Origin: Nitrospira sp. | Lineage (GTDB): Bacteria; Nitrospirota; Thermodesulfovibrionia; Thermodesulfovibrionales; SM23-35 | NCBI GenBank assembly: GCA_016873615.1 | Contig: VGWX01000015.1 | Location: forward strand, 1-40,539 | Direction of reading: 5' to 3' | DNA: 40,539 nucleotides | In this document: one piece after another, positions 1 to 40,539 of the stretch | Numbering within the stretch: the first letter of the stretch is position 1 | How the letters are laid out: each line of letters starts with the position of its first letter | Notes under the pieces: model-generated | Seen by the model: only the letters and a program-made list of their open reading frames with translations | The model's database searches: none | What the model was told of the DNA's origin: nothing | Translations under genes and position numbers: made by a program

Positions 1-950
1 CTGAACTCCAGCAGCTTAAAGTAAAATATCTCGGGAAAAAGGGTCTTGTTACAACAAAGCTCAGGACCCTTTCCGCAATCTCTCCTGAAATAAGACCTGT
101 ATACGGCAAGGCAGTAAATGAAGTAAAGGTCTATATAGAAGAAGAGATAGACAGAATAGAATCTCTTCTCAAGAGTGAAGAGTATAAAAGACGCATCCTT
201 TCAGAAGCTATAGATATAACGCTGCCCGGCAAGTTTACTCCATTTGGAAGAGAACATCCGATTACCAGGATTCTTTCAGAAATAACTGCAATTTTCGTTT
301 CTATGGGATTTGAAATAGCAGAAGGCCCTGAGGTAGAGCGCGATTATTATAATTTTGAGGCATTGAATTTTCCCAAAGATCATCCTGCAAGAGACATGCA
401 GGATACCTTTTTCATTTCTGATGATGTTGTTCTCAGGACGCATACCTCTCCTGTACAGGTAAGGGTTATGGAGAAAAGGAAGCCTCCCTTAAAGATTGTT
501 GCTCCTGGTAAGGTTTATCGCTGTGATGCGGATGTATCCCACACTCCCATGTTCCACCAGGTGGAAGGATTCATTGTTGATACTGACATTGCCTTCAGCG
601 ACCTCAAAGGTGTTCTGGAGGCATTTATCCACAGCATTTTCAGTGCAGAAACCCCTGTGAGATTCAGGCCGAGTTTCTTCCCGTTCACAGAACCAAGCGC
701 AGAAGTGGATATCGGCTGCATATTCTGTTCAGGGAAGGGTTGCAGGGTTTGCAAGCATACAGGCTGGCTTGAGATATTGGGTGCAGGAATGATCAACCCG
801 AGGGTATTCGAAATGGTCGGATATGATCCTGAGGCCTATACAGGATTTGCCTTCGGCATGGGCGTCGAAAGAATAACCATGCTCAAGTATTCTATTGACG
901 ATATACGGTTATTCTTTGAGAATGATTTGCGGTTTCTGAAGCAATTCTGA
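1..950 (+). CDS. pheS: Phenylalanine-tRNA ligase alpha subunit (5' end outside window)
   Basis: Catalytic subunit of the (alpha-beta)2 phenylalanyl-tRNA synthetase, which charges tRNA-Phe in the cytoplasm. The reading frame is open from the window edge (first full codon at base 3), so the N-terminal part is cut off; about 315 residues are visible. The upstream part reads as the helical tRNA-contacting arm. Class II motif 2 is clear ([20 protein letters not shown]), followed by the cysteine-containing insert [12 protein letters not shown] common in bacterial PheS, and motif 3 ([16 protein letters not shown]). The C-terminus [12 protein letters not shown] is typical. Its partner pheT is not next door but about 19 kb downstream, which is unusual because the two are commonly adjacent. 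Confidence 0.97.
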
Positions 951-961
951 TCATACCGAAT

Positions 962-1055
962 AATGCAATTAACCACAGAGTACACGGAGAATCATATTGA
1001 TAATAAAAGAGACACTATCAGTTTTTATAATTTACTCTGTGTACTCAGAGGTTTT
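962..1055. repeat. Dispersed CACAGAG inverted-repeat element, copy 1
   Basis: AT-rich element between pheS and the aminotransferase. Its ends are imperfect inverted repeats (AACCACAGAGTACACGGAG near 970 and CTCTGTGTACTCAGAGGTTT near 1035), so it can fold into a long hairpin. Bases 962-1043 recur almost unchanged, in inverted orientation, at 10381-10462. It also occupies the space between two convergent 3' ends. No coding potential is seen. It may be a MITE-like or REP-like repeat. Confidence 0.75.
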
Positions 1056-1076
1056 ATTAAACTGAATTTTTGGGAT

Positions 1077-2258
1077 TTATAATATACGTCTGATTTTGTC
1101 GAAGGCCTCTTCTATTATATGCGGCTTGGGAAGGAACGTGGTTCTGAAATACACTCCATCCTCCTGTCTTCCGAACCCTGAACCAGGGACAAAGACGACC
1201 CCTTCCTTCAGCGCAGCACGCACAAATTCCAGGTCTTTCTTCCATTTTGGTGTTTCTATCTTTATGAATGCGTAGAACGCGCCGTTGGGAACAGGGTACT
1301 GGAGCGGCATATTGCGTGTAATCTTCATAAAAGCATTCCGTCTTTCAAGTAGTTTCTTTCTTATATCTGTAACATAAGCCGGGTATGACGGGTCTGTTAT
1401 TGCGGCAGCAGCGGCCTTCTGATATTCCCAGTTTACTGAAAGGCGCTGGTTGCACAGAAGAAAAAACGCATTCTTAACCTCATCCCACTTATCCCCATGA
1501 AACGCTACCCATCCTATCCTTGCGCCGGGGTTGTTGAAGTTCTTCGAAAGAGAACTGCCGTATATGAATGGCACCTTGCCTCTGGCTATTTTCCTGAAGT
1601 CTATAAGGTTGCCTTCAAATATAAGCTGGTCGTAAGACCCATCATAAAAAATCGGCACATCGTATTCAGCGCAGAGTTTGACGACTTCAGAGAGGTTCTT
1701 TTCAGAATATACTGCGCCCAGCGGATTATTCGGATTGATTATAACCATCGCTTTTGCGCCCTCTATCTTCTTTGCGAGGTTTCCTATATCTATCTGTCCG
1801 TCTGCATCGTGCCTGTAGAAGATACTATCACCCTCAAACTGCTTTGCCTTGCTGAGATAAAGCGAATATGCCGGGTTCGGAAGCAGAACCTTTTCTCCAA
1901 AACCGATGAACGAATGGAAGAAGAAGTCAATGCCCTCAGTAAGACCTGCGACAGCAAACACATCCTCCGGCCTGCACTTTTCGATCTTTGCCACAGTATT
2001 TCTGAGATCTTCGTCGCCTTCGGAAGGAGCATAACCTTTATAGTTTTCATCGAGTGCGCTTTTCACCCTATCGGCTATCACACCGAATGGTTTGAAGTCA
2101 TACTGAGGCGGATCTCCGATGTTGAGGTAAATCATCTTTTTGCCTTTTGCCTCTTCACGCTTCGCCTCCATCACTATGTCCCTTATCGGGTAACTTACAA
2201 CATTCATCCTTTCAGTAGGCTTATAAGGCAGTTTTCTTTTAAGTTTAAGGTGTATCAT
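1077..2258 (-). CDS. Class I/II pyridoxal-phosphate aminotransferase (alanine/aromatic type)
   Basis: Fold-type I PLP aminotransferase of about 393 residues. The PLP-lysine motif SSLSKNFNNPGARIGW is intact (Lys near residue 239), with the carboxylate-binding Arg in PGARIGW and the Asp-Tyr pair that contacts the cofactor in YDGSYDQL. The usual NPNNPTG reads NPNNPLG here, and the usual DE-x-Y reads DGSY; both are modest departures. The family includes AlaA-like glutamate-pyruvate and aspartate/aromatic aminotransferases, so the substrate cannot be fixed. I chose the ATG at 2258, which has a GGAG eight bases upstream; a GTG nine bases earlier is possible. The gene is separated from the next upstream minus-strand gene by about 230 bases. 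Confidence 0.88.
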   Translation of the reverse strand: MIHLKLKRKLPYKPTERMNVVSYPIRDIVMEAKREEAKGKKMIYLNIGDPPQYDFKPFGVIADRVKSALDENYKGYAPSEGDEDLRNTVAKIEKCRPEDVFAVAGLTEGIDFFFHSFIGFGEKVLLPNPAYSLYLSKAKQFEGDSIFYRHDADGQIDIGNLAKKIEGAKAMVIINPNNPLGAVYSEKNLSEVVKLCAEYDVPIFYDGSYDQLIFEGNLIDFRKIARGKVPFIYGSSLSKNFNNPGARIGWVAFHGDKWDEVKNAFFLLCNQRLSVNWEYQKAAAAAITDPSYPAYVTDIRKKLLERRNAFMKITRNMPLQYPVPNGAFYAFIKIETPKWKKDLEFVRAALKEGVVFVPGSGFGRQEDGVYFRTTFLPKPHIIEEAFDKIRRIL

Positions 2259-2487
2259 AATCTTCACTCCGTAAAATTTATGGGTTCTAATCCCAGTTTA
2301 TTGCAAAAGAAATCTCCAGATGAACTGACAGGAAATTAATTTTCAGTATAGAAAAGAATACCACTTAAGGAGAAAATTGACAAGAGAGAGGTGTTGATTT
2401 TCGGATAAACGCTCTATCCATCGAGTGTTTTTCAGCCTGCGCTAAATGTTTATAAAAGGATCGGGTCAGTGACTTTTTAATGGAAAG

Positions 2488-3594
2488 TCATAGCGGCTTT
2501 TCGTAGATTCTGTATTTCTTGTATAACCTTCCACCGATCATCTCGACAAGTCTTTGAGTAGAGATATTGTCCTCCAATATCCATGAAAAATCGACCCGTC
2601 TGTAACCGCCTTTTTTCACTCCTTTGAACCCTTCACGAAAGAGCAGGGCGTCTACGCCTCTGTTCCTGTATTCTGACTTAATGCCGAGGAGCATCATTCT
2701 GAGGTCTTTAATCCTTTTTGAGTAATAAATGGCCTTAATAATGCTTATGGGGTTCATTTTCCCTTTCATATGTTTAAGGACAAAGTTAAAATCCGGCAAT
2801 AATCCCATAAAACCGACAGGCTCGCCGTCTTTCTCAGCAACCACCGTCATTTCAGGAACTACAACAGGTTTCAGGTTGTTCCCGAGAAAGACAGTTTCCT
2901 CGTCTGTCAACGGAATAAATCCCCAGTTCTTTGCCCATGCTGAATTGTATACCTGCTGGAATATCCGAATATCCCTGATGAAGTTTTTTTTGTCTACAGG
3001 CCGTACACTGATCCCGCTTCTTGTGGCTATGTCGGCGACCCTGTGAATTTTGTCCGGAAGCTCTTCAGGGGCATCGATAATATACGCATAAAGATCCTTT
3101 GCCTTCTTCATGCCGTATGCTTCCATAAGCTCATTGTAATAGGAAGGATTATAAGGCATCATGAGCATGGGACTGCTGTCAAATCCCTCTATCAGGGAAC
3201 CACATTCCTCATTTGTAGAAAAGTTCATCGGACCCCGCATGATCTCCATACCCTGCTCTGTAAGTTTTTCAGAAACTTTTCCAAGAAGGGCTGATGCTAT
3301 CTCCTGATCATTGACAGTTTCGAAAAAACCGAAAAAACCTGCCTTTTCTTTGTGATATTCAATATGCCTCCGGTTGATTATCGCTGTTATCCTTCCAACA
3401 GTCTTCCCATCCCTTTTTGCAAGAAAATATTCTGCGGTTGCGTGAAGGAAGAACGGATTCCTGTCTGAAAAGAGCTTCTGCATCTCTCTGATGAGGGGAG
3501 GGACATAGAAAGGGTTTTTTGAATACAGGGGAAACGGTAATTGTATAAAGTCATTGAGGTCTTTGGAGGATTTAACCTCAATAACCTCTGTCAT
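2488..3594 (-). CDS. GNAT-fold acyltransferase, candidate bacterial ceramide synthase
   Basis: 368-residue protein of the acyl-CoA N-acyltransferase (GNAT) superfamily. The N-terminal half carries the conserved block [20 protein letters not shown]; the C-terminal half has a GNAT-like core with [18 protein letters not shown] and the acyl-donor loop [18 protein letters not shown] (around residues 300-320). It overlaps the stop of the serine palmitoyltransferase-like gene by 4 bases (ATGA), so the two are translationally coupled. Known biology: in Caulobacter the bacterial ceramide synthase is a GNAT-type protein acting with Spt and CerR. Inference: this protein N-acylates the sphinganine-type base. 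An alternative is acylation of another amine; no active-site assignment was possible. The cluster context is the main support. Confidence 0.65.
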
Positions 3595-4820
3595 CCTATC
3601 AGGCCTAACTTCCTTCCAACCTTCTCAAATGCCTTAAGCACCTTATCAAGTTGCTCGTCTGTATGCGTTGCCATATAGCTTGTCCTTATAAGAGCCATAC
3701 CATTAGGAACTGCCGGGGTTACTGCCACGTTTGCGAATATCCCCTCATCCTGAAGCATCATTGCCATGAGAAAAGCCTTTTCATCGTCACCGACGATTAC
3801 CGGTATTATCGGTGTTTCACTGCGACCGGTCTGTAACCCGATCTGCTTAAAGCTGTTTAACATTTTCCGGGTGTTTTTCCATAACTGATCTCTTCTTTCG
3901 GGTTCGTTCTCAATAATATCAATGGCAACGCTTACTGAAGCAACAGATGCCGGCGGTGGACTTGCACTGAATACCAAAGACCTCGCAAGGTGTTTTATAA
4001 AATGTATTACCTCGGCGGAACCGGAAATGAAGCCTCCGATAGATGCAAGTGATTTACTATAGGTTCCCATGATCAGATCAACCTCGTCTTCAAGGCCGAA
4101 GTGTTCGGCTGTACCCCTTCCTGTCTTGCCAAGGACGCCGATACCATGCGCATCGTCAACCATCAACCGGGCGTCGTATTTTTTTGCGAGCGCAACGATA
4201 TCCGGAAGGTTTGCAATATCACCCTCCATGCTGAAAACGCCGTCAACAACTATCAGTTTATCTTTATCTTCATATTCCTTGAGAACCCGTTCAAGATCTG
4301 CCATGTCATTATGCCTGAACTTTTTTATATCGCCAAATGAAAGACGGCATCCATCGATAATGCTCGCATGATCCATCTTGTCAATGATCACAATATCGTC
4401 TTTTCCTACCAGGGCTGAGATTACACCCAGGTTTACCTGGAAGCCGGTGGAAAAGACAAGAGCGCTTTCTTTTCGCATGAAACCGGCAAGCTTTTCCTCA
4501 AGCTGGACATGTATATCGAGGGTGCCGTTCAGAAAGCGCGATCCGGCACAGCCAGTGCCATACTTTCTGATCGCTTCGATCGCAGCCTCTTTGACCTTAG
4601 GGTGGTTTGTCAGTCCGAGATAATTGTTGGAGCCTACCATGATCATTTTACGGCCATCCATGATAATCTCAGGGTCCTGAGCGCTCTGGATAGTCCTGAA
4701 AAAAGGATACAATCCCTTGGAAATGAGATATTTTGCTTTATCAAATCTGGAGCATTTATCGAAAATATCTGTTGATTTTTTTACAGCCATCTGTGAATCC
4801 TGTACCAATCCGCCGTCCAT
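3591..4820 (-). CDS. spt: Serine palmitoyltransferase-like alpha-oxoamine synthase
   Basis: 409-residue PLP enzyme of the alpha-oxoamine synthase family (AONS/KBL/SPT). Features resemble bacterial serine palmitoyltransferase more than BioF or Kbl: [17 protein letters not shown] (near 92-108), [20 protein letters not shown] with the PLP-stacking His (about 151), FRHNDM, the Asp/His cofactor pair in VDDAHG (222-226), and PLP-lysine motif [13 protein letters not shown] (Lys about 256) where BioF and Kbl have different lysine contexts. The end GRKLGLIG also fits SPT. Expected reaction: serine plus a long acyl thioester gives 3-ketosphinganine-type base. The ATG at 4820 (GGAAGGG upstream) overlaps the reductase gene by 40 bases; a second well-placed ATG at 4790 has AGGA upstream and would shorten it by 10 residues. 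Confidence 0.8.
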
Positions 4821-5743
4821 TTTATCCCTTCCTTTATTCCAACCTTTGGCATAAAGCCTATTTCTTCCCTTGCCTTCTGTGCATTACAGATCCAGTGGGA
4901 ATGTCTGAAATCTTTTATTCTGTCTCTGTTGATGATACCCTGCTTATTTATCCTTTCGCTTATATATGCAAAGAGCGGCATAATATATTTCGGAATTCTT
5001 AATGGTATCGCCTTAACATCAAGGGCAGAACATATTGTCTTTGCAATCTCTTCTCCTGTATGAAAAGTATTATCGCATACAAAATATATTTTACCTTCAG
5101 CCGCTTTATTCTCAGCAGCTGATATTATACCCTGAACAAGGTCATCAACATACAGTAAAGAATAATAACATTTTCCCATATCAAAGAAAAAACCTTTTTT
5201 GATCATTTTGAAGAGTACAAGCATATCCTTATCTCTCGGACCATATACGGCAGGCGGTCTGAGTACGGTAATGGGTAGGGTGTCTTTATATTGCAAAACC
5301 GCTTTTTCGCCTTCGAGCTTGCTTCTGCCGTAATCCGATACAGGCGCAGGATTTACATCTTCCTTAGCAGGTTTGCCATCAGGGCTCGGGCCTGATGCAG
5401 CAAGGCTGCTTAAATATATGAATCTTTTTAGTTTCGGGTTTTTGTCGGCAACAGTCCTTATAAGGTTTTCTGTGCCTCTTGCATTCATACTGAAAAAGTC
5501 ATCTGCCGAGCATGATTTCGTGACGCCTGCGATATGAAAGATGTAATCGAAATCAGCGACTGCTTCAAGAAGAGTTTCCCTTTTTGTGCAGTCACCTTTG
5601 ATGAAATTGAGATTAAGGGGCTCGATCCATTTCAGGTTGGAGGTCTGTCTTGAGAGGCAAGTTACCTTAAACCCTCTTTTTACGAGTTCCTCACATAAGT
5701 GGCTTCCGATAAAGCCAGTAGCTCCTGTTACCAGGGCATTCAT
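4781..5743 (-). CDS. cerR: NAD(P)-dependent epimerase/reductase, candidate ceramide-pathway reductase
   Basis: 320-residue extended short-chain dehydrogenase. The Rossmann motif [10 protein letters not shown] (7-16), the catalytic Ser in YLSSLA (about 112-113) and YxxxK (Tyr138-Lys142 in SDYGRSK) are all intact. The C-terminal part (about 230-320) is basic with hydrophobic stretches ([16 protein letters not shown]), suggesting membrane association. It is first of three overlapping genes: reductase, Spt-like synthase, GNAT acyltransferase. Known biology: in Caulobacter the epimerase-like CerR supplies the 3-keto reduction step of ceramide synthesis. Inference: this gene does the same. Without the context it could only be called an epimerase/dehydratase family protein. 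No Shine-Dalgarno sequence precedes the ATG, and a candidate promoter lies just upstream. Confidence 0.68.
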
Positions 5744-5754
5744 AAGGTAGTATT

Positions 5755-5784
5755 ATTCTGGGCAATGAACATATGAAGAGTCAA
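5755..5784 (-). promoter_or_regulatory. Candidate sigma70 promoter for the ceramide-like operon
   Basis: On the minus strand a TTGACT box (5779-5784) is followed after 18 bases by CAGAAT (4 of 6 to the -10 consensus). Transcription would start only a few bases before the ATG at 5743, consistent with the missing Shine-Dalgarno sequence. The box sits in the 81-base gap after ccsB. Weak evidence; read-through from resB-ccsB is equally possible. Confidence 0.35.
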
Positions 5785-5824
5785 GTCCGGATCAAAACAG
5801 AGAATGATTTCAAGGCATTATTGC

Positions 5825-6907
5825 TTATTGGGAACCATATGAATGCAGCCCTGAGAGAAGCAGATTGACGCCCAGATAGGTGAACATAACTGCCATAAAA
5901 CCAACAACAGAAACAACAGCCACCTTTTTCCCCTTCCACCCTCTGACCATTCGTCCGTGGAGATAAAAAGCATAGATGAACCAGGTTATCAGCGACCATG
6001 TCTCTTTCGGATCCCAGCTCCAGTAAACGCCCCATGCCTGATCAGCCCAGATAGCGCCGAAGACAAGACCGCCTAATGTAAATATGGGGAAGCCAAAGGC
6101 AATGCTTTTATACGTAATTTCATCCAGCATATCAGCATTGAGATCAAATTTTTCTATAACTGTTCTGAGCACATGTCCATATCTCCAGACAATAAACAGG
6201 GTTATAAAAGCCAGACCCCAGCTGAGGATTTTAACAACTGCTGAAGGATTCAGGAATGAAGTCTTAAACAAGTAGCTTTTTATAAATATGTCGGGTTTAA
6301 CCATAACCTTGAATGTCAGCAAATCAAGGCCCATTGAAGCTAAAACGATAAAGAAAATGCCGAAAGTAAGTGTCCAGAATATATACGATAGTTCATTCCT
6401 TTTCCCGGTCGACAGAATGAGGTACATGAGGCCGGTGCTGAAGGACATGGAAAAAGCAGCGTACGCAATAAAACTCATTGTGACATGAGCGAGAAGCCAG
6501 TTGCTCTTTAATGCAGGGACGAGCGGCTGAATCTCTTTGGAAATACCTGTCAGATCGATAAATGCCAGTGCGAGACCTGCAACCGGCGTGATGAATGCGC
6601 CGAATGAACGGTTCTTAAACTTAAACTCAATAATCAGATATCCCGCAATCAGACACCATACAAAAAATACGAGCGATTCATAGAGGTTTGTCATAGGGGC
6701 TGACCGCAAAAAACCCATTCCGCTCAATTCTGCAAATTCGCTCCATCTCAGGATTATTGCCGCTGTTTGCGCTATAAAACCAGTTATCGTTATTGTTGTG
6801 GCTGCAATCCCAACCTGTGATTTCTTAAATGCAAGATATGCAATATAAGTCATCATAGCCGTGATATAGGCCATTGTCGATAATCCAAAGAAAAAGGAAC
6901 TGTCCAT
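5825..6907 (-). CDS. ccsB: Cytochrome c biogenesis protein CcsB (CcsA/ResC family)
   Basis: Polytopic inner-membrane protein of about 360 residues, the heme-handling partner of ResB in System II cytochrome c maturation. The tryptophan-rich WWD-type segment (WGVYWSWDPKETWSLITW, about residues 290-307) that presents heme to apocytochrome is clear, with conserved membrane His in LLAHVTMSFIAYAAF and near the C-terminus (LLLSGLHSYG). Multiple hydrophobic segments span the whole protein. Its ATG follows the resB stop codon with no gap (TAG-ATG), so the pair is one translational unit. The pair implies that the host makes several c-type cytochromes. Confidence 0.95.
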   Translation of the reverse strand: MDSSFFFGLSTMAYITAMMTYIAYLAFKKSQVGIAATTITITGFIAQTAAIILRWSEFAELSGMGFLRSAPMTNLYESLVFFVWCLIAGYLIIEFKFKNRSFGAFITPVAGLALAFIDLTGISKEIQPLVPALKSNWLLAHVTMSFIAYAAFSMSFSTGLMYLILSTGKRNELSYIFWTLTFGIFFIVLASMGLDLLTFKVMVKPDIFIKSYLFKTSFLNPSAVVKILSWGLAFITLFIVWRYGHVLRTVIEKFDLNADMLDEITYKSIAFGFPIFTLGGLVFGAIWADQAWGVYWSWDPKETWSLITWFIYAFYLHGRMVRGWKGKKVAVVSVVGFMAVMFTYLGVNLLLSGLHSYGSQ

Positions 6908-8344
6908 CTATTTTACCCCTTCCTGTTTTTTCCTGAGGATGGAGATTATTGCATCAATCTTTCTTTCGAATGCAGCCCTGTTTTTATTCGTGATAGCTCC
7001 TACCAGCACCCTCGTATTATTTTTATCCTCGACAGCTTTAATCCATATTTTACGATGGCTCATAAATAATGCGATAAAGAGTCCTATGCTCATAGCTATA
7101 CATCCGAGATACACTATCCATACTCCCGGGTCTTTTCTTACCTGTAATCCGGTGAACTCGCCCCCCCAGTAATCAATGAACTCAACCCTGTGCCCGTCAG
7201 GCAACTGCCAGGTATTCGGCTGCCTTCTCAACAACCAGCCGGAGAACGTATTTTTACCGGCCCCGGAGAATTCAATAAAGACCGCAGGATTGTTCATATG
7301 ATCCGAGTAGGTAAAAGCATGACCATGCTCATCCACTTTTAGAGCAGGACTGAAATCAAGGATCTTGCCTGATACACTGGTTCCGGGTATCTGAAAAGAT
7401 TCTCCAAATCTCAGATTAGTGTTCGAGGTTTTCCCATCATTTGATATAAGCCTGAATACAAAGATCCCTCTCCCGATGCTGTCAGGCACCATGCCATAAC
7501 TTGACTGATAAAACGTTATTCCTTCATATGTCAAGGGATCGTTGACTGCGATCGACTTTTGCAGAACTTCCCTTCCGTTCTTTATTATGGTCAGCCAGCT
7601 TCTGTATTCCTTGGGCATATCCGACATCCCATAAAATTCTACATCGAAATTATCGCAACGGATATCAAAACCCAGGGGTATCTCCTTATTCATGCCTGAG
7701 AATGCAGCATTTGATACAGCTCCTTCAGGCAGATTTAAATAACCTTTGAACCCAAACCGTATCCCGATTATTGCGCCGGCGAGTATTACGAGGATGCTGA
7801 AATGCGTTATATATACACCAAGCCTGCTGTATGTTCCTTTCCGGGAAAAGAACTGATAACCATCACCTTCCTGAACCTCCTGACAGCTGAATCGAGCGCT
7901 TTTGATCGCATCTGCAAGAAGCGCCTTGTTATTATCAGGTTTTCCTTTAAGTATAATCTCTCTATTTAGGATCAGTTTTTTTATGCTTTCCTCAGACATT
8001 GGACTGATCGGTTCCTTGATTAATTTCCATATCCTTGGGAGCCTCTCGAGAGAACAAATGATAATGTTAACAGAAAAAATGATTAACAGGGCTGTGAACC
8101 ACCATGAATGATACATATCCATAAACCCGAATTTCTCAGATATGTTGTACAGGGAAGGCGCAAGAGATTCGCCGAACAATTTTGAGAGTATCTGCATATT
8201 TTTCGCAGGTTCAGCTCTCTGTTCCAGAATTGTTCCTATTATTGATGTGAGTGAAATCAGTGCGAAGATGACAATTGCAAGCTTAACAGATGCTAAAAAA
8301 TCCCAGATATTATCTATTAGTGACTTCTTTTTTTCTTGTTCCAA
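6908..8344 (-). CDS. resB: Cytochrome c biogenesis protein ResB (Ccs1)
   Basis: 478-residue membrane protein of the ResB/Ccs1 family, which works with CcsB to keep apocytochrome cysteines reduced and ligate heme outside the inner membrane. The N-terminal region holds transmembrane segments (FLASVKLAIVIFALISLTS, then WWFTALLIIFSVNIIICSLE), a third near residues 175-195 (ITHFSILVILAGAIIGI), a large extracytoplasmic domain with ITFYQSSYG (typical of ResB), and a last transmembrane helix around 410-430 (WIVYLGCIAMSIGLFIALF). It directly abuts ccsB. Upstream lies a dispersed repeat, so the promoter of this pair should be between about 8345 and 8600. Confidence 0.95.
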   Translation of the reverse strand: MEQEKKKSLIDNIWDFLASVKLAIVIFALISLTSIIGTILEQRAEPAKNMQILSKLFGESLAPSLYNISEKFGFMDMYHSWWFTALLIIFSVNIIICSLERLPRIWKLIKEPISPMSEESIKKLILNREIILKGKPDNNKALLADAIKSARFSCQEVQEGDGYQFFSRKGTYSRLGVYITHFSILVILAGAIIGIRFGFKGYLNLPEGAVSNAAFSGMNKEIPLGFDIRCDNFDVEFYGMSDMPKEYRSWLTIIKNGREVLQKSIAVNDPLTYEGITFYQSSYGMVPDSIGRGIFVFRLISNDGKTSNTNLRFGESFQIPGTSVSGKILDFSPALKVDEHGHAFTYSDHMNNPAVFIEFSGAGKNTFSGWLLRRQPNTWQLPDGHRVEFIDYWGGEFTGLQVRKDPGVWIVYLGCIAMSIGLFIALFMSHRKIWIKAVEDKNNTRVLVGAITNKNRAAFERKIDAIISILRKKQEGVK

Positions 8345-8383
8345 AGCAGAAATTCCTTTCTAAATATAACGACATTAATTCCA

Positions 8384-8455
8384 TGTCATTCCCGCAAGTG
8401 AAGCGCGTCGGAAATCCTTCTTTTACGGAAAGATTCCGGACAAGCCGGAATGACA
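8384..8455. repeat. Dispersed TGTCATTCC inverted repeat
   Basis: A palindromic element whose ends are TGTCATTCCCGCAAG and CAAGCCGGAATGACA, with an internal GTCGGAAATCC/GGAAAGATTCCGG region. Elements of this type are dispersed in many genomes of metal-cycling and sulfate-reducing bacteria. It sits in the upstream region of resB, in a gap of about 275 bases (8345-8620) in which no gene is seen. Confidence 0.7.
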
Positions 8456-8620
8456 AAATGCAGCTGACTCATGTCGCTGAGTATGAATATTTTTATTTTA
8501 ATATTTTGTGATCAGATTAAACAAGGATTATTAATTATTAAACTAAAAAATCAGGTTGCCGGTTTAGATAATAATGAATCCTGAAGATGAATTTGCCGGC
8601 TGTTCTAAAAAACCGAATGC

Positions 8621-10195
8621 TTATAAGGTTTTTGTGAGCTCTTTATAGAACTGTTTATTTTCTGAAAACAGAAGCCCGTCCTCAAATTTAATCAAACCTT
8701 CATTGTAGAGTTTTGCGAGTGAAGATTCCAAAGACGTGTATTCCTCGCTGCCGGTCAGCATCTGAGATTTTATATGATAGGTTTTCCCTTCTCTGATGAG
8801 GTTCTTTACACTGAAACTGTTTATGAGTTTTTCATAGGCAAGCACCCTTTCATCCCCTTTCTTCATCGGAACAAGTCTCTGTGCTAATACAAATAAAAGG
8901 TTGTCCACGATGCGGGATCTGATAAGGTTTTGCTGATCAGGTGGGAAGAAATTGATCACCCTTTCTATGGTTGCAGCTGTTGTGCTTGCATGAACAGTTG
9001 TTATGACGAGATGACCTGTATCAGCGGCTTGCAGGGCAATAGAAAAGCTTTCCGGATCTCTCAGTTCCCCGATAACAATGACATCAGGATCCTGTCTGAA
9101 AATATGCTTCAATCCCTCGTAAAACGTCTGGGTATCAAGTCCGACTTCCCTTTGGTTTACATTGCTCTTCTTGTGTTTATGGAGGTATTCGATAGGGTCT
9201 TCAAGGGTGATAATATTGCATCTCCTGTTCGAGTTGATAATATCGATTATCGCAGCAAGGGTTGTGGTCTTGCCATGTCCTGCAGGACCGGAAATGAGAA
9301 TTAATCCCTGAGGCATCAAAGCATATTCCTTTATCCATACAGGCAGGTTCAGTTCTTCAAGAGAAGGAAGGATGTCTTTAATATGCCTTAATGTGATCGA
9401 AAGGGAACCCCGCTGCTTGTACATATTTACCCTGAAGCGACCGATTTCCGGATAAGTTACAGCAAGATCAGCTTCACCTTTCTGTATAAATATCTCCCAT
9501 TCCTTTTCCGACATAAGTTCCCGGGCGTACCTTTCACAGTCTGAAGGCGTCAAAGAATCCATAGAAGCCCTTTTTATGTCATTGCTGAGTTTTATTGAAG
9601 GTGATACGCCGGCGCTAAGGAGCATGTCCGTAGCAGGTGAACTTGCAAGATATTTCAGAAGGGTTATAAGAGGAGGCGCTTTTCTTGTCTCTGTCTTGCG
9701 AATCTCTTTTTCAACTCCGGAGCCGGTAAGACCATTTTGGGGATGGGACATAATACTATGGATGGCAGCTTCCATTTGTGAAGAAGCTACTACAACAGGA
9801 TGAACCTTTTTGCCGAGTGAAAACTCAATATCCCTGATCGTTAGCATATCACGCGGGTTTACCATTGCAAGGGTTATGGAATTCTCGTCCATATGAACAG
9901 GGAGAACCTTCATTTTTCTGACTTTTTCGATAGGCAGGATTTTCAGTGTTTCCGGCGCTATATCTATCTTAAAGAGATTTGCTGATGGGATTCCATGCTG
10001 CTTTCCGAGGACACCAAGCAGATCATCAGTTGTGATAAAACCCAGTTCAACCAGGATAGATCCTAAATGACCTCCAACCTGAGCCTGCCGTTTCAAAGCA
10101 TCTTTAACCTGGTTGGTATTAATCAGTCCTTCTTCAATAAGGAGTTCTCCGATGCGCTGTTTCTTTTTAGGAATCAACATGTTATTTTCTAACAT
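8621..10195 (-). CDS. MshEN-PilT fusion: type IV pilus-like retraction ATPase
   Basis: 524-residue secretion/pilus ATPase. Residues 14-68 hold two tandem MshEN motifs (RIGELLIEEGLINTNQVKDA and HLGSILVELGFITTDDLLGV), the type shown to bind cyclic di-GMP in MshE. Residues about 175-500 form a PilT-like domain: Walker A GPAGHGKTTT (303-312), Walker B/Asp box DVIVIGELRD (371-380), His box TGHLVITTVHAS, and VKNLIREGKTYHIKSQM, equivalent to the PilT AIRNLIRE retraction signature. Known PilT proteins lack an MshEN domain, so this joins c-di-GMP sensing to a retraction-type motor (inference). No other pilus gene is nearby. RBS AAGGGG precedes the ATG at 10195. Confidence 0.85.
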   Translation of the reverse strand: MLENNMLIPKKKQRIGELLIEEGLINTNQVKDALKRQAQVGGHLGSILVELGFITTDDLLGVLGKQHGIPSANLFKIDIAPETLKILPIEKVRKMKVLPVHMDENSITLAMVNPRDMLTIRDIEFSLGKKVHPVVVASSQMEAAIHSIMSHPQNGLTGSGVEKEIRKTETRKAPPLITLLKYLASSPATDMLLSAGVSPSIKLSNDIKRASMDSLTPSDCERYARELMSEKEWEIFIQKGEADLAVTYPEIGRFRVNMYKQRGSLSITLRHIKDILPSLEELNLPVWIKEYALMPQGLILISGPAGHGKTTTLAAIIDIINSNRRCNIITLEDPIEYLHKHKKSNVNQREVGLDTQTFYEGLKHIFRQDPDVIVIGELRDPESFSIALQAADTGHLVITTVHASTTAATIERVINFFPPDQQNLIRSRIVDNLLFVLAQRLVPMKKGDERVLAYEKLINSFSVKNLIREGKTYHIKSQMLTGSEEYTSLESSLAKLYNEGLIKFEDGLLFSENKQFYKELTKTL

Positions 10196-10260
10196 GTTTC
10201 CCCTTTTTTGTCAATTTTTTGGATAAATGTTAGTATTAACCCAAAAAATGCATTTGGATA

Positions 10261-10464
10261 AAACCACAGAGTTCACAGAGGTATTTTAAACTTCAAAAAG
10301 ACTTTTAATTTCAAGCAATTCTCTGCGTCCTCGTGGTATATTTTTGAAAACAATTAAGACTCAATCTTGCATAAAATAGTGCACAGAGGAAATTACAAAA
10401 ACTGTTAGTTTCTCTTTTATTATCAATATCTTTCTCCGTGTTCTCTGTGGTTAATTGCATTGGT
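10261..10464. repeat. CACAGAG inverted-repeat elements (two adjacent units, one matching copy 1)
   Basis: Two related hairpin-prone units fill this gap. Bases 10261-10340 have ends ACCACAGAGTTCACAGAG and CTCTGCGTCCTCGTGGT. Bases 10381-10462 are the inverted counterpart of the repeat at 962-1043, identical over long stretches including the core reading TCTTTTATTATCAATAT. No gene is seen between 10196 and 10565. Confidence 0.75.
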
Positions 10465-10521
10465 AGAGTTAAACTGGACGATGCATAAATGGTCCGCTAT
10501 GAATAATTCCTGAAGTGGTGC

Positions 10522-10527
10522 TATAAT
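10522..10527 (+). promoter_or_regulatory. Candidate -10 box for the nnr operon
   Basis: A perfect TATAAT lies 39 bases before the nnr ATG. A -35 match at the expected spacing is poor. It is the only plausible promoter signal before the long plus-strand gene run. Confidence 0.4.
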
Positions 10528-10565
10528 TTTTGTAAAAATAAATACTCTCTCAGACGAGGGAAATA

Positions 10566-12158
10566 ATGAAAGTTGTGACCGCAGCAGAGATGCAGGAGAT
10601 TGACAAAAAGACCATTAAGGAGCCAGGTATTTCAGGCCTTGTACTGATGGAAAGGGCGGGTCTTGCTGTTGTCTCAAAAATAAAGAAACTATTTGGCAGA
10701 AAGAAGGTTATTGTTGTCTCAGGAGCAGGGAATAATGGTGGTGACGGGATGGTTATCGCAAGAAACCTCCACAATGAGGGTTGGGATGTTGAAGTCTTTC
10801 TGACAGCGATGCCTGAAGATCTGAAGGGGGAGAGTCTGTCACAGTATAAAACCGCTCTAAAAAGCGGGGTATTAATAAAACCTGCAGAAGAGCTTATTAT
10901 TCACAAGGCATCAATCTTCACACGGCATTCCATTATCGTTGATGCTATCCTGGGCATCGGTCTCAAAAAAAATGTTACCGGTATGTTATCTGAGATTATC
11001 AATATACTGAACCAATCAGCATTGCCTGTTATTTCTGTGGATATACCCTCCGGCATCTCATCAGACAATGGACAGGTAATGGGAAACGCTGTAAGGGCAG
11101 GTTATACTGTCACCTTTGGTCTTCCGAAAAGAGGCCACTTTCTCCATCCCGGCGCTGAATTTTCCGGGAAACTCTTTATAGAGGATATCGGATTTCCGAA
11201 AGCAATGCTCGGATCAGAAAAACCCGGGGTTGAACTGCTTGAAAGGGATTATTTGAACAGATTGATCCCGGTGAGAAAGATTTATTCACATAAAGGCAAT
11301 TATGGTCATGTGCTTATTATAGCCGGATCACGAGGAAAGACAGGCGCTGCTCTGATGGCTGCTGAGGCTTGTTTGAGAACCGGCGCAGGACTTGTTACAA
11401 TCGGCATACCAGAGTCTCTGGCAGAGGTGTTCCAGTCGCGTGTTACAGAGGCAATGACCCTGATTCTGCCTGATAATGGTGATGGTACGCTTTCAGCAAA
11501 GGCATCAGGCAGAATTCTCGATTTTCTCAAAAAGCGAAGCGATATCCTCGCGATCGGACCGGGCATTGGTGTTACTGCAGGGACTCGAAAACTTTTAAGA
11601 GATTTAATAAGCAATTCAGAATCTCCGATGGTCATAGATGCAGATGGAATTAATTCTCTTAACGGAAACAGAAATGTTTTCGCAAAGGCTAAAGCCCCCC
11701 TGATTCTGACACCCCATCCGGGAGAGATGGCAAGACTGCTAAAAGAGGCAAAGAGCAAAGATGTAGCCGCAGTCCCGAAAACTTTCGGGATTGGCCTGCG
11801 CGATGAAATAGAAAAGGACAGGATAAATACAGCGATATCCTTTGCAAAGGAAACAGGGACGCATCTTGTGCTTAAAGGAGCGCCAACTATTATTGCTGCT
11901 CCTGACGGACGAGCATTTATCAATCCAACAGGCAATCCAGGGATGGCCAAAGGAGGGACTGGGGATGTTCTGACAGGGATGATTTCGGGATTTCTCGCTG
12001 TCTGCAGAAACCCTTTGCATTCGTGTATCCTTGGAGTGTATATGCACGGCCTTGCAGGAGATATCGGGACATCGGAAATAGGGGAAAACTCATTGATAGC
12101 AACAGACATCATAGATAAAATACCGGCTGCTTTCTTTTCTTTGAAAAATAATGAATGA
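10566..12158 (+). CDS. nnr: Bifunctional NAD(P)HX epimerase / NAD(P)HX dehydratase
   Basis: 530-residue fusion that repairs hydrated NAD(P)H. The N-terminal NnrE (YjeF-N) epimerase domain spans about 1-215 with SGAGNNGGDGMVIARNL (52-68). The C-terminal NnrD (ribokinase-like, ADP/ATP-dependent) dehydratase domain spans about 230-525 with the glycine-rich IIAGSRGKTGAALMAAEA, LTPHPGEMARLL, and the catalytic GGTGDVLTGM (near 462-472). The length fits the standard fusion. RBS GAGGG lies five bases before the ATG. Its 3' end overlaps pgeF by 8 bases, so it heads the repair/housekeeping operon nnr-pgeF-tsaE-nadK. Confidence 0.96.
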   Translation: MKVVTAAEMQEIDKKTIKEPGISGLVLMERAGLAVVSKIKKLFGRKKVIVVSGAGNNGGDGMVIARNLHNEGWDVEVFLTAMPEDLKGESLSQYKTALKSGVLIKPAEELIIHKASIFTRHSIIVDAILGIGLKKNVTGMLSEIINILNQSALPVISVDIPSGISSDNGQVMGNAVRAGYTVTFGLPKRGHFLHPGAEFSGKLFIEDIGFPKAMLGSEKPGVELLERDYLNRLIPVRKIYSHKGNYGHVLIIAGSRGKTGAALMAAEACLRTGAGLVTIGIPESLAEVFQSRVTEAMTLILPDNGDGTLSAKASGRILDFLKKRSDILAIGPGIGVTAGTRKLLRDLISNSESPMVIDADGINSLNGNRNVFAKAKAPLILTPHPGEMARLLKEAKSKDVAAVPKTFGIGLRDEIEKDRINTAISFAKETGTHLVLKGAPTIIAAPDGRAFINPTGNPGMAKGGTGDVLTGMISGFLAVCRNPLHSCILGVYMHGLAGDIGTSEIGENSLIATDIIDKIPAAFFSLKNNE

Positions 12159-12834
12159 ACTGATTTGCCCGGATGTATTCGATGGGAAGGTAAAGGCATT
12201 TTTCACAAAGAAACCATTAGGGGCGGATATCCGGAAGATTGCCGATATCCTTTCTATCAGGAGAGAAAATGTTTATCTGCCGACACAGAAACATACTGAC
12301 AGGGTTCAAGTCTTGAATTCAGCCATGGATCAGGAGACAGCAGATGCAGTTGTAACTGACAGAAACGGCGTTCTTATCGGAGTAAAGGTTGCCGATTGCG
12401 TTCCTGTCCTGCTTTTTGACAGGAAAAAGCTGGTCGTTGGCGCTGTGCATGCCGGGTGGCGTGGAACAGCTGAAAAGATAACACAGAAGACCATTGCTTT
12501 GATGATTAAGGAATATGATTCATCGCCTCTTGATATAAGCATGGCTCTTGGCCCGAGTATAAGGGGAGAGTGTTATCAGGTTGACATAGAAGTGAAGAAC
12601 GCTGTTTGCAAAGCTACAGGAGATGGTGATTACTATATACAAAAGGATAATAAATGCTATGTCGATCTTTCCTCAGCAAATATGCTTCAGGCAATATCGA
12701 TAGGTGTTCCTGAAGAAAACATATGGGTTTCAACCGAGTGTACATACTGCTTGCCGGAGAACTTTTACTCTTACAGGTATACTAAAGAATATAATGGGAG
12801 CCAGGGAGGATTTATCGGGATATTTTCAGAATGA
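12151..12834 (+). CDS. pgeF: PgeF/YfiH multicopper-oxidase-like (laccase-domain) protein
   Basis: 227-residue member of the DUF152/CNF1-like family. Members act as purine nucleoside phosphorylase/adenosine deaminase or as editors of peptidoglycan precursors. The metal-site residues are present: His48 in PTQKHTD, Cys83 in VADCVPVLL, and His100 in VGAVHAGWRG. The C-terminal block STECTYCLPENFYSYR also fits. It overlaps nnr (8 bases) and tsaE (4 bases). Confidence 0.93.
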   Translation: MNELICPDVFDGKVKAFFTKKPLGADIRKIADILSIRRENVYLPTQKHTDRVQVLNSAMDQETADAVVTDRNGVLIGVKVADCVPVLLFDRKKLVVGAVHAGWRGTAEKITQKTIALMIKEYDSSPLDISMALGPSIRGECYQVDIEVKNAVCKATGDGDYYIQKDNKCYVDLSSANMLQAISIGVPEENIWVSTECTYCLPENFYSYRYTKEYNGSQGGFIGIFSE

Positions 12835-13280
12835 TAAAATATCTCAGTAAAGGGCCTGATGATACAAAAGAGATTGGTTACAGGTTAGGAAGGCTTTTAC
12901 AGCCGGGAGATGTTGTCGGTCTTTATGGTGAATTGGGCACGGGAAAGACAATAATGGTAAAGGGGGTCGCACGCGCATTCGGGATAGATGAGAGAGAGAT
13001 AGTAAGCGCGAGTTTCACGATCATTTCCGGGTATGATACAATTCCTCCTTTTATACATATAGATTTATACAGAATAGAAGAACCTGAAGAACCTGAACTT
13101 GATGCCCTGGGTTTATGGGAATACATTGGCGGCGATTGCATAGCAGTTATTGAATGGGCAGAAAAGGCAGAGAGATGGCTGCCGGAAGACAGCATCAAAG
13201 TCACATTTAATCCAATAGGTGAACTTATAAGAGAGATTACAATTGAGGGCATTGATGAAAAAGATTGGAATAATCTGTAA
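12831..13280 (+). CDS. tsaE: tRNA threonylcarbamoyladenosine biosynthesis ATPase TsaE
   Basis: 149-residue P-loop protein that works with TsaB and TsaD to form t6A37 in ANN-decoding tRNAs. Walker A GELGTGKT is at 33-40, followed by SASFTI (switch-type Thr/Ser), HIDLYRIEEPEE, and IAVIEWAEKAERWLPED, all family hallmarks. tsaB and tsaD are not in the window. It overlaps pgeF by 4 bases and nadK by 26. Confidence 0.95.
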   Translation: MIKYLSKGPDDTKEIGYRLGRLLQPGDVVGLYGELGTGKTIMVKGVARAFGIDEREIVSASFTIISGYDTIPPFIHIDLYRIEEPEEPELDALGLWEYIGGDCIAVIEWAEKAERWLPEDSIKVTFNPIGELIREITIEGIDEKDWNNL

Positions 13281-14106
13281 GACCGGAATAACCGAACCAT
13301 ATGAAATACTGAAGGATATTTTACCGTGGCTGAAACGGAAAGGCTGTGTAACCTATATAGACGATGACGCCGCATCTTTTTTACGTATCGAAGGGTTTCC
13401 ACGTTCACAGATACCGTCGCTGGCTGATTTCATAGTTGTGCTTGGCGGAGACGGCACCATGCTGAGTGTAGCCAGACTTGTGGGTGAAAAAGGCGTCCCG
13501 ATACTCGGCGTCAATATAGGCGGTCTTGGATTTCTGACAGCTGTGCAAAAGGATGAGGTCTTCGAGGTTCTTGAGAAGGTCATTACCGGAGGATGCCCTG
13601 TGGAAGAACGGATTATGCTCTCGGCATGCGTTTTCAGGCATAGTGAATGCATTTCAGAAAATATTGTGGTTAATGACGTTGTGGTGAATAAGGGAGCGCT
13701 TGCAAGGATAATAGACCTCGAGACATATATAGACCATAAGTATGTTGCTACCTTTAAGGCGGATGGTCTCATCGTATCTACCCCGACAGGTTCAACAGCA
13801 TATGCACTCTCTGCAGGCGGACCGATACTTTATCCGACGCTGAACAGTATAGTCCTTGCGCCGATATGCCCTCATACACTCACGAACAGACCGATCGTTT
13901 TGCCGGATGATGTCCTGGTAGAAATCGTCTTAAGGTCAGAGAAAGAGGATGTTTTTCTTACACTCGACGGCCAGGTCGGTTTTTCTCTGCGGCAGGGAGA
14001 TACGATCGAAGTCAGGAAATCTAAATATAAATCAAAATTCTTCATCCCCTGTGAAAGAGACTATTTCGAGATCCTCAGGACAAAATTAAAGTGGGGCGAG
14101 AGATAA
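13255..14106 (+). CDS. nadK: NAD kinase
   Basis: 283-residue NAD+ kinase that makes NADP+ from NAD+ and ATP. The signature VVLGGDGTMLSVARL is at about 61-75, followed by GVNIGGLGFLT, VVNDVVVNKG, and DGLIVSTPTGSTAYALSAGG (NAD site). The chosen ATG at 13255 has GAGGG five bases upstream; an in-frame TTG at 13243 is less likely. The start lies within the last codons of tsaE. Together with nnr it makes this operon partly a pyridine-nucleotide maintenance unit. Confidence 0.96.
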   Translation: MKKIGIICKTGITEPYEILKDILPWLKRKGCVTYIDDDAASFLRIEGFPRSQIPSLADFIVVLGGDGTMLSVARLVGEKGVPILGVNIGGLGFLTAVQKDEVFEVLEKVITGGCPVEERIMLSACVFRHSECISENIVVNDVVVNKGALARIIDLETYIDHKYVATFKADGLIVSTPTGSTAYALSAGGPILYPTLNSIVLAPICPHTLTNRPIVLPDDVLVEIVLRSEKEDVFLTLDGQVGFSLRQGDTIEVRKSKYKSKFFIPCERDYFEILRTKLKWGER

Positions 14107-14135
14107 TAGATAAAGATGGAAGCTAAGGGTTAAAA

Positions 14136-14837
14136 GTGGCAAACATCGTTGAAAATATAAAGGATGTTCTGGAGTTTTACCACGCGTTGGGGTTTGAAAG
14201 CCTTCCGGTAAATCTAACGGTGAAAAATAAGCCCGTGGCGATGGGAAGAAAGGTGAAAGATCAAACCCGCTCTGATAAAGAAGATCTTCTGAGGAAATTG
14301 AGGGAAGAGATCGGCGACTGCAAGAGGTGCAAGCTTTCAGGCAAGAGGACAAATATTGTTTTTGGTGAGGGCAGCCCTGATGCAAAGCTCATGTTTATCG
14401 GCGAGGCCCCGGGCAGGGAAGAGGATATTCAGGCAAGGCCGTTTGTAGGAGATGCAGGAATGGTGCTTACAAGACTCATCGAAAAAATGGGATTCAGGAG
14501 AGAAGATGTATATATTGCAAACATAGTGAAATGCAGACCTCCGATGAACCGTGATCCCGAAGCCGATGAAATGGAAGAGTGCAAGGGTTTTGTAGAGAGG
14601 CAGATAGAGATCATACATCCGCAGGTGATCATGTCCCTGGGACGGATCTCTGCTATGGCGCTAACCGGCGACGCTAAACTTAAAATAACAGCAATACGCG
14701 GGAAGTTTTTTGATTACAAGGGCATTCTCTTGATACCTACATTTCATCCTGCATATCTGATGCGGAATCCTAAAGACAAGTGGCTGACCTGGAGTGATGC
14801 ACAGAAGGTACTCGAGATACTCAGGGCAAAAAGTTAA
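14136..14837 (+). CDS. Family 4 uracil-DNA glycosylase (Fe-S)
   Basis: 233-residue uracil-DNA glycosylase of family 4, removing uracil from DNA to start base-excision repair. Four cysteines suited to a [4Fe-4S] cluster are seen: Cys62 and Cys65 (CKRCKL), Cys133 (VKCRPP) and Cys149. Motif A reads FIGEAPGREED (88-98) and motif B FHPAYLMRN (203-211). A roughly 45-residue N-terminal extension precedes the domain. The start is GTG at 14136. It follows nadK after 29 bases and is probably cotranscribed. Confidence 0.93.
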   Translation: MANIVENIKDVLEFYHALGFESLPVNLTVKNKPVAMGRKVKDQTRSDKEDLLRKLREEIGDCKRCKLSGKRTNIVFGEGSPDAKLMFIGEAPGREEDIQARPFVGDAGMVLTRLIEKMGFRREDVYIANIVKCRPPMNRDPEADEMEECKGFVERQIEIIHPQVIMSLGRISAMALTGDAKLKITAIRGKFFDYKGILLIPTFHPAYLMRNPKDKWLTWSDAQKVLEILRAKS

Positions 14838-14856
14838 ATTCAAGAGAGGAAATCAG

Positions 14857-15336
14857 ATGAAAGTATTATGGGCGCCTTGGAGGATGGATTACATTTTATC
14901 AGATAAAACAAAGGGGTGTATTTTTTGCGAACTGCCGGGACAGAACAAAGACAGAGAAAACCTTATCCTGTACAGAAGTTCACACAATTTTGTCATTATG
15001 AACCGTTATCCGTATAATAACGGCCATATCATGGTTGTGCCCTATGTCCATACCCATTCACTGGACGCTTTGAGTGACGAAATAATGCTTGATTTCATGA
15101 AAGTCACGCAGCATGCGGTCAGATCCATTAACAAGGCCTTTATGCCTGAAGGATTCAATATGGGGATAAATATCGGAAAGATAGCCGGCGCAGGCATGGA
15201 GGAACATATGCACCTCCACATGGTGCCGAGATGGGCAGGGGATACCAGTTTTATGACCGTGTTTGATGAAGTCAGGGTGATTCCGGAACATATACTGAGC
15301 ACGTATGACAAGCTGTATGCCGCGTTTCATTCATAA
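14857..15336 (+). CDS. HIT family protein, Ap4A phosphorylase-like
   Basis: 159-residue histidine-triad nucleotide-binding protein. The triad reads HMHLHMVPRW (117-126; nucleophile His119), and the HxHxHxxPRW form resembles the diadenosine tetraphosphate phosphorylase subgroup rather than plain HinT. CIFC near residues 21-24 may be half of a zinc site. The ATG at 14857 was chosen because GAGAGGAAA lies just upstream; an upstream in-frame ATG at 14794 would overlap the glycosylase gene. Confidence 0.92.
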   Translation: MKVLWAPWRMDYILSDKTKGCIFCELPGQNKDRENLILYRSSHNFVIMNRYPYNNGHIMVVPYVHTHSLDALSDEIMLDFMKVTQHAVRSINKAFMPEGFNMGINIGKIAGAGMEEHMHLHMVPRWAGDTSFMTVFDEVRVIPEHILSTYDKLYAAFHS

Positions 15337-16309
15337 GTTAATTTCCACTTTATTTTCTCGCTTTATGTGGATTCATTCTGTAATCATAACGGGTTTCATT
15401 GTCAGTTGTTTATTGGCTGCGGTTCCTGCCTACTCTGTAACAGTCGACCGGGTACTTGCTACAGTTGAAGGTGAAATAATCACCTTTGCCGACTACCAGC
15501 AATTTGCCAACAGCATCAGAGGAATAGAAAAAAAAGACGATATTGATGAAAGATTACTGAAGGGCTTGATAGAAGAAAAGATCATCCTACAGGAAGCCAA
15601 AAGAAAGGGTATAGAAGTGAGCGAAACAGAAGTAGACAGGAGAATTGAAGAGTTTAAAGCAGAGAATGGGCTTTCTCAGGAAGATTTCGTAAACCTGCTC
15701 AGGGAAGACGGTCTGAATATTACAAAATACAAAGATTTTGTGAAGAATGAACTTATGTCGTTAAAACTGATCCATGAAAATATAGATTCAAAGGTAATTA
15801 TAACTGACAAGGAAATCGAGGATATCTATTATGTTAGGAGAAAGGATTACCTTATCTGTACGGAGAAATTGGAGGTAAAGGCTATCTTTATCAGGTTGAA
15901 GGAAGACGCAACCCCTACTGAAATTACAGACCTGAAGCTAAGAGCGCTGAAAATAACAGAGCAACTGAAAGAGGGGACAAATTTTGATTTACTTGTAGAG
16001 CAATATTCAGATGAACCATTGAAAAGCCATGAAGGCATACTGGGCTGTTTCGTTAAGGGGGCATTAATCCCTCCGTTGGATAACAAGGTGTTCTCTATGA
16101 AACAAGGTGAAACAAGCGATCCGGTCTGGGTCAGTGAAGGTGTATATATTCTGAAGATCACAAATAGAGAACCAGAAAGTTATAAAACAATAGAAGAAGT
16201 CAGAGAAGAGTTATATAATATTCTTTATAAACAGAAAAGGGAAAAATTATTCACAGAATGGATAAAGGCATTATGGGAGAAGGCTTCCGTGATACTCAGT
16301 CAGGGCTGA
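15305..16309 (+). CDS. SurA-like periplasmic peptidyl-prolyl isomerase
   Basis: Secreted chaperone/foldase of about 334 residues. A signal-type segment (IHSVIITGFIVSCLLAAVPA, ends about residue 42) precedes a SurA N-terminal helical domain (VDRVLATVEGEIITFADYQQ onward) and a PpiC parvulin domain (about 180-300: YSDEPLKSHEGILGCFVKGA and VWVSEGVYILKITNREP). The C-terminal helix (about 305-330) completes the SurA fold. Expected role is folding of outer-membrane proteins, which fits a genome rich in TonB receptors. The start is uncertain: ATG at 15305, 15317 or 15365 would all give a signal peptide, and none has a strong RBS. Confidence 0.85.
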   Translation: MTSCMPRFIHKLISTLFSRFMWIHSVIITGFIVSCLLAAVPAYSVTVDRVLATVEGEIITFADYQQFANSIRGIEKKDDIDERLLKGLIEEKIILQEAKRKGIEVSETEVDRRIEEFKAENGLSQEDFVNLLREDGLNITKYKDFVKNELMSLKLIHENIDSKVIITDKEIEDIYYVRRKDYLICTEKLEVKAIFIRLKEDATPTEITDLKLRALKITEQLKEGTNFDLLVEQYSDEPLKSHEGILGCFVKGALIPPLDNKVFSMKQGETSDPVWVSEGVYILKITNREPESYKTIEEVREELYNILYKQKREKLFTEWIKALWEKASVILSQG

Positions 16310-17250
16310 GAATATTCATATTCCTTGCTATTCTACTGGTGTTTATTTCGGATATTCACGCAGCCAAAGAAATAGACGTATTTAAAAAAGGATATGAATA
16401 TTATCTCTCATATCAGCCGGATAAGGCTATAGAAGAGTTCAAGTTGTTTCTGCGGGAATACCCTCAGAGCACTTCCAAAGATGCGGTAATGTTCTGGCTT
16501 GGAAAGTCATACTTGCAATTACAGGCTACTGAAGAAGCAAAAAAAGTCTTTTCTGATCTGAAAAAACAGTTCCCTGAGAGTCCATACATTGCATATGTTA
16601 ATAAAGAATGGAATAAGATGGGCAAGGCAGACTCTTCAGCCGATGTCGTAAAGGCATCTGAAGGTGAAAAAGAAAAAACACAGGATATTCCGGTAAAAAG
16701 ATATACGGAGGCTGAGGATACAATCAAACTTGTGGAGACAAAGGCGCCGGTGGAGACAAAGGCGCCGGTGGAGACAAAGGCGCCGGCAGAGACAAAGGCG
16801 CCGGTGGAGACAAAGGCGCCGGTGGAGACAAAGGCGCCGGTGGAGACAAAGGCGCCGGTGGAGACAAAGGCGCCGGTGGAGACAAAGGCGCCGGCAGAGA
16901 ACAAGAAGGGGAGTGATAAACTCAGGGTAACAGATGAAAGTAGAAAAGAGAGCAAGGATTTACAGGATGAAATTTTAGAGGCTGATAAGAAAACAAAAAG
17001 AAAGTTGTCTCGAAAACCCTATTCCCTTCATCTTGGTATATTCAGGAATAAGGCCAATGCTACTGCCCTTGCAGAGAAATATAAGAAAAGGGGATATAAT
17101 GCCTTTTTCCAGAAAGACACTTCAAAAGAGAAGGAAACAACATTTTACAGGGTCTTAATCGGCAGGTTTGAGAGTAAACAGCAAGCGGAACAGTATGCCA
17201 GGGCATTCCGCACAAAAGAAAAAGTCAACGTAATTGTTTATCGCGAGTAA
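16258..17250 (+). CDS. Exported TPR-SPOR protein with VETKAP repeats
   Basis: Envelope protein of about 330 residues. After an N-terminal hydrophobic signal (IFIFLAILLVFISDIHAA) come TPR-like helices (about 40-120, resembling the YbgF/CpoB pattern YEYYLSYQPDKAIEEFKLFL). Next is a low-complexity linker of nine six-residue repeats (V/A-E-T-K-A-P). A C-terminal SPOR domain (about 255-330: YSLHLGIFRNKANATALAEK and FYRVLIGRFESKQQAEQYA) should bind denuded peptidoglycan at the septum. It overlaps the SurA-like gene by 52 bases. A second ATG at 16273 is possible. Function beyond peptidoglycan binding is unknown. Confidence 0.85.
   Translation: MDKGIMGEGFRDTQSGLRIFIFLAILLVFISDIHAAKEIDVFKKGYEYYLSYQPDKAIEEFKLFLREYPQSTSKDAVMFWLGKSYLQLQATEEAKKVFSDLKKQFPESPYIAYVNKEWNKMGKADSSADVVKASEGEKEKTQDIPVKRYTEAEDTIKLVETKAPVETKAPVETKAPAETKAPVETKAPVETKAPVETKAPVETKAPVETKAPAENKKGSDKLRVTDESRKESKDLQDEILEADKKTKRKLSRKPYSLHLGIFRNKANATALAEKYKKRGYNAFFQKDTSKEKETTFYRVLIGRFESKQQAEQYARAFRTKEKVNVIVYRE
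16732..16893 (+). repeat. Nine tandem copies of an 18-base unit
   Basis: The unit GTGGAGACAAAGGCGCCG repeats nine times in frame, encoding VETKAP; copy four begins GCAGAG (AETKAP), and a degenerate tenth unit (GCAGAGAAC) follows. Near-perfect identity suggests recent expansion or slippage, so copy number may vary between strains. The repeat keeps other frames open too, which explains Arg/Gln/Trp-rich and Ser/Thr/Gly-rich shadow frames. Confidence 0.95.
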
Positions 17251-17299
17251 AAAGATACTTCCTGTCTAACCTATATTATTTATTAAAATTTTATAAGAA

Positions 17300-17421
17300 C
17301 ATCAAGAGAGAGTATTCTCTCTCATTCTCGGTCGTTCCTCCCTGTGAGGCTTTTGCCTCTTTATATTCAGAATCTATTTGACTATCGGCAAAAGAATCCG
17401 CTCAAATACTCTCTCTTGATG
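17300..17421. repeat. Long inverted repeat between convergent genes
   Basis: A perfect 17-base inverted repeat, CATCAAGAGAGAGTATT at 17300-17316 and its complement at 17405-17421, encloses 88 bases. The enclosed part has smaller complementary elements (GAGGC-TTTT-GCCTC and CTTTTGCC/GGCAAAAG). It lies between the 3' ends of the SPOR gene and cstA, so it may act as a bidirectional terminator or be a small mobile palindrome. Confidence 0.75.
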
Positions 17422-17444
17422 AGATATTAATAGAATAAAGTGGG

Positions 17445-19358
17445 TTAAGAGATCTCTTCTGGTTTTGCGATTTCCGCCTTCCCCGAAAGATATCGGTATA
17501 ATTTATAGGACAAGTCTATCAGCACGATTATTGCGAGCGCAGCCATAAGTAAAACAAGAAAAGCATCGATTTTATAGGTAAGCGCTTCTGTATATGATAG
17601 TGCAGCAGATGCCTTTTCTCTGAATATCCCTATCAGCTCCCACGATGCGGTAAATGTGGTAATAAACATAAAGACCATAGGGAGAAAGGTTACCCACATA
17701 TATTTCTGTTTGCCTGATTTAACAATAAATATGGTGCCGACTCCAAAGGCGATTGCTGAGAGCAACTGATTTGCCACACCAAACATCGGCCATATTGTGG
17801 AGATATTTCCGGAATATATGAGATAACTCCATGCAGATACGACAAGTAAACTTGCAATTATATTGCCCGGCAGCCACCCTGTCTTTCCCAAAGGCTTGTA
17901 TACACTGCTCCCGAGTTCCTGTAGCAGGAATCTTGCAACCCTTGTGCCGGTGTCTACTGTAGTGAGAATAAATAATGCCTCAAACATAAGCGCAAAGTTA
18001 TACCAGTATGGCATGAGTGAATACATGCCGGGTAAGCTTGAAAGGATGGAAGCCATTCCAACTGCGAGTGATACTGCGCCGCCCGGCCTCCCCGCAACAT
18101 CTGTTCCTACCATCCTGGAGTATTCTGTAACTTTTTCAACAGGAAAACCAAGGGCAGCGATTGCATCAAAAGAGAGTTTTGTATTGATTGCAAAATAATC
18201 ACCCGGAATCAGTATGGTGGCTGCGATAAGGGCCATGACTGCAACAAAACCCTCAATGAGCATGGCGCCAAAACCGATGAGCGGTACCTCTTTCTCGCTC
18301 ATGATCATCTTCGGGGTTGTGCCTGATGATATAAGAGAATGAAACCCTGATATGGCGCCGCATGCGATTGTTATGAACATAAACGGGAATAATTTCCCAG
18401 GGATAATAGGGCCTCCTCCTCCAGCAAACCTTGTAATCGCAGGCATCTGTATGCTTGGCGCTATGATGATGACGCCCAAAGCAAGGAGAAATATGGTGCC
18501 GATCTTCATGTATGTCGACAGGTAATCTCTCGGGCAGAGCAGCATCCAAACAGGCAGGACAGAAGCAACAAAACCATAGAGCGCGATCGAAAACACCAGA
18601 CTGTTTTTCGAAAGATTAAAAAAAGGTTCGAGGAAAGAGCCGGGTATGTAATGTCCTGAGAATACTGCAATGAAAAGGAGAGTGGCTCCGATCAGACTCA
18701 TCTCTGCAACCTTTCCAGGTCTTATACGATAGAGATAAACCCCCATAAAAAAGGCTATCGGGATAGTCAGTGCGATGGTAAAGGCACCCCAGGGACTTTT
18801 TGATAAGGCGTTTACCACGGCGAGACCAAGACCTGCAAGCGCTACGATAAGAATAAACAGTATCGCAAATGACGCAGCAATGCCTCCGACAGGGCCGATC
18901 TCCTCTTTTGCCAATTGGGCAAGAGAACGGCCGTTTCTCCTGACAGAAGCAAACAATATAACCATATCATGGACAGCGCCTCCAAGGGCCGAGCCAATGA
19001 GTATCCACAGGAATCCGGGAAGATATCCGAATTGGGCTGCGAGCATCGGACCGATTAAAGGTCCTGCACCTGCTATGGCGGCAAAGTGATGGCCGAACAG
19101 AACCCAGCGGTTTGTCGGATGATAATCTATTCCGTCATAAAGTCTTTTTGCCGGTGTCGGCCGTTGTTCATCGATAGCAAGAACCTTTGCAGCAAGAAAG
19201 GATGCATAGAATCTGTACGTTATTACATAAAAGCATCCTGCAGCAACAACAAGCCAGAGCGCATTTATCTTTTCAGACGGATTGAAAATCCCGACAACAA
19301 CTGAGAGTGATATAGCGGCGATTAAAGATAATATTATCCAGATGGTTTTTTTTAGCAT
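17445..19358 (-). CDS. cstA: CstA family carbon-starvation transporter
   Basis: 637-residue polytopic membrane protein of the CstA family; characterised members import pyruvate or peptides. Signatures include HHFAAIAGAGPLIGPMLAAQ (about 89-108), PGFLWILIGSALGGAVHD, SSGTTPKMI, and WPMFGVANQLLSAIAFGVG. Hydrophobic helices run along the full length. It is slightly shorter than the E. coli protein. It stands alone and is convergent with the operon to its left. The start at 19358 has only a weak SD (AAGAG two bases upstream). Confidence 0.93.
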   Translation of the reverse strand: MLKKTIWIILSLIAAISLSVVVGIFNPSEKINALWLVVAAGCFYVITYRFYASFLAAKVLAIDEQRPTPAKRLYDGIDYHPTNRWVLFGHHFAAIAGAGPLIGPMLAAQFGYLPGFLWILIGSALGGAVHDMVILFASVRRNGRSLAQLAKEEIGPVGGIAASFAILFILIVALAGLGLAVVNALSKSPWGAFTIALTIPIAFFMGVYLYRIRPGKVAEMSLIGATLLFIAVFSGHYIPGSFLEPFFNLSKNSLVFSIALYGFVASVLPVWMLLCPRDYLSTYMKIGTIFLLALGVIIIAPSIQMPAITRFAGGGGPIIPGKLFPFMFITIACGAISGFHSLISSGTTPKMIMSEKEVPLIGFGAMLIEGFVAVMALIAATILIPGDYFAINTKLSFDAIAALGFPVEKVTEYSRMVGTDVAGRPGGAVSLAVGMASILSSLPGMYSLMPYWYNFALMFEALFILTTVDTGTRVARFLLQELGSSVYKPLGKTGWLPGNIIASLLVVSAWSYLIYSGNISTIWPMFGVANQLLSAIAFGVGTIFIVKSGKQKYMWVTFLPMVFMFITTFTASWELIGIFREKASAALSYTEALTYKIDAFLVLLMAALAIIVLIDLSYKLYRYLSGKAEIAKPEEIS

Positions 19359-19529
19359 TACTCTTAAATAATTCTAACATGCAAGATAATAAAACTTCAG
19401 TTTTCACAGCGAGCCGCCTGAGGTGACCATTGGTGCGTCGAAAATCTCTTAACAGACACGTTAGATTATATTTAGATAAACGCTTCCATATAGAAAGCCA
19501 AGGCACGTTTCTCAGCCGGTCGGTGCTAT

Positions 19530-19676
19530 GTTCTCACAGAACTGCGTATCCGGGACTTGTCAGATTATTCTGTTTGTTTTTTCCCGAAGAAACATCGCAT
19601 TCGATGGAGAAGAACTTACTTGCGGATTGATGAAGAAGTTAGCGCTGACTGAAATAATCTGCGGAAAGTCGAAGGA
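19530..19676 (+). ncRNA. Candidate structured RNA in the cstA-pheT gap
   Basis: The roughly 390-base gap between cstA and pheT has no convincing gene, but bases 19549-19676 can close a long-range stem: TCC 19549-19551 with GGA 19674-19676, GACTT 19554-19558 with AAGTC 19666-19670, and CAGATTATT 19561-19569 with AATAATCTG 19653-19661. Inside sits CATCG-CATT-CGATG (19593-19606). A separate hairpin GTTCT-CAC-AGAAC is at 19530-19542. I do not recognise the family; a 6S-like RNA was considered but not supported. Strand is assumed. Confidence 0.35.
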
Positions 19677-19712
19677 CATTAAAAAGGCTTGAAAGATAAA
19701 GGCAATCGCAGC

Positions 19713-19742
19713 TTGTCAATCATTGTTTCGCAGAGCTATAAT
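19713..19742 (+). promoter_or_regulatory. Promoter of pheT
   Basis: TTGTCA (19713-19718) and a perfect TATAAT (19737-19742) are separated by 18 bases. Transcription would start at about 19749-19750, on or one base before the pheT ATG, and there is no Shine-Dalgarno sequence. Confidence 0.65.
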
Positions 19743-19749
19743 AAACACC

Positions 19750-21804
19750 ATGCGTATATCTTTTAAATGGATAAAAGAACTCCTTGATATAACAGCTTTG
19801 CCTGACGAAGCGTCTGACAGGCTGACTATGATAGGCCTTGAGGTAGAGGGGGCAGAGTCTGTTCAGGATGATATTGTTTTTGAAGTGAATGTAACACCGA
19901 ACAGACCTGACTGCCTGAGCATGATAGGCATAGCAAGAGAATTATCTGCTGCCTACAGAATTCCCCTTAAACTACCGTCCTGTGAGATCAGTGGAGGAAG
20001 ACCTGTTCCAGATTTTTCTGTTGAAATAGTGAAACCTGAACTCTGCAACAGATATGCAGGCAGGGTTATAAAGGGTGTAAGGATAGCTGATTCTCCTGAA
20101 TGGATGAAAACCCGTCTTGAAAAATGCGGCATCCGTTCGATAAACAATGTTGTCGATGTCACAAATTATGTGCTTTTGGAATTCGGACATCCCCTGCATG
20201 CATTCGATGCTGATACAATTAAGGGCAATAGGATAGTTGTAAACACAGCAGGCGCCAATAATAAAATCGTAACACTCGACGGTGTTGAACGCTCTCTGCC
20301 GGAAGATGCCCTTCTCATCCTGGACAGCATAAGACCGATAGCGGTTGCAGGTGTTATGGGAGGCTCGGAAACAGAAGTGACTGCCAAGACAAAGAACATC
20401 TTTCTTGAGAGCGCATATTTTGAGCCATTCTCGATCAGAAAGACATCAAAGAAGCTGGGGCTTACGAGTGAGTCTTCGTACAGATTTGAAAGAGGCGCTG
20501 ATATAGAGTTTCTTGAAAAGGCGCTCGACAGGGCTGCGCTCATGATACAGGAAATTGCCGGCGGCACTATCCATGAAATCATAGACGTTTATCCGAAGAA
20601 ATATGTGCCGCAACCTGTTGAAGCGAGATTTGAAAGAATAAACAAACTGCTGGGATTGACTCTCTCTCATTCGGAAATGCTCGAAATACTGCAGAGTCTT
20701 AATATACCTGCTGAGGAGAGCGGAGATGTTTTTCTTGTATATCCTCCTGCGCACAGGCGTGATATCAGGAGAGACAGTGATGTGGCTGAAGAGATAGCCA
20801 GAATTTATGGTTTTGATAATATTCCCACAACCATCCCCAAAAGCCCCCTCTCTTCAGGACGCTTAAACAGCAGGGCAATGAATATCAGCAAAACCCGAGA
20901 AGTCATGAGAAAAGCAGGTTTTACAGAAGTGATCAATTACAGTTTTATGGGTATGGCAAGCCTTGATATGATCTCAATCCCGGGCTCGGATACAAGACGA
21001 AAAACAGTTTCGATAAACAATCCGCTCGGTCAGGACCAATGCCTGCTGAGGACGACCTTAGCGCCGGCCTTGATTGGAAACCTTAAATTTAACCTCGATC
21101 AGGGGATCAGAGATATCAGGGTCTTTGAAATAGCAAAGGTTTTTGCAGACAGAGGAGAAAGTCTTCCATTGGAGGAGTTAAGAGTTGGAGGGGTATTCTA
21201 CAGGGACAAATCTCCTTCCCTCTGGAAAGAAGACGCCAGCGGGTTTTTTATCACAAAAGGCGCTTTGGAATCTCTGTTGGAAGAGTTAAAAATAAGCGGA
21301 TTGTCATTCTCTCCATCTTCAGAGCCGTTTTTCCATATGGGTCAGGCATCTGATCTTTATGTCTCAAATGCACGCATAGGGTATATCGGAGTTCTTGGTC
21401 CTGAAATAGTCGGAACGCTTGACCTGAAGAAACAGAAGCCGGAGATTGTCCTGTTCGAACTGAACCTTGATCTTCTTTTAACATTCATACCTGCTTCAAT
21501 ACAATATAGTTCGATTCCCAAATACCCTTCCATAGAGCGTGATATTGCTGTTGTGCTTGATGGAACCATTCCTTCTTCCCGGATCACAGAGCTTATAAGG
21601 GCCTATCCGTCGGAACTTATCAAGGATATTTCCGTATTTGATTTCTTTAAAGGAGGCAATATCCCTGAAGGCAGGAAGAGCCTTGCCTTTAATATCATAT
21701 ACAGGGCAAATGACAGAACGCTTAAAGACGAGGAGGTGGAAGAGCTTCACGCCTCAGTCGTTGAATATATAATTGCAAATACAGGCGGAGAACTCAGGAA
21801 GTAG
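19750..21804 (+). CDS. pheT: Phenylalanine-tRNA ligase beta subunit, lacking the EMAP/OB domain
   Basis: 684-residue beta subunit of phenylalanyl-tRNA synthetase. It starts with the usual MRISFKWIKELLDI...GLEVEG, but then goes directly to VFEVNVTPNRPDCLSMIGIA: the roughly 110-residue EMAP/OB-fold tRNA-binding insertion of longer PheT proteins (about 795 residues in E. coli) is missing. The B3/B4 editing domain (about 90-290), B5 domain, the catalytic-like core and the C-terminal FDX-ACB anticodon-binding domain (from YSSIPKYPSIERDIAVV, about 585-684) are present. ATG 19750 fits the family start; an upstream in-frame ATG at 19723 overlaps the promoter. pheS is about 19 kb away. Confidence 0.95.
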   Translation: MRISFKWIKELLDITALPDEASDRLTMIGLEVEGAESVQDDIVFEVNVTPNRPDCLSMIGIARELSAAYRIPLKLPSCEISGGRPVPDFSVEIVKPELCNRYAGRVIKGVRIADSPEWMKTRLEKCGIRSINNVVDVTNYVLLEFGHPLHAFDADTIKGNRIVVNTAGANNKIVTLDGVERSLPEDALLILDSIRPIAVAGVMGGSETEVTAKTKNIFLESAYFEPFSIRKTSKKLGLTSESSYRFERGADIEFLEKALDRAALMIQEIAGGTIHEIIDVYPKKYVPQPVEARFERINKLLGLTLSHSEMLEILQSLNIPAEESGDVFLVYPPAHRRDIRRDSDVAEEIARIYGFDNIPTTIPKSPLSSGRLNSRAMNISKTREVMRKAGFTEVINYSFMGMASLDMISIPGSDTRRKTVSINNPLGQDQCLLRTTLAPALIGNLKFNLDQGIRDIRVFEIAKVFADRGESLPLEELRVGGVFYRDKSPSLWKEDASGFFITKGALESLLEELKISGLSFSPSSEPFFHMGQASDLYVSNARIGYIGVLGPEIVGTLDLKKQKPEIVLFELNLDLLLTFIPASIQYSSIPKYPSIERDIAVVLDGTIPSSRITELIRAYPSELIKDISVFDFFKGGNIPEGRKSLAFNIIYRANDRTLKDEEVEELHASVVEYIIANTGGELRK

Positions 21805-21824
21805 GCAGGATTGAAACAAAGACC

Positions 21825-21926
21825 TTGACATTAGTTCAGGGTTTTTGATAACTTTAAATCAGGAACAAGCCACGAAGGCTGAAAAGATGACCGGAAGGTC
21901 AGAATGCTTTCGCGGCTTTTATTTTG
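21825..21926 (+). promoter_or_regulatory. Promoter plus CCACGAAGGC hairpin leader, copy 1
   Basis: TTGACA (21825-21830) with GATAAC after 16 bases precedes a folded element at 21867-21920. Its outer stem pairs AAGCCACGAAGGC with GCTTTCGCGGCTT (one mismatch, one wobble), its inner hairpin is TGACC-GGAA-GGTCA, and a T-rich run follows. It stands 45 bases before the His-rich gene, where it could act as an attenuator, and about 60 bases after pheT, where it could act as a terminator. Confidence 0.7.
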
Positions 21927-21965
21927 CTAATAAATAGCAATAAAACAATAACCAGGAGGGTTTTT

Positions 21966-22241
21966 GTGAAAGGAAAACATGAGCACAAACATGATGAACA
22001 TTCCCATGAGCACTCACACCAGCACGATCACAAGCATCCTCATAAGGACAAAGAGCACAGTCATGAGCATTCTCACGCACACGATCATGAACACCCGCAT
22101 AAGCACAGCCATGAGCATGACCACAAAGGGAAAGCCGATGTGCACAATCATGAGCACAAGGGTAAACACGGAGTCCATGATCATAAGCATCCCGGGCATG
22201 AGAAAGAGCTGCACAAGCATAAAGATACAAAGAAGAAATAG
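21966..22241 (+). CDS. Histidine-rich metal-binding peptide (Hpn-like), 91 aa
   Basis: Small cytoplasmic-looking protein with about 33 histidines in 91 residues, mostly as HxH with Glu, Asp, Ser and Lys between (for example HSHEHSHQHDHKHPH). It has no signal peptide and no cysteine. Such composition is known for nickel-storage proteins (Hpn, Hpn-like) and HypB tails, so sequestration of Ni, Co, Zn or Cu is likely; the metal is inferred from neighbours. The start is GTG at 21966, five bases after the strong RBS AGGAGGG. It is flanked on both sides by copies of the CCACGAAGGC hairpin. The antisense and +1 frames are open only because of the repetitive composition. Confidence 0.85.
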   Translation: MKGKHEHKHDEHSHEHSHQHDHKHPHKDKEHSHEHSHAHDHEHPHKHSHEHDHKGKADVHNHEHKGKHGVHDHKHPGHEKELHKHKDTKKK

Positions 22242-22262
22242 CTGAATAGTATTTACATAACG

Positions 22263-22283
22263 TTCTGAACAAGAAGTTCGGAA
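22263..22283 (+). promoter_or_regulatory. GAAC-type hairpin before copy 2
   Basis: TTCTGAAC and GTTCGGAA form an eight-base stem with one wobble around the loop AAGAA. A similar hairpin (stem CCTGAAC/GTTCAGG, loop ACGAA) precedes copy 4 at 32244-32262, and another (GTAAGTT/AACTTAC, loop ACGAA) lies at 26941-26959. Confidence 0.5.
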
Positions 22284-22318
22284 CACAGCAGTAGATTTAA
22301 TCAGCAATTAAGAAAATT

Positions 22319-22369
22319 AAGCCACGAAGGCAAAGATGCTATGAAGGCATTGCTTTCGTGGCTTTTTTT
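22319..22369 (+). promoter_or_regulatory. CCACGAAGGC hairpin leader/terminator, copy 2
   Basis: Outer stem AAGCCACGAAGGC with GCTTTCGTGGCTT, a single wobble and no mismatch; inner stem ATGC/GCAT differs from the other copies but still pairs. Seven T residues follow, and the RBS GGAGGG of the methyltransferase gene comes only six bases later. A terminator this close to a start codon suggests attenuation, although it could also end the His-rich transcript. Confidence 0.7.
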
Positions 22370-22384
22370 GTTTTGGAGGGATGA

Positions 22385-23134
22385 ATGGAGAAACGACTTT
22401 CAAGGGCTGCGTCGGTTCAATATTGGGACGAAAACGCAAAATGGTATAAACTCTGGGTAGAGCACAATGCCTATCACAACAGACTCATCGAAATCCTCAC
22501 CTCTCTCGCCAAGCCCGGCTGGAAAGTCCTGGATATAGGCGCGGGGGGCGGCATCTTATCATTGCCTCTTGCCGCAATGGGGTGCAGGGTGACGACACTT
22601 GAGCCGTCTGCCGGTATGAGAACATTGCTCGAACAGGAAGCAGCGAAAAGGGGCATCATGTCCTTTATGATTGAGCCCCGGAGCTGGGAAAATGTGCCCT
22701 TAAGTGAAGTACGCGTTTTTGATCTCATCGTCGCGTCAAATAGTCTCCATCTCACAGAGTTCGGATTCGCATCTGCGCTGGAAAAGGTCTTTCTTGCCAA
22801 ACCGCTCCATGCATTCATTATCTCTGAAAAACAGTTTTTGGATATTTCCCATGACAGCGACTGTCATGGATATTCACGCTGTTTTGCGGAGCATTACAGT
22901 GTAGAAAGTTCATATGCTTATCACTGCGTAGGAGATGCATTTGAACACTGGTCATTTAAACATGAGCGGCAACCGGACCCAGCCGAGATGCACGCAATAA
23001 TATCGGAATTGTCTTATGAGAACGGTCATCTGTGGAGAAAAGGAAGTGCAACGGTTTGCATGTACTGCTGGTCGAGATGTTGTGCAGCTATGAACTCATA
23101 TTTACCGCTAAAGGAGGTTCTCAATGCGTATTAA
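22385..23134 (+). CDS. Class I SAM-dependent methyltransferase with Cys-rich tail
   Basis: 249-residue Rossmann methyltransferase. SAM motif I reads VLDIGAGGGILSL (48-60) with the acidic residue of motif II in TTLEPSAGM, and DLIVASNSLHL follows. The C-terminal third is rich in Cys and His (CHGYSRCF and CMYCWSRCC), which suggests a metal site. It overlaps the next gene, a TonB receptor, by 11 bases, so both belong to one operon with the SBP_bac_5 lipoprotein. Its substrate is unknown; modification of a metallophore or metal sensing are inferences from context. RBS GGAGGG is four bases upstream. Confidence 0.8.
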   Translation: MEKRLSRAASVQYWDENAKWYKLWVEHNAYHNRLIEILTSLAKPGWKVLDIGAGGGILSLPLAAMGCRVTTLEPSAGMRTLLEQEAAKRGIMSFMIEPRSWENVPLSEVRVFDLIVASNSLHLTEFGFASALEKVFLAKPLHAFIISEKQFLDISHDSDCHGYSRCFAEHYSVESSYAYHCVGDAFEHWSFKHERQPDPAEMHAIISELSYENGHLWRKGSATVCMYCWSRCCAAMNSYLPLKEVLNAY

Positions 23135-25214
23135 AATTTTCTTCTGCCTTTTCCTTTGTCTAAGTTCTGTTGTTTTCGCCGAAGAGCAGACTCAGGGTGT
23201 AAAGACAAAAATATTTCAGCTCGATGAGGTTACAGTCTCCGAGTCGGAAATCAAAGAGGAGATAAGCACACCGAATATGACCGTTGTGCTTCCCGAACTG
23301 CTTCTTCAGGGTATCGGCTCCACACTTGACTCTGCGCTTACCCGGCAGCCGGGCATCGATGTACAAAGGCCTCAGGAAGTCGGTGCGGCTCTCGATGATG
23401 ACTCAATAAAGATCAGGGGGTTCGGTTCACGCAGAATCCTTGTGACGATTGACGGAAGACCGATGAATACTTCCGGCACCGCAGGCGGCTACTTTATCGA
23501 CTGGACAACTATACCGCTGAACAATATCGAGAAGATTGAGGTCATCAAAGGCGTCAGCGATCCCGGATACGGCAACGTCCTTGGCGGGATCATTAACCTC
23601 GTCACAAAAAAGCCGACCGAAAAACCTGTCTTTGAATTACAGGGCTTGGGGGCAAGTTTCGACACCTATACCGCAAGCTTCTTCCATGCCTGGAAGCCCG
23701 GGAAATTCGAGTATGCAGTCAGTGGCGGGTATTCGGAAAGTAACGGCTATCTCAGAAATGGCGATTTCTGGCTGAAGAACGCCAACCTGCATCTCGGATA
23801 TGAACTCCCATGGCAGGGCAAGATTACAGGCGACTTGCAATATATTGGCGTGAAAAAAGGGTTTCTCGTCAATAACAGAAAATCAAAGGACTTTGATTCC
23901 CCTGATTATAACAAACCGGTCAATAACGGATATCCGGCGTCTGACGGCGAGATCATGTACGGCGGCATGGGTGCAAACCCTGAAACGGGGAGTTGGTGGA
24001 AAAAAGAAAAATATTATACCAATCTCGGATATGAACAGGTCCTCCCGAACAGCTTCCTCAAGGTCAACTACTGGTGGAATCACGGAGACAGAGAAGCATT
24101 CAACACGCGGGAGTCACTTGGCAGGGTGTTCCATAAACAATTTTTCGACGACCGGTCTTACGGCGCCGATCTGAGCTACATACTTTATCTTAAAGGCCAT
24201 ACCGTCTCAATCGGCGGAGATTACAAGCGGTTCAAGGATGACGGCGACAAAAATTATCCGGATGATTTCAGGGCATCCTTCAGAAATGGAAACTATGTGA
24301 ATGCAAAAGATGCGGGACTGTATATCATGGATGATATCGTATTAGCCGGGAAGATAATTCTCACTCCGGGCATTCGATATATGTCTTATGACGGAAATGC
24401 AGGTCCTGCAGGTCAGGCCGAAGGGATAAAAGATATCTCGATGGACGGGCTTGCTCCTTCACTCAAAGTCACTTATAATTTCGAGAGAGCAAACCTGGCA
24501 TATCTCAGCGTTGCACGCGCGCTGAGGATGCCTGCGCCCCCTGAGCACTACTGGCATTACTCACCTGATGCAGGAGTTAATACCGCAAATCTTGACTTCA
24601 AGAAGGAAGACGGCTTGATGATCCAGGGCGGATGGAAGGTTGAGTTCCCATCGAAGACACGTGTCGAGATATCTCCGTATTACTATCTCATCAATAATTT
24701 CATACAGTTCGATTTGATCAATTTTGTCTCTTACAACATCGACAAGGCAAAGCTTTACGGTATCGAAATGGAGGTGTCCCAGCAGCTTGGCAAAGGATTT
24801 TCCGTATTCGCTAATTATACGTTACAGAAAAGCAAGACCGAAGGGGACCCTTTTGTTAGTAATTTCGTTGCAGCCGGAGACAGGGACTTCGATGAGATAC
24901 CGGTCCTGCCGGAACATAAGATCAATCTCGGTGTTCAGTATAAAGGTCCGAAGAAAGAGAGGATAGCGATATATGGCAAGTACGTATCGGACCAGAAGGT
25001 GATTTATAACAACAATACGCTTTCTAACACGAATCTCAGAGTGAGAGAACAGGACGCATTTTTCACTGCGGACATCGAAGTGTCCTACCCTGTCATAAAG
25101 AATATCGAGATAACAGGCTACGTCCATAACCTGTTTGATGAAAATTATCAGGAGCGCTTCGGATTTCCTGCAGCTGAACGGAATTTCGGTATCGGCCTGA
25201 AGGCGGTCTTCTAA
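23124..25214 (+). CDS. TonB-dependent outer-membrane receptor 1
   Basis: 696-residue TonB-dependent receptor. A signal peptide (MRIKIFFCLFLCLSSVVFA) is followed by a putative TonB box region (FQLDEVTVSES), the plug domain (about 50-160: DSIKIRGFGSRRILVTIDG, IEKIEVIKGVSDPGYGN, GGIINLVTKKP) and a 22-strand-type beta barrel ending in phenylalanine (GIGLKAVF). It starts ten bases inside the methyltransferase 3' end, with an excellent RBS AGGAGGT. The plug is standard. Ligand unknown; the metal context suggests a chelated metal. Confidence 0.93.
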   Translation: MRIKIFFCLFLCLSSVVFAEEQTQGVKTKIFQLDEVTVSESEIKEEISTPNMTVVLPELLLQGIGSTLDSALTRQPGIDVQRPQEVGAALDDDSIKIRGFGSRRILVTIDGRPMNTSGTAGGYFIDWTTIPLNNIEKIEVIKGVSDPGYGNVLGGIINLVTKKPTEKPVFELQGLGASFDTYTASFFHAWKPGKFEYAVSGGYSESNGYLRNGDFWLKNANLHLGYELPWQGKITGDLQYIGVKKGFLVNNRKSKDFDSPDYNKPVNNGYPASDGEIMYGGMGANPETGSWWKKEKYYTNLGYEQVLPNSFLKVNYWWNHGDREAFNTRESLGRVFHKQFFDDRSYGADLSYILYLKGHTVSIGGDYKRFKDDGDKNYPDDFRASFRNGNYVNAKDAGLYIMDDIVLAGKIILTPGIRYMSYDGNAGPAGQAEGIKDISMDGLAPSLKVTYNFERANLAYLSVARALRMPAPPEHYWHYSPDAGVNTANLDFKKEDGLMIQGGWKVEFPSKTRVEISPYYYLINNFIQFDLINFVSYNIDKAKLYGIEMEVSQQLGKGFSVFANYTLQKSKTEGDPFVSNFVAAGDRDFDEIPVLPEHKINLGVQYKGPKKERIAIYGKYVSDQKVIYNNNTLSNTNLRVREQDAFFTADIEVSYPVIKNIEITGYVHNLFDENYQERFGFPAAERNFGIGLKAVF

Positions 25215-25224
25215 AATCGCGCCT

Positions 25225-26796
25225 ATGTTCGTAAAGATATTTTCGCTATTCCTTATAGGGATTATCTTTTTAAACGGATGCAGGGGAAACGCTGAAAAGA
25301 GACGTTCGGATGATACCCTGGCCATTGCCATATCCTCGGAACCGAAACGTCTGAATCCCTTATTTCTTACCGATTTGATCTCTTATTCGGTAAGCGGACT
25401 GATTTTCAGGGGACTTACAAAGTTCGACAAGGATATGAGCATTGTCCCGGATATTGCAGAATCATGGGAGATATTGCAGGGCGGACACGAAATACGATTT
25501 CATCTCAAGAAAGGTGTATTGTGGCATGACGGAGTTGAGCTGACCGCGGACGATGTTGTCTTCACATATCAGACTGTCACTTCCCCGCAGACCACAACCC
25601 ACCATAGCAGCCACTTCGGTCCGTTAGAAAAAGTAAAAGCTCTTGACAGGTATACCGTTTCGGTCTCCTACTCAAAACCCTATGGATCAGCCCTCGAGAG
25701 CTGGACATTCGGTCTCATCCCGAAACATGTCTTATGGAACAAGGATATTCATGATGTATCGTTTGATCAAGCTCCTGTAGGAACGGGCCCGTACCGGCTG
25801 AAGGAATGGGTGAATGGACAGAAACTATGGCTTGTATCATTCGACAGGTATCACGACGGAAGGCCAAAGATACGGAATCTATTCTTGCGCATTATTCCAG
25901 ATGCAGCAACTCAGATGATGGAGCTGAAAGCAGGCACTGTCGATGGAATGGAACTTTCACCCGTACATTACCGGCTGGAAGCAGATTCCGGGATGTTTTC
26001 CTCCAACTTCATAAAGCATCGGGCCGGCTCTTTCAGATGTGGTTTTCTTGGATTCAACCTTCTGGATAAAAGATTTCAGGACAAAAGGGTTCGTCAGGCT
26101 ATCAGTTATGCAATCGACAAAGACTCCATAATCAATTCTGTTTTCATGAAACTCGGAAGCAGATCAACCGGACCCTATCCTCCGGAGGCCTGGTATTACA
26201 GCAAGAAAGCAGCATATTACAAGTATGACCCTCATAAAGCTTTGCTATTACTGGAGCAAGCAGGCTGGAAAAAGGGGACAGATGGAATACTCCAAAATAA
26301 CGGTGATCGTATGTCATTTACAATCCTCACGAATTATGAGAACAAAGAGCACATAAAGACTGCCCAGCTAATTCAGAGCAATCTCAAAACGGTCGGGATT
26401 GCAGCGGACATCCGCACACTGGAATGGCAGGCATTCAGGCACAATGTGATCGGCAGGCATCAGTTTGAAGCAATCGTCCTTTCGCGCGCCTATCTCTGGG
26501 ATCCGGACATTTATGATCTCTGGCATTCGAGCAAGACAAAAGAAGATGAGTGGAATTTTCTGTCGTATAAAAATGCTGATGTTGATTCGCTTCTCGAAAA
26601 AGGGAGACGAATGGTTGAAAGAGAAAAAAGGAAGAAGATTTATTGGAAGCTGCATGAACTGCTTGCGGAAGAGCAGTCATGCATATTTCTCTATAATGCC
26701 GACCTTCTCTTTATTACCCACCGGAGGATTAAGGGAATCGATCCTTCTCCTGCCGGGACATTCTATAACATTGCAGAATGGAGAATTGAGCGCTGA
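25225..26796 (+). CDS. SBP_bac_5 solute-binding lipoprotein (oligopeptide/nickel type)
   Basis: 523-residue periplasmic binding protein of ABC family 5 (OppA, DppA, NikA, CntA). Lipobox FLNGC predicts a lipoprotein (Cys about 19). Family blocks seen: LAIAISSEPKRLNPLF, FHLKKGVLWHDGVELTADDV, APVGTGPYRLKEW, and DKRVRQAISYAIDKD. It starts 10 bases after the receptor. No permease or ATPase of the matching Opp/Nik type is in the window, so it may use a distant transporter or work with the receptor. NikA and CntA bind nickel complexes, which suits the locus; peptide binding is equally possible from sequence. Confidence 0.88.
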   Translation: MFVKIFSLFLIGIIFLNGCRGNAEKRRSDDTLAIAISSEPKRLNPLFLTDLISYSVSGLIFRGLTKFDKDMSIVPDIAESWEILQGGHEIRFHLKKGVLWHDGVELTADDVVFTYQTVTSPQTTTHHSSHFGPLEKVKALDRYTVSVSYSKPYGSALESWTFGLIPKHVLWNKDIHDVSFDQAPVGTGPYRLKEWVNGQKLWLVSFDRYHDGRPKIRNLFLRIIPDAATQMMELKAGTVDGMELSPVHYRLEADSGMFSSNFIKHRAGSFRCGFLGFNLLDKRFQDKRVRQAISYAIDKDSIINSVFMKLGSRSTGPYPPEAWYYSKKAAYYKYDPHKALLLLEQAGWKKGTDGILQNNGDRMSFTILTNYENKEHIKTAQLIQSNLKTVGIAADIRTLEWQAFRHNVIGRHQFEAIVLSRAYLWDPDIYDLWHSSKTKEDEWNFLSYKNADVDSLLEKGRRMVEREKRKKIYWKLHELLAEEQSCIFLYNADLLFITHRRIKGIDPSPAGTFYNIAEWRIER

Positions 26797-26817
26797 TGAA
26801 AAGCAAAGTAAATGTAC

Positions 26818-26887
26818 AGATTCCTCTGGGACTTGCTAACCCTCCGGAGGATTTGGGTGCGGGGAGCCAGGCCCGCACCCGTCTTTT
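26818..26887 (+). promoter_or_regulatory. Conserved terminator-bearing leader, element A copy 1
   Basis: About 70 bases nearly identical to 32396-32466. The 5' part can fold as CCTC-T-GGG...CCC-TCCG-GAGG (26823-26850), and a perfect nine-base terminator stem follows (GGGTGCGGG 26855-26863, CCCGCACCC 26872-26880, then CTTTT). ACCC at 26839-26842 could instead pair with GGGT of the terminator, giving a possible antiterminator. Only the terminator loop differs between copies. It lies between the lipoprotein and the 66-aa gene. Riboswitch-like; no known family recognised. Confidence 0.65.
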
Positions 26888-26940
26888 ATAAGAATTGGAA
26901 CACCAGAAGGTGTTCTCTTCATAAACAAACAGATATGCAT

Positions 26941-26996
26941 GTAAGTTACGAAAACTTACCACCTCCTAAGAAAGGATGGAAAAAACAGAAGGAGGC
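26941..26996 (+). promoter_or_regulatory. Palindrome and RBS-masking hairpin before the 66-aa gene
   Basis: GTAAGTT-ACGAA-AACTTAC (26941-26959) is a perfect inverted repeat. Just after it CACCTCCT (26961-26968) is complementary to the RBS AGGAGG (26991-26996) of the next gene, so pairing would hide the ribosome-binding site. The palindrome could be a protein operator or a part of this RNA fold. Confidence 0.5.
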
Positions 26997-27001
26997 GTTA
27001 T

Positions 27002-27202
27002 ATGGAAGAGATTGCAAAGGTTAAGGACTTAATCGAGTACTGGATGAACCACAATGAAGAACATGCGGAAAGCTATATGAAATGGGCAACTAAAGCTTCG
27101 GATGCAGGGAATGAAGAGTTATCGAGGAGCCTGGTAAGAATATACCTTGAATCAAAACGATTGAACAGACTTTTCGAAGTTGCAAAAAAAGCAAGCTGTT
27201 AG
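27002..27202 (+). CDS. Small helical protein, 66 aa, metal-cluster associated
   Basis: 66-residue predicted all-helical cytoplasmic protein with no signal peptide. Core motif LIEYWMNHNEEHAESYMKWA followed by a second helix; it ends KKASC. I recall similar short W-x-x-HN-x-EH-x(3)-Y-x-KWA domains near nickel/cobalt and corrinoid genes, but cannot name the family with certainty. The two His and acidic residues could bind metal. RBS GGAGG is well placed and may be masked by an upstream CCTCCT. It precedes the second TonB receptor. Confidence 0.75.
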   Translation: MEEIAKVKDLIEYWMNHNEEHAESYMKWATKASDAGNEELSRSLVRIYLESKRLNRLFEVAKKASC

Positions 27203-27380
27203 AAAAGGGGGTGATAAGAATCAGATTTGAGGCCTGAGATTTCAGATTGAAAAATTCTAAAAAAATTAGGGGCAGGGAGGATCTTTGGCGGGACCCCCTG
27301 CCCCAAGAGGAAACGCTGCGAAATACAACGCCCCCTTGTCATTATTGTAGCAAAAGGGGGTGAGAAAAAAGGAGGGACGA
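27203..27380 (+). promoter_or_regulatory. Structured leader of TonB receptor 2, element B copy 1
   Basis: This 178-base leader aligns with 34105-34248. It holds a strong stem, GGGGCAGGG (27269-27277) with CCCTGCCCC (27296-27304), a conserved GGAAACGC/GGCAACGC segment, and a second stem CCCCCTT (27331-27337) with AAGGGGG (27354-27360) directly before the RBS AAGGAGGG. Position and conservation suggest a translational riboswitch or thermosensor-like control. No known aptamer consensus (cobalamin, TPP, NiCo) was recognised. Confidence 0.55.
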
Positions 27381-29711
27381 ATGAGAGATGTTCTAAAGAT
27401 TATTGTGAGCGCTTTTTTTGTTTTATTGATTTCTATCTCAGTAGCAATGGCAGAAGAAATAGAGAAAAAAGATATTGAGAAAAAGACAAAAGGGGAAGAA
27501 GCACAACTTGAAGAAATCGTCGTTACTGTTACGGGCAAGATCGTAGACGAATCCATTATGAATATGCCTGCTGTAGTGGAGTCGCTGACTCCCGAAGGGA
27601 TCGAACGAATCAACACCATTGACACGTCGGACATTTTCAAATACATGCCCGGGTCCTATTTGAGAAAGCTGTATCCCGGTGCCAACAATTCTCCGCTTGT
27701 TATCCGTGGAAACAACTCAACCATGACTGGACGAACACTGGTTATTGCAGACGGACTCTTTCTTAGCGATTTCACCGCAGCCGGTAACAGCAATGCGCCG
27801 AAGTGGCAGATGGTCTCTCCAGGCGAAATCGACACCATGGACATGATCTACGGACCATTTTCAGCGGCGCTGAGCGGCAATTCGATGTCAGGAACCGCTG
27901 TTATCACTACTCATATGCCTCAGAAAAGGGAGATCGAGGCAGACGCCACCTACACCTTCCAGAACTTCAGGGAGTATAAGAGCGATTTCCACCTTAATAA
28001 TTATAATGCGAATGCATACTATGGTGATAAAATCGGACCATTGTCTTTTTCGATCTGGGCTGACCGCCTGCAAACCCGCGCTCAGGGAATCATGTATACC
28101 ACTGTACTGGAATCCTCCGGAAAGGACCCCGGCAGTGCTATCCCCGTAACCGGATGGGATACCGACAAAGACCCCAAAGATCGAACGAGATATATCCTTG
28201 GGAGTCAGGGTGTGCAGGACATAGCGAACACCACAGGAAAGATCAAGCTGGGCTATGACCTGACGCCCGAGTCCCAGGTGCGTTTAACCTTGGGTTTTTG
28301 GGACAGCACTCAGGAGCGTAACAATCCCCAAACCTATCTGCGCGACACCAATGGGAATCCCGTATATTCAGGCAATGTGAATATCAACGGCAAAAGTTAT
28401 ACGTTGAATCAAAATGCATTTACTTACTCAAAATTGGAGAAGCAGGATCTTCTTACCGGTCTGACTTACTCGTACAAATCTCCCAATGGGATCAAAGTAT
28501 TTGCCGGGGTGAGTTCCTATAGCAGCCCCAGGGACATCACCTGTACGTCAAAAAGCAGTCCTCCGGCATCCGAACATGGCGGCGCCGGTACAGTCACAGA
28601 CAACGACAACGGATGGTATACGGCCGATCTGAAAGGCTCATATGAGGTTATAATGAAAGGAATAGGCATCCACACGATTGGCGCAGGATACCATTATGAT
28701 CGTTATTACATAGACTCTGAGGTATGGAATGCATCGGACTGGGAAAGTGACGACAGAACGATCCTGAGTAAAGGGGAAGAAGGGAAAACACAGATTCACG
28801 CCATTTTTATCGATGACACATGGGATATAACAAAGCAATGGTCAGTATATCTGGGCGGCAGGTATGAATGGTGGAAAGGCTTTGACGCCTCCAAATCGAC
28901 CGACTCCGCATCAGGACGTCTTACGAGCAACCTCCCGGACAAGAGCGATAGCGGTATATCTCCCAAGGCATCGGTGACATTCAGACCCACAGATGAATGG
29001 AGAATCCGTTTATCCCTTGCCCTTGCAACCCGTTATCCGACTGTTGGAGAACTGTACTATGGAGGGATCACTTCCTCAGGGGTTATCAACAATAATAATC
29101 CTGACCTGAAACCGGAAAAGGATTTTGCCAAGGACTTTACAATTACCCGCGCTATAGGAGAAACAGGTGAAGCCCGCTTGACCTTCTTTGAAGACTATGT
29201 AAGGGACGCCATCTACAGTCAGACCAATACGTATACAAATGTAACAAATTTTCAGAACGTAGAAAAAGTGAGAACGAGGGGTATCGAGGTTGCTTTTAAC
29301 GAACGGAAATTCCTTATTGACGGACTCGGGGTTTTCGCAAACTTGGCATGGACCGATTCCGAGATCCTGGCTAACGCAAACGTGCCGGCGAGCGTCGGCA
29401 AGGATTTTCCGAGGGTGCCGGAGTGGCGTGCGAAAATCGTTCTTGACTATGCGCCTACAGAGCGCTGGTTCATAACAGTTGCCGGACATTACTCCGGCAA
29501 GCAGTACGGGGAACTGGACAACAGCGACAAACATGACGGGGTATATGGGGCGATGGACGAATTCTTGGTGTTCGATACCAAATTTTCATACAGATTACTG
29601 AAAAACCTGCGGGCATCGGTCGGCATTGATAACATCACCGACGAACTTTATCACGTGTCACACCCCTATCCCCGGCGGACGTATTATGCGAATCTGAAAT
29701 ATACGTTTTGA
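27381..29711 (+). CDS. TonB-dependent outer-membrane receptor 2
   Basis: 776-residue TonB-dependent receptor. Signal peptide MRDVLKIIVSAFFVLLISI..AMA, then a charged Lys/Glu stretch and a TonB box-like LEEIVVTVTGK. The plug includes TSDIFKYMPGSYLRKLYPG, SPLVIRGNNSTMTGRTLVI and a YGPFSAALSGNSMSGTAVI segment. A beta barrel follows and ends YYANLKYTF with terminal phenylalanine. The ATG at 27381 has RBS AAGGAGGG; an upstream in-frame GTG at 27360 would place the start inside the leader stem. It is followed by two DUF4198 genes, which points to a metal or metal-chelate ligand. Confidence 0.92.
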   Translation: MRDVLKIIVSAFFVLLISISVAMAEEIEKKDIEKKTKGEEAQLEEIVVTVTGKIVDESIMNMPAVVESLTPEGIERINTIDTSDIFKYMPGSYLRKLYPGANNSPLVIRGNNSTMTGRTLVIADGLFLSDFTAAGNSNAPKWQMVSPGEIDTMDMIYGPFSAALSGNSMSGTAVITTHMPQKREIEADATYTFQNFREYKSDFHLNNYNANAYYGDKIGPLSFSIWADRLQTRAQGIMYTTVLESSGKDPGSAIPVTGWDTDKDPKDRTRYILGSQGVQDIANTTGKIKLGYDLTPESQVRLTLGFWDSTQERNNPQTYLRDTNGNPVYSGNVNINGKSYTLNQNAFTYSKLEKQDLLTGLTYSYKSPNGIKVFAGVSSYSSPRDITCTSKSSPPASEHGGAGTVTDNDNGWYTADLKGSYEVIMKGIGIHTIGAGYHYDRYYIDSEVWNASDWESDDRTILSKGEEGKTQIHAIFIDDTWDITKQWSVYLGGRYEWWKGFDASKSTDSASGRLTSNLPDKSDSGISPKASVTFRPTDEWRIRLSLALATRYPTVGELYYGGITSSGVINNNNPDLKPEKDFAKDFTITRAIGETGEARLTFFEDYVRDAIYSQTNTYTNVTNFQNVEKVRTRGIEVAFNERKFLIDGLGVFANLAWTDSEILANANVPASVGKDFPRVPEWRAKIVLDYAPTERWFITVAGHYSGKQYGELDNSDKHDGVYGAMDEFLVFDTKFSYRLLKNLRASVGIDNITDELYHVSHPYPRRTYYANLKYTF

Positions 29712-29772
29712 GGGACGACCTGGCAAAAGAATATTGGTAACTAACAATAAAAATTTAGAAAGGATGAACTAT

Positions 29773-30504
29773 ATGAAAATACACAGACTTAGATTCTCTA
29801 CGAGCATCTTTTTAGTATTTTTTTGTTTCCTCATGAATTCCATTCCGGCAGTTGCTCACGACCTATGGCTTAATGTTGATAATCCGTATCCTGCAGTTGG
29901 AGAAAAGGCGACCGTAAAGGTGGTGTTCGGTCACAATTTCCCTTATTACGACATTCTGATCAGCAGAGCAAGTCTTGCAGAGTTTGCCTGCCTTGCGCCT
30001 GACGGACAAAAGAACGAAATCACTAAAACATGGGAAGATAAGACAGGAGAAAGGTCAGGCGCTTTAGTTGGAGAGATCATTCCCGACCAAAAAGGTTCAT
30101 ATATAATTACCGCTTACCGGAAGATAAAAGGAGACAAGCAACATGTAGCATCTGAAAAGTATGCCAAATCAATTATCTCCACAGGTGAAGGGAAAAGTAG
30201 TATCAGCAAACCTTTAGGTCACCGGATCGAGATTGTTCCGTTGAAGGACCCGAGGGATTTAAAACCGGGAGAGACTATTCCTGTCAAAGTTCTTTTTGAA
30301 GGAAAGCCATTGGCAACATACATATACGCAACCTATGCAGGGTATTACTCTGAAGATGAACCATTTCCCTTATTCACGAAGAGTGGTGAGGATGGAATTG
30401 GATATATGAAGATAACTCAGCCCGGGACGTGGATGGTTGTATGCAACCATAAAGTTGATTTCTCGGCCTCACTGACCTTTAAAGTATCCGAGGCATCCAA
30501 ATAG
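29773..30504 (+). CDS. DUF4198 / NikK-like periplasmic protein 1
   Basis: 243-residue exported protein. A signal peptide ends in IPAVAHDLWLN, leaving the mature protein with an N-terminal His-Asp, a feature of the DUF4198 group annotated as nickel transport (NikK/NikM-like) components. The conserved block VVFGHNFPYYD and the second half IEIVPLKDPRDLKPGETIPVKVLFEGKPLA (here split in my description) match the family pattern of two beta domains. It shares the IVPLKDP motif with the next gene. I chose ATG 29773 (AAAGGA eight bases upstream) over the ATG at 29764. Function as a periplasmic metal-handling factor is inferred from the family. Confidence 0.82.
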   Translation: MKIHRLRFSTSIFLVFFCFLMNSIPAVAHDLWLNVDNPYPAVGEKATVKVVFGHNFPYYDILISRASLAEFACLAPDGQKNEITKTWEDKTGERSGALVGEIIPDQKGSYIITAYRKIKGDKQHVASEKYAKSIISTGEGKSSISKPLGHRIEIVPLKDPRDLKPGETIPVKVLFEGKPLATYIYATYAGYYSEDEPFPLFTKSGEDGIGYMKITQPGTWMVVCNHKVDFSASLTFKVSEASK

Positions 30505-30516
30505 GGGGACAATAAT

Positions 30517-31224
30517 ATGAAGATAAAACTGTTTGCAACTATCGTAATCATTCTCATTTTGACACAGTCAGCATTTGCCCATCACCTCTGGATAGAAAAA
30601 GAAGATGGTGTTTTCAAAGTTTTGTGGGGTCATCCACCAGAGATAAACCCTTATGAGCCTGAAAAGCTAAAAGAGGCAAAGGCTTTTGACATCAATGGGA
30701 AGGAAGTCGCATTAACAAGGAAAAATGAAAAAGATATGGTTTACTTATCCTCAAAGTCGAACGTCTCAATTATAGCTGTTTCCTTTGAAGGTGGTTATCT
30801 TGTGACCACCCCTGATGGAAAAAAGAGAGCTACAAAAAGAGAGGCTGCAAAAGCAGGACGGCAGATAATCGACTCAATTTATTCTTCACAATATGCCAAG
30901 GGGTTATTTGCCTGCAGTGAAAATACGGCAAAGCCCTCCGGTTTAAAATTCGAAATTGTTCCTCTAAAAGATCCTTGCAAATTAAAGGTAAATGATATCC
31001 TTCCAATCAGGATATATTTCGATGGAAGGCCTCTTGAAGGCGCTACAGTGGAAACAGGAAACCATGCAGAGTCCGGCAAGACCGGTAAAGAAGGACAATT
31101 CAACATCAAGGTTTCCGAACGGGACAAGCACATTATTTTGGCGAAGTACAGGATTCCGGTAAAAGATAACCCTGATGCCGATTTCTTTTCCTATACCACA
31201 GCTCTGACATGGGAGATAAAGTGA
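30517..31224 (+). CDS. DUF4198 / NikK-like periplasmic protein 2
   Basis: 235-residue exported protein related to its upstream neighbour. Signal peptide MKIKLFATIVIILILTQSAFA leaves an N-terminus HHLWIEKEDG; the mature His-His start is a likely metal ligand. WGHPPEINPYEPEKLKEAKA and FEIVPLKDPCKLKVNDILPI (about residues 147-166) are the recognisable blocks, and the C-terminal LTWEIK ends a beta-rich domain. RBS GGGGGA is upstream; it starts 12 bases after the previous gene. It resembles the NikK component of NikKLMQO systems, but NikMQO are absent here. Confidence 0.82.
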   Translation: MKIKLFATIVIILILTQSAFAHHLWIEKEDGVFKVLWGHPPEINPYEPEKLKEAKAFDINGKEVALTRKNEKDMVYLSSKSNVSIIAVSFEGGYLVTTPDGKKRATKREAAKAGRQIIDSIYSSQYAKGLFACSENTAKPSGLKFEIVPLKDPCKLKVNDILPIRIYFDGRPLEGATVETGNHAESGKTGKEGQFNIKVSERDKHIILAKYRIPVKDNPDADFFSYTTALTWEIK

Positions 31225-31691
31225 GGATAATAGTTGGCATCCTGGTAGCATGCTTTTTAATGGCCGGACTTAATTGTCCGGCCTTTGCCCATTCTGTCCA
31301 CTATCAGGTCGAGAACAAGGGGATAAGCGTGAGGATTTTCTATGCGGAGGATGACCCGGCAAGCTATTCCACGTATGAGATATTCGGGCCGGGAGACAAA
31401 ATAGCCCACCAGAAGGGGAGGACGGACAAAAATGGTTTTGTCTCGTTTCTTCCCGACAGGAAAGGGAACTGGGTCATAAAGGTCTATGGAGAATCCGAAC
31501 ATGGTATGCACGGCGCCCAGGTTGTGGTTGATGTAAACGAGAATCTGTTTATGGAATCGTTCAAGAAGCCGCTGGTTGCGAAGTATACAAAGGCGTTTGT
31601 TGGGATCAGCTTCCTGCTTGCGCTCTTCGGATTGTGGGCGCTGGCAAGCTCACGGAAGAAAGGGAGGACGGAGGAGCAACGGAAATCCTGA
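31221..31691 (+). CDS. NikL-like membrane-anchored exported protein
   Basis: 156-residue protein with a signal peptide (VRIIVGILVACFLMAGLNCPAFA), a mature start HSVHYQVENKG, a beta-rich domain with DKNGFVSFLPDRKGNWVIKV, and a C-terminal transmembrane helix (FVGISFLLALFGLWALA) with a positive tail. This is the arrangement of NikL/CbiL-type accessory proteins. The GTG at 31221 overlaps the previous stop (GTGA) and has GGGAG five bases upstream; an ATG at 31209 is an alternative. It completes the receptor-NikK-NikK-NikL operon. Confidence 0.75.
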   Translation: MRIIVGILVACFLMAGLNCPAFAHSVHYQVENKGISVRIFYAEDDPASYSTYEIFGPGDKIAHQKGRTDKNGFVSFLPDRKGNWVIKVYGESEHGMHGAQVVVDVNENLFMESFKKPLVAKYTKAFVGISFLLALFGLWALASSRKKGRTEEQRKS

Positions 31692-31772
31692 CCCGAATTC
31701 ATAAAATTGGCACGGCATCCGGGGACAGTGTATTTGAGCGGTTTTTCCCCGGCTATCACCGGCTATCAAATA

Positions 31773-31801
31773 TTGACTTAAAGTCATTTTAGTGATATAA
31801 A
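31773..31801 (+). promoter_or_regulatory. Strong sigma70 promoter with overlapping palindrome
   Basis: TTGACT (31773-31778), 17 bases, TATAAA (31796-31801). The palindrome TGACTTAAAGTCA (31774-31786) covers the -35 box and first part of the spacer, where a repressor would block polymerase. It drives the 53-aa His-rich gene. Confidence 0.7.
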
Positions 31802-31828
31802 TATAATTAGAAAGGGAGGTGATGATAT

Positions 31829-31990
31829 ATGTGCTGCCATAATAAGGAAAAGCATGAGCACGAGCATGAGCACAAGGAGATAACGCATTCTCATGATGGT
31901 CATAAACATAAGCATTTAGTAGCGAAGCATAAACACGAGCATACTCACGATGACGACCATCACAAACACCAGCACAAGTGCTGTCATTAA
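31829..31990 (+). CDS. Histidine-rich Cys-flanked metal-binding peptide, 53 aa
   Basis: Tiny protein with 19 His and 4 Cys in 53 residues. It begins MCCHN and ends KCCH, with HxH runs between (HEHEHEH, HKHKH, HDDDHHKHQHKCCH). The paired cysteines at both ends suggest a closed metal-binding loop. No signal peptide. RBS GGGAGGT is eight bases upstream of the ATG. It has its own promoter at 31773-31801 and is followed by copy 3 of the CCACGAAGGC hairpin. Likely a metal store or chaperone; the metal is inferred (Ni, Co or Cu). Confidence 0.8.
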   Translation: MCCHNKEKHEHEHEHKEITHSHDGHKHKHLVAKHKHEHTHDDDHHKHQHKCCH

Positions 31991-32076
31991 AGGGAAGCCA
32001 TAAGTTTTAAGAAACAAGCCACGAAGGCTAAAACCGGGTCAGAAGACTTGGGAGGTATTCGTGGCTTCCCTTTTTT
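31991..32076 (+). terminator. CCACGAAGGC hairpin, copy 3, with competing stem
   Basis: AAGCCACGAA (32016-32025) pairs perfectly with TTCGTGGCTT. The 3' arm extended by CCCT also pairs perfectly with AGGGAAGCCA at 31991-32000, so two alternative folds share one arm. The inner stem is GGGTC/GACTT (with wobbles) and six T residues follow. It sits just after the His-rich stop codon and is the best candidate for a true terminator in the family. Confidence 0.65.
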
Positions 32077-32205
32077 ATCTGAGGCTATTATTTTATTGCA
32101 TCACCATCCTGACAATAGTTCTCCATGTAGTTATTTAAGCAAGCTTATTAGGATCATTTAGAGTATTCCACAAATTATCTCAACCTATCACAACCTATCG
32201 CTCTC

Positions 32206-32262
32206 TTGACATACTGCAGAATCTTCCAGTATCTTAAATATATCCTGAACACGAAGTTCAGG
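32206..32262 (+). promoter_or_regulatory. Promoter and GAAC-type hairpin before copy 4
   Basis: TTGACA (32206-32211), 18 bases, TATCTT (32230-32235), then a perfect hairpin CCTGAAC-ACGAA-GTTCAGG at 32244-32262 near the expected transcript start. The stretch 32077-32205 before it shows no gene or other signal. Confidence 0.5.
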
Positions 32263-32285
32263 GCAATCGTTCGGCAGTTTAGAAC

Positions 32286-32346
32286 AAAGGCCACGAAGGC
32301 TTTAAAAAGGTCAGCAGACCTGATAGCTTTGTGGCTTTTTTGTTTT
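32286..32346 (+). promoter_or_regulatory. CCACGAAGGC hairpin leader, copy 4
   Basis: GCCAC/GTGGC and AAGGCT/AGCTTT form the outer stem with one bulged G; the inner hairpin is AGGTC-AGCA-GACCT and six T residues follow. No gene ends within 290 bases upstream, and a TTGACA promoter lies 80 bases upstream, so this copy is a leader rather than a gene-end terminator. Confidence 0.7.
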
Positions 32347-32395
32347 TGCAGGTTTGATTTTTACGGTAAATGATGATGAACGATATGAAAATAAA

Positions 32396-32466
32396 GATTT
32401 CCTCTGGGACTTGCTAACCCTCCGGAGGATTTGGGTGCGGGTATCCAGACCCGCACCCGCCTTTTT
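32396..32466 (+). promoter_or_regulatory. Conserved terminator-bearing leader, element A copy 2
   Basis: Near-identical to 26818-26887, differing mainly in the terminator loop (TATCCAGA against GAGCCAGG). Terminator stem 32433-32441 with 32450-32458, then GCCTTTTT. It stands 54 bases before tonB, placing two terminator-like structures (copy 4 and this) in series before the TonB-ExbB-ExbD operon. Confidence 0.7.
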
Positions 32467-32519
32467 CATTTATAGCAGGTGTTTTAGCAATAATAATTGA
32501 GAGGAATGTAAATGGAGCA

Positions 32520-33272
32520 ATGAATACACACGGGTTGGGATATACGCACGAGCAGCGCTACGGGATGATAACTTCACTTTCAATTCATACTATTATCTTC
32601 ATGCTGTTTTTTGTGCTCTCTCTTATGAAAAGCAGTAATGACGTTAAAACATTTTATATCCAGTTTTCCCAGATGGGTGAAGAAACGCCTCAGGCAGTTC
32701 AACCCGCCAGAGAAATAAAGAAACCCAGGGCTGTTGAGCCGTTGAAAGAAGCAAGAAGGGAAGAGGTACGGGAAGAAACTCCAAAGATTAAAGATACCCC
32801 TGCTGAAGAGCATGAGGCAGTTATAAGGAATGAGGTAACAGAAAGCCCTGATTCCGTCAAAGTGGCAAGCGCTCCAGAACCTGCATCGCAGCCACAGGAA
32901 ACTCCGTATCAGAGCGGTGGAAGCGGAAGCACAGTCAGTAATGTCTCATATAGCGCACCGTCCGGCGGTGCCGGCATGATGGAGACAGAGTTCGGTTCGA
33001 GCGGAGCTCCCGCTTTTTTAAGAAGACAGATGCCTGCTTATCCCATGATGGCAAAGAAGCTCGGCAAACAGGGCAAGGTTGTGTTACGCCTCTACATAAA
33101 TGAAAAAGGGAGACTGCTCAATGTTGAAGTTGTTGAACCGGCAGGCTACGGTTTTACGGAATCTGCTGTGGAGGCGGTGAAGATGTCAACCTTTTCCCCT
33201 GCGCATGAAAAAGGAACAAGCATTGCATCAAAGGCTCTGCTCACCATCCGTTTTGTATTGAAGAAGAGCTGA
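32520..33272 (+). CDS. tonB: TonB energy transducer
   Basis: 250-residue TonB protein. A single N-terminal transmembrane helix (ITSLSIHTIIFMLFFVLSLM, about 17-36, with the His found in TonB anchors) is followed by a Pro/Glu/Lys-rich spacer (about 55-130), a Ser/Gly-rich stretch, and the C-terminal TonB domain (about 165-250: RQMPAYPMMAKKLGKQGKVV, GRLLNVEVVEPAGYGFTESA). It couples the proton motive force through ExbB-ExbD to outer-membrane receptors; three receptors lie nearby. It is first in tonB-exbB-exbD. Confidence 0.93.
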   Translation: MNTHGLGYTHEQRYGMITSLSIHTIIFMLFFVLSLMKSSNDVKTFYIQFSQMGEETPQAVQPAREIKKPRAVEPLKEARREEVREETPKIKDTPAEEHEAVIRNEVTESPDSVKVASAPEPASQPQETPYQSGGSGSTVSNVSYSAPSGGAGMMETEFGSSGAPAFLRRQMPAYPMMAKKLGKQGKVVLRLYINEKGRLLNVEVVEPAGYGFTESAVEAVKMSTFSPAHEKGTSIASKALLTIRFVLKKS

Positions 33273-33293
33273 TATGAAAAAGGAGATATCTGT

Positions 33294-33728
33294 ATGGAAT
33301 GGCTTTCAGCAATAGTAGATTACGGGGTAATCGGACTTCTTGTAATCATGAGTATCATAGCAGTTTCGGTCGCGGTGGAAAGGATGCTTGTATACCGGAA
33401 TATCAGACTTGAAGATTTTTCTGATAGAAAAATGCTGGAGATATATCTCACAAAGAAACTGCACATCATAGCTACAATCGGCAGCAATGCGCCGTATATA
33501 GGACTGCTTGGAACTGTGCTCGGCATTATGCTCACCTTTTACACAATTGGCAAGGAAGGGCTCATAGATACGAGCAAGATAATGACCGGACTTGCCCTCG
33601 CACTGAAGGCAACGGCGATAGGGCTTGTCGTCGCCATTCCCTCAATTACCTTTTATAACTTTCTCCTGAGAAAGGTGAAAGTACTTGTCGCAGAATGGGA
33701 GACCATGAATGGAAGAAAAAGAATTTGA
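33294..33728 (+). CDS. exbB: ExbB/TolQ/MotA-type proton channel protein
   Basis: 144-residue inner-membrane protein, shorter than E. coli ExbB (244) as in many compact ExbB proteins. Hydrophobic helices at about 10-27 ([20 protein letters not shown]), 62-82 ([20 protein letters not shown]) and 100-122 ([20 protein letters not shown]) carry the conserved GLLGTVLG and [11 protein letters not shown] motifs. RBS AGGAG is eight bases upstream. It overlaps exbD by 20 bases. Confidence 0.93.
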
Positions 33729-34104
33729 TTATATGAATGTCATCCCGCTGGTGGATGTGATGCTCGTGCTGCTCACGATCGTCCTTACCACATCGACGTT
33801 CATCGCCTCGGGAATGATAAACGTATCGTTGCCGAAGGCCTCTGCCGAACATAAGGAGATTCTGAAAAACCAGACAATATCCATACATAAGGACGGGACG
33901 ATCTATTTCAATGCCGCTCCTATGACACTTGATCATCTGAAAGAGAACGTAATCCGTCTTGATAAGGAAACACCTATTGTGATCCGCGCTGACAGGGACA
34001 TCAGGCTTCAGGTATTTGTGGATGTCCTGGATATTATCAATAACCTCGGCTTCAGGAAAGTTGCAATTCAGACAGAAAAAGGAGGTGATGGGAATAAGAG
34101 TTGA
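33709..34104 (+). CDS. exbD: ExbD biopolymer transport protein
   Basis: 131-residue partner of ExbB. One N-terminal transmembrane helix with the essential Asp in [17 protein letters not shown] (Asp near residue 16), then a periplasmic domain with [31 protein letters not shown], typical of ExbD. It starts within exbB. Its last codons (GGDGNKS) lie at the start of the region resembling the leader at 27203, so the stop codon sits beside element B copy 2. Confidence 0.93.
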
Positions 34105-34248
34105 GAATTGAGATCAGAAGCTCATAAATAATCAGGGCAGGGCTAACCCCTGGAAGGATCCCCTGCCCCGGAGGGCAACGCTTACTACACGTCATCCCCA
34201 TCTCATTGTATCACAAAGGGGGTGACAGAAAAATATCAGGAGGGATAT
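34105..34248 (+). promoter_or_regulatory. Structured leader of TonB receptor 3, element B copy 2
   Basis: Aligns with 27203-27380. Stem GGGCAGGG (34135-34142) with CCCTGCCC (34161-34168) is conserved, as are GGGCAACGC and the ACAAAGGGGGTGA before the RBS. The enclosed GCTAACCCCTGGAAGGAT resembles the GCTAACCCTCCGGAGGAT core of element A, hinting that A and B are related. Confidence 0.55.
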
Positions 34249-36279
34249 ATGTATATGAGAATGTTGTGCATGATCTTACTGTCACTATTCATTTCGGTAA
34301 ACACATATGCCGCAGAGGTAGAGAAGAAGCAGGAAGATAAAAAAGCATATGCGATGGAGGAAATTGTTGTAACCGAGAGCAAGATTCCACAGACAGAAGA
34401 AAACATCACACAGAAGATAGATGTGATAACTCAGGAAGAGATTGAACGCACGAACTACAACAACAGGAACATCTCTGAGATGTTCCTGTATCAGCCCGGC
34501 ACATTTATCAGTGTGCTGTCACGCAATGACGCCAACTGGGGCTCATATGGCGGTCTAGGCCCGAAATATAATGTCTATCTTCTGGATGGGCTTCCGATAG
34601 ACTCTTTTGTTGACACCATGAGCCTTGATCCGTGGATACTTGAGCGGGCAGAGGTCCATAGAGGACCCGCTTCTGTAATGTACCCTAACTACCTGAATAT
34701 GGACTTTGCCGGGAATGAGGCCCCTTTGGCAGGAATCACCAACCTGATTCTCAAGGATAAGATTGAAATACCGCAGACCAGGATCCAGCTCGGATACGGT
34801 TCATGGAATACCCTGAATGCCAAGCTCTATAATCAGGGCAGCAAGGGAGATTTTCATTATTTCATCGGCGCCAACTATGAGCAGTCGGATTATACTGATT
34901 ATGGGACGGATCCTTCCTGGCTGAATATGATCGATAATCCGGAGTATAAAAAGACCAAGCTCTATTTCAAGACTACATACTTTATAGAGCCGGACAAACA
35001 GTCAGTATCGCTTTTTGCCAACCATACACAGCACACCGGCGATGCAGGAAGGCCGAACAGGGGGTTCGACCACATCTATGATACTATCAACGCAGCATAT
35101 AAAAACCAGATCGATGACGCATGGAACCTGCAATTAAAAGTTGGATACCGTTACTATAACCGAAGCTGGGAAGAGGATAATTTTCCCGATTTAAGCCTTC
35201 GTGAAAAAGATGCCGTCAAACAAAACATCATCCCTGCTGATCTGGCAGTAAACTTCAAGCATCTTGGAAAAAGTGTCCTCACCTTTGGAACAGACTTTCA
35301 GTATGCCGACTATAAGACCACAGCAGAAGTAGACGGAGAGAAATCGACCGGCAATAAGGTCGATGCCATGAGCGCCGGGGTCTATGTCCAGGAAAAATTT
35401 GTATACGACAAATGGGTTTTCCGTGCAGGCGGCAGATACAGCTATACCAAACATGAATATGATTTGATCGGTGGAACAGAGCCTGCTGACGAGAACAAAT
35501 CATGGGATAAATTTCTCTGGAGCGCGGGGATGAGGTATAATGCCATGCCATCTCTTGCATTCTTTGCAAATGCAGGGAAAAGCTATCTCATACCGTCAGC
35601 AAAATCCGTTGGCGGTACACTCAGCCCCGATGATATTGGAGTGCCCGGCATGAACGGACAGCTGCCGAATCCGAACCTCAATCCGGAAAGCGGGATCGGA
35701 TATGACATAGGAACAGAAATCACACCAATAGAGAATCTCTATGTCGGAATCCGTGGTTTTTACAATGTGGTTGATGATGCAATAGTGGAGAACCGCGTGA
35801 GCGAAGATCCATCACAGAGCCAGTCGGTGAACGCAGGAAAAGCCAAATCCATTGGCGCTGAGATTGAGATCAAACAGTGGCTGAACAAATACGTTTCATG
35901 GTTTGCCAATTACACATATACACACACTAAAATCGAAAATGATGTAGACCCTGACCAGGATGGAAGCGAAGTAACGTTTGTCCCGAACTCTGTAGCCAAC
36001 TTAGGGATTACTGCGAATCTTCCATATGATATAACGGTCTCTCCGTACCTCCATGCAGTCGGCAAATACTATGACAGCACATCAAAGAGCGGAAGACAGA
36101 AGTTCGGCCCGTACGAGATCGTGAATATAAAAGCCGGAATGGCTCTTTTGAAAACGAAAGCCTATCAGGCAAATTTAAACGTGGATCTGAATAATGTAAC
36201 AGACAAGAAATTTGAAATGCCCTGGCAGTTCCAGGACCCTGGATTCAATGCACATGCAAGCATAGAGATCGTTTTTTAA
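34249..36279 (+). CDS. TonB-dependent outer-membrane receptor 3
   Basis: 676-residue receptor. Signal peptide (MYMRMLCMILLSLFISVNTYA), charged Glu/Lys stretch and TonB-box-like MEEIVVTESKI, then a plug with ISEMFLYQPGTFISVLSRND, YNVYLLDGLPIDSFVDTMS, LERAEVHRGPASVMYPN and a divergent GITNLILK. The barrel ends NAHASIEIVF. ATG 34249 lies four bases after the RBS AGGAGGG; ATG 34255 is possible, and an in-frame GTG at 34222 lies within the leader. It follows exbD and precedes the ABC importer, so all may serve one ligand. Confidence 0.92.
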   Translation: MYMRMLCMILLSLFISVNTYAAEVEKKQEDKKAYAMEEIVVTESKIPQTEENITQKIDVITQEEIERTNYNNRNISEMFLYQPGTFISVLSRNDANWGSYGGLGPKYNVYLLDGLPIDSFVDTMSLDPWILERAEVHRGPASVMYPNYLNMDFAGNEAPLAGITNLILKDKIEIPQTRIQLGYGSWNTLNAKLYNQGSKGDFHYFIGANYEQSDYTDYGTDPSWLNMIDNPEYKKTKLYFKTTYFIEPDKQSVSLFANHTQHTGDAGRPNRGFDHIYDTINAAYKNQIDDAWNLQLKVGYRYYNRSWEEDNFPDLSLREKDAVKQNIIPADLAVNFKHLGKSVLTFGTDFQYADYKTTAEVDGEKSTGNKVDAMSAGVYVQEKFVYDKWVFRAGGRYSYTKHEYDLIGGTEPADENKSWDKFLWSAGMRYNAMPSLAFFANAGKSYLIPSAKSVGGTLSPDDIGVPGMNGQLPNPNLNPESGIGYDIGTEITPIENLYVGIRGFYNVVDDAIVENRVSEDPSQSQSVNAGKAKSIGAEIEIKQWLNKYVSWFANYTYTHTKIENDVDPDQDGSEVTFVPNSVANLGITANLPYDITVSPYLHAVGKYYDSTSKSGRQKFGPYEIVNIKAGMALLKTKAYQANLNVDLNNVTDKKFEMPWQFQDPGFNAHASIEIVF

Positions 36280-36287
36280 AATAAGTG

Positions 36288-36323
36288 ACAGGCACCACCA
36301 CAGATACCAGTGGTGGTGTCTGT
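36288..36323 (+). terminator. Strong 14-base hairpin after TonB receptor 3
   Basis: ACAGGCACCACCAC (36288-36301) and GTGGTGGTGTCTGT (36310-36323) pair throughout, with one wobble and an eight-base loop. No T-run follows, so it may stabilise or process the receptor mRNA rather than terminate fully, letting less transcript reach the ABC genes. Confidence 0.6.
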
Positions 36324-36339
36324 GATTCAATAGATGTAA

Positions 36340-37365
36340 ATGAATAAGAAAATAAAATCAGGCATAATATTTTTTCTGATAATGGCAACAAATCTCTCTT
36401 TGTCTTACTCACCGGTGTTGGCTTCCGGTAAGAATGATGTGCCCATAACGGTTACGGATTTCCGTGGTAAAACTCTCACGTTTAGTAAGCCGGCACAACG
36501 CATAGTCTGTCTTATAGAAAGCGCTTTAAGCGGAATATATATGCTCGGCGCTGAAAAACAGGTCGTTGGAATTTCTGCAAATATTTATCAGGGGAATGTC
36601 TATCCCTACTATGCTGCAATGGATCAAAGAATTAAAAATAAGACCGTTCCTGCTCCCGGCAATTGGGACTTTGTAAATATAGAGAGCGTGATCGCATTGA
36701 AACCTGATGTGGTAATTATCTGGTCAAAGCAGACAGAATCGATTGCTGCCCTTGAGGAGCGTGGCCTTCATGTCTTCGGAGTATTTATTGAGAAGAAGGA
36801 GGATGTTTATAGGGAGATCATAGAACTTGGGAAACTAACCGGGAAATCACAACGGGCACAGGAGCTTGTTGAATATACAAAAAAAGAGATTGAGCGATTC
36901 AACAAACGTGTCAAAGCGATTCCGGAAGAAAAACGTCAGAGGATCTACTATATGTGGGCACAGGGAAATCTCGAGACATCCTGCGGTAGAAGTACTGTTC
37001 AGGATCTGATCCACCTCGCCGGCGGGAAAAATGTATGTGGATTAATTGACAATGAACATATGGTAGTCAATATGGAGCAGATTATGGCATGGAATCCGGA
37101 TGTTATTGTGATGTGGTATAACGAAAAGAAAAATCCTTCCGACATAATCAATGATGAACACTGGAAATTAATACGAGCCGTGAAAGAGAGACGAGTTCAT
37201 GAATTTCCCGAGATATTTCTCTGCGATCTCTGGACTTTAAAGTTCACATATGCTGTAAAGATGGTTGCAAAGTGGACTTATCCTGAGTTGTTCAGAGACA
37301 TCGACCTGGAAAGGGAAAAGAAAACTATGCTCCGGATGCTCTACGGCAAAAAAACAGGAAATTGA
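36340..37365 (+). CDS. Fe/B12/metal-chelate ABC importer, periplasmic binding protein
   Basis: 341-residue protein of the FecB/BtuF/CeuE family (Peripla_BP_2). Signal peptide (IIFFLIMATNLSLSYSPVLA) without a lipobox, so probably soluble. Blocks: ITVTDFRGKTLTFSKPAQRI, IESVIALKPDVVIIW, GRSTVQDLIHLAGGKNVC, and MAWNPDVIVMW. It heads a three-gene importer. Cargo could be a siderophore, corrinoid, heme or Ni-chelate. Helicobacter uses members of this family (CeuE/NiuB) for nickel, which suits the island. Confidence 0.88.
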   Translation: MNKKIKSGIIFFLIMATNLSLSYSPVLASGKNDVPITVTDFRGKTLTFSKPAQRIVCLIESALSGIYMLGAEKQVVGISANIYQGNVYPYYAAMDQRIKNKTVPAPGNWDFVNIESVIALKPDVVIIWSKQTESIAALEERGLHVFGVFIEKKEDVYREIIELGKLTGKSQRAQELVEYTKKEIERFNKRVKAIPEEKRQRIYYMWAQGNLETSCGRSTVQDLIHLAGGKNVCGLIDNEHMVVNMEQIMAWNPDVIVMWYNEKKNPSDIINDEHWKLIRAVKERRVHEFPEIFLCDLWTLKFTYAVKMVAKWTYPELFRDIDLEREKKTMLRMLYGKKTGN

Positions 37366-37372
37366 TCGTCTG

Positions 37373-38383
37373 ATGTCTATTCCGAACAGGACCTTCTTCT
37401 ATATCATACCCCTCCCTTTGATAATAATGTCACTTTTCATCGGACCTTCAGATGTTATAACTTCACAGGACATTCTGGCATGGATGCAGAATAAAATTAT
37501 ACAGGCGCCTTCATTGAATCAGGACAAACTTGAGATGGTCGAGGCCATTGTCTTTAATGTAAGGCTTCCTCGGGTGATATTGGCTTTTCTGATTGGTTCG
37601 GCGCTGACTGTTTCCGGTAATTCATTTCAGGCGCTGTTCAGGAATCCACTCGTATCACCCGACATTCTTGGCCTTTCAGCAGGCGCAGCATTCGGAGCTG
37701 CCCTTGCACTCGTTTTCCACATCCTGCCCTTACAATTAACGGCATTTGTTTTTGGTTTGTTGGCAGTCGGACTTAGCTATTTTCTTGCCCTTACGAGAAA
37801 AGGCGTCTCTACGGTATCACTTATTCTTGCCGGGATTATTGTGTCGGGCATATTTACTGCATTGCTTACAGTTGTCCAGTTTCTGACAGACCCCTTTAAA
37901 CTCCAGACGATCGTCCATTGGACAATGGGCAATCTTCACAATGCGAGCTGGTCAAAAGTGAAATCTTCGGTACTTCCTATACTCTTAGGAATAATATGGT
38001 TGTTTATTATCAGGTGGCGTATGAATGTTATTGCCCTTGGCGACGAGGAGACCAGAGCTGTAGGCCTGAATCCTGAACAGGAAAAGATAATGATATTGCT
38101 CCCTGCAACGCTTATAGCATCTGCGTCTGTGGCTGTTGCCGGTGTTATTGGAATGGTAGGCCTTGCCTTTCCGCATATGGTGAGGATGATGACAGGACCG
38201 GATAACAGAAAAACCCAGCCCGTTTCGATAGCATTCGGTGGATCTTTCCTCCTGCTCGTGGATGATTTCTGCAGAACCATAACTTCTTTCGAGATACCCA
38301 TCGGAATATTTACAACCCTGATCGGAGGGCCTTTCTTTGTCTATCTTCTTAAAAAATCCCGCATGGTCTTCAGGGAGTCGTAA
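37373..38383 (+). CDS. FecCD/BtuC-family ABC permease
   Basis: 336-residue polytopic permease with many hydrophobic helices. Hallmarks: VRLPRVILAFLIGSALTVSG, FQALFRNPLVSPDILGLSAG, the ATPase-contact loop region ALGDEETRAVGLNPEQ, and VAGVIGMVGLAFPHMVRMM. ATG 37373 was selected from family alignment by eye; it sits 7 bases after the binding-protein stop, and longer in-frame starts lie within that gene. Probably forms a homodimer with the next ATPase. Confidence 0.92.
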   Translation: MSIPNRTFFYIIPLPLIIMSLFIGPSDVITSQDILAWMQNKIIQAPSLNQDKLEMVEAIVFNVRLPRVILAFLIGSALTVSGNSFQALFRNPLVSPDILGLSAGAAFGAALALVFHILPLQLTAFVFGLLAVGLSYFLALTRKGVSTVSLILAGIIVSGIFTALLTVVQFLTDPFKLQTIVHWTMGNLHNASWSKVKSSVLPILLGIIWLFIIRWRMNVIALGDEETRAVGLNPEQEKIMILLPATLIASASVAVAGVIGMVGLAFPHMVRMMTGPDNRKTQPVSIAFGGSFLLLVDDFCRTITSFEIPIGIFTTLIGGPFFVYLLKKSRMVFRES

Positions 38384-38386
38384 CCT

Positions 38387-39142
38387 ATGGGAATTTCCGT
38401 GAAAGATCTCAGTTTTAGCTATGGGACAACCATGGTTCTCCATAACATAGAGCTAAATGCAGCTGAGGGAAAATTTACCGTACTCCTTGGGAAAAACGGA
38501 AGCGGAAAGTCAACGCTTCTGAAGCTCATGGCAGGGCTCCTTCCCTGCAAGACTGGGGATATCAATATTATGGGGAAGGATATCAGACACTTAAGCATTT
38601 CCGAAAGAGCTAAGGTCATAGGATACTTGCCGCAGTTTCATACAGCAGCTTTCCCGTTCACAGTTGAAGAAGTGGTTCTGACCGGGAGGGCGTCATACGT
38701 TTTTGCTGTTCCAGGCAAAAAAGACATGGATATAACGAATGAGGCGATAAACAAAGTAGGGATATCCCATTTAAGACAACGGCCATATACAGAACTGTCA
38801 GGAGGAGAAAGACAATTGGTAATGATTGCAAGGGTACTGGCACAAGAGCCCCAGGTTATTCTGCTTGATGAACCACTTTCCCATCTTGACCTTTCAAATC
38901 AGATACGTTTCCTTGCTTTGATCAAGGAGTTGATCATGTCTGGTTTGACAGTTGTAGCAGTTTTGCATGACCCCAATATTGCTTTTATGTATGCAGATGA
39001 TTTTATGCTCATCAAGGATGGAACAATCAGAATTCTCTCTGGTGATGAAAGACCCTGGGACGCATCAATTCTGACCGATTTATACGGGGTGCATCTGGAG
39101 ACAATGCCATTCCGCGAAAGGGCATTGGTAATCCCGGGATGA
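38387..39142 (+). CDS. ABC importer ATPase (FecE/BtuD family)
   Basis: 251-residue ATPase. Walker A GKNGSGKSTLL (35-45), Q-loop GYLPQFH, signature LSGGERQLV, Walker B VILLDEPLSHLD, and the switch His in VAVLHDP are all present. It begins 3 bases after the permease and ends in an ATGA overlap with a small downstream frame. Confidence 0.94.
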   Translation: MGISVKDLSFSYGTTMVLHNIELNAAEGKFTVLLGKNGSGKSTLLKLMAGLLPCKTGDINIMGKDIRHLSISERAKVIGYLPQFHTAAFPFTVEEVVLTGRASYVFAVPGKKDMDITNEAINKVGISHLRQRPYTELSGGERQLVMIARVLAQEPQVILLDEPLSHLDLSNQIRFLALIKELIMSGLTVVAVLHDPNIAFMYADDFMLIKDGTIRILSGDERPWDASILTDLYGVHLETMPFRERALVIPG

Positions 39143-39309
39143 AAAGCTATCTTGAGATATTTTTTGTTACGGTTGAATCCTGTGAATTCATAAAATATTC
39201 CAATCTCATTGAAAATTCTCCGGGTGACATGTTCCGTTACATTATAGGCAGCAAAAGCCAATTGTTGTTCACTCAGATACTACCAACATTAGCCATGAAG
39301 CTTAACTGA
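39139..39309 (+). CDS. Possible small protein, 56 aa, coupled to the ABC ATPase
   Basis: A 56-codon frame whose ATG overlaps the ATPase stop (ATGA). The product starts MKSYLEIFFVTVESC and ends TLAMKLN. No domain or signal is recognised. Base composition is more AT-rich than in the ABC genes, resembling the following methyltransferase. It may be real by coupling or a remnant of a C-terminal domain. Confidence 0.4.
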   Translation: MKSYLEIFFVTVESCEFIKYSNLIENSPGDMFRYIIGSKSQLLFTQILPTLAMKLN

Positions 39310-39313
39310 TTGT

Positions 39314-40156
39314 ATGCGCGACTTTGAAAATAAACACCATGAGGTATTCCGGCATTTCAAATGTTGGGAAGGAATCGTACAGCCAGGGTATAATGTTGAT
39401 TTTGTTGGCGCTATCACCCGTGCATCTTTTTACAAGGGTTCATTTTGTTATAAAGATCCTTCTTTTGTTGCTGCAGATTACCCTGAATTCGATGAAGAAT
39501 ATTTCCCCTGGATAGACGTTTTAGAGTCAATTATTGCTGCAAGAGATCAATTTGTAATGATGGAGCTGGGAGCAGGTTATGGTAAATGGCTTGTTCGGGC
39601 TGCGAAAGCTTTGCGGGAAATTTCGAACATGCCTTATCTGTTAATCGGGGTAGAAGCAGAGCCGGAACATTATCAATGGATGAAAACCCACTTCCTCGAT
39701 AACGGTATTGATCCGAAAAACCATTTATTGATCGAAGCTGCGGTATCGGATCAGGACGGTCATGTCATGTTCGAAACAGGGAGAGGCGATGAACATTATG
39801 GGCATCAAATTATCATAGATGTTATTGATCCCTCTTTGTCCATAAAGGATGTTCCGGCCATTAGCCTGCATTCCCTACTTAATTCTCTTGACAAAGTTGA
39901 TTTAATTGATGTGGACGTTCAAGGGGCTGAACTGAAAATTCTAACTGCTGCAAAAGATGAACTTAACCGTAAAGTTAAACGTATACATATAGGCACGCAT
40001 AACTCTGTAATAGAAACTGGGTTACGCTCCTTTTTTTATCATATGGGATGGCAATGCCTAAATGATTATTCTTATCAGCAAGAATGTTCTACACAATATG
40101 GAATTATCAAATTTGATGACGGTGTTCAAACATGGGTTAACCTCGCTTTAGAATAA
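39314..40156 (+). CDS. FkbM-family SAM-dependent methyltransferase
   Basis: 280-residue protein. SAM-binding MMELGAGYGKWLVRAAKAL (about 77-95), the acidic end of strand 2 in LIGVEAEPEHY, and the FkbM signature DLIDVDVQGAELKIL (about 197-211) are present. FkbM enzymes O-methylate sugars, lipids or polyketides; the target here is unknown. It is AT-richer than the neighbouring transporter genes, which suggests separate acquisition. No RBS is obvious. Downstream (40166-40183) a lone 3' arm of the CCACGAAGGC hairpin (TTCGTGGCTTCCCTTTTT) remains. Confidence 0.82.
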   Translation: MRDFENKHHEVFRHFKCWEGIVQPGYNVDFVGAITRASFYKGSFCYKDPSFVAADYPEFDEEYFPWIDVLESIIAARDQFVMMELGAGYGKWLVRAAKALREISNMPYLLIGVEAEPEHYQWMKTHFLDNGIDPKNHLLIEAAVSDQDGHVMFETGRGDEHYGHQIIIDVIDPSLSIKDVPAISLHSLLNSLDKVDLIDVDVQGAELKILTAAKDELNRKVKRIHIGTHNSVIETGLRSFFYHMGWQCLNDYSYQQECSTQYGIIKFDDGVQTWVNLALE

Positions 40157-40319
40157 AGCACAGGGTTCGTGGCTTCCCTTTTTCACCCGTTTTCTTCCAA
40201 TAACTGTACTCAATTTATACTTTAGGCAGTTGTGCTCTATTGCACCGGAGATTCTTAAAAAACGATATTTTCTGAACAGTTACAAGTATGTTTGCTACTA
40301 TGGCATCACAAACAACAAC

Positions 40320-40417
40320 TTGACATTACTATAGTTCCTATGTGATTATAAAAACGTAACAAGCCACGAAGGCTTACAAGATGACCAGAAGGTCAATAAT
40401 AGCTTTCGCGGCTTTTT
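40320..40417 (+). promoter_or_regulatory. Promoter plus CCACGAAGGC hairpin leader, copy 5
   Basis: TTGACA (40320-40325), 18 bases and GATTAT with an extended TGT. The hairpin (40361-40417) begins 35 bases after the -35 box, almost the same spacing as copy 1. Outer stem AAGCCACGAAGGCT/AGCTTTCGCGGCTT (one mismatch), inner hairpin TGACC-AGAA-GGTCA, then seven T. It leads into the partial gene at 40444. Confidence 0.7.
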
Positions 40418-40443
40418 TTATTGGCCGCGGGAAAGGATATTTT

Positions 40444-40539
40444 ATGAAAGTTCAAAGTTCAAAGTTCAAAGTTCCAAAGGTTTATAGAATCCAGAAATTT
40501 ACTTTTTTTTTAACCTTAACCTTAACCTTTCTCTTTACT
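40444..40539 (+). CDS. Start of a putative exported protein (runs off window)
   Basis: The frame is open for all 32 codons to the window end. It begins MKVQSSKFKVPKVYR, basic, then a hydrophobic stretch FTFFLTLTLTFLF, which fits a signal peptide. AAAGGA lies upstream. The DNA is unusually repetitive (AAGTTCA repeats, then TTAACC repeats), so it could be a chance frame. By analogy with copies 1, 2 and 4 of the leader, a metal-uptake gene is expected here. Confidence 0.45.
   Translation, partial: MKVQSSKFKVPKVYRIQKFTFFLTLTLTFLFT

Follow-up and report, generated by a model that had tools for sequence, protein, structure and literature searches.

Element A, a small leader of about 60 nt that occurs twice in the window (the whole 40,539-nt stretch of DNA analysed here), is probably a new cis-acting transcription attenuator of the pseudoknot type in front of genes for TonB-dependent metal uptake. 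Our computations yielded its conserved parts, an intrinsic terminator, two pairings that would exclude each other, and its restriction to TonB genes across ten copies from one Nitrospirota family.

Two near-identical leaders in unrelated surroundings

The first copy, A1, spans positions 26821-26887 and the second, A2, positions 32399-32465, both on the plus strand and both delimited by repeat comparison, folding and the two covariance models described below (R1 and R2). Pairwise comparison aligns them without gaps over 67 nt at 94% identity, with differences confined to the terminator loop or to the bases just 3' of the stem. By contrast, their 60-nt flanks are 37% identical upstream and 30% downstream, i.e. 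at background level: the similarity of A1 and A2 is far beyond chance, and the earlier note was right to single them out as near-identical leaders in unrelated surroundings. The window's own genome contains exactly two copies of the 21-mer core, allowing up to 3 mismatches.

The fold proposed at the outset, a hairpin in the 5' half followed by a terminator, is likewise recovered in both copies: each folds into a 9-bp hairpin (P1) and a 9-11-bp terminator with a U-run, and none of 200 dinucleotide shuffles folds as well (z = -2.9 and -4.6). P1 of A1 (26822-26851) consists of arms 26822-26830 and 26843-26851 around the 12-nt loop ACTTGCTAACCC (26831-26842); its terminator (26855-26887) consists of stem 26855-26863/26872-26880 and the tail GTCTTTT. 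P1 of A2 (32400-32429) has arms 32400-32408 and 32421-32429 around loop 32409-32420, and its terminator (32433-32465) has stem 32433-32441/32450-32458 and the tail GCCTTTT. The putative pseudoknot would pair ACCC at the end of the loop with GGGT downstream of P1, i.e. 26839-26842 with 26855-26858 in A1 (26839-26858 overall) and 32417-32420 with 32433-32436 in A2 (32417-32436 overall). In A1, GGGT 26855-26858 also forms the first four bases of the terminator stem.

Homologues in one Nitrospirota family

A search for homologues, which the earlier note had suggested for the regions upstream of TonB/Nik genes, yielded 8 further copies, all located before TonB-system genes. As a first step, 396 genomes of the phylum were searched with a pattern, which led to one relative (G008); as a second step, the loci of the gene encoding a 66-aa protein (see below) were scanned, which gave two more copies. 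A covariance model built from A1 and A2 alone (R1) recovered homologues at E-values down to 4e-13, and its refined successor (R2) gave the final set: ten copies, spread over 8 genomes and 6 genera, all within the window's own Nitrospirota family. The 8 copies outside the window genome come from 7 further genomes of that family, two from G007 (G007a and G007b) and one each from G008, G018, G012, G004, G005 and G016, the last being the weakest match (36.5 bits). The presence of homologues in 7 other genomes speaks against the two window copies being products of a recent duplication with no counterparts elsewhere.

No match outside the family was obtained in searches of the order, the class (230 genomes) and the sampled phylum (396 genomes), with an E-value threshold of 0.01 for class and phylum. 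A degenerate pattern run over 84,980 species returned 17 matches: 6 were true and corresponded to known members of the family (records labelled Nitrospirae, Nitrospiraceae, Nitrospira or Thermodesulfovibrionales), and the remaining 11 fitted the covariance model poorly. An exact search of viral contigs for a 22-base core gave nothing. Candidates were discarded when they were single matches inside coding genes (L003, L004), matches with mismatches (L007-L009, L012 and L013, the last two within one aminotransferase-like gene), located inside tonB of G017 (L051) or inside a helicase-like gene (L064), or due to a palindromic terminator matched on both strands (L063); weak matches in other families were dismissed as chance or false positives. 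We conclude that element A is real, that it is old enough to occur across six genera, and that its distribution is narrow, the ten copies falling in one family and searches elsewhere giving no convincing match.

Conserved structure and the putative pseudoknot

Three parts are nearly constant across the ten copies: the loop end GYUAAYCC, the apical helix of P1 (UCYGGR/UCYGGA) and the foot of the terminator. The consensus P1 reads UCCUCYGGR/UCYGGAGGA; in G012 and G018 its outer three pairs are weak or missing. Its loop is 12-14 nt long and ends with GYUAAYCC in all ten copies, nine of which have a U just before this motif, whereas both the sequence and the length of the 5' loop half vary. The strong conservation originally ascribed to the whole segment ACTTGCTAA thus holds within the window genome, where the segment is invariant, but in the other genomes constancy is limited to its GYTAA part. 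P1 is followed by a short linker and by a terminator stem that opens with GGRU, usually as GGGUGCGGG; a U-run follows the terminator in 8 of 10 copies (G007b and G016 being the exceptions). One MAFFT alignment was set aside because it misplaced the 5' arm in the copies with a 13-nt loop.

Four pairs of the terminator display two-sided changes, a level of covariation reached by 2 of 500 shuffles. The pairing of P1 is kept through GU/GC/AU exchanges, all of them one-sided; two-sided covariation is lacking because the P1 sequence hardly varies.

The loop end AYCC is complementary to GGRU, which is common to the terminator foot and to the loop pairing in 9-10 copies. The pairing is mostly ACCC/GGGU; it becomes AUCC/GGGU, with a wobble, in G018 and AUCC/GGAU in G012, so that a CG to UA double change restores it in G012 with G018 as the GU intermediate. 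In G012, GGAU also puts an A.C mismatch into the terminator stem: the change mends the loop pairing and breaks a terminator pair, and hence follows the loop, not the terminator. This compensatory event, observed in one genus, is suggestive of a pseudoknot. The counts of pseudoknot pairs do not exceed those in shuffles, the support coming from this double change and the one wobble; only three of the four pairs can form in G005, and in G004 the pairing requires a terminator realigned by hand. The idea that an ACCC/GGGT pairing would compete with the terminator has gained a conserved pairing with one compensatory change.

The geometry of such a pseudoknot imposes a constraint on P1. A stretch of 6-7 nt can cross a 6-bp helix, not a 9-bp helix. 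UCYGGA is mostly separated from GGRU by 6-7 nt, and a full 9-bp P1 leaves a linker that in most copies measures 1-4 nt, which would not suffice for a classical pseudoknot, so the outer three pairs of P1 would have to open. Two other pairings were noted in individual copies: an alternative GGG/CCC inner stem of the window copies was rejected for lack of conservation (GGA or GGT stands there in most other copies), and pairing of CCAGA in the terminator loop with UCUGG of P1 is found only in five close copies.

A proposed switch between readthrough and termination

We propose that the nascent RNA folds into P1, with its loop ending in GYUAAYCC, and that AYCC then pairs with GGRU just downstream to give a small H-type pseudoknot; P1 and the pseudoknot could both form before the terminator is complete. 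Because the terminator stem has GGRU at its foot, the pseudoknot and the terminator would be mutually exclusive: keeping the pseudoknot would allow readthrough, and losing it would lead to termination. The computed energies (about -20 kcal/mol for the terminator, about -9 kcal/mol once its first four pairs are removed, and about -4.5 kcal/mol for the pseudoknot pairing) suggest that termination is probably the default and that an effector stabilizing the pseudoknot would favor readthrough. The opposite sign can also be envisaged: an effector holding the loop would favor termination, as expected for repression by an abundant metal.

We infer that an effector, one connected with nickel or cobalt, tips this balance and is recognized through P1 and the conserved GYUAA loop; it could be a protein or a small RNA as well as a metal or a chelate. 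An aptamer for a small molecule or a metal is a plausible option, if one that falls somewhat short of probable; the variability of the 5' half of the loop across genomes weakens the case for ligand binding. A protein or small-RNA partner is possible, albeit rather unlikely; the constancy of GYUAAYCC, of the apical helix and of the terminator foot would also fit an attenuator that binds a protein or an RNA.

Genes downstream of element A

All ten copies lie in the sense orientation directly before TonB-system genes. In the window, A1 begins 24 nt past the stop codon of a gene for a NikA/Opp-like periplasmic binding protein (25225-26796), an arrangement also found in G005, and is the leader of a gene for a 66-aa protein (27002-27202), the gene for TonB-dependent receptor 2 (27360-29711) and the NikK- and NikL-like genes. 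A2 precedes tonB (32520-33272), exbB (33294-33728) and exbD (33709-34104), together 32520-34104, through which it reaches TonB-dependent receptor 3 (34222-36279); all genes given here with coordinates are on the plus strand. The gene neighbors initially reported for the two copies, tonB-exbB-exbD for one and the 66-aa gene with receptor 2 for the other, are thus confirmed. Among the homologues, the G008 and G004 copies precede tonB-exbB, the G016 copy precedes exbB-exbD, those of G005, G012, G018 and G007a have a TonB receptor directly downstream, and that of G007b is followed by the 66-aa gene and then a receptor.

Most pairs of receptors located behind element A are at most 35% identical, the exceptions being those of G012 and G018 (79%) and the G007a receptor, which has element A directly upstream, and window receptor 3 (84%). 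Furthermore, exbB of G016 is of a different subtype. As the receptors are mostly non-orthologous and this exbB is of another type, element A tracks function rather than inherited synteny. The window's own genome encodes only four TonB receptors.

The nature of the cargo is suggested by the gene context, from which nickel or cobalt is the likeliest. Besides the NikA/Opp-like binding protein, the window locus encodes two DUF4198 proteins and NikK- and NikL-like proteins. The 66-aa protein, which belongs to no Pfam or NCBIfam family and is present in 74 of the 101 genomes searched, is a stand-alone version of a domain found in other Nitrospirota as the C-terminal domain of NikO/CbiO-like ABC ATPases with a His-rich linker. 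NikR, sought through its NikR_C domain, was detected in none of 20 genomes of the window's family (the positive controls were detected), which argues against a NikR operator.

Several features lie close to individual copies. A2 sits downstream of a promoter-like site (32206-32235), and the G007a copy has a selenocysteine tRNA (L046 1939-2036, minus strand) on its upstream side. The two G007 copies (L046, L060) are 82% identical over the upstream 60 nt, including a GCGATATCG palindrome, and differ in their loops; the common upstream stretch is possibly a shared promoter or operator. In the G016 copy (L062 1501-1567, minus strand), which lies before exbB and lacks a U-run, the end of the stem adjoins GAGGGACTGATG, as if this copy acted on the translation start instead of termination.

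Alternative explanations

An unlikely alternative, albeit the best of those considered, is that a regulatory RNA-binding protein reads P1 and the GYUAA loop and so decides whether the terminator can form, in the manner of protein antitermination. A constant apical helix and GYUAA next to a variable 5' loop half would be typical of hairpins that proteins recognize, and A1 and A2 are more alike than copies from other genomes with matching downstream flanks, as would befit sites of a shared factor. However, the copies share no linked gene for a candidate protein, and a protein site alone would not need the partner at the terminator foot that covaries with the loop.

It is improbable that the copies are plain intrinsic terminators which, stabilized by an upstream hairpin, end the upstream transcript or fix a level of readthrough and sense nothing. 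This would account for the good terminator and U-run of 8 of 10 copies and for the position of A1 behind the NikA-like gene and of A2 behind another terminator-like structure; but ordinary terminators are not limited to TonB genes, nor do they conserve loop, P1 arms and stem (GGGUGCGGG) base for base across genera amid random flanks.

Very improbable is a DNA operator, in which a repressor would bind P1 (TCCTCYGGR...TCCGGAGGA) or the terminator palindrome as double-stranded DNA. Although both are conserved inverted repeats before regulated genes, they keep a single orientation relative to the gene in 10 of 10 copies, the half-site spacing varies (loop lengths differ by 1-2 nt), G.U pairs stand in for Watson-Crick pairs and a U-run follows; moreover, A1 lies within an apparent operon, and a promoter-like site looked for nearby was not found. 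Finally, leader-peptide attenuation, in which TGYTAA (9 of 10 copies) would be a Cys codon plus stop and the ribosome position would choose between P1 and the terminator, is scarcely credible and was rejected for want of a reading frame conserved across the ten copies: an in-frame upstream ATG exists in A2, G004, G005 and G016, but in A2 and G004 it is not preceded by a Shine-Dalgarno sequence, five copies (G007a, G007b, G008, G012 and G018) have no in-frame start, G007a reads CGGTTAA, the frame differs among copies, and loop lengths of 12-14 nt exclude coding.

Other repeated leaders in the window

Two further repeated leaders were noticed. One, located at 27266-27355 and 34130-34205 and also at L049 ~1710, L050 ~1678 and L051 ~2890, follows the pattern GGGCAGGG...CUUUGG...CCCUGCCCC.AAAGG.AA.GC.. 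and runs up to the ribosome site of genes for TonB receptors, where it ends. It could form a CUUUGGG/CCCAAAG pseudoknot in some copies, has no Rfam match in the window, and looks like a translational regulatory RNA. The other, located at 21857-21920, 32006-32075, 32278-32340 and 40349-40415, follows the pattern AAGCCACGAAGGCT ... hairpin GACC..GGTC ... AGCTTTCGCGGCTT plus a T-run and is often found behind a TTGACA-type promoter; within the window genome its exact core is restricted to this contig, with one copy in tandem upstream of A2.

Comparison with known RNA switches

The pseudoknot-type attenuator proposed here has one general trait of terminator-type riboswitches, being a conserved structured leader RNA found before functionally related genes in several genomes. 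In the transcriptional fluoride (crcB) riboswitch, a small pseudoknotted leader, the rearrangement involves a downstream intrinsic terminator that overlaps the pseudoknot sequence (PMC11077080). Element A would be alike in this overlap and in the proposed readthrough upon pseudoknot stabilization, but differs in sequence and in lying before TonB uptake genes instead of fluoride exporters. The class I preQ1 riboswitch is very small, with a single hairpin whose loop pairs downstream into an H-type pseudoknot; element A resembles it in its tiny size and, as proposed, in design, and differs by its GYUAAYCC loop and its TonB-dependent transporter genes. With the NiCo (czcD) RNA, which controls transcription termination typically over exporters, element A has metal-related genes and termination control in common, but it is smaller than the multi-helix NiCo junction. 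That riboswitches can control TonB-dependent receptors is well established, as cobalamin riboswitches precede btuB-type receptors; the cobalamin aptamers are far larger than element A, and Rfam finds none in the window. Indeed, no covariance-model match to element A was found for the fluoride, preQ1, NiCo and cobalamin families or for any other family of Rfam 15, whether at gathering thresholds over the whole window or in permissive scans of the surroundings of the element and of the homologous loci, and no description of such a motif was found in the literature. We file element A as an undescribed leader RNA that would work like a pseudoknot-terminator riboswitch, outside any named class.

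In its most specific form, which we regard as decidedly unlikely, the proposal is that element A represents a very small pseudoknot riboswitch class, confined to one Nitrospirota family, whose ligand is nickel, cobalt or a metal chelate and which replaces NikR over TonB-dependent uptake. Element A is small and directly testable in vitro. Should it be confirmed, the energized outer-membrane uptake machinery itself (tonB, exbB and receptors) would prove to be controlled by an undescribed family of regulatory RNA in bacteria devoid of NikR, and element A would serve to mark the nickel or cobalt uptake regulon of uncultured Nitrospirota.
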